A stretch of 64,000 bases of DNA from Thermotoga sp. Mc24 (GTDB lineage Bacteria; Thermotogota; Thermotogae; Thermotogales; Thermotogaceae), in NCBI RefSeq assembly GCF_000784835.1, contig NZ_JSFH01000004.1, positions 124,001-188,000 of the forward strand, written 5' to 3'. Positions 1 through 64,000 of the stretch are shown one piece after another; position 1 is the first letter of the stretch, and every line of letters begins with the position of its first letter. The notes beneath the pieces were generated by a model. That model was not told where the DNA came from. It did not search any database and saw only the letters and a list, made by a program, of their open reading frames with translations. The position numbers were made by a program, and so were the translations under genes.

Positions 1-118
1 GCCTCCTTGCGAGCTCTTCCGAGGATACCACCTCTACACCTTCATCGAGGAGCCTTTCAAGGCACATGTAATAACTTACCAACCTTTTTGAAACGGGCTT
101 CGGTATCTTTTCCGCCAT
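1..118 (-). CDS. rex: Redox-sensing repressor Rex (N-terminal fragment)
   Basis: Only the first 39 codons lie in the window; the gene continues off the left edge. The product starts MAEKIPKPVSKRLVSYYMCL and continues into a winged-helix DNA-binding domain. I recognise this as the N-terminus of the Thermotoga Rex repressor, which senses the NADH/NAD+ ratio. A good ribosome site (GAGGTG) precedes the ATG at 116-118. The leuS stop codon is only 9 bases upstream, so rex is probably the distal gene of a leuS-rex operon. The Rossmann NAD-binding part is outside the window. Confidence 0.85.
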   Translation of the reverse strand, partial: MAEKIPKPVSKRLVSYYMCLERLLDEGVEVVSSEELARR

Positions 119-127
119 TCTATCACC

Positions 128-2602
128 TCATACCACGATATTTACGATTCTTCCCTTTACATAGAAGAACTTCTTTATCGGTTTGCCATCGACGTGTTCC
201 TTGACTCTTTCTCTTTCGAGGACGATCTTTTTCAGATCCTCTTCAGAGATATCCACGGGCACAACCACTTTGTCTCTCACCTTTCCATTTATCTGGATGG
301 CGATTTCGACTTCCTCTACTTCGAGCGCTTTCGGATCGTAAGAAGGCCAGGACTGCTGGACAACAAGACTATCGTTTCCAAGATCGTGCCAGAACTCTTC
401 TGCAAGGTGCGGTGCGAAAGGAGAAAGAGCGAGCGTGAGTTTTTCTACTATCTCTCGCAGGAGTTTCCTGTTCCATTCTTCCTGCGGTACACTGTTCAAG
501 TACTGACTCAGGTGGTTCACGAGTTCCATCAAACCGCTTATAGCGGTGTTGAACTTGAATCCACCCTCTATATCCTCCGTTATCTTCTTGATGATACTGT
601 GGAGCTTTCTTCTGAGTTCCTTTTCTGTGGAGTTTTTCAAGACAAGATTCTCCGTGTTTTCTTCTTTCACAAACGGAAGAACCGTGTAGAAGGTGTTCCA
701 GAGCCTTTTGATGAACCTGTGAACACCCTCGATACCGGCGTCGCTCCATTCGGCGTCTTTCTCTGGAGGTGCCATGAAGAGTATGTACATTCTCAGGGTA
801 TCCGCTCCGTATTTCTCTATCATTTCATCTGGAGACACCACATTTCCTTTCGACTTGGACATCTTGGCACCGTCTTTGTAAATCATTCCTTGCGTGAAGA
901 GGTTTGTAAAAGGTTCGTCGAAATTGAGATAACCAAGATCGTGCAATACCTTGGTTACGAATCTGGAGTACAGCAGATGCAGTACGGCGTGTTCCACCCC
1001 TCCGATGTACTGATCTACCGGTAACCAATAGTTCACGTCATCGGGCTCGAAAGGCTTGTCTTCCAAGTGAGGATTCACGTATCTGAGGAAGTACCAGGAA
1101 GAATCAACGAAAGTGTCCATGGTGTCCGTTTCTCTCTGGGCTTCTCCACCACAGACGGGACACTTTGTCTTCTTGAAACCTTCGTGGAAAGAGAGAGGAG
1201 ATTGACCCGTCGGAAGGAATTCCACGTCTTTTGGAAGCCTCACAGGAAGGTCCTCCTCTGGAACGGGTACAACGCCGCACTTCTCACAGTAGATGATGGG
1301 GATTGGAGCACCCCAATACCTCTGTCTCGATATGAGCCAGTCTCTCAACTTGTATTGGACCGACCTCTTTCCAATGCCTTTTTCCTCGAGCCAGTTTATG
1401 ACTTTTTCTATTCCTTCGTTGCTCGGTGTTCCATCGAACGGTCCGGAGTTCACCATAATACCCTCGTCTTCGTAGGCTTCTTCCATCTTCTCCGGATCGA
1501 GATCTCTGTCTGCCGGTTTGATCACAACCCTTATCGGTATCCCGTACTTTCTGGCAAAGGAGAAGTCCCTCTGATCGTGCGCGGGAACTCCCATGATGGC
1601 ACCTGTTCCGTACTCCATGAGGATGTAATTTGCCACGTAGATTGGTATCCTCTCACCGGTCACTGGGTTTATGGCGTACCTTCCCAGGAAGAACCCTTCT
1701 TTCTCGGCCTCGACAGAGGTCCTTCTGAATCTGTCCTGTTGCTTTACACGTTCAAGAAACTCTTGAAGATCTTCTTTTTTCTCCTCAAGAACGAGCTCTT
1801 CGACGAGGGGGGATTCCGGTGCAAGGGCCATGAAAGTGACTCCCCAGAGTGTGTCAGGTCTGGTTGTGAAGACCTTGATCTTTGTATCCGATCCTTCGAC
1901 AGGAAAGTCTATTTCCGCACCGGTACTCTTTCCTATCCAGTTTCTCTGCATGGTTTTGACATGTTCTGGCCATCCTGTGAGCTTGTCTAGGTCGTTCAGC
2001 AGTCTCTCCGCGTAATCCGTGATTTTGAAAAACCACTGCTCGAGGTGCCTTATGGTGACGCTCGTTCCACACCTTTCGCACTTTCCGTCTTTCACCTGCT
2101 CGTTCGCAAGAACTGTTTTACACTTGGGACACCAGTTGACAGCTGCCTTCTTCTTGTAAGCCAGCCCGTTCTTGTAGAGCTGGAGGAATATCCACTGGGT
2201 CCACTTGTAGTACTCTTCGTCGCAGGTCGCTATTTCTCTGCTCCAGTCGTAGCTTATACCGAGTTTTTTCACCTGTCCTCGAATAGTGTTGATGTTCTTC
2301 CGCGTCCACTCTTCAGGATGGATTCCCTTTTCGATCGCAGCGTTCTCGGCGGGAAGTCCGAATGCATCGTATCCGAACGGATGAAGGACGTTGTATCCTC
2401 TCATCCTCTTGTATCTTGCGACTATGTCACCTATGACGTAGTTTTTCACATGCCCCACATGGAGAGTTCCAGAGGGATACGGAAACATCACGAGGGCATA
2501 ATACTTGGGTTTCTCAGACCTCTGAGGTGTATAGAAAACCTTCTTTTCTTCCCATACTTTCTGCCATTTTTTCTCTATTTCCTGTGGTCTGTATTCCTTC
2601 AT
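128..2602 (-). CDS. leuS: Leucyl-tRNA synthetase
   Basis: Class I aminoacyl-tRNA synthetase charging tRNA-Leu in the cytoplasm. The 824-residue product has the HIGH-type motif as HVGH at residues 48-51. A CP1 editing insertion is visible with the T-rich segment TTRPDTLWG, followed by the [11 protein letters not shown] signature and KMSKS at 580-584. Cysteine pairs in the zinc-binding regions are present. The start chosen is the ATG at 2600-2602, because AGGAGGTG lies 7 bases upstream and the product then begins MKEYRP with the usual family length. An in-frame start 57 bases further upstream has no such support. It is divergent from deoB. Confidence 0.97.
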
Positions 2603-2693
2603 GTCTACACCTCCTGATATTTCCTTCTCAAAGTTAATAATATCAGATTTTTCAGCCATTTGTGATAGAATTCTTCGGAAAGGGGCTGGAAGG

Positions 2694-3866
2694 ATGAGGG
2701 TGGTACTGATAGTTTTGGACAGCGTGGGAATTGGTGAGATGCCCGACGCTCATCTGTACGGTGATGAAGGGAGCAACACCATTGTGAACACCGCGAAAGC
2801 GGTGGGCAGTTTGCATCTTCCAAACATGGCAAAGCTGGGGCTCGGCAACCTCGACAACATACCAGGAGTTGAACCTGTGAAACCCGCAGAAGGTATCTAC
2901 GGAAAAATGATGGAAAAAAGCCCCGGCAAAGACACGACGACCGGACACTGGGAAATAGCGGGTGTCGTTCTCAAGAAGCCGTTCGACCTGTTTCCAAATG
3001 GTTTTCCTAAGGAACTGATAGAAGAATTTGAGAGAAGAACGGGGAGAAAAGTCATAGGTAACAAACCAGCATCTGGTACGGAAATCATAAAAGAACTCGG
3101 TCCTATCCACGAAAAGACCGGTACTCTGATCGTGTACACATCAGCGGACAGTGTGTTTCAGATAGCGGCAAAGAAAGAGATCGTTCCCGTAGAGGAACTC
3201 TACAGGTACTGCAAGATCGCCAGAGAACTTTTGGACGAGATGGGATACAAAGTTGCCAGGGTCATCGCAAGACCCTTCACGGGGGAGTGGCCCAACTACG
3301 TTCGGACACCCGAAAGAAAAGACTTCTCGCTTGAACCGGAAGGTAAAACACTCCTTGATGCTCTCACAGAGAACGGAATACCCGTTTACGGTGTTGGCAA
3401 GATCGCAGATATATTCGCCGGAAGAGGTGTGACGGAAAATTACAAAACGAAGGACAACAACGATGGAATAGACAAAACGATCTCTCTCATGAAGGAGAAA
3501 AATCATGATTGTCTGATCTTCACAAATCTTGTGGATTTTGACACCAAGTATGGTCATAGAAACGACCCCATTTCTTATGCCAGAGCCCTCGAGGAGTTCG
3601 ATGCAAGATTGCCTGAGATCATTCAGAATCTGAAAGAGGATGACGTTCTTTTCATCACGGCAGATCACGGATGTGATCCCACAACGCCCTCAACGGATCA
3701 CTCTCGGGAAATGGTCCCTCTCCTTGGGTACGGCAGTAGACTGAAAAAAGATGTGGACGTTGGCATCAGAGAAACCTTCGCCGACCTTGGCCAAACCATC
3801 GCCGATATCTTCGGAGTTCCTTCCCTTGAAAACGGCACCTCTTTCAAAGACCTCATATGGGGGTGA
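2694..3866 (+). CDS. deoB: Phosphopentomutase
   Basis: Interconverts ribose-1-phosphate (or deoxyribose-1-phosphate) and the 5-phosphate in nucleoside salvage. The 390-residue protein belongs to the alkaline-phosphatase-like metalloenzyme superfamily. It begins with [16 protein letters not shown], carrying the first metal aspartate, and has the nucleophile region [10 protein letters not shown]. The late metal site [10 protein letters not shown]...STDHSRE is intact. The ATG at 2694 follows GGAAGG closely. An upstream in-frame ATG at 2601 would overlap the leuS start and was not used. It is first in a run with folC and ruvA. Confidence 0.95.
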
Positions 3867-3877
3867 AAGATGAGACT

Positions 3878-5170
3878 ATGGTATACCTCGACGTTCTCAA
3901 ATACCTTTATCACAAAAGACCTATGGGAAAAGTGAAACCAGGCCTTGAAAGGATCTCAATGCTGCTTTCAAAACTGGGAAATCCCCATCTGAAATACAAA
4001 ACCATACACATAGGCGGCACGAATGGGAAAGGTTCCGTAACGAACATGATAAGTCATGTTTTGATATCTCAGGGATACAGAGTGGGATCCTATTACTCCC
4101 CTCATCTGAGCACGTTTAGAGAAAGGATAAGGTTAAACGAAGAATACATATCCGAGGAGGACGTGGTGAAGATTTACGAAAAGATGGAGCCAATTCTGAA
4201 CGAGCTCGATAAAGAAGAAATACTCTCCCCAAGCTTTTTTGAAGTCGTGACAGCGATGGCTTTTCTCTACTTTGCGGAAAAAAACGTCGACATTGCCGTT
4301 CTGGAAGTTGGCCTTGGAGGCAGACTGGACGCAACGAACGTTGTGTTCCCTCTTTGTTCCACCATCGTCACGGTAGACAGAGATCACGAAAAAACACTGG
4401 GATACACCATAGAGCAAATCGCATGGGAGAAAGCCGGAATAATAAAAGAGGGAGTTCCACTTGTGACCGGAGAGCGAAAAAAAGAAGCCCTCAAGGTGAT
4501 GGAAGATGTCGCTAGAAAGAAGAATTCAAAGGTGTACGTCATAGACAGAGACTTCTCTGTCAGGGTTAAATCTCTGAAGCTTCACGAAAATAAATTCGAT
4601 TATTACGGGGAAAACACCTTCGAAGATCTCGTCCTGACCATGAACGGTCTTCACCAGGTAGAAAACGCCGGGGTTGCCTTGAAGACCATTGAAGCAGCAG
4701 GACTTCCGGTGAGCGAGAAAGCAATACGCGAAGGCTTGAAGAATGCAAAAAACCTGGGGAGATTTGAAATCTTGGAGAAAGACGGGAAGACGTACGTCCT
4801 CGATGGAGCGCACAACCCTCACGGAGCGGAAAGCCTCGCCAGAAGCTTGAAATTGTACTTCAGCAACGAGTCTTTGAACCTGGTAATAGGCATTCTGGAC
4901 GACAAGAACCGGGAGGATATTCTTCGAAAGTATACCGGAATCTTTGAAAGGGTCACAGTCACACGCGTTCCTTCACCTCGTATGAAAGACATGAGCGGCC
5001 TTGTTGACACAGCGAAGAAGTTCTTCAAAAACGTGGAAGTCGCAGAAGACCCTCTAGAAGCGATTGAATCCAGTGAAGGGACCACGGTTGTTACAGGTTC
5101 ACTGTTTCTGGTGGGATACGTGAGAGAATATCTGACAACCGGAAAGATAAGCGAGGAGTGGAAAATATGA
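3878..5170 (+). CDS. folC: Folylpolyglutamate/dihydrofolate synthase
   Basis: Mur-ligase-family enzyme adding glutamate to folates, and possibly glutamate to dihydropteroate. The 430-residue product has the P-loop GGTNGKGSV near residues 46-54. The family segments PHL, the omega-loop region, VTVDRDHEKTLG (magnesium/ATP site) and the C-terminal LDGAHNPHG motif are all visible. The start at 3878 (MVYLDV) sits 11 bases past the deoB stop. An in-frame upstream start at 3857 would overlap deoB and lacks support. It ends in an ATGA overlap with ruvA, so translation is likely coupled. Confidence 0.93.
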   Translation: MVYLDVLKYLYHKRPMGKVKPGLERISMLLSKLGNPHLKYKTIHIGGTNGKGSVTNMISHVLISQGYRVGSYYSPHLSTFRERIRLNEEYISEEDVVKIYEKMEPILNELDKEEILSPSFFEVVTAMAFLYFAEKNVDIAVLEVGLGGRLDATNVVFPLCSTIVTVDRDHEKTLGYTIEQIAWEKAGIIKEGVPLVTGERKKEALKVMEDVARKKNSKVYVIDRDFSVRVKSLKLHENKFDYYGENTFEDLVLTMNGLHQVENAGVALKTIEAAGLPVSEKAIREGLKNAKNLGRFEILEKDGKTYVLDGAHNPHGAESLARSLKLYFSNESLNLVIGILDDKNREDILRKYTGIFERVTVTRVPSPRMKDMSGLVDTAKKFFKNVEVAEDPLEAIESSEGTTVVTGSLFLVGYVREYLTTGKISEEWKI

Positions 5171-5733
5171 TTGCGGGAGTTTCTGGAAGAGTTTTGAAAA
5201 AGAGTGGAAACGTTCTCCTCGTGGAAACAAAATCCGGTGTCGTTTTCGAAATCGTCTGTGACGTTCAGACCAGTGAGGAAGTGGAAGAAGGCAAGGAATG
5301 TTTCCTCCACACGTTTTTGAGCGTTTCACAAGACGGCATCACTCTCTACGGGTTTTCAAACGAAACGAAGAAGGAGCTTTTCCTTTCCCTCATAAAGGTC
5401 TCCAGGCTTGGACCAAAAACGGCTTTGAAAATCATCTCGAATGAAGATGCGGAAACACTGGTGGCAATGATCGCCTCACAGGACGTGGAGGGCCTTTCAA
5501 AGCTCCCCGGTATCAGTAAGAAAACAGCGGAACGAATCGTGATGGAATTGAAAGATGAATTCGAGAGTGCTGGAATAAAAGACATGAGAATCTACCACGA
5601 ATCCTTAGAAGCTCTGGTGTCACTGGGATATCCGGAGAAACAGGCAAGAGAAGCCGTGAAACACGTGTACAAAGAGGGAATGAAAACATCCGAATTGATA
5701 AAAGAAGCCTTAAAGTTTCTGAGTCACAGATAG
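5167..5733 (+). CDS. ruvA: Holliday junction DNA helicase subunit RuvA
   Basis: Junction-recognition subunit of RuvAB branch migration. The 188-residue protein has an N-terminal OB fold (MIAGVSGRVLKK), then a helix-hairpin-helix pair (SRLGPKTALKII and LSKLPGISKKTAERIV). A C-terminal three-helix domain that contacts RuvB follows. The ATG at 5167 overlaps the folC stop by four bases and is preceded by GAGGAG. The last 24 bases overlap the 3' end of the convergent DUF368 gene. ruvB is not adjacent. Confidence 0.95.
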   Translation: MIAGVSGRVLKKSGNVLLVETKSGVVFEIVCDVQTSEEVEEGKECFLHTFLSVSQDGITLYGFSNETKKELFLSLIKVSRLGPKTALKIISNEDAETLVAMIASQDVEGLSKLPGISKKTAERIVMELKDEFESAGIKDMRIYHESLEALVSLGYPEKQAREAVKHVYKEGMKTSELIKEALKFLSHR

Positions 5734-6504
5734 TTTCTTCTCAATACGAAGCAATACGAATCCAAGAGTCAGTGAGAGCACAAAACTCAAAATAGAGGGT
5801 AAAATAACGTTTGTATCCATCTTTTTCGGAAAAACCTCGTAGAGAGACGCAAGGATCATCCCACCGATGAAACTGTAAGTTTCCTCCCGGAACTTCTTCA
5901 AAAGAAAGTTCATGATCTTCACGGAGGCGAAAATGCCGGCGACAACTCCGATGGAGAATATCAAAAGTTCACCAACTATCAGGTGCGAAACCAGATAGAG
6001 AACGCGATCGTAAACACCGAAAATCAGAAGGATCAGCGAACCGCTTATACCGGGCACCACCATGGCCATCGCCGCTATGAAACCCGCCAAAACGAGAAAG
6101 AACAAGTTTTCTTTCGCAGTTGTTCCACTTGAAAAATGCAACACGAAAATCAGAACCATCCCAAGAAGGACAAAAAATACGTTCACGGGTTTGATCGAGA
6201 AGTACTCCTTTGTTTTTACAAAGCTAACGATGACGAGTCCTAAAAAAAAGAAATGCGTTGGAACTGGGTACTTCGAGAGGAAGATTTCTAAAAAGTGTGC
6301 TACACCAAATATTCCTGCTAAGATACCCATTCCCACTGGTATCAGCATCTTCAGAGATTTCGAATCTCCATGGAAAAAAGAATTCACGGATTCTATCAGT
6401 TTCTCATAGATACCCATAAGAACGGCGATTGTCCCACCACTGACACCCGGTACAACGTTCGCTATTCCCATAAGGACGCCTGAAAAGAAGAACCACACTT
6501 TCAT
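5710..6504 (-). CDS. DUF368 membrane protein (polyprenyl-phosphate translocase family)
   Basis: 264-residue integral membrane protein with about eight hydrophobic segments and the family hallmark NVVPGVSGGTIAVLMGIYE near the N-terminus. A second glycine/proline-rich repeat, MVVPGISGSLILLIFGVYD, lies mid-protein. The two PG(V/I)SG repeats suggest an internally duplicated transporter fold. DUF368 proteins (PopT type) have been linked to recycling undecaprenyl phosphate across the membrane; that role is inferred here. The start overlaps the stop of the upstream TPR gene by four bases. The 3' end overlaps ruvA tail to tail by 24 bases. Confidence 0.85.
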   Translation of the reverse strand: MKVWFFFSGVLMGIANVVPGVSGGTIAVLMGIYEKLIESVNSFFHGDSKSLKMLIPVGMGILAGIFGVAHFLEIFLSKYPVPTHFFFLGLVIVSFVKTKEYFSIKPVNVFFVLLGMVLIFVLHFSSGTTAKENLFFLVLAGFIAAMAMVVPGISGSLILLIFGVYDRVLYLVSHLIVGELLIFSIGVVAGIFASVKIMNFLLKKFREETYSFIGGMILASLYEVFPKKMDTNVILPSILSFVLSLTLGFVLLRIEKKLSVTQKL

Positions 6505-7337
6505 TCCTCCCTGAGTTTCTTCTTGGCCGCAAGAACAAGTTTCCTTGCATCTTTTTCATCGTACGCTTCTTTCTCTTCCAGCTCTTTGATGACCTCTTCT
6601 ACATCAAGGTTCACTTCCTCTGCCGTGAGATCATCTGGTACTTCCGCTGAATTTTCGAGGATTTTTCTGGCTCTGTTTTTCACCTCATCGATATCCACAT
6701 ATCCTTCACGATTAGATTCCTGGACCTTACCGAGGAGTTCTTCCAGAAAATCGAGCTTTTCCGCAAAGGTTTCACTTGGTTTCTCCTCCGAAATCTCTTC
6801 GACAGTATCTTCTGGCAGTTCCTCAAAAACTTCTGGAATCCCCTCGGCAACACTGGATTTCTTCTCAGAGCGTATCGCCAGGCGCTTCATCAAGAGCCTT
6901 TGAAGATAGAAAACCGATAAGAAGGTAGCAGCAGAAACAACCACCGGCAGCCAAAAAGGAATACTATTTGTAGCTTCAGCCTTTTTTGATTCAGAACCTG
7001 CCTTCTCGGTCTCTATGTATTTTTTCCAGACCTCTTCCGGCACACTCAATCTCTTCAAAATTTCTTGTGCCACCACGTTGTCTGGAAAATTTGAAAGATA
7101 TGCACGAGCTTTCTCGTAGTCACCTGTTGCGTAAGCACAAATTCCCATTTTCAGCTTCACAAGGGGGTCTCTTTCTTCAATGGTTGGATCCTCTCGAAGC
7201 GCGTTTTCAAAGAGTTCGAGTGCCCTTCTGTAATCGCCTTCGAGGTACGCGTTCAAAGCACTGGAATAGAGATCACTGGCAACAGAAACAAGAGAAAACA
7301 CGATGAAAATCAAAATCAATCCTTTGACAACCGCCAC
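6501..7337 (-). CDS. TPR-repeat membrane protein
   Basis: 278-residue protein with an N-terminal hydrophobic signal or anchor (residues 5-22). A tetratricopeptide-type repeat follows (AYLEGDYRRALELFENALREDP, then AYATGDYEKARAYLSNFPDN). A transmembrane segment lies near residues 127-147. The cytoplasmic-looking tail is highly charged, Glu/Lys-rich and probably helical. Specific function unknown; the layout (periplasmic TPR, single membrane span, charged tail) resembles BatE/von-Willebrand-cluster accessory proteins only loosely. The GTG start lacks a strong ribosome site and overlaps the upstream gene by 22 bases, so translational coupling is likely. Confidence 0.7.
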   Translation of the reverse strand: MAVVKGLILIFIVFSLVSVASDLYSSALNAYLEGDYRRALELFENALREDPTIEERDPLVKLKMGICAYATGDYEKARAYLSNFPDNVVAQEILKRLSVPEEVWKKYIETEKAGSESKKAEATNSIPFWLPVVVSAATFLSVFYLQRLLMKRLAIRSEKKSSVAEGIPEVFEELPEDTVEEISEEKPSETFAEKLDFLEELLGKVQESNREGYVDIDEVKNRARKILENSAEVPDDLTAEEVNLDVEEVIKELEEKEAYDEKDARKLVLAAKKKLREE

Positions 7338-9631
7338 TCTTCTATCGATACTCTCACCTTCTCATCGAACACAATGAAAAGACCCTCGTTCCCCGGGAAC
7401 ACATCGATGATCCCCCTGTCGAACCGCTGAGCTTTTCCATCAGAAAGATCCAGAATGACGCCATCGTAAACAACCAGTATTCTGTCCTGAATGTTCAGAA
7501 TCTTTTTTGGAACAGCGAAACCGTAGTTTTTTATTTCTGATTTACTGCTGGAAATGAAAGCGATAGATCCATCGTTGAGCAAAATATAGAACGCATCGTC
7601 TTTGAAAGAAGCATCTACTATCTTCACTTTCTCTCCGAACAGAGAACTCAGTACTCTTCCCTTCTCCTTGAAATCCAAACCTATTGCAATGACTTCTCCG
7701 TCCGTTATGAGAAGGTAGTTTCTACTCTCCGATTTTATATGAACCGCTGTACCGGGAGAGGTGGCGAGTAGTTTTTCCGTTCCACTCCTGAAAAGATAGT
7801 ACCTCACACCGCCAGGAACCACTCTGGCGTGGAGGATCGCGTCTCTTGTTATCAGAGCGTCGCTAATATCACCGGTAAGAGAAAAAGGTGCGTATTTTTT
7901 TATTCCTATGTTGTCTATTATGAAAATGTCGCCTTCACCTACAAACGATACGTAATCTTCTACCTTTTTAAAAAATTCTATTTTCTTGTCGAAAACCTTC
8001 TTGTTCCAAGCAAAAACTCCCGACTCGTTAGCGATGTAGACTTCCTTACCTACCAAGGCTCCCGACAAATAGGAAGAAAGCTCCAGAGATCGGATCCGTT
8101 CTAAAAAGTTTTCAAAGAGAATCTTAACTGGCAGAACAGAAAGTTCAGTGTCTTCCGTTTTTTTTACTTCAACAACTTCTTGAATATCTTTCTCAGAGAG
8201 CTCTGGGTTTTTCGATGAGAGGTATTCCTCATAATCATCGCTTCTGAAACCAGAAAACATCTGAACTTCGTACTTCAAGAGATCTCTTATGTGGGATACG
8301 TTCTCCTCGCGGGAATAGAGGTCGTAAAAATTCCCCTTCAACTGCTCAACTTTACCCACCCGACAGGACTGAACGGAAACAAAACCATCTCCCCTTCCTT
8401 TTACGAACTCCGGATAGAACCTTTCGAGTTCCGTTCCAGACACATCAACTCCGTAAGGCGGTGTGTCTCCACAGATGGATACTATTTCCACATCGTTTCT
8501 TGAAAATTCCCCGAGTTCTTTCACAAGTTGAGAATCTGGAAGGATCTCCTGTACCACCTCACCCAATGTGTCTATGAGATTTCTGATGTGCAATGTCAAC
8601 ATCTTCAGCTTCGTCCACTCTATTCCGAATATGTCCCCCAACACCTCTGGATCTTTGCCGTAGAAGATAGAAGAGAAGTAGAGGGGATTCACCACGTTGG
8701 TACCCTGAACCGGTGTTGAAAGAAGTACAACTTTTCTGACGTTGTTCACTTCGGGATGACGTTGCAACATTCTCAAGACGATCAATCCACCCGTTCCATG
8801 TGCAAGGATATCGAACTCATACTGGGAATATTTCAAGATCTCTTGGGAGAGGAAATCCGCTTCGAAGTCGATGAAACTTCTCCTTCCTTCCTTTTTTATG
8901 AAATTCCTGTACATTTCACTATAAGCCAGAGAACGTGATCCATAAAGGGCATATTCGTACGTCATTATCGTTCTATCGGGGAAAATCGTCTCCCATATGT
9001 TGTTGTCCTTAACGACACCCTCAAAGGTAGGATCTTCTCCTGGGACCAGAAGAACAGCCGGCCCGGAACTGTTCACAGCTTCCCTCAGAAGCCTTATTCC
9101 ATGTTTTTGAAAACCGGTCGATCTCAAAATCACTCCAAAAACAGAAAGATGATACGTGAAGGCCTCTACAAAATAGCCCCTTTCGTCCTTTCCTATCATT
9201 GACCCGGGAATGATACGATATCCACCATCATTTGTCGCATACGCAAGGGCGAGATTGTTGTAATTCTCACCTCTGAGATATTTGGCGTCGAAATAGTATT
9301 TGAGACGTATCGGTTTCAAAGCAAATTCATCTACACCGTCCGCAAATTCCACCCTGTAAAGATCTCCCACAAACACATTCGAGTAAAATTTCCTTTCCTC
9401 ATCAGAAACTCTTGTGATCTTCAAAACCTTTTGTCTTCCAAAAGCACCAGGTGGTATCTCCACCCTCAGATTGACAAAACCAGACTCTGCCCCTTCTTTT
9501 CCAATTTTCAAGGAGCCTTCTTTTTGAAAAAAGAACAGAAGGAGAAACACCGTTATGCTTATAAACATCAGGGTGAAAAACAGAATCTTTCTTTTCAAAA
9601 CAATTTCCAGGAGTTTTTTTAAAAAACTCAT
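7316..9631 (-). CDS. Membrane-anchored lipase-like alpha/beta-hydrolase protein, nucleophile missing
   Basis: 771-residue protein with an N-terminal membrane anchor (residues 14-36). Next comes a beta-rich domain with an IPPGAFG motif (about 45-165) that recalls ZU5-like modules. Residues about 185-420 resemble PGAP1/LCAT-type alpha/beta hydrolases: VLLVPGED, FDILAHGTGGLIVLRMLQ and VVLLSTPVQGTN. The nucleophile elbow reads AHGTGG, so glycine 279 stands where the catalytic serine of xHSxGG is expected. The C-terminal part (about 530-771) is repetitive beta structure, possibly a propeller. It is probably exported and facing outward. It lies in an operon, with a four-base overlap to ispA upstream. 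Confidence 0.7.
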   Translation of the reverse strand: MSFLKKLLEIVLKRKILFFTLMFISITVFLLLFFFQKEGSLKIGKEGAESGFVNLRVEIPPGAFGRQKVLKITRVSDEERKFYSNVFVGDLYRVEFADGVDEFALKPIRLKYYFDAKYLRGENYNNLALAYATNDGGYRIIPGSMIGKDERGYFVEAFTYHLSVFGVILRSTGFQKHGIRLLREAVNSSGPAVLLVPGEDPTFEGVVKDNNIWETIFPDRTIMTYEYALYGSRSLAYSEMYRNFIKKEGRRSFIDFEADFLSQEILKYSQYEFDILAHGTGGLIVLRMLQRHPEVNNVRKVVLLSTPVQGTNVVNPLYFSSIFYGKDPEVLGDIFGIEWTKLKMLTLHIRNLIDTLGEVVQEILPDSQLVKELGEFSRNDVEIVSICGDTPPYGVDVSGTELERFYPEFVKGRGDGFVSVQSCRVGKVEQLKGNFYDLYSREENVSHIRDLLKYEVQMFSGFRSDDYEEYLSSKNPELSEKDIQEVVEVKKTEDTELSVLPVKILFENFLERIRSLELSSYLSGALVGKEVYIANESGVFAWNKKVFDKKIEFFKKVEDYVSFVGEGDIFIIDNIGIKKYAPFSLTGDISDALITRDAILHARVVPGGVRYYLFRSGTEKLLATSPGTAVHIKSESRNYLLITDGEVIAIGLDFKEKGRVLSSLFGEKVKIVDASFKDDAFYILLNDGSIAFISSSKSEIKNYGFAVPKKILNIQDRILVVYDGVILDLSDGKAQRFDRGIIDVFPGNEGLFIVFDEKVRVSIEEWRLSKD

Positions 9632-10446
9632 CTCTCCTCCACCATCTGTTTGAGTTCTCTCAGAAGAGCCAGTGTGCGAAAGAGTCTTTCCGATTCAATA
9701 CCTCTCAGGACCTCTTCATAATACATATCGGCCATTTCACGAGCCTTCTGAATTCCTATTTTTTTCACAATCGTCACCTTTCCCACATCTTTTCCAAGGT
9801 CCTTCCCTACCTTTTCGAAAGATCCAAGAATGTCTTTCAGATCGTCGTATATCTGAAAAGCCACCCCGAATCTCTCTCCAAGGAGTTTCATTCTGGTGTG
9901 ATCTTTTCCCTTCAGGATGAATGGAGCAGAGAAGCAGAAGGCAAAGAGCGCTCCTGTTTTGAAAGCGTACATTCTCTCCACCATCTCCCGTGAAACCTCC
10001 ATCTTTCTTCTTTCGAACTCCACATCCATTGCTTCTCCCAAGAGAAGCTTGTAGGCCGTTTCCGAAAATTCCTCAAAAATCTTTGAATTTCCGATTTTAG
10101 ATATCTGGGAAAAAGCGAGGAAAAACAGTCCATCTCCTGCGAGAAGGGCGATATCTTCACCATAGGCCCTGTGACAGGAAGGCCTTCCTCTCCGAAAATC
10201 CGCGTTATCTATTGGAGGAAGGTCATCGTGTATCAGCGAAGCCGTGTGAAATAGTTCCACGGCCACCGCCACGTTGAAAAGTTTCTCTTCTTCCACCCCC
10301 AAGTCCTCGCCCAGTGTCAAAACGAGGAGAGGGCGGATCCTCTTCCCCCCGGCCACCGTGGAATACAGCATGGCTTCTTCTGTGAGAAGATTCCATCCAG
10401 GCTTCAAGATCTCGTGTATCTTTTCCTCAACTTTCTCCTTCTTCAT
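9628..10446 (-). CDS. ispA: Polyprenyl diphosphate synthase (farnesyl/geranylgeranyl type)
   Basis: 272-residue all-helical trans-isoprenyl diphosphate synthase making C15-C20 prenyl diphosphates from IPP. The first aspartate-rich motif is DDLPPIDN, with the RRGRPSCH segment after it. The second is FQIYDDLKDI followed by GSFEKVGKDLGKD. Product chain length cannot be read safely from sequence; the residues before the first motif (TASLIHDD) are compatible with C15 or C20 products. The start overlaps the upstream DUF151 gene by 20 bases. It is somewhat shorter than the usual 290-300 residues. Confidence 0.88.
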   Translation of the reverse strand: MKKEKVEEKIHEILKPGWNLLTEEAMLYSTVAGGKRIRPLLVLTLGEDLGVEEEKLFNVAVAVELFHTASLIHDDLPPIDNADFRRGRPSCHRAYGEDIALLAGDGLFFLAFSQISKIGNSKIFEEFSETAYKLLLGEAMDVEFERRKMEVSREMVERMYAFKTGALFAFCFSAPFILKGKDHTRMKLLGERFGVAFQIYDDLKDILGSFEKVGKDLGKDVGKVTIVKKIGIQKAREMADMYYEEVLRGIESERLFRTLALLRELKQMVEER

Positions 10447-10972
10447 CTTCTTCCCTCTTCTTTTCTATCATCTGTTTGAAGGTATCTATGTTTAGATTTT
10501 CAACGAATTTCTTGAACTCCTCTTCCTCATCTTGTGTTTCGTTTATTTCCAATTCGATGGAGTGTTTCTCCACCAGACTGTCCGATACAAAAATGGGAGC
10601 TCCGGTCTTCACAGCGAGTATGATCGCATCAGAAGGTCTGGAATCGATGTCTATCAAAGCGGCTTCTTCATCTTCCTCATCTGTGTACGTGAGATCTCTT
10701 ATCACGAGGGTCGCGTAGAAAGTGTTATCCTTCAAAGAGTGAATGATCACCTTGTCCACACGTGCTTCGAGAGATTCGAGAACGCTCAAAAGGAGATCGT
10801 GAGTCAGAGGACGTGGAAATTCCATTTTCTCCATTGCGAGGGCCAGAGCGTGTCCTTCACACGCTCCTATCCATATAGGAAGCACTCTATTTGTACCTTC
10901 GATACCGAGTATAACAACCGGCGTGTTACTCACTCTATCGAACGCCAGCGTCTTCACCCAGGCTTTTCTCAA
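10427..10972 (-). CDS. DUF151 bifunctional nuclease-family protein
   Basis: 181-residue protein of the DUF151/BFN family (the structurally solved Thermotoga TM0160-like protein). The core is PVVILGIEGTNRVLPIWIGACEGHALAL, followed by RPLTHDLLLSVLE and IDSRPSDAIILAVKTGAPIFVSD. The C-terminal tail is acidic and Lys-rich. A TTG start at 10970-10972 is chosen because AAGGAGGG lies 8 bases upstream and upstream codons look non-coding. Plant and mycobacterial relatives have been reported as nucleases; the role here is unproven. It is divergent from rdgB and first in the leftward operon with ispA. Confidence 0.85.
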   Translation of the reverse strand: MRKAWVKTLAFDRVSNTPVVILGIEGTNRVLPIWIGACEGHALALAMEKMEFPRPLTHDLLLSVLESLEARVDKVIIHSLKDNTFYATLVIRDLTYTDEEDEEAALIDIDSRPSDAIILAVKTGAPIFVSDSLVEKHSIELEINETQDEEEEFKKFVENLNIDTFKQMIEKKREEDEEGES

Positions 10973-11089
10973 GACAGTTCCCTCCTTTCCAAAACACTCT
11001 GCACCAGACCTTATTTTACAACTAAATTTCAATACGAAAAAGGTACCGTTCAGTTCCTGTAGAATCCTATTTGAAAGGAGGAAGAGAAC

Positions 11090-11680
11090 ATGAAAAAACT
11101 GATCGTCTACCTTGCCACGACAAATCCGCACAAAGTTGAAGAAATAAAGATGATCGCTCCAGAGTGGGTGGAAGTTTTGCCCTCTCCAGAGAAAATCGAA
11201 GTAATCGAGGACGGCGAAACGTTCTTAGAAAACTCCATGAAAAAGGCTTTGGTCTACGGAAAAAAAATCAAACGTCCTGTGATGGCCGACGATTCTGGAC
11301 TGGTCATCTATTCCCTGGGAGGATTCCCCGGTGTCATATCTGCCCGGTTCATGGAGGAATACTCCTACGAAGAGAAGATGAGAACCATACTGAAGATGCT
11401 TGAAGGAAAAGATAGAAAAGCCGCTTTCGTGTGTAGTGCCACCTTCTTTGATCCTGTGGAAAACACTCTCATTTCTGTTGAAGACAGAGTAGAAGGACGA
11501 ATCGCCAACGAAATAAGAGGGACAGGGGGTTTCGGATACGATCCGTTCTTCATACCAGATGGATACGACAAGACCTTTGGCGAAATTCCTCATCTCAAAG
11601 AAAAAATCAGTCACAGATCGAAGGCCTTCAGAAAACTCTTTTCAGTTCTTGAGAAGATCTTAGAATCAGGAAACCGATGA
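11090..11680 (+). CDS. rdgB: XTP/dITP diphosphatase (HAM1/RdgB family)
   Basis: House-cleaning nucleotide pyrophosphatase that hydrolyses non-canonical purine NTPs such as ITP, dITP and XTP. The 196-residue protein starts [13 protein letters not shown], the family substrate/metal motif (consensus xTxNxxKxxE). It then has [23 protein letters not shown], and the C-terminal [15 protein letters not shown] and SHRSKAF motifs. AAAGGAGGAAG precedes the ATG. The last 53 bases overlap the 3' end of lgt on the other strand. Confidence 0.95.
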
Positions 11681-12509
11681 ATCCCAGAAGAATCAGCACG
11701 GCACTCAGTAGCTGAGCAGCCTTTACGCTTCCAATCATGAGGCTATCGACCCTCAATCTCTCTATCATGATTCTTCCAAGGGAGTAGAGGACAAAGTAGA
11801 GACACGTTACTTCCCCGTGCCCTCTCCCGTACCTTTTGAAATAAACACTCAATATGAAAAACACCAGCAGATCCCATATGGACTCATAAAGAAACGTTGG
11901 ATGAAAGAAGGAATAATCTTTGTATACAACGGGCCTATACGGCTCCGGCACAAACATTTTCCACGGAAGGTTCGTGGGAACACCGAATGCCTCGTAGTTG
12001 AAGAAATTTCCCCATCTTCCTATTGCCTGTCCTAGCGGCAACACGGAGGTGAACAGATCTGTTGCCTGCAAGAAAGTGAAGGAGGGCTTCTTCAACCTGA
12101 CATACAGGAAACATGTGAGGAAAGCTCCAATCACAGCTCCGTGTATGGCAAGTCCCCCTTCCCAGATCTTCAAAACATCCCACAAATTTCTGTAATACTT
12201 CAGATTGAACAAAACATAGTAAAGGCGCGCTCCAACAATACCGGCTATCACTCCGTAGAAAATGAGCTCATCGAATTCTTCCAAGTTTATGCCTTCATTC
12301 TTCGCTCTCTTTCTTGCCACAAAGTAGCTGATCAAAAAGCCCGTGAGGATCAAAGTGGAATACCATCTGAGTTCAAAGCCTCCGATTCGAAATATGTACC
12401 TGCTGAGCAGAATTTCTCCGCTGAAAACCTTTGATAGAAAAATAAACAGAAAAACGAAGAAAAGCGTCGATCCAGCAGCAATTGAGAGAAAGGCGAGGAT
12501 TTTTTTCAT
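11628..12509 (-). CDS. lgt: Prolipoprotein diacylglyceryl transferase
   Basis: Transfers diacylglycerol from phosphatidylglycerol to the lipobox cysteine of prolipoproteins. The 293-residue polytopic membrane protein has the Lgt signature [17 protein letters not shown] with the essential RWGNF..NE-type residues. It also has the H of [23 protein letters not shown] and a late [12 protein letters not shown]. Seven or so hydrophobic segments are evident. The ATG at 12507-12509 overlaps the stop of the DUF370 gene by four bases. Its 3' end runs 53 bases into rdgB on the other strand. Confidence 0.95.
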
Positions 12510-12751
12510 TTTCTTCTCCGCCCCCAGATAACCCTCAGTGCTATTTTGTATCTGGTAGGAATGAGTACAACATGTCCACTATCCATAACTACCGCGGTTC
12601 TTGCTTGTTTTCCAAACGTCGCGTTTATTATTTTGTTCGCGTAAAAATCCACGTTCTTGAGCCTCTTTTCCACAGAAGTACTGATAGGCATAACGGCTAT
12701 CACTCTTTCTCTTGGAAGAAACACCTTTCTTCCAAAGGAAACAAAACTCAC
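12506..12751 (-). CDS. DUF370/RemA-like small DNA-binding protein
   Basis: 81-residue protein matching the DUF370 pattern: RVIAVMPISTSVEKR, then AT-GKQARTAVVMDSGHVVL. It corresponds to the RVIA..P.S.P.KR and GRKTRSI.VTDS.HV.LS blocks of RemA. RemA of Bacillus is a DNA-binding regulator of matrix and osmoprotection genes; the role here is inferred only from family. It starts with GTG at 12749-12751, preceded by GGGGGTGG. It has a four-base overlap with lgt and presumably forms one transcript with it. Confidence 0.8.
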   Translation of the reverse strand: MSFVSFGRKVFLPRERVIAVMPISTSVEKRLKNVDFYANKIINATFGKQARTAVVMDSGHVVLIPTRYKIALRVIWGRRRK

Positions 12752-12801
12752 TTTTCCACCCCCACAGTGAGTATGATACCATTTTTTAGGGGGGTGAAAT
12801 A

Positions 12802-13251
12802 ATGGATGCTCTGGGAAAACTTTACACCTCGACCGCTATAGTAACCGTGAACGTGGAAGGGAAACTCAACGGGATCACTGTAGCGTGGGTGACGAGAGTT
12901 TCCTGGCAACCTCCCATGGTGGCCGTTTCGATAGGAAAAACCAGATACACAAGAGAACTCATGGACAGGACAGATTCCTTTGCTGTGTGCATTCTCGGAA
13001 AAGACGCAAAAGAAATAGCTGAATACTTCGGAACTGTTTCTGGCAGAAACACAGACAAATTCAAAAAATATCCCTACACGATGAGCGAAGGGAACCTTCC
13101 CATTCCAGAAGGAACAATCGCTTACATTGAGTGCGACAAGACTGGACAGTTTGAAGCGGGGGATCACATCGTCTACATCGGAACTGTGCGAAGGCAGAAA
13201 GCACTGAAAGATGAGCCTCCTCTCATATTCGGAGAACACGAACTGTTGTGA
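12802..13251 (+). CDS. Flavin reductase-like FMN-binding protein
   Basis: 149-residue split-barrel protein of the flavin reductase/HpaC-like family. The N-terminal strand pattern is STAIVTVNVEGKLNGITVAWVTRVSWQPP, with VAVSIGKTRYT following. These are the segments that bind FMN in this family. Later segments are SFAVCILG and GDHIVYIGTVRR. There is no transmembrane or export signal. It probably transfers electrons from NAD(P)H through FMN or is a flavoprotein partner; substrate unknown. GGGGGGTGA precedes the ATG and a strong terminator follows. Confidence 0.8.
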   Translation: MDALGKLYTSTAIVTVNVEGKLNGITVAWVTRVSWQPPMVAVSIGKTRYTRELMDRTDSFAVCILGKDAKEIAEYFGTVSGRNTDKFKKYPYTMSEGNLPIPEGTIAYIECDKTGQFEAGDHIVYIGTVRRQKALKDEPPLIFGEHELL

Positions 13252-13286
13252 AAGGCAGGGACGAACCCTGCCTTTATTTTTTTTTT
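13251..13286 (+). terminator. Rho-independent terminator after the flavin reductase gene
   Basis: Perfect 10-base stem AAAGGCAGGG / CCCTGCCTTT with a 5-base loop (13251-13275), followed by a T-rich tract to 13286. It begins at the last base of the stop codon. Confidence 0.9.
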
Positions 13287-13345
13287 CGTTTCTTAAAACA
13301 GCCCGAAAAAAGTCCATGTACACTGGTGTCGGGAGGTGATCGAGG

Positions 13346-14653
13346 ATGAAAAGGATTTTTACACTGATTCTGATCTCTTTGCTGGCCGCGCTCGTTTTTT
13401 CTCAGGTGAAGAACGTTATCTACCTCATTGGAGACGGTATGGGTCTATCTCAGATTTATCTCACCAGTATGCTCGAAGGAAAACCCCTCTCGTTCATGAA
13501 GACTCCCTACATTGGACTTGTGAAAACACACTCCGCGAACAGCTGGGTGACCGATTCCGCAGCGGCGGGTACAGCGCTGGCTTCGGGGTTCAAAACAAAC
13601 AATGGTATGATCAACGTTCTCCCTGACGGAACGGTGGTACCCACCATCTTTGAAGTGGCGAAGGCTTATGGAGTTCGAACGGGAATCGTAGTCACCTGCA
13701 GGGTAACACACGCAACACCGGCCGCTTTCTACGCACACGTCAAGAGTAGAGATGAAGAGAACGAAATTGCAAAACAGCTCGTTGAGAGCGAAACAGTCGA
13801 TGTTGTGATGGGCGGAGGCTGGGCAAACTTTCTTCCCAAGGATCTCGGCGGAAAACGAGATGATAACCTCAACCTGATCGAACTTGCAAAGAAAATGGGT
13901 TATACATACGTAAGAACAAAAGAAGAACTCTTGAAAATCCCCGCGAATTCGGATAAGGTTCTCGCACTCTTCGCGCCGAGCCATCTGGATCCTGCAAGCA
14001 GCAGAAGAGAAGAGCAGCCGATGCTCTATGAAATGGTGGAAAAAGCACTCGAGATACTGTCGAAAGATGATGAACCCTTCTTCCTCATGGTGGAAGGCTC
14101 CCAAATAGATTGGGAAGCTCACGATAACGACATCTACGGGGTCTGGAAAGAAGTCGTGGAATTCGACAAAGCCGTTCAAGTAGCGCTCGATTTTGCACTC
14201 AAGAGAGGAGACACTCTTGTCATCGTGACTGCCGACCACGAGACGGGTGGATTGGGGCTTTCCTCTGGCGATTACAGAGTCGATGTGGACAAAATCAGAA
14301 ACTTCAAAAGAACAACGGACTGGATCATGGCGAATTACTCTCCAAAGGATCGGGAAAAATTCAAAGAGGTTGTCGAGGAGTATTTCGGTTTGACTCTCTC
14401 TGATGAGGATCTGGACAGGATTTCCACGTCCAAAGATCCAAAGATCGCACTCGGAAGGATCCTTGGAGAAAAGGTTGGCGTTGGATGGACCACTACGACA
14501 CATTCAGGAATTCCCGTTCCCATTTTCGCTTTTGGCCCGGGTGCCGAAAACTTCGCTGGATTTCTCGACAACACCGAGATCCCAAGGATCATAATGAAAC
14601 TCACCGGTTACTCCCTTCAGTATCCCCTTCTGAAAGAACCCGCAACGAAATGA
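13346..14653 (+). CDS. phoA: Alkaline phosphatase
   Basis: 435-residue secreted phosphomonoesterase. An N-terminal signal peptide (MKRIFTLILISLLAALVFSQ) leads into KNVIYLIGDGMG, with the first metal aspartate. The nucleophile segment TDSAAAGTALASG places serine at the DSAA motif. The other metal ligands are visible in EGSQIDWEAHDND and VTADHETGG, and a late H in TTTHSGIPVPIFAFGPG. It acts outside the cytoplasmic membrane. GGGAGGTGATCGAGG lies upstream. The preceding gene ends in a terminator, so it is transcribed from its own promoter. Confidence 0.93.
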   Translation: MKRIFTLILISLLAALVFSQVKNVIYLIGDGMGLSQIYLTSMLEGKPLSFMKTPYIGLVKTHSANSWVTDSAAAGTALASGFKTNNGMINVLPDGTVVPTIFEVAKAYGVRTGIVVTCRVTHATPAAFYAHVKSRDEENEIAKQLVESETVDVVMGGGWANFLPKDLGGKRDDNLNLIELAKKMGYTYVRTKEELLKIPANSDKVLALFAPSHLDPASSRREEQPMLYEMVEKALEILSKDDEPFFLMVEGSQIDWEAHDNDIYGVWKEVVEFDKAVQVALDFALKRGDTLVIVTADHETGGLGLSSGDYRVDVDKIRNFKRTTDWIMANYSPKDREKFKEVVEEYFGLTLSDEDLDRISTSKDPKIALGRILGEKVGVGWTTTTHSGIPVPIFAFGPGAENFAGFLDNTEIPRIIMKLTGYSLQYPLLKEPATK

Positions 14654-14674
14654 GGGGCACTCCGCCCCTCATTT
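14648..14674. terminator. Bidirectional terminator between phoA and the P-protein gene
   Basis: An 11-base perfect stem AAATGAGGGGC / GCCCCTCATTT around a 5-base loop. The stop codons of both convergent genes (14651-14653 and 14669-14671) lie inside the stem. The terminal A/T pairs give a short U run in either direction. Confidence 0.8.
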
Positions 14675-16327
14675 GAACACATCGAGCTCCCCTATCTCGT
14701 CAAACACACCTATGATTTTGTAAAACGCCGTAACCCTTTCCAGGTCCCTAATATCCTCTTCTCTCAAAGGTGCCTCAACTTCCACAAAAAACACGTAATC
14801 TCCCAAGAACGTCCTTGCGGGCCTTGATTCAAGTTTTCTGAGGTTTATCCCTCTGTTCGCGAAGATATCCAGAACTGCCTTCAAAGAGCCTGGTCTGTCC
14901 TGAACTCCAAAGAACAGAGAGGTGTATCTTCCTTCCATCTTTCCTGTCTTTCTCCTTATGATGTAAAACCTCGTTATATTCTTTTCTTTCAAGTCTTGGA
15001 TGCTTCTCCTCAATATGAGCAATCCATACATCCTCGCTGCGTTCTCCGACATGATGGCAGCAGATTCGTCGTCCAAAAGGTTCACAGCGTCGCTCGTTGA
15101 AGAAGTGTATCGAATCTCAGCGTGCGAAAGGTACGTGTTTATGAATCCAAGAGATTGAGATATGGCCTGAGGATGAGAGTAGATCCTTTTTATCTCCTTC
15201 AGATCCAGTTTTTTCTTCGCCACAAGGCAGTGGTGTATTTCGAGCTTTGCTTCACCGAACACCTCCACTTCGTGGTTGAGCAAGGCATCCAGTACGGGGA
15301 TTACCGTCCCGTAGGTGGAATTCTCAATAGGTACGATCCCGTAATCCACCTCACCTTTTTCCACCATTTCTATGATTTCGTCAGTTGTGGAGCAGTATTT
15401 CAGGGGTATTCTTGAACCTATCAATTTCATGGCCATCTCATCACTGAAACTTCCCATGGGCCCTAGCACAGCCACCGTCCTGGAAATTCCAAGTAATCTG
15501 TACTCCTCTTCTTTGGCAAGTTTCATTATTTCTTCGAATATGTGCCTCATTCTAACGGGATTGAGATCTGTTCTGTCCAGGATCTCCTTTATCTTCTGCT
15601 CTTCTATATCCCTTATATCGATGGGAGAGTCTGTTTTTTTCTTTTCTCTTGCGACATCTCTCGCCACCTTCATTCTTTCCTCGATAAATCTGAGCAGTAT
15701 GAAATCTATCAACCTGATCTTATGCCTCATCTCAGTGATATTGGAAGGGGCTCTCAAAGCGTTGAGGACCTTCGCAATGATATTGGGTGTTTCTTCAGGA
15801 ACACTCCCTTCACCGAGACTTACAACAACTTCTTTTCCCCTTCTAAGAAACGTTTCTCTCTCTTCCTTCCAGGAAAGAAGATAGGAAACATGATCGATCA
15901 AAAAGGGATCCCGAAACGCTGAACCAAGATAGAAAACAGAACACGACTCGTCCAGAAGTTTCTCATAATCATCCCACGAAACGTCCTTTACCACAACACC
16001 CAATCTTCTCAGAAAATCGAGAAAATTCTCTATCGCTTCATCGGTGACCTTTTCAACAACATAAAACTCAGAGTAAGCGAATTCTCCATGAAAGATCGGA
16101 AAAATACTCGCAAACCGAATCGATTTTTCCCTGTAGAATGGGACTGATTTTTCCTTGATAGGATAGAAATCCACGATCCTCTGATTCGAAAATGATATCT
16201 TCAGAATCTCGCTCGAGACGATGAGATCCGCGTCTTCAATCGATTCAGTAAGTTGCCACTCTGGCTCTTCCAATTCTTTTCTCAAGGTGTCCATAAGAGT
16301 CCCTTTCCCGGAAACATAAATCTTCAA
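14669..16327 (-). CDS. pheA: P-protein: decayed TyrA domain + chorismate mutase + prephenate dehydratase + ACT
   Basis: 552-residue enzyme of phenylalanine synthesis. Residues about 200-280 are an AroQ chorismate mutase (MRHKIRLIDFILLRFIEERM). Residues about 284-460 are prephenate dehydratase (VLGPMGSFSDEMAM, VPIENSTYG, NITRFYII). The rest is an ACT domain with the ESRPAR phenylalanine-binding motif, implying feedback control. The extra first 190 residues follow the TyrA prephenate dehydrogenase pattern: SIEDADLIVSSEILKIS, FPIFHG, LRRLGVVV, DDYEKLL. The TyrA HPMFG motif reads FPIFHG, so the catalytic histidine is missing. The TTG start at 16327 is 9 bases after GGAGG. An upstream in-frame TTG at 16360 lies inside the promoter spacing. 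Confidence 0.88.
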   Translation of the reverse strand: MKIYVSGKGTLMDTLRKELEEPEWQLTESIEDADLIVSSEILKISFSNQRIVDFYPIKEKSVPFYREKSIRFASIFPIFHGEFAYSEFYVVEKVTDEAIENFLDFLRRLGVVVKDVSWDDYEKLLDESCSVFYLGSAFRDPFLIDHVSYLLSWKEERETFLRRGKEVVVSLGEGSVPEETPNIIAKVLNALRAPSNITEMRHKIRLIDFILLRFIEERMKVARDVAREKKKTDSPIDIRDIEEQKIKEILDRTDLNPVRMRHIFEEIMKLAKEEEYRLLGISRTVAVLGPMGSFSDEMAMKLIGSRIPLKYCSTTDEIIEMVEKGEVDYGIVPIENSTYGTVIPVLDALLNHEVEVFGEAKLEIHHCLVAKKKLDLKEIKRIYSHPQAISQSLGFINTYLSHAEIRYTSSTSDAVNLLDDESAAIMSENAARMYGLLILRRSIQDLKEKNITRFYIIRRKTGKMEGRYTSLFFGVQDRPGSLKAVLDIFANRGINLRKLESRPARTFLGDYVFFVEVEAPLREEDIRDLERVTAFYKIIGVFDEIGELDVFK

Positions 16328-16363
16328 ATTATCCAACCTCCCTGAACTCCGATTTCTCAAAAT

Positions 16364-16393
16364 ATTCTATAACATAGAAATTTTAATCATCAA
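16364..16393 (-). promoter_or_regulatory. Promoter of the P-protein gene
   Basis: On the minus strand, -35 TTGATG (16388-16393) is separated by 16 bases from -10 TATAGAAT (16364-16371). Transcription would start near 16358, which supports the TTG start at 16327 rather than the one at 16360. Confidence 0.6.
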
Positions 16394-16486
16394 TTGATTT
16401 TCCTCATTTGTTCTCTTAAAGGAAATTTCAAATTGCATACAAGAAAATTCGAATTTACACATAATTATTACGCACATAATACGTGG

Positions 16487-16492
16487 TATAAT
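16487..16492 (+). promoter_or_regulatory. Extended -10 promoter of the DUF4914 gene
   Basis: TATAAT preceded by TGG (TGnTATAAT, an extended -10) at 16484-16492, about 36 bases upstream of the GTG start. No convincing -35 element is seen, as is usual for extended -10 promoters. Confidence 0.6.
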
Positions 16493-16527
16493 CTGGTTTG
16501 AACACCATATCATGGAGGGGTGATAAT

Positions 16528-18399
16528 GTGAAAACGGCTGTTCTCGACAGATTCGTGTTTTCTGACGAAGTTAAGGATGTCATAGAAAACGCCCCCGAGA
16601 TAATAATACCAGGGAGCAGGAAAGAAATACTCGATCTTGCCATAGCCGGTAGAGACCTTTTCGAGGTAGGTTACGAGGTTCCCGGCAAAGGGTTCGTGGT
16701 CGAGGCGACGGTTACCCGCTGTAAAAATGGTCTGGTGGTCAATTATTCTGAACCATACATGAGGCGAAGAGATCCAAATGCGCTCGTAGTCGGCGACGAT
16801 CTAGAAACAGACAAACCACGTTTCAAAGAGAGATTCGGAAAAGATTTCGAACCTGTTCGACAGGAAACTTTTGAGTGGTTGAAAAAACAGGAGTTAATCC
16901 TGTTACCTTTCATGGCCGGTGGATACGATTACGGTTATCCTGCCGTTCTTATAGCCCCAAAGAACGCCGGGTTCTTCGTCGGCGGTCTCGCCGATCTACA
17001 GTTCTTTGTACCAGCCAGTGAAGTTCCCGAGAATTTCAAACCCAAGCTCTACTTGTTCTTGGCCCCGCCATTCAGGCACACACACTTCGACGGTAAACAG
17101 GTAGTCGTTCACTACAGACACAACTCTCACTATGAGATTTTTTCCTACAATCTCTATCCTGGGCCCAGCGCCAAGAAAGGAGTTTATGGATTTCTCCTTC
17201 ATGTTGGCGAAAAAGAAAAATGGATTACCGCCCACGCATCTGCGGTGAAAGTCATCACTCCCTACGAAAATGAACTCGTGATCATGCACGAAGGGGCAAG
17301 CGGTGGGGGAAAAAGTGAAATCCTCGAAGAGATACACAGAGAACCGGATGGGAGGATAAAGTTCGCCGAAAACATCGTAACCGGTGAAAAACTCTACATG
17401 GAGCTGAAACAATCCTGTGTTCTCATGCCTGTAGCCGATGATATGTTTCTATGTCATCCAAATCTCCAGACGGGAAAGAAACTCGTTGCTAAAGATGCAG
17501 AAGCTGGATGGTTTATAAGGGTTGACCACATAACAGAATACGGAAGCGCTCCAGATCTTGAAAGGTTGACCATACATCCGCCTGAACCGCTCATATTCCT
17601 CAACATCTATGCTGTTCCAAACTCAACCGCATTGATCTGGGAACACATCGAGGACGAACCAGGAAAACCGTGTCCAAACCCGCGCGTCATAATACCGAAA
17701 CGTTTTATGAAAAACGCGATTTCTGAACCTGTGAAAGTGGACGTGAGAAGCTTTGGAGTGAGAACACCCCCCTGCACGAAAGAGAAGCCAACGTATGGAA
17801 TCGTTGGGTTGATGCAGATTTTGCCCCCTGCACTGGCATGGCTTTGGAGACTGGTAGCACCAAGAGGACACGCAAACCCAAGTATAGTCAGCACCAAAGG
17901 CATGACCAGCGAAGGAGTGGGATCCTTCTGGCCCTTCTCTTCTGGAAAAATGGTGAGACTCGCCAACATCCTTCTTGAACAGATTATAGACACACCGGAG
18001 ACAAGATACATACTTGTACCAAATCAATACATCGGTGCTTACAGGGTAGGATTCATGCCGGAGTGGCTCGCAAGAGAATATCTCTCAAGGAGAGGCGGTG
18101 TCAGGTTCAGGCCAGATCAACTCGTCCCATCGAAATGTTCACTCCTCGGTTTTTCTCTCAAAGAGATGAAGATTGAAGGAAACACCATTCCAAAGGAACT
18201 CTTACAACCGAATCTCCAGCCTGAAGTAGGTGAAGAAGCCTACGAGAAAGGTGCTCAAGACTTGAAAGACTTCTTCAAGAGAGAACTGAAGAAATTCCTA
18301 ACCGAGGATCTGAATCCCGTAGGAAGGGAAATCATTCAGTGTTGCCTCGACGATGGATCTCTCAATGACTATCTCAAGATCATACCGATGAATTTTTAA
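16528..18399 (+). CDS. DUF4914 protein with HPr-kinase/PEPCK-like P-loop
   Basis: 623-residue cytoplasmic protein of a family with no assigned function (DUF4914). A P-loop GASGGGKSE lies at residues 256-264. It is preceded by ITAHASAVKV and a beta strand VIMHE. This HASAV...GxSGxGKSE arrangement is the pattern of HPr kinase/phosphorylase and related PEPCK-fold kinases. A following PVADDMF supplies acidic residues. The C-terminal half has conserved-looking PPALAWLWRLVAPRGHANPS and EGVGSFWPFSSGKMVRLAN. The GTG start follows GGAGGGG. Substrate unknown; nucleotide binding is likely, kinase activity is inference. Confidence 0.75.
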   Translation: MKTAVLDRFVFSDEVKDVIENAPEIIIPGSRKEILDLAIAGRDLFEVGYEVPGKGFVVEATVTRCKNGLVVNYSEPYMRRRDPNALVVGDDLETDKPRFKERFGKDFEPVRQETFEWLKKQELILLPFMAGGYDYGYPAVLIAPKNAGFFVGGLADLQFFVPASEVPENFKPKLYLFLAPPFRHTHFDGKQVVVHYRHNSHYEIFSYNLYPGPSAKKGVYGFLLHVGEKEKWITAHASAVKVITPYENELVIMHEGASGGGKSEILEEIHREPDGRIKFAENIVTGEKLYMELKQSCVLMPVADDMFLCHPNLQTGKKLVAKDAEAGWFIRVDHITEYGSAPDLERLTIHPPEPLIFLNIYAVPNSTALIWEHIEDEPGKPCPNPRVIIPKRFMKNAISEPVKVDVRSFGVRTPPCTKEKPTYGIVGLMQILPPALAWLWRLVAPRGHANPSIVSTKGMTSEGVGSFWPFSSGKMVRLANILLEQIIDTPETRYILVPNQYIGAYRVGFMPEWLAREYLSRRGGVRFRPDQLVPSKCSLLGFSLKEMKIEGNTIPKELLQPNLQPEVGEEAYEKGAQDLKDFFKRELKKFLTEDLNPVGREIIQCCLDDGSLNDYLKIIPMNF

Positions 18400-18424
18400 A
18401 GCGGGGAGGATTCCCCGCCTTTTT
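18398..18424. terminator. Terminator after the DUF4914 gene
   Basis: Stem GCGGGGA / TCCCCGC (18401-18418) with a 4-base loop, followed by a short T run on the plus strand. A-rich sequence on the other side could let it also serve the convergent LUD gene. Confidence 0.8.
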
Positions 18425-19070
18425 AAAGTCCGAAGTCTTCCAGTGTCAGAATCACTTTGAACCTTCCCGGCTGTCTCACCCCGGATTCCACTACCAGAAA
18501 GTAGTTACAGATCCTCTGGGGAGAGGTACAATCCGCGCAGAATCCCGTTTTTGTACACGGTGTTTCCAAATTCAATCTTCTTGAATTCATAGGAGAGATG
18601 TATCTCAGTCTTTCTCGCACTTCTTCTACGTCTTTCACCACCTTGTTCACACTCGCTATCACAACCACGTTTTTTGGTCCAAAAACAACGGCGGCCACTC
18701 TGTTACCGTTCCCATCGAGAAAGACCAATTTTCCATCTTCCGTTATGGTATTCGCGCTGGTGAAGTAATAGTCGGCCCAGAAACTCTTTCTGTATATCTC
18801 CTCCACTTCCTCCCTCGTTTTGGCAGCCGCCCTGTCAAGGAAGTTGTACCTGCCACTGCGCAAAAGTTCAATAACACCCGTGTCTGCGAGGGTGAGGGAA
18901 CCACCAGCCGATACGGTTGCACCCTCCGGGATAAGCTCTTTCACCTTTTCAAGAACCTCTCCACGATCACGAACAATCCACACTTCGTGTTTTTTCTTCC
19001 TTAAGTTGTTAGCTACGTGCTCTGCAAGTTTTTCCTTTTTCCAAAGCCATAGTTCATCTCTCAAACTCAT
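18423..19070 (-). CDS. LUD-domain protein (LutC/YkgG type)
   Basis: 215-residue protein of the LUD family (formerly DUF162), seen in lactate-utilisation proteins LutB/LutC. Typical segments are VSAGGSLTLADTGVIELLRSG, RAAAKTREEVEE, and DYYFTSANTITEDGKLVFLDGNGNRVA. Two short cysteine clusters near the end (ETPCTKTGFCADCTSPQRIC) could hold an iron-sulfur cluster or metal. It stands alone, without lutA/lutB neighbours, so lactate metabolism is not established. AAAGGAGGT precedes the ATG. A -10-like TATAAA occurs at 19104-19109 on the minus strand. It forms the left border of the replication origin. Confidence 0.85.
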   Translation of the reverse strand: MSLRDELWLWKKEKLAEHVANNLRKKKHEVWIVRDRGEVLEKVKELIPEGATVSAGGSLTLADTGVIELLRSGRYNFLDRAAAKTREEVEEIYRKSFWADYYFTSANTITEDGKLVFLDGNGNRVAAVVFGPKNVVVIASVNKVVKDVEEVRERLRYISPMNSRRLNLETPCTKTGFCADCTSPQRICNYFLVVESGVRQPGRFKVILTLEDFGL

Positions 19071-19446
19071 AACTCTATACCTCCTTTTGTCGAATTTGTG
19101 TAATTTATAGAGAAAATCTTATTAACTGAAACTAAAATGGTAGGTTTAGTGGTAGGTTTTGTATACATTTCGTGGTATCTGATTTTTAAAGATACACTAT
19201 ATATTGTATTAAATTAACAAATAATCGCATAGAATCGAATATATGCAAAGCAAACCTACCACCAGACTCTGTATCGACCATTTGAGGCTAATTTCAGAGT
19301 GGTAGGTTTCTGAATCTCTCATCAATAGACTACTTTAGTCTTTACAAATAATATTATCGTTCAGATCTGAGATTCTACAACGTGCTTCTAATGAGCGTTA
19401 CAGAAAACCTACCACCTAAAATCCAGTATCCAAGCTGATTTCAGAG

Positions 19447-19494
19447 AAACCTACCACTTACCTACCACTTACCTACCACCCGGGTGGTAAGTTG
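19447..19494. repeat. Tandem DnaA-box cluster with terminal inverted box
   Basis: Three plus-strand boxes start at 19447, 19458 and 19469, exactly 11 bases apart. An oppositely oriented box follows at 19483-19494. The last two face each other across CCGG, giving an inverted repeat of about 26 bases. The 11-base step places successive boxes on the same helix face. Confidence 0.85.
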
Positions 19495-19566
19495 CAGACA
19501 TCATTAAAAGTCTCATCAAAAGCTTATTCAAAAATTTCAATCCTTGAAACCTACCACCTGTGTACC

Positions 19567-19592
19567 TTATTATTTACTACTACTAATAATAG
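19567..19592. other. DnaA-trio-like unwinding element
   Basis: Eight bases after the perfect DnaA box at 19547-19558 comes an A/T-rich triplet run (TTATTATT, then TACTACTACTAATAATAG at 19575-19592). Read on the complementary strand it is a series of 3'-GAT/AAT-5' triplets. That is the strand-binding 'DnaA-trio' arrangement described next to DnaA boxes in other bacterial origins. It is the best candidate for where the duplex first opens. Confidence 0.65.
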
Positions 19593-19601
19593 CAGTATAA
19601 T
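19573..19601 (+). promoter_or_regulatory. yceD-rpmF promoter overlapping the origin's unwinding element
   Basis: -35 TTTACT (19573-19578), 17-base spacer, -10 TATAAT (19596-19601). It would start transcription near 19608, just ahead of the ribosome site AGAGGTGGT of yceD. The spacer consists of the triplet array. Confidence 0.6.
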
Positions 19602-19625
19602 TGATCTGAAAAGAGGTGGTAAAAA

Positions 19626-20174
19626 ATGAACTGGAAGGTAGAACTCTCGGAAATAGAAAAGAAGAAACGCTTTTTTTTGGAGGGCATTTTCGAAAAAGAC
19701 GGTATAGAACTCGATGTTGGTTTTTGCCGATTCCTAGAACCTGTTCGGGTAAAAATGGTCGTTGCAAAGACGAAAGATGGTTTCACCGTCGGTGGATATG
19801 TTCACACGGCAATAGAACATCCCTGTGCCAGATGTCTTGAACCCGCTCGTGTCGAAATAAGAGGAGTTATAGAAGCTCTCTATCTACCGGAAAGCATGAG
19901 GAAAAATGTAAAAGAAGAGAAACTTGAATCTTTGAAAAACATCGTATACTATCATGAAACGGAATTTGATCTGTCAGAAAGAATCATTGAAGCGATAGTG
20001 GTTGACATTCCAGAAAAAGTTCTGTGCAATCCAGACTGTAAAGGACTATGCCCTTACTGCGGTGCTAATCTGAATGAAGAGCCCGATCACAAATGTGATA
20101 AAATTCCTGTAGTCGATAGCAGATTCGAAATTCTTGCCGGGTTAAGAAATAAACTCAAAAACAGGGAGGTATAA
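19626..20174 (+). CDS. yceD: YceD family protein (DUF177), precedes rpmF
   Basis: 182-residue DUF177 protein; in most bacteria it sits directly upstream of ribosomal protein L32, as here. Family landmarks are HPCARCLEPARVEI and the C-terminal CNPDCKGLCPYCGANLNEE, with two Cys-x2-Cys pairs that may bind zinc. Plant and bacterial relatives are implicated in 23S rRNA accumulation; the role here is inferred. The ribosome site is GAGGTGGT 6 bases before the ATG. It opens the rightward operon that leads away from the origin. Confidence 0.88.
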   Translation: MNWKVELSEIEKKKRFFLEGIFEKDGIELDVGFCRFLEPVRVKMVVAKTKDGFTVGGYVHTAIEHPCARCLEPARVEIRGVIEALYLPESMRKNVKEEKLESLKNIVYYHETEFDLSERIIEAIVVDIPEKVLCNPDCKGLCPYCGANLNEEPDHKCDKIPVVDSRFEILAGLRNKLKNREV

Positions 20175-20177
20175 AGG

Positions 20178-20360
20178 ATGGCTGTTCCAAAGCAAAAAAG
20201 GTCAAGATCGAGAACACACCACAAGAGAGCAAAGATCTACAGAGCGATAAGTGTGCCTCTTGAGAAATGTCCAAACTGTGGAGAATACAAGATGCCACAC
20301 AGAGTTTGTCTGCACTGCGGCTATTACAAGGGAAGACAGGTGCTTGAGATATCGGAGTGA
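20178..20360 (+). CDS. rpmF: 50S ribosomal protein L32
   Basis: 60-residue ribosomal protein. The N-terminus AVPKQKRSRSRTHHKRA is the L32 signature. A zinc ribbon follows, with CPNC and CLHC cysteine pairs. It is separated from yceD by three bases and from plsX by four, so it belongs to one operon. Confidence 0.97.
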   Translation: MAVPKQKRSRSRTHHKRAKIYRAISVPLEKCPNCGEYKMPHRVCLHCGYYKGRQVLEISE

Positions 20361-20364
20361 TAGA

Positions 20365-21348
20365 GTGAAAATAGCGATCGATGTAATGGGTGGTGACAGG
20401 GCGCCCGATGAAATTTTGAAGGGCGCTCTTTTGGCTTCAAAAGAGGTTGAAGGAGAGATAGTACTAATCGGGCCTGAGGAAATTGTGAAGAACAGAGGGC
20501 TTCCCTGTGTTTTCGCCTCTGAGACTGTTAAAATGGACGATTCCCCTTTGGAAGTTCTCAGAAAGAAGAATTCTTCAATGCACGTGGGCTTGAAATTACT
20601 CTCCGAAGGAAAAGTGGACGCGTTTGTGAGTGCTGGCGCTACCGGGCCCCTCTTTCTTGGTGCCACTTCGATTGTTGGTAAACTGGAAGGCATTGAAAGG
20701 CCAGCTCTCGGAGTAGCCGTACCTTCACTCAAAGGAGCCACCGTTCTCATCGATGCCGGAGCGAATGCTAGGGTCAGGCCAGAGCATCTGGTTGATTTTG
20801 CTTTCATGGGAATCGTTTACTCCAAAGTTCTGGGAACGGAAAGTCCAAAGGTTGGCCTTCTGAATATGGGATCTGAGGAAAACAAAGGACCGGATGATAT
20901 CAAAAGAGCTTATCAGCTTTTGAAGGAGTTTCTCGGGGATACGTTTTTTGGAAACGTTGAAGGCCATGATATAAACCTTGGCACTGTTGATGTTGTGGTG
21001 GCCGATGGTTTCTCAGGGAACGTCGCGTTGAAAACCATGGAGGGTACTGCAAAGTTGATCACGAGTGTGTTGAAGGAGTCTATAAAGGATGGAGGATTTC
21101 TTTCTCTTCTTGGGGCGCTTCTCATGAAAAGAAGTTTTGACAAGATGAAAGAGAAACTCGACCCCAGGTCCTATGGAGGTACCTTCATACTGGGAGTGAA
21201 AGGAATCGTCGTGAAAGCGCATGGATCTTCGGATGCAAAAGCCATAAAGCATGCCATAAAAGTTGCGGAGAAGGGTATTAGAATGAACATCGTTCAGGAG
21301 ATAGAGAGGGGGATTTCCCATGTGCGGAATAGTGGGGATGGTCGGTGA
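20365..21348 (+). CDS. plsX: Phosphate acyltransferase PlsX
   Basis: 327-residue enzyme forming acyl-phosphate from acyl-ACP for phospholipid synthesis. It begins KIAIDVMGGDRAPDE, the PlsX signature. It continues with SAGATGPLFLGA, LIDAGANA, and NLGTVDVVVADGFSGNVALKTMEG. The GTG at 20365 is chosen because it gives the family length and the start MKIAIDVMGGD, with GGAGTG just upstream. Longer in-frame starts would run through rpmF. It overlaps glmS by 29 bases. Confidence 0.95.
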   Translation: MKIAIDVMGGDRAPDEILKGALLASKEVEGEIVLIGPEEIVKNRGLPCVFASETVKMDDSPLEVLRKKNSSMHVGLKLLSEGKVDAFVSAGATGPLFLGATSIVGKLEGIERPALGVAVPSLKGATVLIDAGANARVRPEHLVDFAFMGIVYSKVLGTESPKVGLLNMGSEENKGPDDIKRAYQLLKEFLGDTFFGNVEGHDINLGTVDVVVADGFSGNVALKTMEGTAKLITSVLKESIKDGGFLSLLGALLMKRSFDKMKEKLDPRSYGGTFILGVKGIVVKAHGSSDAKAIKHAIKVAEKGIRMNIVQEIERGISHVRNSGDGR

Positions 21349-23140
21349 GAATTTGAAACTCGAAGATCTCGTAATATCTCTTCAGAAACTCGAATACAGA
21401 GGTTACGATTCGGCGGGTATCGCTTATTTGGGAGATAATTTCGGAGTGTACAAAAAGAAGGGAAGGATAGATGTCCTAAGGAACGGGCTCAAACAAAAGC
21501 TGAACGATAGATTCTTTGTTGGAATCGCTCACACGAGGTGGGCCACACATGGTGAACCGAACGATATAAACGCACATCCTCATATGGATTGTAAAGAAGA
21601 AATTGCGGTGGTCCACAACGGCATAATTGAGAATTATAGAGAAATAAGGGAGTTTCTGGAACAACGGGGACACATTTTTTCATCGGAAACGGATACCGAA
21701 GTGATCGCTCATCTTGTGGAGGAAGAGTTCGAAGGGGATCTGCTCGATGCCGTCCTGAAAGCCGTTAAAAAGTTGAAAGGAGCCTACGCGATCGCAGTTG
21801 TTCACAAAAGTGTTCCTGACACCATTGTTGCTGCAAGGAAAGGCAGTCCCCTTGTCGCTGGAATTGGAAACGGTGTGGGAATTCTTGCGTCGGATGTGAC
21901 TCCCCTTTTGAGGTTTACGAAAGACGTCGTTTTTCTTGAAGACGGCGACGTGATGGTTTTGAGAAAGGATGGATTTGAAGTTTACAACACGGACGGAGTG
22001 AAGCAACAAAGAAAGATTTACCACGTTGACTGGGATGAAAAAGCGGCAGAAAAAGGTGGATACAAGTACTTCATGTACAAGGAAATAATGGAGGATCCGC
22101 AGGCCCTCGTAAATGCACTCGTCGGAAGAGTGAAGAACGATCGACCATTTTTTGAAGAGCTCGAGTACTATGAAGAACTTCTGAAGGGTGCAGATAGAAT
22201 CCGCGTGGTGTCGTGTGGGACCAGTTACTATGCAGGGTTGGTGTTCAAATACTTCCTGGAGAATCACACAGATATAGATGTTGAAATCGAGGTTTCCTCC
22301 GAGTTCAGATACAAAAGGCCTCATATAAAAGAAGGAGATATCCTGATAGCCATCTCACAATCTGGGGAAACGGCAGATACCCTTGAATCCGTTAGGCTTG
22401 CCAAAAAACACGGCGCGAAAATCGTCTCGATTGTGAACGTGGTGGGTTCCACGCTCGACAGAGAATCCGATGTGACACTCTTCATGAACGCGGGTCCTGA
22501 AATAGGAGTTGCCGCGACGAAAACCTACGTGGCTGAACTTGCGGTGTTGTATCTCCTCGGGCTGAAGATAATGGAGATAAACGGCTACTGGGATAGGGAA
22601 GCAGAAGAGATTCTGGACAAGCTCGTTCGTATGCCAGAACTTCTGGAGAACGTGCTGAGAAAGGATCCTCAGATAAGGGAGCTTTCTGAAAAATACAAAG
22701 ATTACAGGAACTTCATGTACATAGGAAGAGGATACGGTTATCCCACTGCACTGGAAGGCGCTTTGAAACTGAAGGAAATAACGTACATACATGCCACAGC
22801 CTATCAGGCGGGCGAACTCAAACATGGTCCCATAGCCCTTCTGGATGTTGATTTTCCAGTTTTCGCTGTGATGCCGGACGATAGTCTGTTCTTCAAAACC
22901 AAGAGCAACGTGATCGAGTCTAAATCGAGGAATGCACCTGTGATTGTTCTGGGAACGGAGGGTAACAGAAGTCTCGAAGAGATCACAGGTGATATCATTC
23001 ATGTTCCCCCAACCCATGAGAGTCTCTATCCGCTCATGATGGCTCCGGTTATACAGCTGTTTGCTTATCATATAGCGGATTTGAAAGGACTGGATCCGGA
23101 TAAGCCCAGAAATCTTGCGAAGAGTGTCACTGTGGAGTGA
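21320..23140 (+). CDS. glmS: Glutamine-fructose-6-phosphate aminotransferase (isomerizing)
   Basis: 606-residue enzyme making glucosamine-6-phosphate, first step to UDP-GlcNAc. The N-terminal class II glutaminase begins Met-Cys-Gly-Ile, so Cys2 is the nucleophile after Met removal. It continues LEYRGYDSAGIAY and AHTRWATHGEPNDINAHPH. Two SIS sugar-isomerase domains follow (RVVSCGTSYYAG, ISQSGETADTLES; IGRGYGYPTALEGALKLKEI). The C-terminus DKPRNLAKSVTVE is standard. The start lies inside the plsX end. No glmS ribozyme is present upstream. Confidence 0.96.
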   Translation: MCGIVGMVGENLKLEDLVISLQKLEYRGYDSAGIAYLGDNFGVYKKKGRIDVLRNGLKQKLNDRFFVGIAHTRWATHGEPNDINAHPHMDCKEEIAVVHNGIIENYREIREFLEQRGHIFSSETDTEVIAHLVEEEFEGDLLDAVLKAVKKLKGAYAIAVVHKSVPDTIVAARKGSPLVAGIGNGVGILASDVTPLLRFTKDVVFLEDGDVMVLRKDGFEVYNTDGVKQQRKIYHVDWDEKAAEKGGYKYFMYKEIMEDPQALVNALVGRVKNDRPFFEELEYYEELLKGADRIRVVSCGTSYYAGLVFKYFLENHTDIDVEIEVSSEFRYKRPHIKEGDILIAISQSGETADTLESVRLAKKHGAKIVSIVNVVGSTLDRESDVTLFMNAGPEIGVAATKTYVAELAVLYLLGLKIMEINGYWDREAEEILDKLVRMPELLENVLRKDPQIRELSEKYKDYRNFMYIGRGYGYPTALEGALKLKEITYIHATAYQAGELKHGPIALLDVDFPVFAVMPDDSLFFKTKSNVIESKSRNAPVIVLGTEGNRSLEEITGDIIHVPPTHESLYPLMMAPVIQLFAYHIADLKGLDPDKPRNLAKSVTVE

Positions 23141-23157
23141 TCTGGAGGTGAAACCAG

Positions 23158-23490
23158 GTGATAGATGTTTTGAGGAAGATCCTGAAAAAGATCTCTGAGA
23201 AAGGCGGAGAGAACCCAGTTGTGCTCGATATGAGAAAAACACCTGTTCCAACGGATTACTTTGTGATTTTTACGGCGAATTCCTACACCCATATGAGGGC
23301 GATGAGGGACGAACTGATCGATCTGATAAAGGAATTGTCGCTACCCTTGATCTACTATGACAAAGGCGAAGAATACGAATGGTTGATCATAGATGCGGGT
23401 AGTGTTGTGATCCACATCTTCACGGAGAAAGGAAGAGATTTCTACGACCTTGAAGGACTCTGGATAGACGCGGACAGGATAAGTGTTTGA
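23158..23490 (+). CDS. rsfS: Ribosomal silencing factor RsfS
   Basis: 110-residue member of the RsfS/Iojap family (DUF143), which binds L14 and blocks subunit joining under starvation. Typical blocks are [51 protein letters not shown] and the terminal YDLEGLW. It starts with GTG at 23158, preceded by GGAGGTG. It lies between glmS and clpX in the same rightward run. Confidence 0.92.
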
Positions 23491-23503
23491 GGAGGATGAG
23501 AGA

Positions 23504-25928
<2,425 letters not shown>

Positions 25929-25974
25929 GTCTTTCACCTCCTTCAATAGTGCTTTGTCTACCTCGATAAAAAAA

Positions 25975-26051
25975 TGGTCGGGGCGACTGGACTTGAACCA
26001 GCGACCTCCTGCTCCCAAGGCAGGCGCGCTAGCCACCTGCGCTACGCCCCG
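25975..26051 (-). tRNA. tRNA-Pro (anticodon TGG)
   Basis: Read on the minus strand, a complete cloverleaf can be folded. The 7-base acceptor stem is CGGGGCG/CGCCCCG. The anticodon stem CCTGC/GCAGG encloses the loop CTTGGGA, with TGG at positions 34-36. The T arm contains GGTTCAAGTCC. Discriminator A is followed by an encoded CCA (25975-25977). Confidence 0.96.
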
Positions 26052-26063
26052 ATCCATTTTTAA

Positions 26064-26092
26064 ATGATACCATTAATCTGTCGCCAGTTCAA
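26064..26092 (-). promoter_or_regulatory. Promoter of tRNA-Pro
   Basis: -35 TTGAAC (26087-26092), 17-base spacer, -10 TATCAT (26064-26069) with a TGG extension immediately upstream. Initiation would fall just ahead of the tRNA 5' end. Confidence 0.65.
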
Positions 26093-26152
26093 CTCGTTTT
26101 TTCCTCATTGATATATAATTTATTATAAAAACTCGGGATAGGGTGGAGATTG

Positions 26153-27505
26153 ATGAAGAAAGTTCTCATCGTTGACGACAGCAAATTCTGGCGGCTTGTT
26201 GTTTCTGATATTGTAAAAAATATCAAGAAAGACGTAGAGATCCTCCTTGCAGAGGGTGGAATGGATGGGTTACAGAAGGCTTTGAATCACAGGCCTGACT
26301 ACTTCATCATCGATTACAACATGCCTGATTTTTCTGGACTCTACCTTTCTGTTGTTTTGAGAGAAATGAGAGCTTTCAAAGACGCAGGAATAGTCATATT
26401 GACCGCATCTTCTGACACAGTCAATCCCTTCTGGGCGAAAAAGAGTGGGGCGAACTTGTTCATAAACAAAGGAAAGAAAGAGGAAATCGAGAAAGAACTT
26501 CAGGCTTTTCTGAACACTCCGTACGAGTCTTTCAAAAACCGTGAGAGCGACGAATCTGGAAACGTTTTTCATATCGTTGAAAAGCGATTGAAGAGGGAGA
26601 TTCTTGAGAAAGAAATTCTCTCTTATCTCAGGTACTCCCGCGACGAGCGATACGTGATTTCTCTTCTTGTTATGCTGTTCAGAAATTTCTCCCTGTTCGG
26701 AAGCTTCAGAGTGCTTCTTCTTTCCACAAGTGAAGGAAGGATTTACTCCTTTGGAAAATCGGTTGATAAAGAAGTTCTCAGGAAGTTTCTGATCTCCAAA
26801 CTGGAAAAGCCAACATCTCCATCCTTCTGGTCCTTTTATGGTGTTTTCGGTGAGGGCTCGATTTCGGATGATAACGTTTTTGCAGTCGTGAAAGATGACG
26901 GAACAGAACTCGGGGTTATATTGTTTGAGGATGTTGAAAATCCATTCCTATTGAGAAGTGTTTTAGAGGATTCTCTTTCGAGTCTGATGGTTCTTTTCAG
27001 AAATCTGAACGACTTTCGAGATTACGTGATAGCTTCAGAAACAGACGGATTGACGGGTTTGTTTAACAAGAGGGCAATCATGAGATTTCTGGAAGAAGTT
27101 CTTCGAAACGGAAAAAATATTGCGGTAGCTATGATGGATATAGACGATTTCAAGAAGATAAACGACGCGTTCGGTCATCCGATGGGAGATGAGGTGTTGA
27201 AAACAGTGTCAAACATACTGAGAGAAACTGTTAAGAATGGAAAAGCGGGAAGATACGGTGGAGAGGAGTTCATGGTGGTGTTTGAAACGGGTGAGCGAGA
27301 CGCGGTGGTAAAAACGATGGATAGCATCATGGAGAACATCAGAAATTTCGACTGGCAGAAGATATTCGGAAGTGAAAAGAAAGTAACTCTGAGTGGAGGA
27401 GTTGCGTTTTCAAAGAAAGAGTCCTCACCGGTGGAATTGATAGAGGAAGCTGACAGAAAACTTTACACAGCTAAGCGTTCTGGGAAAGATCGTTACGTGA
27501 TATAA
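26153..27505 (+). CDS. Response regulator with GGDEF diguanylate cyclase domain
   Basis: 450-residue two-component output protein. Residues 1-125 form a receiver domain (KVLIVDDSKFWRLVV; phospho-acceptor aspartate in YFIIDYNMPDFSG; VILTASS). A middle segment of about 150 residues has no clear family. Residues about 295-450 form a GGDEF domain: TDGLTGLFNKRAI, MMDIDDFKKINDAFGHPMGDEVL and active site RYGGEEF. The GGEEF motif and the metal residues are intact, so c-di-GMP synthesis is expected. No partner kinase is adjacent. The ATG at 26153 is preferred over the in-frame TTG at 26150, given GGTGGAG upstream. Confidence 0.88.
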   Translation: MKKVLIVDDSKFWRLVVSDIVKNIKKDVEILLAEGGMDGLQKALNHRPDYFIIDYNMPDFSGLYLSVVLREMRAFKDAGIVILTASSDTVNPFWAKKSGANLFINKGKKEEIEKELQAFLNTPYESFKNRESDESGNVFHIVEKRLKREILEKEILSYLRYSRDERYVISLLVMLFRNFSLFGSFRVLLLSTSEGRIYSFGKSVDKEVLRKFLISKLEKPTSPSFWSFYGVFGEGSISDDNVFAVVKDDGTELGVILFEDVENPFLLRSVLEDSLSSLMVLFRNLNDFRDYVIASETDGLTGLFNKRAIMRFLEEVLRNGKNIAVAMMDIDDFKKINDAFGHPMGDEVLKTVSNILRETVKNGKAGRYGGEEFMVVFETGERDAVVKTMDSIMENIRNFDWQKIFGSEKKVTLSGGVAFSKKESSPVELIEEADRKLYTAKRSGKDRYVI

Positions 27506-27506
27506 T
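27501..27506 (+). promoter_or_regulatory. Extended -10 promoter of the trp operon
   Basis: TATAAT preceded by TGA (TGnTATAAT) at 27498-27506. The TAA stop codon of the GGDEF gene (27503-27505) lies inside this -10 element. Initiation near 27513 leaves only about 20 bases of leader before trpE. There is therefore no room for a leader-peptide attenuator. Confidence 0.55.
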
Positions 27507-27533
27507 AACTGAAAAATCACAGTGGGTGATAGC

Positions 27534-28903
27534 ATGCACGTGCTGAAGCTCGTTTCGGATCTGGAAACACCGGTTTCCACCTTCATGAAGGTTTCCAGAG
27601 GGGAAGAATTCGCTTTCCTGCTCGAAAGCGTGGAGCTCGGTTCCGCTTTCGGAAGGCATTCCTTCATAGGTATAGGTAAAAAAGACGTGCTCGTTTTCGA
27701 AAAGGGAATCTTGAGAACTTCGAATCAGCAGCTCGATTACACTTCCTCTCCTCTCAAGGCGATAAAAGATTGGCTTGAGGTCTATAGATACAGCGTCAAA
27801 CACGACGAACTCCCTTCGTTCAGGGGAGGAGCCGTTGGCTTCGTCAGTTATGACTACATTTCTTACATAGAGAAAGTCAAAGTCAAAGCCTCTGTGTTTC
27901 CCACGTTTTATTTCGTGGTACCCGAGCATCTCATAATATTCGATCACCTGAAGAACAACGTCTTCATCATCAGCGATAGCCCTGAGGAACTCACATCGAA
28001 GGTCTTGAGTCCTTTTGAGGAGAAACCAGAGAAGAACGTTTTTGTGACAGAACCGGAATCGAACTTCGAAAGAGAGCAGTTCTACAAAGTGGTTGAAAAG
28101 GCCAAAAAGTACATTGTAGAAGGTGACATATTCCAGGTGGTTCTCTCCCAGGCTTTCACATTCAAAACGACGCTGGATCCGTTCTACATCTACAGGGCGC
28201 TCAGAATGATCAATCCTTCTCCCTACATGTTTTATCTGAAGTTCGGAGACACGGTCGTTTTGGGATCTTCTCCCGAAACCATGGCGAAGGTGGAAGGAGA
28301 CAAGGCCACTGTGAAGCCAATTGCCGGCACCAGACCGCGGGGAAGAACTGTTGAAGAAGATCTGAAGCTGGAGAGAGAACTTTTGAACGACGAAAAAGAG
28401 ATAGCAGAACACGTTATGCTCGTGGACCTTGGAAGAAACGATCTTGGAAGAGTCTGTAAAGAAGGAACCGTGCGAGTGGAGAAGAAGATGGTTATCGAGA
28501 GGTACTCCCACGTTATGCACATAGTCTCGCAGGTGAGCGGTGAACTGAAGGACGATAAAGATGCTGTGGATGTGTTCGAAGCGACTTTCCCTGCGGGGAC
28601 AGTCTCTGGCGCACCCAAAGTGAGGGCAATGGAGATCATAGAAGAACTCGAACCCACCCCGCGAGGGCCATACGCTGGAGCCGTTGGGTATTTCTCTTTC
28701 CCCGATGATAAGGGAAGGATGAACATGGATTCTGCTATCACCATCAGGTCCTTTTTCTTCAAAGGTAAACAGGGATGGCTCCAGGCAGGAGCGGGTATCG
28801 TTTACGATTCCGTTCCGGAGCGCGAATATCAGGAGACTCTGAACAAACTCAGGGCTTTGTTCAGGAGCCTGGAAGTTGCGCAGAAGATCCAGGGGGGATT
28901 GTT

Positions 28904-28907
<4 letters not shown>
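27534..28907 (+). CDS. trpE: Anthranilate synthase component I
   Basis: 457-residue chorismate-using subunit of anthranilate synthase. Early residues include the tryptophan-feedback site LLESVE. The catalytic half carries the family blocks [90 protein letters not shown] and [13 protein letters not shown]. The ATG at 27534 has GGGTGAT just upstream; an in-frame GTG at 27522 sits inside that site. First gene of trpEGDCFBA. Its last bases overlap the trpGD start. Confidence 0.96.
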
Positions 28908-31882
<2,975 letters not shown>

Positions 31883-31884
31883 GA

Positions 31885-33054
31885 ATGAAAGGTTACTTCG
31901 GTTCTTACGGAGGTCAGTACGTTCCTGAAATTCTCATGCCCGCGCTCGAGGAACTCGAGGCAGCCTACGAGGAAATCATGAAGGATGAATCTTTCTGGAG
32001 GGAGTTCAACGACCTTCTGAGGGATTACGCTGGTCGTCCCACGCCTCTTTACTTTGCCAGAAGGTTGAGTGAAAAGTACGGCGCGAAAGTTTATCTGAAG
32101 CGCGAAGATCTTCTTCACACAGGTGCTCACAAGATAAACAACGCCATAGGTCAGGTGCTTCTCGCGAGGAGAATGGGAAAGACAAGGATAATAGCGGAGA
32201 CAGGGGCGGGACAGCACGGTGTTGCCACCGCGACGGCTGCTGCGCTCTTTGGAATGGAGTGTGTCATATACATGGGCGAAGAAGACACGATCAGACAGAA
32301 ACCCAACGTTGAGAGAATGAAACTCCTCGGTGCAAAAGTGGTTCCCGTGAAGAGTGGAAGCAGAACGCTGAAAGACGCCATAAACGAAGCTCTTCGGGAC
32401 TGGATCACGAACCTTCAAACCACCTATTACGTCATTGGATCCGTCGTGGGTCCTCATCCTTATCCAGTTATCGTGAGGAACTTTCAGAAGGTGATTGGTG
32501 AAGAAACAAAGAAACAGATCCTCGAGAAGGAAGGAAGATTGCCGGATTACATCGTTGCGTGTGTTGGAGGGGGAAGCAACGCCGCCGGTATCTTCTATCC
32601 GTTCATAGATTCCGGTGTGAGACTGATTGGGGTGGAGGCTGGCGGAGAAGGTCTCGAAACCGGCAAGCATGCAGCCTCCCTTCTCAAAGGGAAAGTTGGA
32701 TACCTACATGGGAGTAAAACCTTCGTTCTTCAAGACGATTGGGGCCAGGTTCAGGTGACACACTCGGTTTCGGCGGGACTGGACTATTCCGGTGTAGGTC
32801 CTGAACACGCTTATTGGAGAGAGACTGGAAAAGTTCTGTACGATGCGGTGACGGATGAAGAGGCTCTCGATGCTTTCATCGAACTTTCAAGGCTGGAAGG
32901 GATCATTCCAGCACTCGAAAGCTCGCACGCACTGGCTTATCTGAAAAAGATCGATATAAAGGGTAAGATCGTCGTTGTGAACCTTTCAGGGCGCGGCGAC
33001 AAGGATTTAGAATCAGTTTTGAACCATCCGTACGTCAGGGAGAGGATAAGATGA
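31885..33054 (+). CDS. trpB: Tryptophan synthase beta chain
   Basis: 389-residue PLP enzyme condensing indole with serine. It starts [18 protein letters not shown]. The PLP lysine is in [46 protein letters not shown] (phosphate cup) and the C-terminal [11 protein letters not shown] are intact. The ATG at 31885 is 8 bases after GGAG; a GTG at 31879 overlapping the trpF stop is the alternative. The C-terminus overlaps trpA by four bases. This is the TrpB1 form paired with TrpA. Confidence 0.97.
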
Positions 33055-33770
33055 AGGGCTTTATTGCATACATCCCCGCTGGATTTCCCGATCTTGAAAC
33101 AACAAGGAAAATACTGATCGCTCTCAACGAACTCGGCATCACAGGTGTGGAGATAGGAGTTCCGTTCTCCGATCCGGTCGCAGACGGTCCTGTTATTCAG
33201 CTTGCCCACAGCGTGGCTTTGAGAAACGGTGTCACTATAAAAAAGATTCTGGAGATGCTGAGTGAAATATCTGTTGATTACGATCTCTACCTGATGAGTT
33301 ATCTGAATCCGATAGTGAACTATCCAGAGGGAAAAGAAAAACTCCTCGATGAATTGAAAAAACTCGGTGTGAAGGGCTTGATCATACCTGACCTGCCCTT
33401 GAGGGAGGTAAAGAACGTCGATATAGCGTATCCCATAGTTCCCTTCGTTGCACCGAACACCAAAGACGAGGAAATAGATTTGATCAATTCCGTTCAGGCT
33501 CCGTTCGTCTATTACATATCCCGGTACGGTGTCACAGGTGAGAGGGAAGACCTTCCTTTCGCGGATCACATAAAGAGGGTGAAAGAAAGAATAAAACTTC
33601 CTCTCTTCGTGGGTTTTGGAATCTCCAGGCACGAACAGGTGAAAAAGGTGTGGGAGATCGCCGACGGTGTGATCGTCGGAAGTGCTCTTGTGAGAATAAT
33701 GGAAGAAAATCCGAAGGATGAGATTCCCAGGAAGGTTGTTGAGAAAGTAAAAGAACTCCTCGGAAAATGA
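33051..33770 (+). CDS. trpA: Tryptophan synthase alpha chain
   Basis: 239-residue (beta/alpha)8 barrel that splits indole-glycerol phosphate and channels indole to TrpB. The catalytic glutamate is in [19 protein letters not shown] and the catalytic aspartate in [11 protein letters not shown]. Phosphate-binding segments FVGFGIS and [10 protein letters not shown] are present. It is about 20-25 residues shorter than the enteric enzyme at the N-terminus, as in other Thermotogales. Last gene of the trp operon; a terminator follows immediately. Confidence 0.95.
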
Positions 33771-33794
33771 AAACCCCGCCCGCGCGGGGTTTTT
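33770..33794. terminator. trp operon terminator
   Basis: Stem AAAACCCCGC / GCGGGGTTTT with a 4-base loop, ending in a T run on the plus strand. The A run on the other arm makes it usable from the convergent radical SAM gene too. Confidence 0.9.
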
Positions 33795-34783
33795 CACACG
33801 TATTGGTAACCATCCACGATCTTTCTTTCGCTCATCAAGTGTCTCTGGACGTACTGACCACAGTTACTGCCGATCTTGTTCTCCTCGAGTTCACCGATAC
33901 TCAGGATCACTTCAAAACCAGCTTTTTTGAGCTCCTCTATGAAGTTCCGATGCTTCAGAAGTTCTTTTCTTTCGACGTCAACATCTGAATTCAGATTGTT
34001 CTCCTTTGAACGATAGGTGGGGTTCACCGGTGTGATTTTCACAAGGAACTTCTCGGGATCGAAAACTCTTATGATGACTTTCGGGTCCAGCGAGTACTCC
34101 TGTGCCACAGCGAAATTCAAGGTGATTTTTCTGTCGTTTTCTTTCACGAACCGCTTTCCGAACTCTGATATCTTTTCGAGAGACCATTTTTTGACGGGAA
34201 TGATTTGGTCTCTTTCTTTCTCGTCTGTAGAGTGAATGGAAAACTGAAGCTGGAACTTACCTCTGTAGTGTTTTTCCTTTATTTTAAGAAGATCTTCGAA
34301 GAAAGAATCCGTCCCGCAAGGGGCAACTGTGGAGATCGAAGGCATCAGTCCCGGTGCTTCGTACCTTGCTGGAAGTTCCTTCAGAACATCGAGAACGGCT
34401 TCGTTCAGTGCGGGCTCTCCCATCCTTGCAAATTGTATTTTGAACTTCTCCGAAGGGATCCTTCCGTTTGGGTACCTGCTCTTCACCAGAAAATCGATCT
34501 GTTCGAAGATTTCATCGGCGGAGAGTTTACCTCTGTAGAAACCTCCAGCGTCGCACATGAGACATCCCACGGGACATCCAGCGAGTGTTGAAACGATGAG
34601 AACCCATTTCTTTTCGCGGGGAACGGGGGGCTGAATCGATTCAACGAATTCCACCAGATTTCCCCTGGAAGTTTCTCCAAGATACACGTATGCGACTTCT
34701 TCTTTTCCTACTCTCTTGAGAATTTTCACAGAAATTGTTTGCAAAAGCCCATCCCCTTTAGGGGATTGGGAGGAAGCAGACAT
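33794..34783 (-). CDS. RlmN/Cfr-like radical SAM enzyme with IS-derived N-terminus
   Basis: 329-residue radical SAM protein. The cluster motif is C70-x3-C74-x2-C77 in VSTLAGCPVGCLMCDAGG. RlmN/Cfr-type blocks follow: FARMGEPALNE, SISTVAPCG, LQFSIHSTDEKERDQIIPV, and a late NCGQYV that matches the RlmN methyl-carrying cysteine region. It is shorter than RlmN and lacks its N-terminal accessory domain, so substrate is uncertain. Codons 1 to about 13 (MSASSQSPKGDGL) are encoded by an IS605-type end hairpin. The original start may have lain downstream, near residues 14-17. GGAGGTGG precedes the ATG. Confidence 0.75.
   Translation of the reverse strand: MSASSQSPKGDGLLQTISVKILKRVGKEEVAYVYLGETSRGNLVEFVESIQPPVPREKKWVLIVSTLAGCPVGCLMCDAGGFYRGKLSADEIFEQIDFLVKSRYPNGRIPSEKFKIQFARMGEPALNEAVLDVLKELPARYEAPGLMPSISTVAPCGTDSFFEDLLKIKEKHYRGKFQLQFSIHSTDEKERDQIIPVKKWSLEKISEFGKRFVKENDRKITLNFAVAQEYSLDPKVIIRVFDPEKFLVKITPVNPTYRSKENNLNSDVDVERKELLKHRNFIEELKKAGFEVILSIGELEENKIGSNCGQYVQRHLMSERKIVDGYQYV
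34744..34781. repeat. IS605-type end hairpin upstream of tnpB
   Basis: A stem-loop (CCCATCCCC, loop TTTA, GGGGATTGGG) followed by AGGAAGCAGAC. It closely resembles, in the same orientation, the hairpin right of tnpB that ends in TAGCTGAC. It could be the left-end imperfect palindrome of this element or the right end of an older, lost copy. It forms the first codons of the divergent radical SAM gene. Confidence 0.6.
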
Positions 34784-34837
34784 GTGTACCACCTCCAGAT
34801 TCAATAGTGTTAATATATAGATGAGGTGATTGAACAA

Positions 34838-36070
34838 ATGACTGTGACTCTGACCTGTAGATTCAAACTCGAACTCAGCAAGGACCAAAAACAGCAGTTC
34901 CTGGATATTGCGACGGCTTACACAAACGCCGTCAACTATGTGCTCGAACAAAACCTCAAGGACAAATCGACGAACGTCAAAAAACTCCACAGACTTTACT
35001 ACAAAACCATCCGCGAAGACTTCGACCTTCCAGCACAGATGGCTATTAACGTAAACAGAGACGTCTCTGCAATGTACAAAACTCTCTGGGCTCAGTTCAA
35101 AGAACTCAAGCGCCGCAAACCTGATTCGAAGGCAGTCAAGAAATTCTGGGATAAACCACCGAAGCGAAAGAGCTTGATCGTCAAATACACGTACAACCGA
35201 ACTGCAAGCTTCAAAAAGATCAACGGAGAGTGGCACGCTTCTTTGTCCACACTTCAAGGTCGAATCAAATGGATCCCGATGAAAGGCTGGTCCAAACACT
35301 TTGAGTACCTCAAGTCTTGCAAGATCGGCGATCCGATACTGACTTACGACAAATCATCCAAAACCTTCTTCTTGCTTGTTCCTGTGACTCTTGAAGTTCA
35401 GGAACATCAACCAAAAGAAATCGTCGGTGTTGACGTTGGAGAAAGACACATTGCTGCTGTTGCTTCTACCAAAGGCACCAGGTATCTGATAGACCTTCCT
35501 GAAGAGTTCAAACAAAGAAAACAACACTATCAGCGTCTGCGCTCTGAGCTCATGTCAAAAGGCACTCGCTCTGCTAAGAGAAAGCTTGCCAGGATCAGCA
35601 GGCGAGAGAAACGGTTCACTGAGAACGTACTGCACATCATTGCAAAAAAGCTCACCACAAGCCACCCTGGTGCCAGGTTTGTTCTCGAAGACCTGACTCA
35701 GATCAGAGCTAACAGAATCACCTACCGCGGCAAAGACAAAGAAGCAAGAAGACAGTCAGAACAATGGCCGTTTGCAAGTCTTCAGCAAAAGATAGAGTAC
35801 AAAGCGAAATTGTACTACGGAGTTCAGTCCGAAAAGGTCGACCCCAGCTACACCTCGCAAACCTGTCCCAGGTGCGGCCACGTCTCGAAAGAAAACAGAC
35901 CAGACCATGGAGAGCGTTTTGTATGTCAAAGCTGCGGCTACGAAGAACACGCAGACATAGTTGGTGCGATCAACATAGCCCTGAGAGTTCTTGCCAAAGA
36001 CCAGCAGGTCAATCTTGAAAAGCTTTTAGGGGCCGTTGTCAGCCGGCCTGATGCTCCCCGTTTGGGTTGA
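34838..36070 (+). CDS. tnpB: TnpB RNA-guided nuclease of an IS605-family element
   Basis: 410-residue OrfB/TnpB protein, ancestor type of Cas12. The RuvC catalytic triad appears complete: D199 in GVDVGERHIAAV, E284 in FVLEDLTQIR, and D373 in HADIVGAINIAL. The zinc finger has C343, C346, C363 and C366 (CPRCG, CQSCG). The N-terminal helix-turn-helix-like region and Arg/Lys-rich wedge are present. No frameshift is seen, so an active omegaRNA-guided endonuclease is plausible. The ATG at 34838 has GAGGTGAT upstream; an in-frame GTG at 34826 lies inside it. Its 3' end overlaps the oxidoreductase gene by 32 bases. Confidence 0.92.
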   Translation: MTVTLTCRFKLELSKDQKQQFLDIATAYTNAVNYVLEQNLKDKSTNVKKLHRLYYKTIREDFDLPAQMAINVNRDVSAMYKTLWAQFKELKRRKPDSKAVKKFWDKPPKRKSLIVKYTYNRTASFKKINGEWHASLSTLQGRIKWIPMKGWSKHFEYLKSCKIGDPILTYDKSSKTFFLLVPVTLEVQEHQPKEIVGVDVGERHIAAVASTKGTRYLIDLPEEFKQRKQHYQRLRSELMSKGTRSAKRKLARISRREKRFTENVLHIIAKKLTTSHPGARFVLEDLTQIRANRITYRGKDKEARRQSEQWPFASLQQKIEYKAKLYYGVQSEKVDPSYTSQTCPRCGHVSKENRPDHGERFVCQSCGYEEHADIVGAINIALRVLAKDQQVNLEKLLGAVVSRPDAPRLG

Positions 36071-36118
36071 GCAAGCCCTCCTTCAGAGGGAGGGTAGCTG
36101 ACACTGTTCCCTCTCTTC
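35940..36118 (+). ncRNA. Predicted omegaRNA (reRNA) of the tnpB element
   Basis: In studied IS605 elements the TnpB guide RNA comes from the 3' end of tnpB through the right end and carries about 16-20 flanking bases as guide. Here the scaffold would end at 36102, and the guide would begin ACTGTTCCCTCTC at 36103, inside the oxidoreductase gene. The 5' limit is a guess; no promoter was identified. Confidence 0.35.
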
Positions 36119-36893
36119 TCAGGATCTCCATCGCTGTTTCGATGGCACTGCCCATCGCTATCGATACCTGCCTGAAGCCACCTCTCGCATCTCCGACGAT
36201 GAAATTTCTTTCTCCAGGTTCAACGAAAGAAGTGTTTGGAACCCTGCCTACAGACAAAAGGAGAGCGTCGAAGGTGAAAACACCGTGTTCTGTTTTCAGT
36301 TTAACCATTTTGCTTTCTTCTTCCACTTTGAGGATGGGGCATCTTTCATGATAATAGAATTTCTCGTATTTTTTCGCTCTCTCGACCAGAAGGGGAAGCG
36401 CTCTGATTCTGCTGCCTCTGTTGAAAAGATGTACCTCTTTTCCTCTCACAAGAGCGTTCAAAGCACTGTCGAATGCAGCGTCTCCTGCTCCATAGATTGC
36501 GAGTTTTTCGAATTCTGGAAGATCGATGAACTCATAGACCACCTTCTCAGATACTTCGAACTCTGGAATTCTCCTTGGAATCGTGCCGCTTGCAACGATC
36601 ACGTAGTCGAACGAATGAATTTCTCTTTCTGTCAGAATTTTTTCGTTTTCCACTTTTACAACTTCTTCCCATATGAGTTCAGCACCAGATTCAAATAATC
36701 TTTTCTCCAGTGTTTTGCAGATCTCTTCACCGGAGGCTGGAGGCAAAACCGGGATGTTTTCAACGAGATGGGCGTTCCGCAAAAGTCCTCCCACCCTGTT
36801 TTTTTCGAACACTGTAACGTGAACGTTGTACCTCCTCAGAAACACAGCGGCTGCTACTCCCGCTGGCCCTGCTCCAACGATTCCAACGCGCAC
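36039..36893 (-). CDS. FAD/NAD(P)-dependent oxidoreductase, 3' end replaced by IS sequence
   Basis: 284-residue thioredoxin-reductase-like flavoprotein. The FAD site is VGIVGAGPAGVAAAVFL near the start. The NAD(P) site is LAIYGAGDAAFDSAL, and the late FAD motif is FIVGDARGGFRQVSIAMGSAIETA. The redox CxxC of true thioredoxin reductases is absent, so electrons must pass elsewhere; partner unknown. The final ~22 residues (from about TVSATLPLK to the stop) are encoded by the right end and 3' part of the tnpB element. The original C-terminus was therefore cut by the insertion. The fold looks otherwise complete. The start overlaps the isochorismatase-like gene by 40 bases. Confidence 0.82.
   Translation of the reverse strand: MRVGIVGAGPAGVAAAVFLRRYNVHVTVFEKNRVGGLLRNAHLVENIPVLPPASGEEICKTLEKRLFESGAELIWEEVVKVENEKILTEREIHSFDYVIVASGTIPRRIPEFEVSEKVVYEFIDLPEFEKLAIYGAGDAAFDSALNALVRGKEVHLFNRGSRIRALPLLVERAKKYEKFYYHERCPILKVEEESKMVKLKTEHGVFTFDALLLSVGRVPNTSFVEPGERNFIVGDARGGFRQVSIAMGSAIETAMEILRREGTVSATLPLKEGLLNPNGEHQAG
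36073..36102 (+). repeat. IS605-type right-end hairpin
   Basis: CCCTCC (36076-36081) pairs with GGAGGG (36089-36094), then TAGCTGAC to 36102. On the minus strand it encodes the last residues of the oxidoreductase gene. Confidence 0.7.
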
Positions 36894-37438
36894 AGGATCT
36901 CCTCCGTCTTAGCGATGTACGCAACTCCATGTGCCAGGTTTTTCAGTGAAGAGAAGTGGTACCATTCGTTTTTATCCCACAGAGCGTCTTCCACCATTAT
37001 CACTTCGAAGTTTCTCACAAAAGCGCTTCGGGCTGTAGTTTCACAGCAAAGATGTGTCATCACACCTGTTATGATCAGCTGGTTGACGTTTCTTGCTCTG
37101 AGCTCTTCTTCGAGTTTCGTTGAATAAAACGCGTCGTACGTGTTCTTTTCAAAAAGAAGAACATCGGAAAAAACGGGAACGGCCCACCTTTTATCCACTT
37201 CGTTTCCCCACCACTTCTTCATCATCGGAGACGCTCCCACGTGGACCGTGGCTATCACGGGAAGTTTCGCTCTTTCGAAGGAGATCTTCAGTTTTCTGAT
37301 GTTTTCGATAGCAACCTCCACTCCCCGAAGGTATGCTGGGGAGTCAGGAGAGGTGAAATAATTTTGAAGATCGATGATGAGAAGTGCCGGCCTTTTCAAA
37401 GTGAATCTTTTCTTTTCTCTTTCTGGGAAATAAAACAT
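36854..37438 (-). CDS. Isochorismatase-family cysteine hydrolase
   Basis: 194-residue hydrolase of the isochorismatase/nicotinamidase superfamily. The catalytic triad reads D23 (LLIIDLQNYF), K98 (FEKNTYDAF) and C131 (ITGVMTHLCCETTA). The cis-peptide region precedes the cysteine. The true substrate (nicotinamide, a carbamoyl compound or another) cannot be told from sequence. It lies two bases from the flagellin-like gene upstream and overlaps the oxidoreductase gene downstream, so the three are probably one operon. Confidence 0.85.
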   Translation of the reverse strand: MFYFPEREKKRFTLKRPALLIIDLQNYFTSPDSPAYLRGVEVAIENIRKLKISFERAKLPVIATVHVGASPMMKKWWGNEVDKRWAVPVFSDVLLFEKNTYDAFYSTKLEEELRARNVNQLIITGVMTHLCCETTARSAFVRNFEVIMVEDALWDKNEWYHFSSLKNLAHGVAYIAKTEEILCALESLEQGQRE

Positions 37439-37439
37439 A

Positions 37440-38216
37440 CTACATCAAGAGTTTGAGTACGTTTCCCGCATTTTCCATTCTGAAGAGAATTCCGGTCAGT
37501 GCCGTCTGTCTCAAAATGTCTTCCTTCGTTGACTCGAGGAGAAGTTCTGCCACGCTCGGTTCGAAAAGGCTTTCTGTTTTGAAGAGCTCCGTGTAGCTGT
37601 TCATCACACTTCTTGCTGAAGACTCCAGCCTGTTCATCCAGGATCCAACGTTTCCTCTGATCTGAGAGATGTTTTCCAGAGCTTGATCTATGGTTTCAAG
37701 AGATCTTTGTGCTCCTTCGAAGGTGGAAAGGTCCACTTCAAACAGTTCGGAGAGAGTCTCTTCGAGGTTTGGTATGTTCACCGTTACGTTCTGTCCTTCA
37801 TTGGGTCCAGTTTGGATCACAAGGTTTCGAACGTCTCCGGCGAGCACCCTCTGTTCGTTGTAAGTTGTCTGCTGGATAATCCTTTTCACACCGCGCATTA
37901 TCTCCTCGTATTCTTTCTGTATCATGGATCTTTCTGCGTCTGTGAGAGTAGCGTTCGAAGCCTGAACGGCGAGTTCTCTTGCCCTCTGAAGCGCTGTTGA
38001 TATGCTTTCAAGTCCCGCGTTGGCCGTTTTCAGAAGACCTATTCCGTTGTATATTTGTGAAAGTGTCGTTTTGTATCCTTCTATCTGTCCTCTCAATTTC
38101 TGCTGAACGGCAAGTTCAGATACTGTGTTGAAGAGGAAACTTCCCGGTGTGGGGGCTTTTCTTTCAAGGCTGAGTTGCTGAATGTACCGCATCAGACTTA
38201 CGTCGTTCACCCTCAT
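37440..38216 (-). CDS. Short flagellin-like protein
   Basis: 258-residue protein with flagellin-type ends. The N-terminal helical half has QIYNGIGLLKTANAGLESISTALQRARELAVQASNATLTDAERSMIQKEYEEI. The C-terminal helix has a pattern ending TGILFRMENAGNVLKLLM. Only about 60 residues lie between the conserved ends, so the surface-exposed domain is minimal. It could be a minor flagellin, a hook-junction (FlgL-like) protein or an unrelated user of the coiled-coil fold. No other flagellar gene is near. GGGGGG lies upstream of the ATG, and the region further upstream is a tnpB remnant. Confidence 0.8.
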   Translation of the reverse strand: MRVNDVSLMRYIQQLSLERKAPTPGSFLFNTVSELAVQQKLRGQIEGYKTTLSQIYNGIGLLKTANAGLESISTALQRARELAVQASNATLTDAERSMIQKEYEEIMRGVKRIIQQTTYNEQRVLAGDVRNLVIQTGPNEGQNVTVNIPNLEETLSELFEVDLSTFEGAQRSLETIDQALENISQIRGNVGSWMNRLESSARSVMNSYTELFKTESLFEPSVAELLLESTKEDILRQTALTGILFRMENAGNVLKLLM

Positions 38217-38249
38217 CCTAAATCCCCCCTTTCCATAATGAATTTTATC

Positions 38250-38656
38250 AGAACGTGCAAAGAAAACTACGTGATAAGAATAGTAAAGAACGACTGGCTT
38301 TACAAATCATCCGCGATCTTGTCAGCGAAAGCCAAACTGGAAAGATCGTGGTGAAAGATCTCAACATTTAAGGCAAAGCGCTGTGGGATCAAAGTGATAA
38401 AAGCAAGCAGATACTATCCCTCAAGTCAGCTATGCAGTGAATGTGGATACATAAATAAAGAAGCCAAAGAGTGGAGCGCATCATGATAGGGACGCTGCAA
38501 AGAATCTAGCCAGGTATGGCTTGATGCTATCAGTAGGGCGGGAGCCGTCCGAGTTCATGCCCGTTGACCGTGCTCTGGCGGCGGAACCTAAAAAGGGTCT
38601 ACGAGCCATCACGGGTTGAAGCAGAAAACCCTACCTCATAGGAGGCAGGATGGTTC
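38250..38656 (+). pseudogene. Degraded tnpB remnant with its right end
   Basis: Pieces of a second TnpB can be read in shifted frames. The RuvC-II block LVSESQTGKIVVKDLNI ends in a stop at about 38373. A zinc-finger half follows (SRYYPSSQLCSECGYINKEAKEW), then, after a frameshift and loss of the second cysteine pair, HDRDAAKNLARYG. About 60 residues between the first two blocks are missing. The right-end hairpin (ACCTCATAGGAGG region) ends with GTTCAC at 38651-38656. Its motifs differ from the intact tnpB at 34838, so it belongs to another IS605 lineage. This is all that fills the 438 bases between the flagellin-like and MFS genes. Confidence 0.8.
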
Positions 38657-39809
38657 ACCATTCGTATCTTTTCATTCTAAGAAGGAGCAGAGCCGCTGCA
38701 AACTGTATTACGAAAGAGAACAGTATCAGATAGAACCGGTTGATATCATAGAGTGTTCCCATGATCCACGATCCAGAGAACCAGAAAACACCGTACACGG
38801 TGAAGAACATTCCGTAAGCGAATCCACGCTTTTCTGCAGGTACGATCTTCGCTACAACCGCTCTCATGATCGATTCCTGCGCTCCCATACCGATTCCCCA
38901 GAGAATCACTCCGGCAAAGATGAGCGGAAAACTGTTCGAAAAAGAAAGCACGGGAAAGAAAGAAGAGAGAAGAACCGCGTAGGCCAGGGCAACGAAACCC
39001 TTTTTATCGAACAAATGACCGAAAACCAGCGCAGCCACCGCATCCACGGCCATCGCGAGTGAGTAAGTCGCAGGAACGAAGAAATCTTTTGCGACTTCGA
39101 AACTCTTCATGTGGTATGCGATGATGGGAAAATCAGCGAAAGCAAAGGCCACCATAGAAACGATGGTAAGATAGAACCAGTAAGTCTTTCCCAGATTTCG
39201 ATCCACTGGATTGTCTTTCTTCTTTTTCATTTCCTGAGGAGCCGGGAAAGTTATACGTGCTGTGAGGAGAAGAACCATTGCAACGAGAGCCGGTATGAGA
39301 AGAATGAAGAAGCAGAACCTGTAGCTTTTTCCAAATGCGAGGGCGAATGTGAGCGCAAGAGGTCCCAAGATGGCACCGATCTGATCTAGCGCCTCATGAA
39401 TGCCAAAGCCTTTGCCCATTCCAACTTCTTCCGAAGCGAAAGAGAGCAAGACATCCCTTGCGGGAGTTCTCAGGGCCTTCCCAAATCTTTCGGCGATGAT
39501 GAGAACAAGCGCTGCCTGCCAGTTTCCTGCGAGTGCAAGAGCCGGCACCGCAAAGAGATTTATCGTGTATCCCAGGATGGTGAAAAGCCAGTACTTTCGC
39601 GTCTTATCGCTCAGAATTCCCGAAATCAATCTGAAGGCGTATCCTGTGAGTTCACCGAGCCCTACGGCAAATCCAAGAACCGCAGCGCTCGCTCCCAGTG
39701 TCTTCATGAACGGTCCAATGATGCTCCTTGCACCTTCGTAAGTAACGTCTGCAAAGAGGCTGACCAGTCCCAAAAGCACGATGAATAGGAAGGCCTTTTT
39801 TCTGGACAT
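38655..39809 (-). CDS. Major facilitator superfamily transporter
   Basis: 384-residue membrane protein with about twelve hydrophobic helices. MFS loop motifs are SGILSDKTRKYW (loop 2-3) and GHLFDKKGF (loop 8-9). GLVSLFADVTYEGARSIIGPF near the start is typical of a little-studied bacterial MFS group. Substrate unknown. The ATG at 39807-39809 follows GAGGAGGGATG; an upstream in-frame extension is rejected. The stop codon TGA is formed at the exact right-end boundary of the tnpB remnant. The last residues may therefore not be original. Confidence 0.85.
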   Translation of the reverse strand: MSRKKAFLFIVLLGLVSLFADVTYEGARSIIGPFMKTLGASAAVLGFAVGLGELTGYAFRLISGILSDKTRKYWLFTILGYTINLFAVPALALAGNWQAALVLIIAERFGKALRTPARDVLLSFASEEVGMGKGFGIHEALDQIGAILGPLALTFALAFGKSYRFCFFILLIPALVAMVLLLTARITFPAPQEMKKKKDNPVDRNLGKTYWFYLTIVSMVAFAFADFPIIAYHMKSFEVAKDFFVPATYSLAMAVDAVAALVFGHLFDKKGFVALAYAVLLSSFFPVLSFSNSFPLIFAGVILWGIGMGAQESIMRAVVAKIVPAEKRGFAYGMFFTVYGVFWFSGSWIMGTLYDINRFYLILFSFVIQFAAALLLLRMKRYEW

Positions 39810-39845
39810 AACATCCCTCCTCACCAGGGTCTTCTCAAAAGATAG

Positions 39846-39851
39846 TATAAT
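39846..39851 (+). promoter_or_regulatory. -10 element of the M20 peptidase-carboxyltransferase operon
   Basis: TATAAT at 39846-39851, about 19 bases ahead of the ATG at 39870. No clear -35 sequence. GGAGGG follows as ribosome site. Confidence 0.45.
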
Positions 39852-39869
39852 GTAGTTGGAGGGATAAAA

Positions 39870-40946
39870 ATGAAGTGGATCGAAATTTACAAAAAACTCG
39901 TGAACATCGACACAGGACCCGATCTTCCATTCGAGGAGAAACTGAGGCGAACGTCGTTTTTGACAGAGATTCTCGAAGATCTTGGTTTTAGAGTGGAAAA
40001 GAGAGAAGCCGTTTATGTAGCCTTCCGTGGAAAACCGCCTTACATCACCCTCATAGGACATCTCGACACTGTCTTTCCCGAAGGTGAATCGAAGAGAAGA
40101 CCTTTCGTGGTAGAGGGAAATATCGCCAAAGGTCCTGGTGTTTGTGACATGAAAGGGGGAGTCGTGATTCTTCTCGAGTCTTTGAAAAGATTCCTCCAAC
40201 AGAACGAAACCGATCTCTGCGTGATCCTGAACGTGGATGAAGAACTGGGATCACCGCTCAGTGGAGAAGTGTTCAAAGAAGTTTCCGGTATGAGTTCCCA
40301 CTGTCTATCCTTCGAGCCTGGAAGAGAAAACGGAGAGCTCATATCCTCCAGAAAGGGAATCATCTCACTGTGGTTGTTCGCTTGTGGAAAAAAAGGACAC
40401 GCTTCGAGACTGGACGAAGGAGCCAACGCGATCGTTGAATTGGCTTTCAAAGTGGTGGAACTCACTTCACTGAACGGAAAACTTCCAAACCTTACTCTGA
40501 ATCCAACAATCGTAAAGGGTGGTGCTGGGAGCAACTTGACACCAGACAAAGCGGAGGTTTATTTCGATGTCAGATACTACGACGGCAAAGAATATGAGTT
40601 TCTCGAAGAAACACTGAAACGACTCTCCGCTGTACAGCCTGAAGCGAACGTTTCTTACAACTTGAAACTCAGAAGGCTTCCTATGAAAGAAGATCCTGAT
40701 TTTGTGAATATCGTGAGGATGTCTGCCGAAGAGATGGGAATGACTGTGAGTTTTGTGAGGGCAACGGGTGGAGGTGACGTGGCGTTTTTCTCGCAGAACG
40801 GCGTCCCTTCCATAGACGGCCTGGGTATTCCCGGTGGTAAGATGCACTCCGAGGATGAATACGCAAGACTCGATCAATTTGAAGATAGGGTGAATCTGGT
40901 TGTACATCTTTTGAGAAAACTTGGAGGTGAAAAAAATGTTCGTTGA
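39870..40946 (+). CDS. M20-family metallopeptidase (carboxypeptidase G2-like)
   Basis: 358-residue zinc peptidase. Metal ligands are visible in order: ITLIGHLDTV (His), GVCDMKGG (bridging Asp), NVDEELGS (catalytic Glu-Glu), FEPGRENG (Glu) and GKMHSEDEY (His near the end). The middle insert KKGHASRLDEGANAI is the dimerisation domain start. Likely substrates are N-acylated or C-terminal glutamyl compounds, by family only. It overlaps the carboxyltransferase gene by 11 bases. Confidence 0.88.
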   Translation: MKWIEIYKKLVNIDTGPDLPFEEKLRRTSFLTEILEDLGFRVEKREAVYVAFRGKPPYITLIGHLDTVFPEGESKRRPFVVEGNIAKGPGVCDMKGGVVILLESLKRFLQQNETDLCVILNVDEELGSPLSGEVFKEVSGMSSHCLSFEPGRENGELISSRKGIISLWLFACGKKGHASRLDEGANAIVELAFKVVELTSLNGKLPNLTLNPTIVKGGAGSNLTPDKAEVYFDVRYYDGKEYEFLEETLKRLSAVQPEANVSYNLKLRRLPMKEDPDFVNIVRMSAEEMGMTVSFVRATGGGDVAFFSQNGVPSIDGLGIPGGKMHSEDEYARLDQFEDRVNLVVHLLRKLGGEKNVR

Positions 40947-42324
40947 TACAACCTTAAGAGATGGGCATCAATCTCTGATCGCGACGAGGATGAGAACGGA
41001 AGATATGCTGCCTGCTCTCGAAGCGTTCGACAGAATGAATTTTCACTCCATGGAAGTCTGGGGAGGAGCAACCTTCGATGTCGCCGTTAGATTTCTGAAC
41101 GAAAATCCATGGGAGAGGTTGAAAAAGATAAGAGAGGGTTTGAAGAACACGAAGATTCAGATGCTTCTGAGAGGACAGAATCTCGTTGGCTACAGGCACT
41201 ACGCGGACGATGTTGTGGAGCTTTTCATAAAGAAAGTGGCGGAGTATGGACTGGATATCATACGTATCTTCGATGCGCTGAACGATGAAAGAAACCTGCA
41301 GAAATCTATTGAAGAGTCAAAAAAGCACGGTCTTCATGTTCAGGTAGCGATCAGTTACACGGTGAGTCCTGTCCACACTCTCGATTACTATCTTGACTTC
41401 GCAAGAAAACTTCTGGATATGGGAGTGGACTCGATTTGTATAAAGGACATGGCGGGGCTTCTCACTCCAAAAAGGGCTTACGAACTCGTCAGGGCTTTGA
41501 AGGAGAAATTCGGTGTTCCCGTTGAGGTCCATTCTCACTGTACCACGGGCTTTGCTCCCCTTGCGTATCAAGCGGCTTACGAAGCAGGGGCGGATTTCTT
41601 CGATACGGCTATTTCTCCGTTTTCCATGGGAACGTCTCAGCCAACTTTTGAAACCATGTATTACGCCTTCAAAGGAAACGGAAAAGAGGATTTTGACAGA
41701 GAAGCGCTGAAGTTTCTGGTAGATCACTTCACGAAAGTGAGAATGAAATACGTTGAGTACGACGTGGGGATGAAGTATCCAGATTCGAGGATCATATTCT
41801 CACAGATTCCCGGTGGGATGTACTCCAACCTTCTCAAACAGCTGAAGGAGCAGAGAATGGAGCACCTGCTGGATAAGGTCCTCGAAGAGGTTCCGAGGGT
41901 TCAAAAAGACCTCGGTTATCCACCACTCGTCACACCAACGAGTCAGATCGTGGGTGTTCAGGCGTTTCTCAACGTGGTCTATGGTAGATACGAGCGAGTA
42001 ACCAACGAAACGAGGAACTACGTGAAAGGGCTTTATGGCAGACCACCCGCACCGATCGATCCTGATCTGGTGAAAAAAATTCTTGGTGATGAGAAGCCTA
42101 TAGATTGCAGACCTGCCGATCTTCTGGAACCCGAACTGGATAAAACAAGGAAAGAGTTGGGAATACTTGTCGAAACGGACGAAGACCTCCTCATCGCCGT
42201 GATCCTGGGAGAGGTTGGCAGGAAATTTTTGAGGAAGAAGTACGAGGAGAAGATCGGCGTGGACTTCAACTATCTCGAGTCTCTCTCTGACTTTACCGAT
42301 GACATGCCGGTGTATCCAGTGTGA
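40936..42324 (+). CDS. oadA: Oxaloacetate decarboxylase/pyruvate carboxylase carboxyltransferase subunit
   Basis: 462-residue carboxyltransferase. It has DTTLRDGHQSLIATRMRT (metal and substrate site), EVWGGATFDVA, LRGQNLVGY, IFDALND, the carbamylated-lysine segment ICIKDMAGLL and the metal histidines VEVHSHCTTG. The C-terminal PYC_OADA domain is present, but no biotinyl domain (no MKM motif). It therefore needs a biotin protein encoded elsewhere. Sodium-pump beta/gamma subunits are not adjacent. ATG at 40936, with GGAGGTG upstream. The last 55 bases overlap the histidine kinase gene on the opposite strand. Confidence 0.88.
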   Translation: MFVDTTLRDGHQSLIATRMRTEDMLPALEAFDRMNFHSMEVWGGATFDVAVRFLNENPWERLKKIREGLKNTKIQMLLRGQNLVGYRHYADDVVELFIKKVAEYGLDIIRIFDALNDERNLQKSIEESKKHGLHVQVAISYTVSPVHTLDYYLDFARKLLDMGVDSICIKDMAGLLTPKRAYELVRALKEKFGVPVEVHSHCTTGFAPLAYQAAYEAGADFFDTAISPFSMGTSQPTFETMYYAFKGNGKEDFDREALKFLVDHFTKVRMKYVEYDVGMKYPDSRIIFSQIPGGMYSNLLKQLKEQRMEHLLDKVLEEVPRVQKDLGYPPLVTPTSQIVGVQAFLNVVYGRYERVTNETRNYVKGLYGRPPAPIDPDLVKKILGDEKPIDCRPADLLEPELDKTRKELGILVETDEDLLIAVILGEVGRKFLRKKYEEKIGVDFNYLESLSDFTDDMPVYPV

Positions 42325-43127
42325 ATTTCAAAAACGTTGTGGTTTCCTTCTCTTCCGTAAATGATTCTGAATCCGTGCATTTCAAAAAATTCCCTTGCGA
42401 GGTACAGGCCCAGTCCTGTACCTTTGCTTTTTTTCTTTTTCTCGAAGAGGTTTGCGCGCACCTCGTAGGGAATCTCTGGCCCGGGACCTTTCACAATGAC
42501 TCTGTCTTTTTTCACATAGACTTCCACCGGTCCCGAAGAGTACTTCACGGCGTTTTCTATCACGTTGTAAAAGGCTCTGAAAAGTTTCACGGGATCAGCT
42601 TCGACTATCACAGCGTCATTGTATTTGAAACTGACCATCCCAGGGAATTTTTCTACCACATCGTTCACGAGTTCGACGAGATTTACAGGCTCTTTTCTCA
42701 ACCTTTCGAGACCGGCTTCGAGCCTGGCGAATTCGTAGAATTCTTCTATGATCTTCTGCAGATTTTCGTCCTCAACCTTGTTCCATATGAGCGATTTCAC
42801 ATCATGCACAAAACCGGTGACGATGTCTTTCAATTTTTCTGTTTCTTTTTCCTGAATCAGCGAATTTTCAACTACTGAGTTCACCTCTTCGGCGAGTTTC
42901 GTGATCTCGTCGTTCAGGAAGTCTTCAAATCGGCTTTTTCTGGCCACGGATTCCCTGAGCTTCCTCAATCTACTGGTCACCAAAATATGGGTAGTGAGGC
43001 TGACAAAGAGCGCTGAAAAAAAGGAGAAAACAACGACATCCACAAAATCCATCCTGTTTCCCCAAAAAATTCCGAGTAAAGCGATGTTCACAAGAAAGGT
43101 AATGAGAAAAGTTCTCAGAGAAATCAT
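42270..43127 (-). CDS. Compact sensor histidine kinase
   Basis: 285-residue kinase with two N-terminal transmembrane helices (about 5-22 and 30-50) and almost no external loop. It probably senses through the membrane or a partner. The phospho-acceptor helix has GFVHDVKSLIWN (HDxK instead of HExx, and no proline). The N box is NVIENAVKYS, the G1-like region is KGPGPEIP and G2 is GTGLGLYLAREF. It overlaps the response regulator by four bases, so they form a pair at the end of the metal-uptake operon. Its 3' end overlaps oadA. Confidence 0.88.
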   Translation of the reverse strand: MISLRTFLITFLVNIALLGIFWGNRMDFVDVVVFSFFSALFVSLTTHILVTSRLRKLRESVARKSRFEDFLNDEITKLAEEVNSVVENSLIQEKETEKLKDIVTGFVHDVKSLIWNKVEDENLQKIIEEFYEFARLEAGLERLRKEPVNLVELVNDVVEKFPGMVSFKYNDAVIVEADPVKLFRAFYNVIENAVKYSSGPVEVYVKKDRVIVKGPGPEIPYEVRANLFEKKKKSKGTGLGLYLAREFFEMHGFRIIYGREGNHNVFEIHTGYTGMSSVKSERDSR

Positions 43128-43786
43128 CTTTCTCCCCCCGTGAACATGTAACCCACACCCCAGATGGTCTTTATGTATCGAGGACGATTTGGGTCGTCCT
43201 CTATGGCTTTTCTGATTCTCTTTATGACCGTATCCACAACCCTTGGTGAGACAGGGTCTTCCCAGAAGGTCTCCAAGAGTTTCTCTCGCGCGACGACTTT
43301 CCCGGCGTTTTCTGCAAGAAAGAGCAGTATCTCGAATTCTTTTTTGGGAAGATGTATTCTTTTCCCTCTTAAAAACACAGCAAAACCAGTGGCATCTATC
43401 TTCAGATCTCCGAAGTCGTACAGTCCCTTCTTTTCCCTCTCCAGAAACCTTTTCGCTCTTGCAAGAAGTATTTCCGGGTTGAACGGTTTTGTCACGTAGT
43501 CGTCCGCCCCCGCTTCGAATCCTTTCAGAACGCTTTCATCATCGGAAAGGAGCGTAAGGAGTATCACCCAGGTTTCGGGTCGGGTTTCTTTTATCATCCT
43601 GCAGATCTCGTAACCGCTGTAGTCTGGAAGCATGACGTCCAAAACCACAACATGAAAGACTTCCTCGTCGTTCAAAAAATCTTCTCCTGTGAGGAAGGTT
43701 TTTACCTCTCCCAGTTGCTGGAGTTTCTCACTCACCGTTTTCAAAATGTTTCTGTCGTCATCCACAACGGCTATCTTCCACATCAT
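43124..43786 (-). CDS. OmpR/PhoB-family response regulator
   Basis: 220-residue regulator. The receiver domain has KIAVVDDDRNIL, phospho-acceptor in VVVLDVMLPDYSG, LLTLLSDDES and DDYVTKPFNPEILLARA. The C-terminal winged helix has FEILLFLAENAGKVVAREKLLE and VVDTVIKRIRKAIEDDPNRPRYIKTIWGVGYMF. It has four-base overlaps with the permease gene upstream and the kinase gene downstream. It probably governs a response tied to metal status; target genes unknown. Confidence 0.93.
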   Translation of the reverse strand: MMWKIAVVDDDRNILKTVSEKLQQLGEVKTFLTGEDFLNDEEVFHVVVLDVMLPDYSGYEICRMIKETRPETWVILLTLLSDDESVLKGFEAGADDYVTKPFNPEILLARAKRFLEREKKGLYDFGDLKIDATGFAVFLRGKRIHLPKKEFEILLFLAENAGKVVAREKLLETFWEDPVSPRVVDTVIKRIRKAIEDDPNRPRYIKTIWGVGYMFTGGER

Positions 43787-44580
43787 GAGAATTTTAGCAT
43801 TGGAAGGAAAGAAACGAAAGCGATGATCACAACAACCGGACCTGGTGGTAGGTCGAGAGTGTAGGCAGTCAGAAACCCCACGAAGAAAACGCCGGTGCTG
43901 AAGATGACGGATATCACTGTGAGTGACCAGAGAGATTTTCCGAATATCTTCGAGACGAGTCCCGGGAGGATCAGAAGTGCACCTGTGAGGATCACACCAA
44001 CCACTTTGACGGTCGTCACCACGGCGATAGCGATGAACGACGTGATCAGAAAACGGATTAGATCCGTTTTTATGCCATAGAACCTGGCCATTTTTTCATC
44101 TACTATGAAATACTTGATGTCCCATCTGAACACCGCGGTAAGGATCACACTCAGAGTGAGAACAACAGCCGTTATCACGACGTCGGTGTTGTTCACAAGG
44201 AGCACGTCGCCAAACAGATACCCCATCACATCTGTCTGATACCTTCCCGAAACAGAAAAGAGCACCACCCCGACGGCCATGAAGAAGGGAAGGAGGATAC
44301 CTATGGCACTGCTTTCGCTGATCTTGGAGCGAGAAAAGAGACTCACCGCAAAAGCGAAAAGAAGTGCCGTGGCAAAGGCGATCAATCTGTGGTCCGCTCC
44401 TGTGAGAGTGGCTACGGCAAGCCCGGCAAAGACCGCGTGTGCGGTTCCATCTCCTATGAACTCCATTCTTCTAAAAACCACTATTGGAGAAACAAGGCCC
44501 GATAGAGATGCGACCAGAATTCCCCCAACGAAAGCTGTCCTTAAGAAACTGTACTCAACGAGATCGTGAAAGAAACTCAA
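43783..44580 (-). CDS. znuB: Zinc/manganese ABC transporter permease (ZnuB-like)
   Basis: 265-residue permease of the ABC-3 metal family with about eight hydrophobic helices. Landmarks are FVGGILVASLSGLVSPIVVFRRMEFIGDGTAHAVFAG and VKVVGVILTGALLILPG. A TTG start at 44578-44580 is chosen because GGGAGGGG lies 6 bases upstream and it forms a TTGA overlap with znuC. A longer in-frame reading would overlap znuC by 55 bases. Confidence 0.9.
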   Translation of the reverse strand: MSFFHDLVEYSFLRTAFVGGILVASLSGLVSPIVVFRRMEFIGDGTAHAVFAGLAVATLTGADHRLIAFATALLFAFAVSLFSRSKISESSAIGILLPFFMAVGVVLFSVSGRYQTDVMGYLFGDVLLVNNTDVVITAVVLTLSVILTAVFRWDIKYFIVDEKMARFYGIKTDLIRFLITSFIAIAVVTTVKVVGVILTGALLILPGLVSKIFGKSLWSLTVISVIFSTGVFFVGFLTAYTLDLPPGPVVVIIAFVSFLPMLKFS

Positions 44581-45299
44581 TCTCTTCCCCTCCCATGGTA
44601 GATCTCGTAGTGTCTTGTTCCTCTGATCCATATGTCGAAGTCTGTGAAGATTTTCTTGAGGTCTTCGGGATTGATCGTTTCAGTGGGACCGTGGCAGTGA
44701 AGGGTCTTGTTGAGACACAGGATGGTACTGCATTCTTTGAACACCATGCCGATGTCGTGGCTGACCATGATGACTGTGATATTTTTTTCTTTCCTAAATC
44801 GGTTCAGAAGCTCGTAAAAGGAAGCCTTCCCCATTTCATCCACTCCAGCCTCAGGTTCGTCCAATACGAGAATATCTGGATCTGAAAGAAGAGCCCTCGC
44901 GAGTGATAGTCTCTGGAATTCACCACCTGAGAGGTTTTTTATCAGATCGTTTTCTTTGTGAAGGATCCCCACATCTTTCAAGGTCGATCTCACCTTTCCC
45001 CAGTCTATCTTTCTGTACCTGCCGTACATTCCCATCGCAGCGAACTCTTTTACGGTGATGGGAAACTCTCTCTGAACCTGATGGAGCTGTGGAAGGTAAC
45101 CTATCTTCCCCCTGACTTTTACCTTGCCTTCATAATTCTTTATCTCCCCCACCAGAATTTTTACAAGCGTGGTTTTCCCTGCCCCGTTCGGGCCGATTAT
45201 TCCAACGAATTCTCCTTCTTCCACGGAGAAGGTTACATTCTTCAGGATCTCAAAATCGTTTATTCTGTAGGTCAGATTCTTCACCTCTACGATTTTCAT
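44577..45299 (-). CDS. znuC: Zinc/manganese ABC transporter ATPase (ZnuC-like)
   Basis: 240-residue ABC ATPase. Walker A is GPNGAGKTT, the Q loop is IGYLPQ, the signature is LSGGEFQRLSLARALL, Walker B is ILVLDEPEAGVD and the switch histidine is VSHDIG. Start and stop both sit in four-base overlaps (with znuA and znuB). It couples ATP hydrolysis to metal import at the inner face of the membrane. Confidence 0.94.
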   Translation of the reverse strand: MKIVEVKNLTYRINDFEILKNVTFSVEEGEFVGIIGPNGAGKTTLVKILVGEIKNYEGKVKVRGKIGYLPQLHQVQREFPITVKEFAAMGMYGRYRKIDWGKVRSTLKDVGILHKENDLIKNLSGGEFQRLSLARALLSDPDILVLDEPEAGVDEMGKASFYELLNRFRKEKNITVIMVSHDIGMVFKECSTILCLNKTLHCHGPTETINPEDLKKIFTDFDIWIRGTRHYEIYHGRGRD

Positions 45300-46099
45300 T
45301 TCAGGGCCTCCTGGATCACAGAAAGATTCTTCCTCAGGAGTTCCACGATCGTCTTTTCTCCGTTCACTCCGAGGGGATCGAGCACGAAGCTTTTCATTCT
45401 CAGTTCTTTTTCGAGGCTCGAAAGAATCTCTGCCGGCTGCTGCGGTTCCCTGAACAGGGCAGCAATCTGTTCTTTTTTCCTGAGGATCTCTTTGATCGTG
45501 GAAAAACTCGTGCTGTGTTCATGACCGCTGGAGAGTGGTATCAATTCCAGGCCGAATTCCTTGAAGAAGTACGTAAAACTCGGATGAGCCATCACTACCG
45601 TTTTTCCGGTGTAAGGGAGGAGTGTTTTGAAGGAATCTCTGATCACGGTGTCTAGGTCGCTTATGATCTCTTCTGCTTTCTGTTTTATTTCGCTCTTTTT
45701 TTCTGGGAATTTTTCGATGAGAACCTGGTACAGTCCAGGAACGATGTAGTATTTGAGGAAGAAAGGATCGAGCCAGATGTGAGGGTTCTCGTCGATGAGA
45801 AGAAGTGCTGGAATGAAGTCTGAAACGAAAACTGTCTTTTCTTTGTATTTTTCCAAATACGTTTCCAATCCGAGTCCGTTCGCTACGATCAGATCCGATT
45901 CTTCCAGAGTCTTAGCGTCGGAAGGCTTTAGTGAAAACAAGTGTGGATTTGCTCCAGGGGGAACAAGGAGCTTTACGCTCGCTGTATCACCGAGTAGCTG
46001 AGAAACGATGAGATAGTACGGGTTTATCGTGGTCACGATAGTTTTGCCGAAACTCAAAACAGCGACAATGAGTACTAGAAGGAGAAGAATCCTCTTCAT
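45296..46099 (-). CDS. znuA: Metal-binding protein of the zinc/manganese ABC transporter (ZnuA-like)
   Basis: 267-residue cluster A-I solute-binding protein with a signal peptide (MKRILLLLVLIVAVLSFGK). Metal histidines are in PPGANPHLFSL, ENPHIWLDP and VMAHPSFTYF, the usual positions in ZnuA. The later GHEHS adds a short His-rich patch. No lipobox cysteine is seen, so it may be held by the signal anchor or be free. AAAGGAGGTGG precedes the ATG, which overlaps the fur-like gene stop. Confidence 0.92.
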   Translation of the reverse strand: MKRILLLLVLIVAVLSFGKTIVTTINPYYLIVSQLLGDTASVKLLVPPGANPHLFSLKPSDAKTLEESDLIVANGLGLETYLEKYKEKTVFVSDFIPALLLIDENPHIWLDPFFLKYYIVPGLYQVLIEKFPEKKSEIKQKAEEIISDLDTVIRDSFKTLLPYTGKTVVMAHPSFTYFFKEFGLELIPLSSGHEHSTSFSTIKEILRKKEQIAALFREPQQPAEILSSLEKELRMKSFVLDPLGVNGEKTIVELLRKNLSVIQEALK

Positions 46100-46461
46100 T
46101 TTTCCACCTCCTTTTTGCATTCCTTACAGATTCCGTGAATCAAAAACAGATGACTTTCTTCAGAGAAATCGTACTTTTTCTGGAGTTTTTCAAGAAATTC
46201 ATCCACGCATTCTTCGAAAGGAAAGAGCTTCCCGCATTTCTCACAGATCAAAAAGTGATAGTGTCTTTTCTTCTTGAAGAAGTATCTCGGGCCACCCACA
46301 CTGAAAGAACCCACGAGGTTTCTTTCCTCTAAAAACTTCAATGCCCTGTAGACCGTGGAGAGGTTCACATCCAGTTTTCGATGTATCTCCTCGGCAGTGA
46401 GAGGGACTCTGGAAGATTCGATTATCTCAAGAACGGCTTCCCTGTTTTTTGTCATCCTCAT
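46096..46461 (-). CDS. Fur-family metalloregulator (probably Zur)
   Basis: 121-residue Fur-type repressor. The winged helix has TAEEIHRKLDVNLSTVYRALKFLEERNLV. The metal-binding part has RHYHFLICEKCGKLFPF and HLFLIHGICKEC, giving two Cys-x2-Cys pairs for structural zinc. Its position as first gene of a zinc-type ABC operon, with a palindrome at its own promoter, points to Zur and autoregulation. Iron or manganese specificity cannot be excluded. The ATG at 46461 follows CAGGTGAG. Confidence 0.88.
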   Translation of the reverse strand: MRMTKNREAVLEIIESSRVPLTAEEIHRKLDVNLSTVYRALKFLEERNLVGSFSVGGPRYFFKKKRHYHFLICEKCGKLFPFEECVDEFLEKLQKKYDFSEESHLFLIHGICKECKKEVEK

Positions 46462-46470
46462 ACTCTCACC

Positions 46471-46491
46471 TGCAAATGCAAAGCATTTGCA
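46471..46491. promoter_or_regulatory. Zur/Fur-type operator
   Basis: Perfect inverted repeat TGCAAATGC-AAA-GCATTTGCA covering the predicted transcription start of the six-gene metal-uptake operon. Its position between -10 and the ribosome site fits repression by the operon's own Fur-family product. Confidence 0.75.
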
Positions 46492-46497
46492 AGTTAT

Positions 46498-46526
46498 ATT
46501 GTACTACACACAGTTGCTGATTTCAA
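46498..46526 (-). promoter_or_regulatory. Promoter of the fur-znuACB-two-component operon
   Basis: -35 TTGAAA (46521-46526), 17-base spacer, -10 TACAAT (46498-46503). The palindrome at 46471-46491 lies just downstream. Confidence 0.7.
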
Positions 46527-46583
46527 GATATCATTCAAACATTGTACTGATGATATATTTCTCAGTATTCATCGTGCTCTCCG

Positions 46584-46606
46584 ATTATACCGTATTATGG
46601 TATAAT
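46584..46606 (+). promoter_or_regulatory. Palindromic extended -10 promoter of the kamA-type gene
   Basis: TATAAT at 46601-46606 preceded by TGG. It is the right arm of a perfect inverted repeat ATTATACC / GGTATAAT with a 7-base loop. A regulator binding this palindrome would occlude the -10. Confidence 0.5.
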
Positions 46607-46633
46607 GAAAATGGATGGCAGATGTCGTATTCG

Positions 46634-46659
46634 TCGAAGCTGAGTTCTTCGATTTTTTT
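46634..46659 (+). terminator. Terminator-like hairpin in the leader of the kamA-type gene
   Basis: TCGAAG (46634-46639) pairs with CTTCGA (46647-46652), followed by seven T residues. It lies between the promoter and the TTG start at 46718. It may attenuate transcription or may be fortuitous. No recognised riboswitch fits the 45-base segment before it. Confidence 0.4.
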
Positions 46660-46717
46660 AAGGGGTTTATTTTAGAAAATATAACTTTGTTAAAACAAAA
46701 ATCAGGAGGTGATTCGA

Positions 46718-47815
46718 TTGAAGGTGAAATACTACACCAGCATAACACAGGTGGAACAATTGTCTCCTGAAGAAAGAGAGAGGTTGAAGAGGGTAGAGGA
46801 AAAGTACCGATTCAGAGCCAACTCTTATTACTTGAGTCTCATAGACTGGTCAGACCCTGATGACCCTATCAGGAAGATCATAGTACCCGAGAAGGACGAG
46901 CTAGAAGAATGGGGAACGCTGGATGCTTCTAACGAAAAATCTTACACCGTTGCGAAGGGGCTTCAGCACAAATACCCGGACACGGCCCTCTTTCTTGTGA
47001 ACGATGTTTGTGGTGGATTTTGCAGATTTTGTTTCAGGAAGAGACTCTTCATAAACGTTGGAGCCGAAGTCATACGAGACATCACACCTCAACTCGATTA
47101 CATCCGCACTCACAAAGAGATAACGAACGTTTTGCTCACGGGAGGAGATCCGCTGCTTTTATCGACAGAAAAGCTGGAAAAGATAGTGAGTTCCTTGAGA
47201 GAGATAGATCACGTTCAAATTATCAGAATAGGTAGTAAGATACCAGCGTTTAACCCTTACAGAATAATAGACGATCCGGATCTGTTGAAGATGATCAGAA
47301 AGTACAGCACAAAAGAGAAGAAGATATACGTGATGACACAGTTCAACCACCCCCGGGAACTGACCAGGGAAGCGATAGAAGCGGTGAATCTTTTGAAAGA
47401 CGCAGGAGCGGTGCTTTGCAATCAGACTCCTCTTCTGAGGGGAATAAACGACGATCCTGAAGTGCTCGGTGAGCTTCTGGACAGACTTTCCTTTGTTGGA
47501 GTGACTCCCTACTACGTGTTCCAGAACAGGCCTGTTTCTGGAAACAGGAAATTCGCCGTTCCGATTGAAGAGGGTTACGAGATCTTCACGAAAGCGATTT
47601 CGAACATATCTGGTGTCGCCAAGCGGGTCAGATACGTTATGTCTCACAGAACAGGGAAGATAGAAATCGCAGCCCTCACGAAAGATTTCATCGTTTTCAA
47701 ATACCATAGAGCACACGATGAGAAGAATAGAAGAAAAGTCATGGTGTACAAGAGGAATCCCCAGGCGCTCTGGTTCGACGACTACGGTGAACTTTTGGAA
47801 GAATACACCGTGTGA
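46718..47815 (+). CDS. KamA-family radical SAM aminomutase
   Basis: 365-residue protein resembling lysine 2,3-aminomutase. The cluster motif is C98-x3-C102-x2-C105 in VNDVCGGFCRFCFRKR. VLLTGGDPLLLS, IRIGSKIPAFNPYRI, FNHPRELT, and the RYVMSHRTGKIEI segment (near the PLP-lysine region of the family) follow. It is about 50 residues shorter than clostridial KamA, so the exact substrate amino acid is uncertain. The TTG at 46718 lies 6 bases after AGGAGGTG, which is why the in-frame GTG at 46709 is not used. Confidence 0.83.
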   Translation: MKVKYYTSITQVEQLSPEERERLKRVEEKYRFRANSYYLSLIDWSDPDDPIRKIIVPEKDELEEWGTLDASNEKSYTVAKGLQHKYPDTALFLVNDVCGGFCRFCFRKRLFINVGAEVIRDITPQLDYIRTHKEITNVLLTGGDPLLLSTEKLEKIVSSLREIDHVQIIRIGSKIPAFNPYRIIDDPDLLKMIRKYSTKEKKIYVMTQFNHPRELTREAIEAVNLLKDAGAVLCNQTPLLRGINDDPEVLGELLDRLSFVGVTPYYVFQNRPVSGNRKFAVPIEEGYEIFTKAISNISGVAKRVRYVMSHRTGKIEIAALTKDFIVFKYHRAHDEKNRRKVMVYKRNPQALWFDDYGELLEEYTV

Positions 47816-47832
47816 ATCCCCCTGCCGGGGGA

Positions 47833-47834
<2 letters not shown>
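47815..47834. terminator. Hairpin between convergent kamA-type and nitroreductase genes
   Basis: Perfect 8-base stem AATCCCCC / GGGGGATT with loop TGCC. No T run follows on either strand, so termination strength is uncertain; it may mainly protect the 3' ends. Confidence 0.55.
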
Positions 47835-49259
<1,425 letters not shown>

Positions 49260-51743
49260 TCACTCACACTTTGACCAGCCGCAGTTCTTACAGCTCACGC
49301 ATCCCTCTTGCTTTATCAGGGAATTCTTTGAGAGACAAACGGGACAGTACACGTTTCCTTCGTCATCCACGTAGTAACCGCTTTGCCATCTGAGGTTGTG
49401 CGCCACTATGAATTTTTCTCTTTCGATCGGTTCTTCCTCACTCTCTGGTGCTTCTTCACCCGTTCTGAGCCACAGTTTTGCGAAGTCTTCAAGCGCTTTC
49501 TTGATTTCTTCAGCTAGACCCTTGCAGTACTCTCCTTTCACCTTCGAAAGCTGTTCTACTATTTCATCTATGGAAACTCCCGCTCTGAGAGCTATTGAGG
49601 AGAGTCTTCCTATCGCTTCGGCCATTTCACTGCCGTTGGAAATGAATATCTCCACTGCTTCTCCCGTGTCGTCGAAAGATATCGTTATGTAAGTGGTACC
49701 ATCGGGCCTCTTGTACTTTCTCGTGACGCTTCTGAGAGTATCTTTTCTCGGTCTTGGGTGGAGCTTCAGCTTCTCATCGACGACGAAGAACTGAACCTTT
49801 GGAGCCTCCGGTGTTTTCAAGGCTTTCGTCAGCACCTGTGTTTGTAAAGAACCGTCTCTGTACACGGTGATGCCCCTAACGTTTGTTCTGAGAGCTTCAA
49901 GGTATACGTTGAGAACATCATCCACGGTTGCGCTCTGAGGCATGTTGATTGTTTTGGAGATGTTGTTATCAACGTACCTCTGGAAAGCATCCTGCATGAG
50001 CAGGTGATCCATCGGATCTATATCGAGTGCGACCACAAAGACTTTCTTTATCTTCTCCGGAACATCCGGGATATCCTTCAAGCTTCCCTTTTCTATGAGT
50101 TCTTTCTCTATCTTCTTGAGAATCTCCGGATTCAACTTCTCTCTGAGCACCTGGTTCACGTAGAGAAAAGGCTCTTTCGTCCCGTCTTCCTTCGTCACGA
50201 ATCTGGTGTACGCGAGGAGGAAATTTGGTTCCAGTCCCGACGAAGTGTCCGCTATGTTCGAGATCGAACCGGTGGGTGCGATCGTCAGAAGAGCGACGTT
50301 TCTTCTAAACTCTTTTGTCATCTTCATGGTTTCTCTTATCTCATCGTCGTAGTTGCTCATACCCATGGCGAAGGGGACAAAGCCGTCTTCCGTCTTGTAC
50401 CTTGAGATCTCAAGGAGTGGAAAGTTCCCTTTTTCTTTTCCGAGTTCATAAGAAGTCCTGTGCGCGTGGAGTGCTATGAAAGCCATGAGATTGGCTGCGA
50501 AGTCCCGAGCCTCCTGGGAATTGTAAGGAATTTCGAGCTTGTAGAGAAGATCGGCGAATCCCATTATTCCAAGACCGAGTCTTCTACTTTCTCTGATCGC
50601 TTTTGTGATCTTGTCTATTGGAAACACGTTCACATCGATGACGTTGTCAAGAAAACGAACGGCTATTTGAACGAGCTCTTGAAGTGCCTCTAAATCTACA
50701 AAACCATCGTTGTAGAACTTTGCGATGTCGATGGAACCGAGGTTGCAGGCTTCGTAATCTGAAAGCCCAATCTCACCGCACGGGTTGGTTGAGTTGATCT
50801 TTCTGTGCGGGTAGAGTGGATAGTATTTGTTCATCTCTCCGAGGAAGGCAAGTCCTGGATCCCCACTCTTCCAGGCGTTTGTGGCAATTTTTCTGAAGAG
50901 ATCCCTGATCTTAACCTTCTTTCTGATCGCACTCCTTGGATGGGAGAGCTCGAGTTCACCATCTTCTTCGTAGAGTTTCAGAATCTCTTTCTTGTCCATC
51001 GGAAATCCAACAGAGAGGTTGAAGAAATTAAGCACCGCTTCTCCCGTGTTTTCCTTCTTTGCGTCTATGAATTCTTCTATGTCGGGGTGGTTTATGTTCA
51101 AAATACCCATCAACGCTCCACGCCTTCTGTAACCCTGTTTCACAACAGAGATAGCGGAGTTGAAGACGTGCATGAAAGAAACAGGGCCGGACGCTTTCCC
51201 GTGTGTACCTGCCACGAAACTGCCCTTCGGCCTCAGCTCAGAAAAGTTGCTCCCCACTCCTCCTCCCACTTTCGTTATGAGCGCGTACTCTTTCACCGCT
51301 TCGAAGATCTCTTCGATGCTGTCACCAACGGGTACTACGAAACACGCGGAGAGCATATGAAGATGGTTTCTCGATCTGTAAATTTCTTCGTAATCTTCCA
51401 ATGTCATCTGATCAATGGGTTTCCACAGAAGCTCGTGTCTCACCCCGAGTCCTGCGTTGAAGAGGGTGGGACTGTTTGGAATGAAGAGTCTTGCTTTCAA
51501 GACTTTGAAGAAAATATCTTCCCATTCTTTTATTCTGTCGAGTTTTTCGTTTTTCTTGTACGATGGATTCAGAAGCTCTGCTGTTGCTACAACTCTCGCC
51601 ACCCTTCTTGCCACATCTTCCCATTTCGTTTCCAGATAATTCCCATCCAGATCCTTCATGAAATACCTGTCTCTGAGAATTATCTGAGCATTTTTTGAAG
51701 GTTCAACGTCGATCCACCTTGAGATCAAATCGGACAATTTCAT
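49260..51743 (-). CDS. nrdJ: Adenosylcobalamin-dependent (class II) ribonucleotide reductase
   Basis: 827-residue B12-dependent reductase making dNTPs or dNDPs without oxygen. The active-site barrel has LSACFVVPVGDS (cysteine of the redox pair), TKVGGGVGSNFSELRP, NSTNPCGEIGLSDYEACNLGSI (radical cysteine and glutamate), and LLTIAPTGSISNIADTSSGLEPNF. The C-terminal tail carries a zinc-ribbon-like and redox set of cysteines (CPVC, CVSCKNCGWSKC). It lacks a recognisable ATP-cone at the N-terminus. The ATG at 51741-51743 follows AGGAGGGAGAAC. An upstream in-frame ATG at 51800 falls inside the regulatory region. Confidence 0.96.
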   Translation of the reverse strand: MKLSDLISRWIDVEPSKNAQIILRDRYFMKDLDGNYLETKWEDVARRVARVVATAELLNPSYKKNEKLDRIKEWEDIFFKVLKARLFIPNSPTLFNAGLGVRHELLWKPIDQMTLEDYEEIYRSRNHLHMLSACFVVPVGDSIEEIFEAVKEYALITKVGGGVGSNFSELRPKGSFVAGTHGKASGPVSFMHVFNSAISVVKQGYRRRGALMGILNINHPDIEEFIDAKKENTGEAVLNFFNLSVGFPMDKKEILKLYEEDGELELSHPRSAIRKKVKIRDLFRKIATNAWKSGDPGLAFLGEMNKYYPLYPHRKINSTNPCGEIGLSDYEACNLGSIDIAKFYNDGFVDLEALQELVQIAVRFLDNVIDVNVFPIDKITKAIRESRRLGLGIMGFADLLYKLEIPYNSQEARDFAANLMAFIALHAHRTSYELGKEKGNFPLLEISRYKTEDGFVPFAMGMSNYDDEIRETMKMTKEFRRNVALLTIAPTGSISNIADTSSGLEPNFLLAYTRFVTKEDGTKEPFLYVNQVLREKLNPEILKKIEKELIEKGSLKDIPDVPEKIKKVFVVALDIDPMDHLLMQDAFQRYVDNNISKTINMPQSATVDDVLNVYLEALRTNVRGITVYRDGSLQTQVLTKALKTPEAPKVQFFVVDEKLKLHPRPRKDTLRSVTRKYKRPDGTTYITISFDDTGEAVEIFISNGSEMAEAIGRLSSIALRAGVSIDEIVEQLSKVKGEYCKGLAEEIKKALEDFAKLWLRTGEEAPESEEEPIEREKFIVAHNLRWQSGYYVDDEGNVYCPVCLSKNSLIKQEGCVSCKNCGWSKCE

Positions 51744-51761
51744 GTTCTCCCTCCTGTTTTT

Positions 51762-51777
51762 AAACAACATATTGTGT
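51762..51777 (-). promoter_or_regulatory. NrdR-box-like operator of nrdJ
   Basis: The minus-strand 16-mer ACACAATATGTTGTTT matches the NrdR consensus ACACWATATATWGTGT at 14 of 16 positions. Only one box was found, whereas NrdR sites usually occur in pairs. nrdR is not in the window. Confidence 0.55.
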
Positions 51778-51799
51778 GTTTTTTCACAGAAATTCAACA

Positions 51800-51811
51800 T
51801 GTGGTAGGGTT
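51800..51811 (-). promoter_or_regulatory. DnaA-box-like site upstream of nrdJ
   Basis: The minus-strand 12-mer AACCCTACCACA matches the origin box AAACCTACCACC at 10 of 12 positions. It lies between a possible -10 (TATAAT, 51821-51826) and the NrdR-like box. Confidence 0.4.
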
Positions 51812-51900
51812 TCCCGAGAAATTATACATCACCATCCCGATGAAAATCTGAAACAGTATCAGAAAATTTCTAAAGGATTTCCCATGGTATCCTTTTGAAG

Positions 51901-52632
51901 ATGAGAGTGAAGGAGATAAATGTCAGGAGCGCGCTGACTTATTCCGAATCGAAAAGAAGGTACACCCTCAGCCCTTACGTGGGCTGCACCAATGCCTGTG
52001 TGTACTGTTACGCAAGTGATTACGCGCGACGATACAGAGAGATGAACTGGAAGTTAGAAATCATTGTGAAACGAAACATAGCCGAAGTTCTCAGAAAAGA
52101 TATCATCAAGAAGAAACCACACCACGTTTTCATGAGCACCATGTGCGATCCGTATCAACCTATCGAGAAAGAGTACAAGCTCACCCGAAGATGTCTCGAA
52201 GTCTTTCTGGAGTTCCCGCTTCTGGAAATCGAAGTGATGATCCTCACAAAATCCACACTCGTTTTAAGGGACCTGGACCTGTTCAGAAAGATGAAAAGAA
52301 TTTCGATAGGACTCAGCGTCACAACTGATGACGACGAAATCCGGAAGATGTTCGAGCCCAACTCGAGTTCCATAGAGGAGAGAGTGGAAACTTTGAAGGT
52401 GCTGAAAGAAAATGGAATAAGGACCTGTGCTTTCATCAGTCCCATGCTTCCAATGAACCCGAAAAAACTGGCAAGCATGTTGAAACCTCACGTGGATCGC
52501 GTGTTTATCGACGACATGCACTATCGATGGCGCGTAAAGGATTTTTATGGGAAACTCGGACTTTCCTGGGCACTTGAGGATGAGTACTTCGAAAGAACTC
52601 GAAAAGAACTACTTGCATTCTTTCAAGAATAG
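51901..52632 (+). CDS. Radical SAM protein (spore-photoproduct-lyase-like)
   Basis: 243-residue radical SAM protein with the cluster motif in LSPYVGCTNACVYCYASDYARRY (C-x3-C-x2-C). HHVFMSTMCDPYQPIE, VMILTKSTLVLRDLDL and RISIGLSVTTDD follow. This combination is typical of the SplB/Rv2578c-type group; actual substrate unknown, DNA repair only a possibility. The ATG at 51901 has no clear Shine-Dalgarno site, and an in-frame TTG at 51895 is equally unsupported. The message may have a very short leader. Confidence 0.8.
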   Translation: MRVKEINVRSALTYSESKRRYTLSPYVGCTNACVYCYASDYARRYREMNWKLEIIVKRNIAEVLRKDIIKKKPHHVFMSTMCDPYQPIEKEYKLTRRCLEVFLEFPLLEIEVMILTKSTLVLRDLDLFRKMKRISIGLSVTTDDDEIRKMFEPNSSSIEERVETLKVLKENGIRTCAFISPMLPMNPKKLASMLKPHVDRVFIDDMHYRWRVKDFYGKLGLSWALEDEYFERTRKELLAFFQE

Positions 52633-52654
52633 AGAGGGCAGAACGCCCTCTTTT
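52633..52654. terminator. Bidirectional terminator between the SPL-like gene and xylB
   Basis: Stem AGAGGGC / GCCCTCT with a 5-base loop, T run on the plus side. It lies in the 21-base gap between convergent genes. Confidence 0.8.
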
Positions 52655-54132
52655 CAAGATCTGAACATCTCTTTGAGAGATGCGTAGAGTTTTTTGAATT
52701 TCTCGTGTAGTTTTTCGTAGATTTCTGTGTTTTCAACAACAGGGTCAGTGTAACTCTTCACGCGGAACCACTCTTTCGAAATTTTCGCTGGATTTTCTCC
52801 CATTGAGCCAGACACAGCGAGGATCGCTGCACCGTAAGACGCCCCTTCATCCACAGCTGGTTTTTGTATTCTCAATCCTGTCATATCTGCGAGCATTTTG
52901 TTCCATACCCTGCTCTTTGAACCTCCTCCTGTGATTCTCACATTGTTGAGATCCACCTTGAGTTCTCTCAGTATATCGAACGAATCTTTGATACCGAAGG
53001 CAACGCCTTCGAATATGGCTCTCACCATATCCCACTTGGTGTTGTACGAGGATATACCGAAGAAAACACCCCTCGCGAATGGATCTCTGTGTGGTGTCCT
53101 TTCACCGTTGAGATACGGCAGGAAGATTATCCCGTTTGATCCCACGGGAACCTTATCCACCTCTTCGTTGATCGTTTCATAATCTTCGTTCAGGAATTTC
53201 TCCTTGAACCACTCCAGTGAATAGGTAGCGGAGAGCATCACACCCATGTGGTATCTTGTTTCTGGAACGGTGTGTGCGAAGAAATGTACTCTACCCTTTG
53301 GATCGGGTTGGTCTCCTTTTGTGGGTGCCAAAACGGTTCCTGAAGTACCGAGACTCACCATCGCGTCACCTGGTTCTACGACGGCTATTCCAAGAGCCGC
53401 GCAGGCGTTGTCAGCTCCTCCGCCTATCACAAGCGTGTCTTCGGAGAGACCAAGATCCGACGCTACTTCGGGTTTCACATTTCCAACCACGCCGTTCGAC
53501 GGTATTATCTCTGGGAGAACACTTTCCGGTATGTTGAGTTCTTTCAATACGTCCTTGTTCCATTCCATCTTTGATACACTGTACATCACCGTTCCGGAGG
53601 CATCGGAATGCTCCGTTTTCATCTCACCGGTGAGCATGTAGTTTATGAAATCTTTTGGCAGCATGATTTTTGAAATTTTTCCGTAGATCTCAGGTTCATG
53701 CTTTCGGATCCAGAGTATCTTTGGGAGCGTGAAACCGGGCAAAATGGGATTTCCGACGAGCTTGAGGACGTTTTCCTCTCCGCCGAGGATCTGGGTGGCT
53801 TCTTCGCACTCTTTGTATGTTCTCTGATCGCACCAGAGGATAGCGTTTCTCAGGACTTTACCGTTGTCATCGATTGCCACAAGACTGTGCATCTGCCCGC
53901 TGGTGGAGATCGCTCTTATTTTGCCGCCCATTTCTTTCGATCTGTCGGAGAGGTTCTTCAATATTTTTTTCACCGCCTCCCACCAGGAGAGGGGATCCTG
54001 CTCCGCCCAGGCAGGCTGAGGAGTGAACATGGTTAGTCTTTCATTCGCTGTTGCAAGAATCTCTCCCTTCTCGTTCACAAGAATTCCCTTGACACCGGTC
54101 GTTCCCACATCGAGTCCCACGTACAGGTTCAT
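52654..54132 (-). CDS. xylB: Xylulokinase
   Basis: 492-residue FGGY sugar kinase phosphorylating D-xylulose. The N-terminal ATPase fold has LYVGLDVGTTGVKGILV. Signature parts are STSGQMHSLV, ILWCDQRT and PKDFINYMLTGE. The second domain has VIGGGADNACAALGI, MVSLGTSGTV, and RITGGGSKSRVWNKMLADMTG. It is the last gene of the leftward sugar operon; its ATG shares one base with the stop of the ABC ATPase gene (TAATG). Confidence 0.92.
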   Translation of the reverse strand: MNLYVGLDVGTTGVKGILVNEKGEILATANERLTMFTPQPAWAEQDPLSWWEAVKKILKNLSDRSKEMGGKIRAISTSGQMHSLVAIDDNGKVLRNAILWCDQRTYKECEEATQILGGEENVLKLVGNPILPGFTLPKILWIRKHEPEIYGKISKIMLPKDFINYMLTGEMKTEHSDASGTVMYSVSKMEWNKDVLKELNIPESVLPEIIPSNGVVGNVKPEVASDLGLSEDTLVIGGGADNACAALGIAVVEPGDAMVSLGTSGTVLAPTKGDQPDPKGRVHFFAHTVPETRYHMGVMLSATYSLEWFKEKFLNEDYETINEEVDKVPVGSNGIIFLPYLNGERTPHRDPFARGVFFGISSYNTKWDMVRAIFEGVAFGIKDSFDILRELKVDLNNVRITGGGSKSRVWNKMLADMTGLRIQKPAVDEGASYGAAILAVSGSMGENPAKISKEWFRVKSYTDPVVENTEIYEKLHEKFKKLYASLKEMFRS

Positions 54133-55661
54133 TATGCGACCCTCCCGTTCTGTTTTTTCTGTCCAGATGCGTAGTACATTATTTCTTCCTGAGTGACTCT
54201 TTTCTCTCTGTTGTCCAGAACGGCTGTGATTTCACTTTCCCACATGACGACTATTCTATCGCTGAGATTCAGTATTTCTGGGAGTTCCGAAGAGATCATG
54301 ATCACAGCTTTGCCCTGTGCGGCGAGTTCTCTGATCATCCTGTGTATTTCTGCCTTTGCACCAACGTCTATTCCGCGTGTTGGCTCGTCGAAGATCAGAA
54401 TATCCGCGTTCGTGGCGAGCCATTTGGCAAGGACCACTTTCTGCTGGTTTCCACCCGATAGATTTTCTGTTATTTGATAAATGGAAGGCGTTTTTATGGA
54501 GAGTCTTTTTACATAGTCTTCTGAGATCTCTTCTTCTTTTCTTTCATCGAGCACGAGCCCCCATCTGCTGATTTTTTTCAGTGATGGGAGCACGATATTG
54601 TCCTTCACAGTCATTCTCAAAACAAGCCCCTGAAGTTTTCTGTCCTCAGGAATGAGTCCTATCCCCATCTTAATAGCATCTTCCGGATTTTTTATTTCAA
54701 CTTTCCTTCCGTTAACGTATATGTCTCCGGATTCCTTTTGATTCACTCCGAACACCAAGAGCATCGTTTCAGTTCTTCCAGCCCCCACAAGTCCCGCGAA
54801 TCCCAGAACTTCTCCCTTTCTCACTTCAAAAGAAACATTCTTCACTTTATCCTTCCACTTCAGGTTTCTGACTTCAAGGGCAATTTCTCCGGGTCTGGTC
54901 TCTATTCCGTGTGGGAAAAACTCCACTTCACGTCCTACCATCATTTTTATGATCGTGTCCACATCGAATTCTCCTTTTTTCAACACGCCGATTCTTTTTC
55001 CGTCTCTCATCACAACGATCCTGTCGCTTATCCTCATAACTTCGTCCAGTCTATGTGAAACGAAAACAACAGAAATACCTCTACTTTTCAACATTTCTAT
55101 GATTTCGAAGAGTCTTTCTGTCTCTTCGACAGTAAGCGACGATGTGGGTTCATCCATGAAGATGATCCTGGGTTCTTTAACCAGTGCCTTACATATTTCC
55201 ACCATCTGTCTCTGGGCGGTGGTGAGGTTTCTCACCAGAGCATCTGGAGAGAACTTGGCGCCGATGAGATCGAGCAGTTCTTTAGATCTTGTGTACATAT
55301 AGTTCTCATCAACTCTACTGGAAAGGGTTCTTTTCTGTCCCCTGACAGCTTCATAGGCGAGAAAGATGTTTTCCGCCACAGTCATGTTGTCGCACAGGTT
55401 CAGCTCCTGATGGATAACACTTATGCCCTTTTTGAACGCGTCGACCGGAGAGTGAAATTCTACCCTTTCGCCGTTGACCAGAATTTCTCCCGCATCAGGT
55501 TTGAGGACACCCGTCAGAATTTTTATGAGGGTGGATTTACCAGCACCATTTTCACCTATCAGAGAGACAATCTCGTTTTCGTAAACCTCAAAATCGACGT
55601 TGTCCACAGCCACAACTCCAGGGAATCTTTTCACTATGCCCTTTGCTTTCAGTATCTCCAT
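54132..55661 (-). CDS. Sugar ABC transporter ATPase (tandem, RbsA/XylG type)
   Basis: 509-residue protein with two fused ABC domains. The first has Walker [15 protein letters not shown], signature [15 protein letters not shown] and Walker [12 protein letters not shown]. The second has a degenerate P-loop [12 protein letters not shown], signature [15 protein letters not shown] and [14 protein letters not shown]. This is the usual CUT2-family pattern with an inactive second P-loop. ATG at 55661, preceded by GGGGTGAT. From memory, the T. maritima equivalent serves a xylose/glucose transporter. Confidence 0.93.
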
Positions 55662-55678
55662 TCGATCACCCCGGAAAG

Positions 55679-55703
55679 CGAGGAGGGGAAACACCCCTCC
55701 TCG
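55679..55703. terminator. Intercistronic hairpin between binding-protein and ATPase genes
   Basis: Perfect 10-base stem CGAGGAGGGG / CCCCTCCTCG. On the minus (operon) strand it is followed only by CTTTCC, so it is probably a weak terminator or an mRNA-protecting stem. Such a stem would leave more message for the binding protein than for the downstream genes. Confidence 0.6.
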
Positions 55704-55709
55704 TGTTTT

Positions 55710-56681
55710 TCAGAATTTTATTGGAATTCCGAGTTCTTCCATCTTCTTCAAATATTCATCGAGGTTCTCTGGTGTGACCACATCAACACCTGTGTCGATC
55801 ACGTAGTCAACCTTTCCATCAACCTTGACTTTCGGGAGCATCATCAAAGTGTTTTGAACACCTATCTTGTTCATCAGATAAAGAACTGTGACTGACAGGT
55901 ATCCCATCATGTAGGGTCTCTGCCCCATCGTTGCCTGGATAACTCCTTCTTTCACGTACTGAAGAATATCAGGTGTTGTATCGAAACAGACGATCTTCAC
56001 TTTTCCAACTTTTCCAGCATTTTTCACCACGAGTGCTTGGGCAGGTCCGTTGTAGGCATACACACCAAAAAATGCATCGAGATCTGGATGGGCATTGAGA
56101 GCGGCTTCCGCTAGAGACACTGCTCTCGCACCGTCTTCTTCATCGTTGAGGATGTCGACTATTTCTATCTCCGAGTCCTTGATGGCGTCTTTGAATCCCT
56201 GGATTCTCTGAAGGGAGTTCATAGCTGTCAGTGAACCCGTTCCTATGACAACTTTACCCTTTCCTCCAAGGAGCTCTTTCATGATGAGACCAGCTGTGTA
56301 ACCTGCCTGGTAGTTGTCCGTTCCGATGTAGACGTACCTTCCACTGTCCGGAGAGTCTGTATCGAGAGTGACAACAGGAATACCCATCTCAAGGGCTTTC
56401 TTGATGGTGGGGATGACTGCAGTTGGATCGGACGGCGCGATCGCAATACCGTTTACACCTTCGGCTATGAAAGATTCGAGCATCTGAAGCTGAGCGTTGA
56501 TATCTTCCTTTTGTGGAACGAAGAACTTCGTATCCACTCCAAGTGCCTTCCCCGCCGCTTTAACACCTTGTTCTACCTGTGACCAGTAAGGATGGACGGA
56601 TTTTCCGATAACACCTATGGTGAGAGCCAGCGACAGACCAGCAACCAGGAGAACCGAAAGAAAAACCAGAAGTTTCCTCAT
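55710..56681 (-). CDS. Sugar-binding protein of the CUT2-type ABC transporter
   Basis: 323-residue periplasmic-binding-protein type I fold. A signal peptide (MRKLLVFLSVLLVAGLSLA) comes first, then LTIGVIGKSVHPYWSQVEQGVKAA and GVNGIAIAPSDPTAVIPTIKKA. GIPVVTLDTDSPDSGRYVYIGTDN follows. These are RbsB/XylF-like ligand-binding segments. From memory the T. maritima counterpart binds xylose and glucose. The ATG at 56681 follows GGGGGTG. Confidence 0.92.
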   Translation of the reverse strand: MRKLLVFLSVLLVAGLSLALTIGVIGKSVHPYWSQVEQGVKAAGKALGVDTKFFVPQKEDINAQLQMLESFIAEGVNGIAIAPSDPTAVIPTIKKALEMGIPVVTLDTDSPDSGRYVYIGTDNYQAGYTAGLIMKELLGGKGKVVIGTGSLTAMNSLQRIQGFKDAIKDSEIEIVDILNDEEDGARAVSLAEAALNAHPDLDAFFGVYAYNGPAQALVVKNAGKVGKVKIVCFDTTPDILQYVKEGVIQATMGQRPYMMGYLSVTVLYLMNKIGVQNTLMMLPKVKVDGKVDYVIDTGVDVVTPENLDEYLKKMEELGIPIKF

Positions 56682-56706
56682 GATAACACCCCCTTGTAAA
56701 GATGTT

Positions 56707-57426
56707 TTATTCCACATACACCCACATCTTTTTTCTGTACACCGGATCTTCAGGGTTCACTCCTTTTCTTTTGAAAAGCTCGCTCAGAGTGACGAATCCG
56801 TATCCACGTTTTTTCAATTCCGGGATCAGTATCTCTAGAACTTCGACGATCGGATGCGGCTCTGGTTGTACGTCGTGAAGAAGAATTATTGCACCATCTC
56901 TTATGTCTTTCAACACGTTGCTTACGATCTTTTGGGGATCTCTATCACATCCCGCCCAGTCGTAGCCGAGAATGCCGCTCACGAACGGCATGTTTATCAC
57001 ATCGAACATGGTATCGCTCACCGCCAGATTGGGTGGTCTGAAGAATCGAGGCTCTTTTCCTGTGTATTTCTTGATGAGATCCTTCGTACGTTCGATGTAA
57101 TCTTTTATCGTCTCAGGATCTTTTTTGTCAAGTGGTTCATAATTCCACGAGTGATTTCCTATTTCACATCCCAGAGAGAACATTCTTTCGAGGATAGTTC
57201 GAGTACTTTCGTTCAACCTCTGTCCCACAACGAAAAAGGTAGCTACAACACCGTGTTTTTCAAGAGTACCCAGTACTGCGGAGGTGAGTTTTACATCAGG
57301 ACCGTCATCGAAAGTGAGCGCCACCAGTTTCACTCCGTTTTCCTCCCCGAAGTTCACTTTTGAATCAGTTGAAAAAAGCAAAACTGTTGTCAAAAAGATC
57401 GAAAGAAAAACCAGAAGTCTTTTCAT
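56707..57426 (-). CDS. NodB-type polysaccharide deacetylase-like protein, second metal histidine replaced
   Basis: 239-residue exported protein with a signal peptide (MKRLLVFLSIFLTTVLLFS) and a NodB homology domain. Motif 1 is TFDDGPD (D40 base, D41 metal ligand). Motif 2 reads NHSWNY, with H92 present but tyrosine 96 in place of the second metal histidine (usual HxxxH). Motif 3 is RFFRPPN and the late His motif is LLHDVQPEPH. Activity is therefore uncertain; it could be impaired or use another metal geometry. Its place between transporter genes suggests action on an external glycan. Confidence 0.85.
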   Translation of the reverse strand: MKRLLVFLSIFLTTVLLFSTDSKVNFGEENGVKLVALTFDDGPDVKLTSAVLGTLEKHGVVATFFVVGQRLNESTRTILERMFSLGCEIGNHSWNYEPLDKKDPETIKDYIERTKDLIKKYTGKEPRFFRPPNLAVSDTMFDVINMPFVSGILGYDWAGCDRDPQKIVSNVLKDIRDGAIILLHDVQPEPHPIVEVLEILIPELKKRGYGFVTLSELFKRKGVNPEDPVYRKKMWVYVE

Positions 57427-57440
57427 GACCCACCCACCTG

Positions 57441-58394
57441 TTATTTGCTTGCAAGTCTCCTTCTCAATATGTCGAGAGTTACTGCCACAACTATGACGAT
57501 TCCGATGACTACGTTGTGCCAGTACGTCGAAACGTTGAGAAGAACGAGAGCGTTCCAGAGAAGACTTATGATACTCGCGCCTACGATTGCTCCTAAAACA
57601 CTTCCTTCTCCTCCCGTGAGACTCGTTCCACCGATTACAGTGGAGGCTATGGCATAGAGTTCGTACATACTACCGACACCTGGTTGCCCTTGAGAAAGCC
57701 TTGCCGCAATGATTATCCCCACCACACCGGCGAGGAATCCCGATACCATGAACGCTATCATTCGCACTCTGTCTACGTTCACTCCGGAAAATCTTGCGGC
57801 GACTTCGTTACCGCCGGAAGCCCTCAGGTGTTTTCCATAAACGGTCTTTCTGAGGAAGAAATCTGCCACAAGAACCACTGCAAGGAGAATCCACACCGGG
57901 ATCGGTATCTTCAAAAATTCTCCCTGTCCGATTTTCAAGAAAGAAGATGGGAGTCCGATTATAGGCCACCCCTTTGTGATCACAGCAGCCATGCCTCGAG
58001 CGATCGTCAGAGTTCCAAGGGTGATGATAAAAGCGGGAACTCTGAGTTTTGTGACGAACAAGCCGTGCCACGCACCTGCTCCTATAGAGAACAAAAGAAT
58101 GAGAATCACAGAGATCCACACGGGAACACCGTGAGTCATGAGCCAGGCGACCATTACTCCTGTGAGCGCCACCATAGAACCGGGGGAGAGGTCGATGGCT
58201 CCTCCCCCGGAGATGATGACAAAGGTTTCCCCGATGGCTAAAAGGCCAAAGATCGCGATCTGCCTTCCGAGAGCCTGAAGATTGAATGCTGTCAGAAAGC
58301 GAGGATTCAGGATAGCCGTGAAAACAGCCAAACTGACGAGAGCAACTAAAGGACCGAGTTCTCTGAAAGTTCTCTTCTTAAATTTCGAAGTCAA
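57441..58394 (-). CDS. Sugar ABC transporter permease (CUT2 type)
   Basis: 317-residue RbsC/XylH-like permease with 8-10 hydrophobic helices. Landmarks are IAIFGLLAIGETFVIISGGGAIDLSPGSMVAL, VPAFIITLGTLTIARGMA, YGKHLRASGGNEVAARFSG (cytoplasmic EAA-like loop) and TSLTGGEGSVLGAIVGA. It starts with TTG at 58394, 7 bases after GGAGGAGA. It forms one transporter with the binding protein at 55710 and the ATPase at 54132. Confidence 0.92.
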   Translation of the reverse strand: MTSKFKKRTFRELGPLVALVSLAVFTAILNPRFLTAFNLQALGRQIAIFGLLAIGETFVIISGGGAIDLSPGSMVALTGVMVAWLMTHGVPVWISVILILLFSIGAGAWHGLFVTKLRVPAFIITLGTLTIARGMAAVITKGWPIIGLPSSFLKIGQGEFLKIPIPVWILLAVVLVADFFLRKTVYGKHLRASGGNEVAARFSGVNVDRVRMIAFMVSGFLAGVVGIIIAARLSQGQPGVGSMYELYAIASTVIGGTSLTGGEGSVLGAIVGASIISLLWNALVLLNVSTYWHNVVIGIVIVVAVTLDILRRRLASK

Positions 58395-58406
58395 GTTATC
58401 TCCTCC

Positions 58407-59570
58407 TCAGTAACACCTGTTGAATATTTCCTCCATGTCTTTCGCGGTCAGGTTACCGGGAGTTACGACAACCACTCCATTCAGTATCCTGTAGCCGGTT
58501 TCTGCCATCTTTGGAATATCTTCTTTTTTCACACCCAGTTCGCTGAGTCTCTTGTTGAGGCCGAACATCTCTTGGAAGTCTCTCAGTTTCTTGATAGCGA
58601 GCCTTCCAGCTTTTCTATCGTCTGTTTCGTAAACACCGAACACTTCCCTTCCAACGATGGCGAGTCTCTCGTAGGCGTGATCGAAAATGTACTCGAACAG
58701 ATACGGACCTGTAATGCACAGTCCAAGTCCATGGGTGATTTCTGGATAGAAACCACTGAGGCCATGTTCCAGCGCGTGGTTTGCGATCACGCCGGTCAGA
58801 GTCTCTGTGATTCCTGCTTCAGTACTGGCCCAGGCAAGGTTCGTTCTGGCTTCCATATCTTCTCCGTTTTCGTAAGCAACTGGGAGATATGTCACGATCC
58901 TTTTCATGGCGTCCAGAGCGAGAACATCTGAGTAAGGATTCGCATTTACGTTTAGGAAGGCTTCTATGGCGTGATAGAACGCATCCATGGAGGTGTACGC
59001 GGTCTGGTCTTTCGGTAATGTCTTCATCACTTCAGGATCCACAAGGGAAAGAACGGGGAAAGTGTTCCTGTAACCTATTCCCACTTTTTCTTTCGTTTGA
59101 GGATTTGTGATCACCGCAAATGGATCTGCCTCGGTCCCTGTTCCGTGTGTGGTGGGTATAGCAACAACGGGGATGTATTTTTCTGGAATCTTTCCACCAC
59201 CTACGGGAACGTAATCCCAGAACTTTCCTTCGTTCGGAGCGGTGATAGAAATCGCTTTTGCACTGTCTATGGGACTTCCCCCACCAAGACCTATGATGAA
59301 ATCTATCTTCTCTTTTCTCACGATTTCTGCAGCCTCATCGACGTGATCCGATATCGGGTTTGGAATTATTTTGTCAAAGATAAAACTTTCTACTCCAGCT
59401 TTCTTGAGAAGGTCTACCACTCTCTGCAAAAGACCAGTCTTCTTCGTACTGGATCGTCCTGTCACGATCAGTGCTTTTTTTCCGAGTTCTTTTGCCTTCC
59501 TTTCCAGTTCGTCCACCGCTCCCACCCTGAAAACGATCTCCGTTGGAAGATAGAAAGAAATTTTGAACAT
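58407..59570 (-). CDS. Iron-containing alcohol dehydrogenase
   Basis: 387-residue group III (Fe-type) dehydrogenase. The NAD(P) segment is FIIGLGGGSPIDSAKAI, then IPTTHGTGTEADPFAVI. Metal ligands fall in YTSMDAFYHAIEAFLN and in ANHALEHGLSGFYPEITHGLGLC. It probably reduces an aldehyde or ketose, consistent with sugar catabolism or redox balance; the substrate is unproven. It lies 12 bases after the ABC permease start side and 13 bases after xylR, within the same operon. Confidence 0.9.
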   Translation of the reverse strand: MFKISFYLPTEIVFRVGAVDELERKAKELGKKALIVTGRSSTKKTGLLQRVVDLLKKAGVESFIFDKIIPNPISDHVDEAAEIVRKEKIDFIIGLGGGSPIDSAKAISITAPNEGKFWDYVPVGGGKIPEKYIPVVAIPTTHGTGTEADPFAVITNPQTKEKVGIGYRNTFPVLSLVDPEVMKTLPKDQTAYTSMDAFYHAIEAFLNVNANPYSDVLALDAMKRIVTYLPVAYENGEDMEARTNLAWASTEAGITETLTGVIANHALEHGLSGFYPEITHGLGLCITGPYLFEYIFDHAYERLAIVGREVFGVYETDDRKAGRLAIKKLRDFQEMFGLNKRLSELGVKKEDIPKMAETGYRILNGVVVVTPGNLTAKDMEEIFNRCY

Positions 59571-59583
59571 GTTGCCACCTCCT

Positions 59584-60720
59584 TCATTTGACTTCTTCTA
59601 TTATGTCCTCGACAGCCAGTACGGCCGCGCCCACGAGGTTAGAACTGATGTTTCTGAATTCTGTGGTTCTGATTTTCAGATCCCTCACAGCGGCCTTCAA
59701 AGCTCTTTGATGGACGAAATCTTTTACAATGTCGAGGAAATTTTCACCAAGATCAACGACTTCCCCACCAAGGATCACGAGTTCGGGATTCAAAATGTTC
59801 ACCAAGTTCACGATACCGACTGCAATGTTTTCCGCAAATTTCATCAGTATTCTTTTCGCGTCGTTTCTCTGCTTCAATGCCTGGAATTTCTCTATGGCGT
59901 TTTTTCCAGGGAGTTCTTTCCCGTACTGCTCGATCGCCCAGTTGATCGAAGAGACGAGTTCCCAGCAACCCCAGTTGGAGCAGTGGCACTGCCTGTCGGA
60001 GTACATGTTCACTGTCATGTGTCCTGCTTCACCCGCCGTGAAAGAAGGGCCTCTGAAGATCTTTCCATCGATCATCAATCCCGTTCCAACACCTTCTCTT
60101 ATGATGATAAAGACGGCTTCTTTCACGTTTCTCAGATCTTCTGAGTGGTACTTTTCTGCGAGCATGGAGAGATTTGCTTCGTTGTCTGCAAGAACGGGAA
60201 CATCAACCTTGAGTAGTTCTTTTATGCTCACGTTTTCCCACTCAAGGTTTGGAGCGAGGAGTATTTTCTTTTCTTCCATATCCACCATTCCTGGAACGGA
60301 GAGAGAGATTCTTGAAATTCTATATTCACCTGAGATACGTTCGTAGATTTCTTTGACTATCTTGAAGAATTCCACTGGTTCCTTTGGTGTGTTGAAAGTT
60401 CCCCTCGGTTCCACTTCTCCGTCGAAGAATCCTATACCGTAAGTAGTTATGTTCACTCCTATATCGAAGACTATACTCAGAAAGGCGTTCTTTCTTAGAT
60501 CGAGGAGAATTCTTCTTCTTCCGGGAGAATTTTTTCCCATTGTACCGATTTCTCTTATATAACCTTCATCTATGAGTTCTTTCGTGAGTCTTGTTACACT
60601 GCTCGGGGTGAGCCCTGTGATCTCCGATATGTCCGACCTGGAGATTGGGTGGTTTTCGTGAATCACCTTGAGGATGCTCTTTTTGTTGAGGATTTTTATT
60701 CTCGGTGAGTTGTATTTCAA
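59584..60720 (-). CDS. xylR: ROK-family transcriptional repressor (XylR)
   Basis: 378-residue ROK repressor. The N-terminal helix-turn-helix is SRSDISEITGLTPSSVTRLTKELIDEGYI. The sugar-kinase-like domain has FDIGVNITTYGIG, SVPGMVDMEE, GEAGHMTVN and a zinc motif CHCSNWGCWE. The ATP site is degenerate, as in ROK regulators. It is the first gene of the xylose operon and probably represses it, with xylose or glucose as effector. TTG start at 60720, with AAAAGGAGG upstream. Confidence 0.9.
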   Translation of the reverse strand: MKYNSPRIKILNKKSILKVIHENHPISRSDISEITGLTPSSVTRLTKELIDEGYIREIGTMGKNSPGRRRILLDLRKNAFLSIVFDIGVNITTYGIGFFDGEVEPRGTFNTPKEPVEFFKIVKEIYERISGEYRISRISLSVPGMVDMEEKKILLAPNLEWENVSIKELLKVDVPVLADNEANLSMLAEKYHSEDLRNVKEAVFIIIREGVGTGLMIDGKIFRGPSFTAGEAGHMTVNMYSDRQCHCSNWGCWELVSSINWAIEQYGKELPGKNAIEKFQALKQRNDAKRILMKFAENIAVGIVNLVNILNPELVILGGEVVDLGENFLDIVKDFVHQRALKAAVRDLKIRTTEFRNISSNLVGAAVLAVEDIIEEVK

Positions 60721-60762
60721 CTTCGATTCCTCCTTTTGGATCGTAATATTATTTTCACATTA

Positions 60763-60791
60763 ATTATATGCAGGAAATAATTTAAAATCAA
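60763..60791 (-). promoter_or_regulatory. Promoter of the xylR operon
   Basis: -35 TTGATT (60786-60791), 17-base spacer, -10 TATAAT (60763-60768). AT-rich partly palindromic sequence TAATATTATTTTCACATTAA lies just downstream (60744-60763). It is a candidate operator for the ROK repressor. Confidence 0.65.
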
Positions 60792-60827
60792 GGTCGGATA
60801 TCCATTATTTTCTCCTTTTTCGGCTGC

Positions 60828-61790
60828 TTAATAGGAATTATAGGTTTTTAACCTTAAAAATTGCAATTTTTCGGAGATTTCCTTCAGGCCTCTGACGGTT
60901 ACTCTCTCTTTTTCTTCAGATTGATACCATCCTTCAGTAAAACCGTATCTTTCAGCCAGTTCTAAAATTTTTTCGTACTCATCCTGGTTGAGTTTCCTGC
61001 TTATTTCGGGAAATTTCTGGGCGTCAAAGTGAGGGATGTACTGGTTCATTATGGAGAGGGGGATTCGTGTGGACAGGCTTGAAAGGAAAGAAAAAATTTC
61101 AGAATAATTCACCACGTTTCCAGGAAGAACAAGAATTCTCACGATGAGACCTTTCATTCTTTCTTCGTCGAAGACACCTACCTGTCTGAACATCTCGATG
61201 ATGGCTTTTTGGACAACCGTCCAATAATCCGGGGTTCCTGAGTATTTCTTAGATGCTTCGTTGTCTGAATATCTCACGTCGGAAAGATAGATATCAACTA
61301 CATCTTCTAAAAGTCTGAGAATCTCAGGGTCTTCGTATCCGCTGGTGTTGTATACGATAGGAAGGTTCAATCCGTTTTCAATGGCGATTCTCAGGGCTGA
61401 GATTATGAACGGAAGGTGTGGCGTGGGGGTGACAAGATTGAGAGTCTTCGCACCATGCTTTTGAAGGATCAAAAATATCTCCGCAAGATCTTCCACTTCG
61501 ATCTCCGTTCCTATACCCTTCTGACTGAATCCCATGTTTTGACAGTACACACATTTCATGTTACAACCACTGAAGAACACCGTACCCGCACCCGTCTTTC
61601 CAGAGATGGGAGGTTCCTCACCGAAGTGAAGAACCGCGTTGGATAACTTGGCTCTGGCGGGCAATTTGCAGATGCCAGTGGTTCTGTATCTATTGACACC
61701 ACACTTTCGCGGACAGAGTTCACATTTTTCAAGGTTGTCCCACAGTATGTTTTCAATCTCTTTTATTCTCTCAATTTTCTTTTTCGACAT
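60828..61790 (-). CDS. Radical SAM protein, pyruvate-formate-lyase-activase-like
   Basis: 320-residue radical SAM protein. The cluster motif is in FFSGCNMKCVYCQNMGFSQ (C-x3-C-x2-C). An N-terminal CELCPRKCGVNR and a cysteine at GICKL suggest an additional cluster, as in PflX/YgiQ-like activases. VTPTPHLPFI, YNTSGYEDPEIL, DIYLSDVRYSDN and NQYIPHFDAQ are typical of this subgroup. The partner glycyl-radical enzyme or other target is not in the window. The start overlaps murA by 20 bases. Confidence 0.85.
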   Translation of the reverse strand: MSKKKIERIKEIENILWDNLEKCELCPRKCGVNRYRTTGICKLPARAKLSNAVLHFGEEPPISGKTGAGTVFFSGCNMKCVYCQNMGFSQKGIGTEIEVEDLAEIFLILQKHGAKTLNLVTPTPHLPFIISALRIAIENGLNLPIVYNTSGYEDPEILRLLEDVVDIYLSDVRYSDNEASKKYSGTPDYWTVVQKAIIEMFRQVGVFDEERMKGLIVRILVLPGNVVNYSEIFSFLSSLSTRIPLSIMNQYIPHFDAQKFPEISRKLNQDEYEKILELAERYGFTEGWYQSEEKERVTVRGLKEISEKLQFLRLKTYNSY

Positions 61791-63036
61791 ACTCGATTTT
61801 TGCTCCCAGTTTGCTGAATTTGTCTATGACATCTTCGTAACCTCTGAATATGTGTTCAATGTTGCTTATTTCTGTGACGCCATCCGCTATGATTCCCGCT
61901 ATGAGAAGGGCAGCGGTTGCTCTGAGATCCGTTCCCTCAACAGGGGCACCGCTGAGCTTTTCAACTCCTTTCACTATGGCAACGTTTCCAGAAACTTCTA
62001 TGTCCGCTCCCATTCTTTTCAACTCGTCCACGTGTAAGAACCTCGTTTTGAAGACGTTTTCGGTTATAACCGAGACTCCCGACGCTATCGATAGATACGC
62101 CATCATCTGAGGTTGGAGATCCGTGGGAAAACCAGGGTACGGATTCGTTGTAACATCCACCGCTTCTGGTCTTTCTCTCATTTCGATCTCTACTTCGTTT
62201 CCAAAAACTTTAAGTTTTACCCCTGTTTCTTCTAGTTTCTCAAAAAAGTTCGTGAGATGATCCGGGTTCACGTTCTTCACCAGACCTTTTCCTCGACTTG
62301 CTGCGATGGCTACCAGGTACGTTCCAGCTTCTATTCGATCGGGAATGATGCTGTATTCAACTCCCTGCATTTTCTCCACGCCTTCAATCACTATTCGGCT
62401 GGTTCCGGCTCCTTCAATACGTCCACCCATTCTGTTTATGAAATTTTGAAGGTCCACGATTTCAGGTTCCATGGCGGCGTTTTCTATCACCACACGAGTG
62501 CCTTCCAGGAGAGCCGCTGTGGTCATCAGGTGTTCCGTGGCACCAACGCTTGGAAAAGGAAGGGTAATCGTCACCTGGTCGGTTCTTCTTTCAAAGGTGG
62601 CTTCAACAAAGCCGTGTTCCACTTTTATCGAGAATCCCATTTTTTTGAGACCTTCAAGATGAAAGTCCACAGGTCTGACACCTATGGAACACCCGCCTGG
62701 AAGAGCAACTTTCGCCCTTCCAGTTCTCACAGCGATCGGACCGAGCACGTTGAAGGACGCCCTCATCTTCCTGACAAGTTCGTAAGGTACTTCCTGTGAG
62801 ATATCGTTTTCTCTTTTGATCTTCAGTTCGTTCTCGTCGAATTCCACTCTGAATCCAATGGATCTCAGGATGTCTATCATGACGAAGACATCTTGGAGTC
62901 TCGGTACGTTTTTGAGAATTATCTCTTCATCGCATAGAATCGCCGCTGCCATTATTGGAAGAGCAGCGTTTTTTGAACCCGATATCTCCACTTCTCCTTC
63001 GAGAACGGTACCACCCTGAACGACCAGTTTGCCCAA
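61771..63036 (-). CDS. murA: UDP-N-acetylglucosamine 1-carboxyvinyltransferase
   Basis: 421-residue enoylpyruvate transferase opening peptidoglycan synthesis. It begins [23 protein letters not shown] with K22. The catalytic loop [13 protein letters not shown] has C116, the residue that reacts with PEP and fosfomycin. [40 protein letters not shown] and [14 protein letters not shown] follow. It starts with TTG at 63034-63036, directly after the stop of the upstream gene, with GGCGGTGG as ribosome site. Confidence 0.95.
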
Positions 63037-63609
63037 TCAAGCCACCGCCTTTTCAAGATCGAGGATCGCCTTTTCCAGATCCATGAAATCTTCAGGATAG
63101 CTTTTGTATGCAATCGAGTATTCGATGTCTCCTATACTTTCGATGTGATTTTTTATTCTCTCTTCTATATTCGGAGCCGTTTCTTTTCCAACACCGATTA
63201 CGAAGAGTGCAAAAGTATCATCGGAGTATCTGCCCACACTATCTAAGGGTACCCTCACGCATTCTTTGAGAACTTTTCCTATCTTCATCAGCGCTTTTTC
63301 TCTTTCATTCTCAGATACCTTTGTTTTCACAAAGAATATCGTGTAAGGTGTGTTCTCTTCGAAGGCCCTCTGATGTTGATAAGATAGGAGTCTCAGGAAA
63401 TGGTCTTTCGCGTACACTCTTGTCAGTGGATCGATCATTTTTGTAGTTCCCAGCTTTTCAAAGAAATCGTCGAACACCTGGAATTGTTTCTTCATGACTT
63501 CGTTGTATTCTTCTATCAGAGCCTCGAGCTCCTGCTCTCTCTGCTGGCATTGCCGCAGCTTCTCTTCCAGCTCTTCTATTCTTTTCAAAAGTTCCGTGCG
63601 TTCATCCAT
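63037..63609 (-). CDS. Coiled-coil protein with degenerate GGDEF domain
   Basis: 190-residue protein. The first 45 residues are a charged, Gln/Glu-rich coiled coil (LLKRIEELEEKLRQCQQREQ). Then comes a GGDEF-like fold: MIDPLTRVYAKDHFLRLL and TIFFVKTKVSENER. The active site reads GRYSDDTFALFV where RYGGDEF is expected. The two glycines and the glutamate of GGDEF are lost, so diguanylate cyclase activity is unlikely; a sensory or structural role fits better. The ATG at 63609 follows GGAGGTG. It is immediately upstream of murA. Confidence 0.75.
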   Translation of the reverse strand: MDERTELLKRIEELEEKLRQCQQREQELEALIEEYNEVMKKQFQVFDDFFEKLGTTKMIDPLTRVYAKDHFLRLLSYQHQRAFEENTPYTIFFVKTKVSENEREKALMKIGKVLKECVRVPLDSVGRYSDDTFALFVIGVGKETAPNIEERIKNHIESIGDIEYSIAYKSYPEDFMDLEKAILDLEKAVA

Positions 63610-63685
63610 GTTGAGCACCTCCGATTGTCAGTATAATAAACTTCAGAAATATTCTACCACGTCGAAATTGTGGAGGGATTATTCG

Positions 63686-64000
63686 ATGACAATAAGCTAC
63701 GAAGATATGGAAAATTTCTTGGTGTGTCCAAGGCGATATTACCTTTCAAAAAAAATTTCAAAAGAGGTTTCTCCGAATTTTTCGGAGGAGTTAATGGAGG
63801 CTGGATTCCCTCTCGAAAATCCTGTGATCGTGTGTGAGTTTGAGGGTCATGGATTGGTTTCAAATCCCGATCTGGTTGTGAAAGAAAGGGATGGATGGAG
63901 AATTATTCTAAGAAAGAACGCAAAAAGGTTTAAAGACAAATACATCCTTGAGAGCGCTTATCATGCCCTGGTTTTCTCAAAAGCTGGTCTGAAGGTTTCT
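63686..64000 (+). CDS. RecB-nuclease-like protein (5' part, runs off the window)
   Basis: 105 codons are visible, open to the right edge. The N-terminus ISYEDMENFLVCPRRYYLSKK is the typical beginning of PD-(D/E)XK RecB/Cas4-like nucleases, in which CPRRY is a landmark. LVSNPDLVV matches the catalytic G.PDLV block. The following strand WRIILRK lacks a clear D/E-x-K, so activity is uncertain. YILESAYHALVFSKAGLKV fits the next helix. TGGAGGGATT precedes the ATG. It is divergent from the GGDEF-like gene. Confidence 0.6.
   Translation, partial: MTISYEDMENFLVCPRRYYLSKKISKEVSPNFSEELMEAGFPLENPVIVCEFEGHGLVSNPDLVVKERDGWRIILRKNAKRFKDKYILESAYHALVFSKAGLKVS

Follow-up and report, generated by a model that had tools for sequence, protein, structure and literature searches.

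A chromosomal replication origin of the Thermotoga maritima type, distant from dnaA, in Thermotoga sp. Mc24

The chromosomal origin of Thermotoga maritima (tma-oriC) was reportedly described by Ozaki in 2006. The minimal origin has been defined by experiment (Lu 2023), and its box is bound by the T. maritima DnaA protein (PMC10316083). Binding and unwinding by the cognate ATP-DnaA have been shown in vitro, with all five boxes of the minimal origin contributing to unwinding, box 1 the most, and with the TAG repeats being essential. The spacing between boxes 1 and 2 is phase-critical, as an insertion of 5 bp is harmful and one of 10 bp is not. Reversal of box 2 is tolerated, the reversed-box mutant being active in vitro; helicase loading was inferred rather than demonstrated in that work (PMC10316083). 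The locus presented here was found in Thermotoga sp. Mc24, within the 64,000-nucleotide stretch of DNA that was analysed (the window). It is a same-genus copy of this T. maritima-type origin and does not represent a novel class of system. We place at about 97% the probability that the gap at 19071–19625 contains the oriC of this Thermotoga chromosome, and infer that initiation takes place there in vivo. The locus adds a second, clean example to an origin type that is non-canonical yet understood from experiment. Its novelty is modest and lies in the comparison between species: the outer boxes are under selection, box 2 has flipped in nature, and another family carries the cassette elsewhere on the chromosome.

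The whole origin lies in the gene-free gap listed in Table 1, whose 555 bases between the LUD-domain gene and yceD agree exactly with the preliminary description; beyond yceD come rpmF, plsX and a gene for a SIS/glutamine-amidotransferase. The reader's 12-mer, AAACCTACCACC, is present in the gap in three perfect copies (19252, 19405 and 19547), three copies with one mismatch (19148, 19298 and 19447), three with two mismatches (19136, 19469 and 19483) and one, found by reading the letters, with three (19458), a recount identical to the three perfect, three one-mismatch and four weaker copies first reported. Boxes were also scored with the published 9-mer core, ACCTACCAC, which gave eight exact and two one-mismatch matches, or 10 boxes. 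In 2,000 dinucleotide shuffles of the gap, matches with at most one mismatch averaged 0.118 (maximum 2) and exact 9-mers 0.005 (maximum 1). No second cluster was found when the 1.82-Mb genome was searched with the 11-mer core, which returned scattered single sites only; the one exact 11-mer away from the gap falls within a coding gene. The box had been described as unlike the usual DnaA box, and indeed neither TTATACACA nor TTATCCACA, the E. coli-type box, occurs in the gap with one mismatch or fewer. To the left, the LUD gene is adjoined by a gene for a 633-aa DUF4914 protein of unknown function (window 16498–18399), which also neighbours the LUD gene in the related genus represented by G010 (L170, 798–2669).

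Table 1. Features of the origin region; coordinates are those of the window, and the numbering of outer boxes 6 to 10 is introduced in this analysis.
Feature	Position	Strand	Remarks
LUD-domain gene	18423–19070	minus	left border of origin gap
Gene-free gap, whole origin inside	19071–19625	none	555 bases, LUD gene to yceD
Outer DnaA box 10	19137–19145	-	ACCTACCAT, one mismatch; kept in 7/7 congeners
Outer DnaA box 9	19149–19157	-	exact 9-mer; 12 bp from box 10
Outer DnaA box 8	19254–19262	+	exact 9-mer; 9/9 columns invariant
Outer DnaA box 7	19299–19307	-	exact 9-mer; 9/9 columns invariant
Outer DnaA box 6	19407–19415	+	exact 9-mer
Counterpart of T. maritima minimal oriC	19447–19594	+	148 bp here, published as 149 bp (PMC10316083)
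DnaA box 5, minimal origin	19449–19457	+	exact
DnaA box 4, minimal origin	19460–19468	+	exact; 11 bp from box 5
DnaA box 3, minimal origin	19471–19479	+	exact; 11 bp from box 4
DnaA box 2, minimal origin	19484–19492	-	ACTTACCAC, inverted; 4-bp gap to box 3
Spacer, boxes 2 to 1	19493–19548	none	56 bp; presumed HU-assisted bending site, by analogy with PMC10316083
DnaA box 1, minimal origin	19549–19557	+	exact; adjoins unwinding element
DnaA-trio module AAATAATA, unwinding element	19568–19575	-	sequence compared with PMC10316083
Promoter-like TTTACT-17-TATAAT for yceD-rpmF	19573–19601	+	consensus match only
eTrio, three TAG repeats, single-strand DnaA-binding module	19577–19585	-	identical to T. 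maritima; predicted here
TTATT-containing AT-rich module, unwinding element	19585–19591	-	sequence compared with PMC10316083
yceD	19626–20174	plus	right border of origin gap

The T. maritima minimal-oriC insert, as delimited by the published primers, was located in the same-genus genome G006, which matches every published T. maritima oligonucleotide sequence tested. The segment from 19447 to 19594 aligns to this insert without gaps, with boxes 1 to 5 and the TAG repeats identical, and the five boxes, the inverted box 2 and the spacings agree with both G006 and the published oligonucleotides. Read leftward from yceD, the order is TTATT module, three TAG repeats, trio, box 1, the 56-bp spacer and boxes 2 to 5; the trio lies on one side of the eTrio and the TTATT module on the other, all within 19568–19591. 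The preliminary description had pointed to a T. maritima origin with the same box, and the segment is the gap-free counterpart of that minimal oriC (PMC10316083). The right end given in that description, 19592, truncated the unwinding element, which extends to about 19594. The promoter-like site for yceD-rpmF, in which TATAAT is unchanged across seven species, overlaps the unwinding element, so that transcription of yceD-rpmF may begin beside or within the opening DNA.

The near-identity of the core to the T. maritima in vitro system suggests how this origin would work. ATP-DnaA would occupy boxes 1 to 5 and assemble a head-to-tail oligomer, and the DNA would bend between boxes 1 and 2, probably with HU, carrying the AT-rich unwinding element close to boxes 3 to 5. 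The duplex would then open at about 19568–19594, with DnaA holding the TAG-repeat strand so that the helicase can load.

Across seven Thermotoga species none of the 10 boxes changes its place or orientation, while the spacers between them drift. Invariant columns number 83 of 90 in the boxes versus 100 of 333 in the spacers (P=5e-28, seven species) and, for the five outer boxes alone, 40 of 45 versus 75 of 267 (P=7e-15), P values that overstate independence because several of the seven species are closely related; the more divergent Thermotoga species (61–70% overall identity) agree on box conservation. In six genomes (G001 to G006) the array is just upstream of plsX. Because outer boxes 6 to 10, which the minimal origin lacks, are kept while the spacers drift, we judge them from sequence comparison to be under selection. 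No description of their role was found in the open-access literature. Their conservation suggests that a second DnaA subcomplex, which would tune or strengthen initiation in vivo, probably assembles on them, facing away from the unwinding element. The comparison in this way distinguishes boxes required in vitro from boxes maintained in vivo. Between outer boxes 7 and 6 there is also an AT-rich conserved patch around TTTAGTCTTTACAAATAATATTATC (window 19333–19356), which could serve as an additional site of opening or be bound by a protein.

A switch in strand composition, as at a bacterial oriC, was found at the locus. The cumulative GC skew had been predicted to reach its minimum near 19.3 kb; within the window the minimum is base 19583, in the TAG repeats of the unwinding element, and on the 223-kb contig (4 kb of it unread) it is the 144-kb bin, the array being at 143.1–143.6 kb. 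The host genome is in 12 contigs, and skew was taken from the window's contig alone together with spaced samples of four related genomes. In G006, a single contig sampled at 20 points, the orthologous array was unbeaten by any other origin position with the terminus opposite, and dnaA as origin scored negative. Sampled skew is noisy, however: the optimum in G004 was 840–900 kb versus an array at 787 kb, off by roughly 55–115 kb. In G041 and G016 it brackets the array; dnaA, 88 kb away, is inseparable from the array there and outscores it when the terminus is fixed opposite. GC skew is patchy in this group, and the Thermotogae have little gene strand bias, that of T. maritima not being significant (PMC4070872); for these reasons skew is taken as support for the origin and not as proof. 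Given so little strand bias, the run of plus-direction genes to the right of the gap, earlier offered as a sign of the origin, is a weak argument.

The array was said to lie away from dnaA, and dnaA was found on another contig (C10), with no DnaA boxes in the 4.5 kb of that contig examined around it. In three single-contig Thermotoga genomes the short way round from dnaA (loci L164 and L167) to the array measures 787 kb (G006), about 787 kb (G004) and about 805 kb (G001), which puts dnaA towards the opposite side of the chromosome from the array. With dnaA near the expected terminus, its gene dosage would be low in growth, and anyone who locates the origin by dnaA will put it in the wrong place in this group. 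The DnaA recognition motif of E. coli is DHTTV; that of the host is the Thermotoga-type SHPVV, with SHPTV in a second family (f2), SHPAV or THPAV in the box-bearing genera seen in a third (f3), and HSSV or HSTV in several genera without the array. This pattern suggests that the DnaA motif and the box changed together, with a link between HPxV and the box that is not strict. Species with the box have HPVV, HPAV or HPTV, but a strict rule tying HPxV to the box, which was considered, is broken by genus f2g9, which has SHPTV and in which no array was found.

Many DnaA boxes distant from dnaA would also be expected if the true origin lay somewhere else and this locus served to titrate or reactivate DnaA (datA- or DARS-like), a role in which the outer boxes could conceivably act. 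We regard such a locus as very improbable, as this is the only box cluster of the genome, its unwinding element matches that of a working origin, and the GC skew turns at the array. The single cluster, the turn in skew and the gap-free match to the T. maritima minimal oriC instead uphold the original interpretation of the gap as a chromosomal origin. Still more remote is an operator of the LUD gene and the yceD-rpmF-plsX operon, its repeats bound by a transcription factor: the array does lie between divergent genes and the promoter-like site does overlap the unwinding element, but T. maritima DnaA binds this very box (PMC10316083), and in the second family the same array geometry adjoins a CBS-domain-like gene and glnA (named by sequence), so that the array does not follow the yceD-rpmF-plsX operon.

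Arrays of the origin type are present in other genera and families. In G010, of another genus in the same family, the array lies between the equivalent LUD gene and yceD, with core spacings as in Thermotoga and an inverted box 2 offset by one base. In five f2 genomes (G016, G030, G018, G014 and G024) the boxes are mostly [AT]YCTACCAC; boxes 3 to 5 are at an 11-bp pitch, box 1 is 77–78 bp from box 3, and box 6 is 44 bp from box 5. Box 2 of these f2 genomes has the direct orientation and a 3-bp gap, versus inverted with a 4-bp gap in Thermotoga, and in a sixth f2 genome, G034, the core is shortened. The direct box 2 mirrors in nature the published reversed-box mutant, which was active in vitro (PMC10316083), and allows the claim that this box functions either way round to be tested on natural origins. 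The neighbours of the f2 array differ from those in Thermotoga, the G016 array being beside a glnA-like gene rather than plsX. In f3 (for example G040 and G041), ACTTACCAC arrays are near purA-like and rimO-like genes. Most f2 origins also have three further boxes leftward, spaced by about 33 and 44 bp (L180, L181, L247, L249 and L252). An unguided search for 10-mers shared outside the boxes of 17 arrays returned TAG/TAC repeats as the top non-box motif, in 15 of 17 arrays versus 11 in three simple block shuffles. It seems reasonably probable that the Thermotogales oriC is a cassette of ~460 bp whose core geometry is kept in at least two families at differing sites, with inner-box spacing retained, box 2 flipped (inverted in f1, the Thermotoga family, and direct in f2), and outer boxes having a conserved in vivo function.

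Compared with known systems, the Mc24 origin shares with tma-oriC the box, the five-box minimal region with its inverted box 2 and 4-bp gap, the 11-bp pitch of boxes 3 to 5, the spacer length and the TAG/TTATT/trio unwinding element. It differs in belonging to another species, with about 92% identity across the aligned origin region, and differences in the minimal region are confined to the spacer and the flank of box 1. The f2 and f3 arrays (in f3, those of G040, G036 and others) have the same YYTACCAC-type boxes and TAC/TAG repeats but different chromosomal neighbours, and the f3 layout is unlike that of Thermotoga. With the E. coli and B. subtilis type of oriC the locus has in common DnaA boxes adjoining an AT-rich unwinding element and a single-strand recruitment mechanism; in contrast to these, the Thermotoga box is ACCTACCAC rather than TTATNCACA, the origin is located away from dnaA, and its core contains an inverted box.
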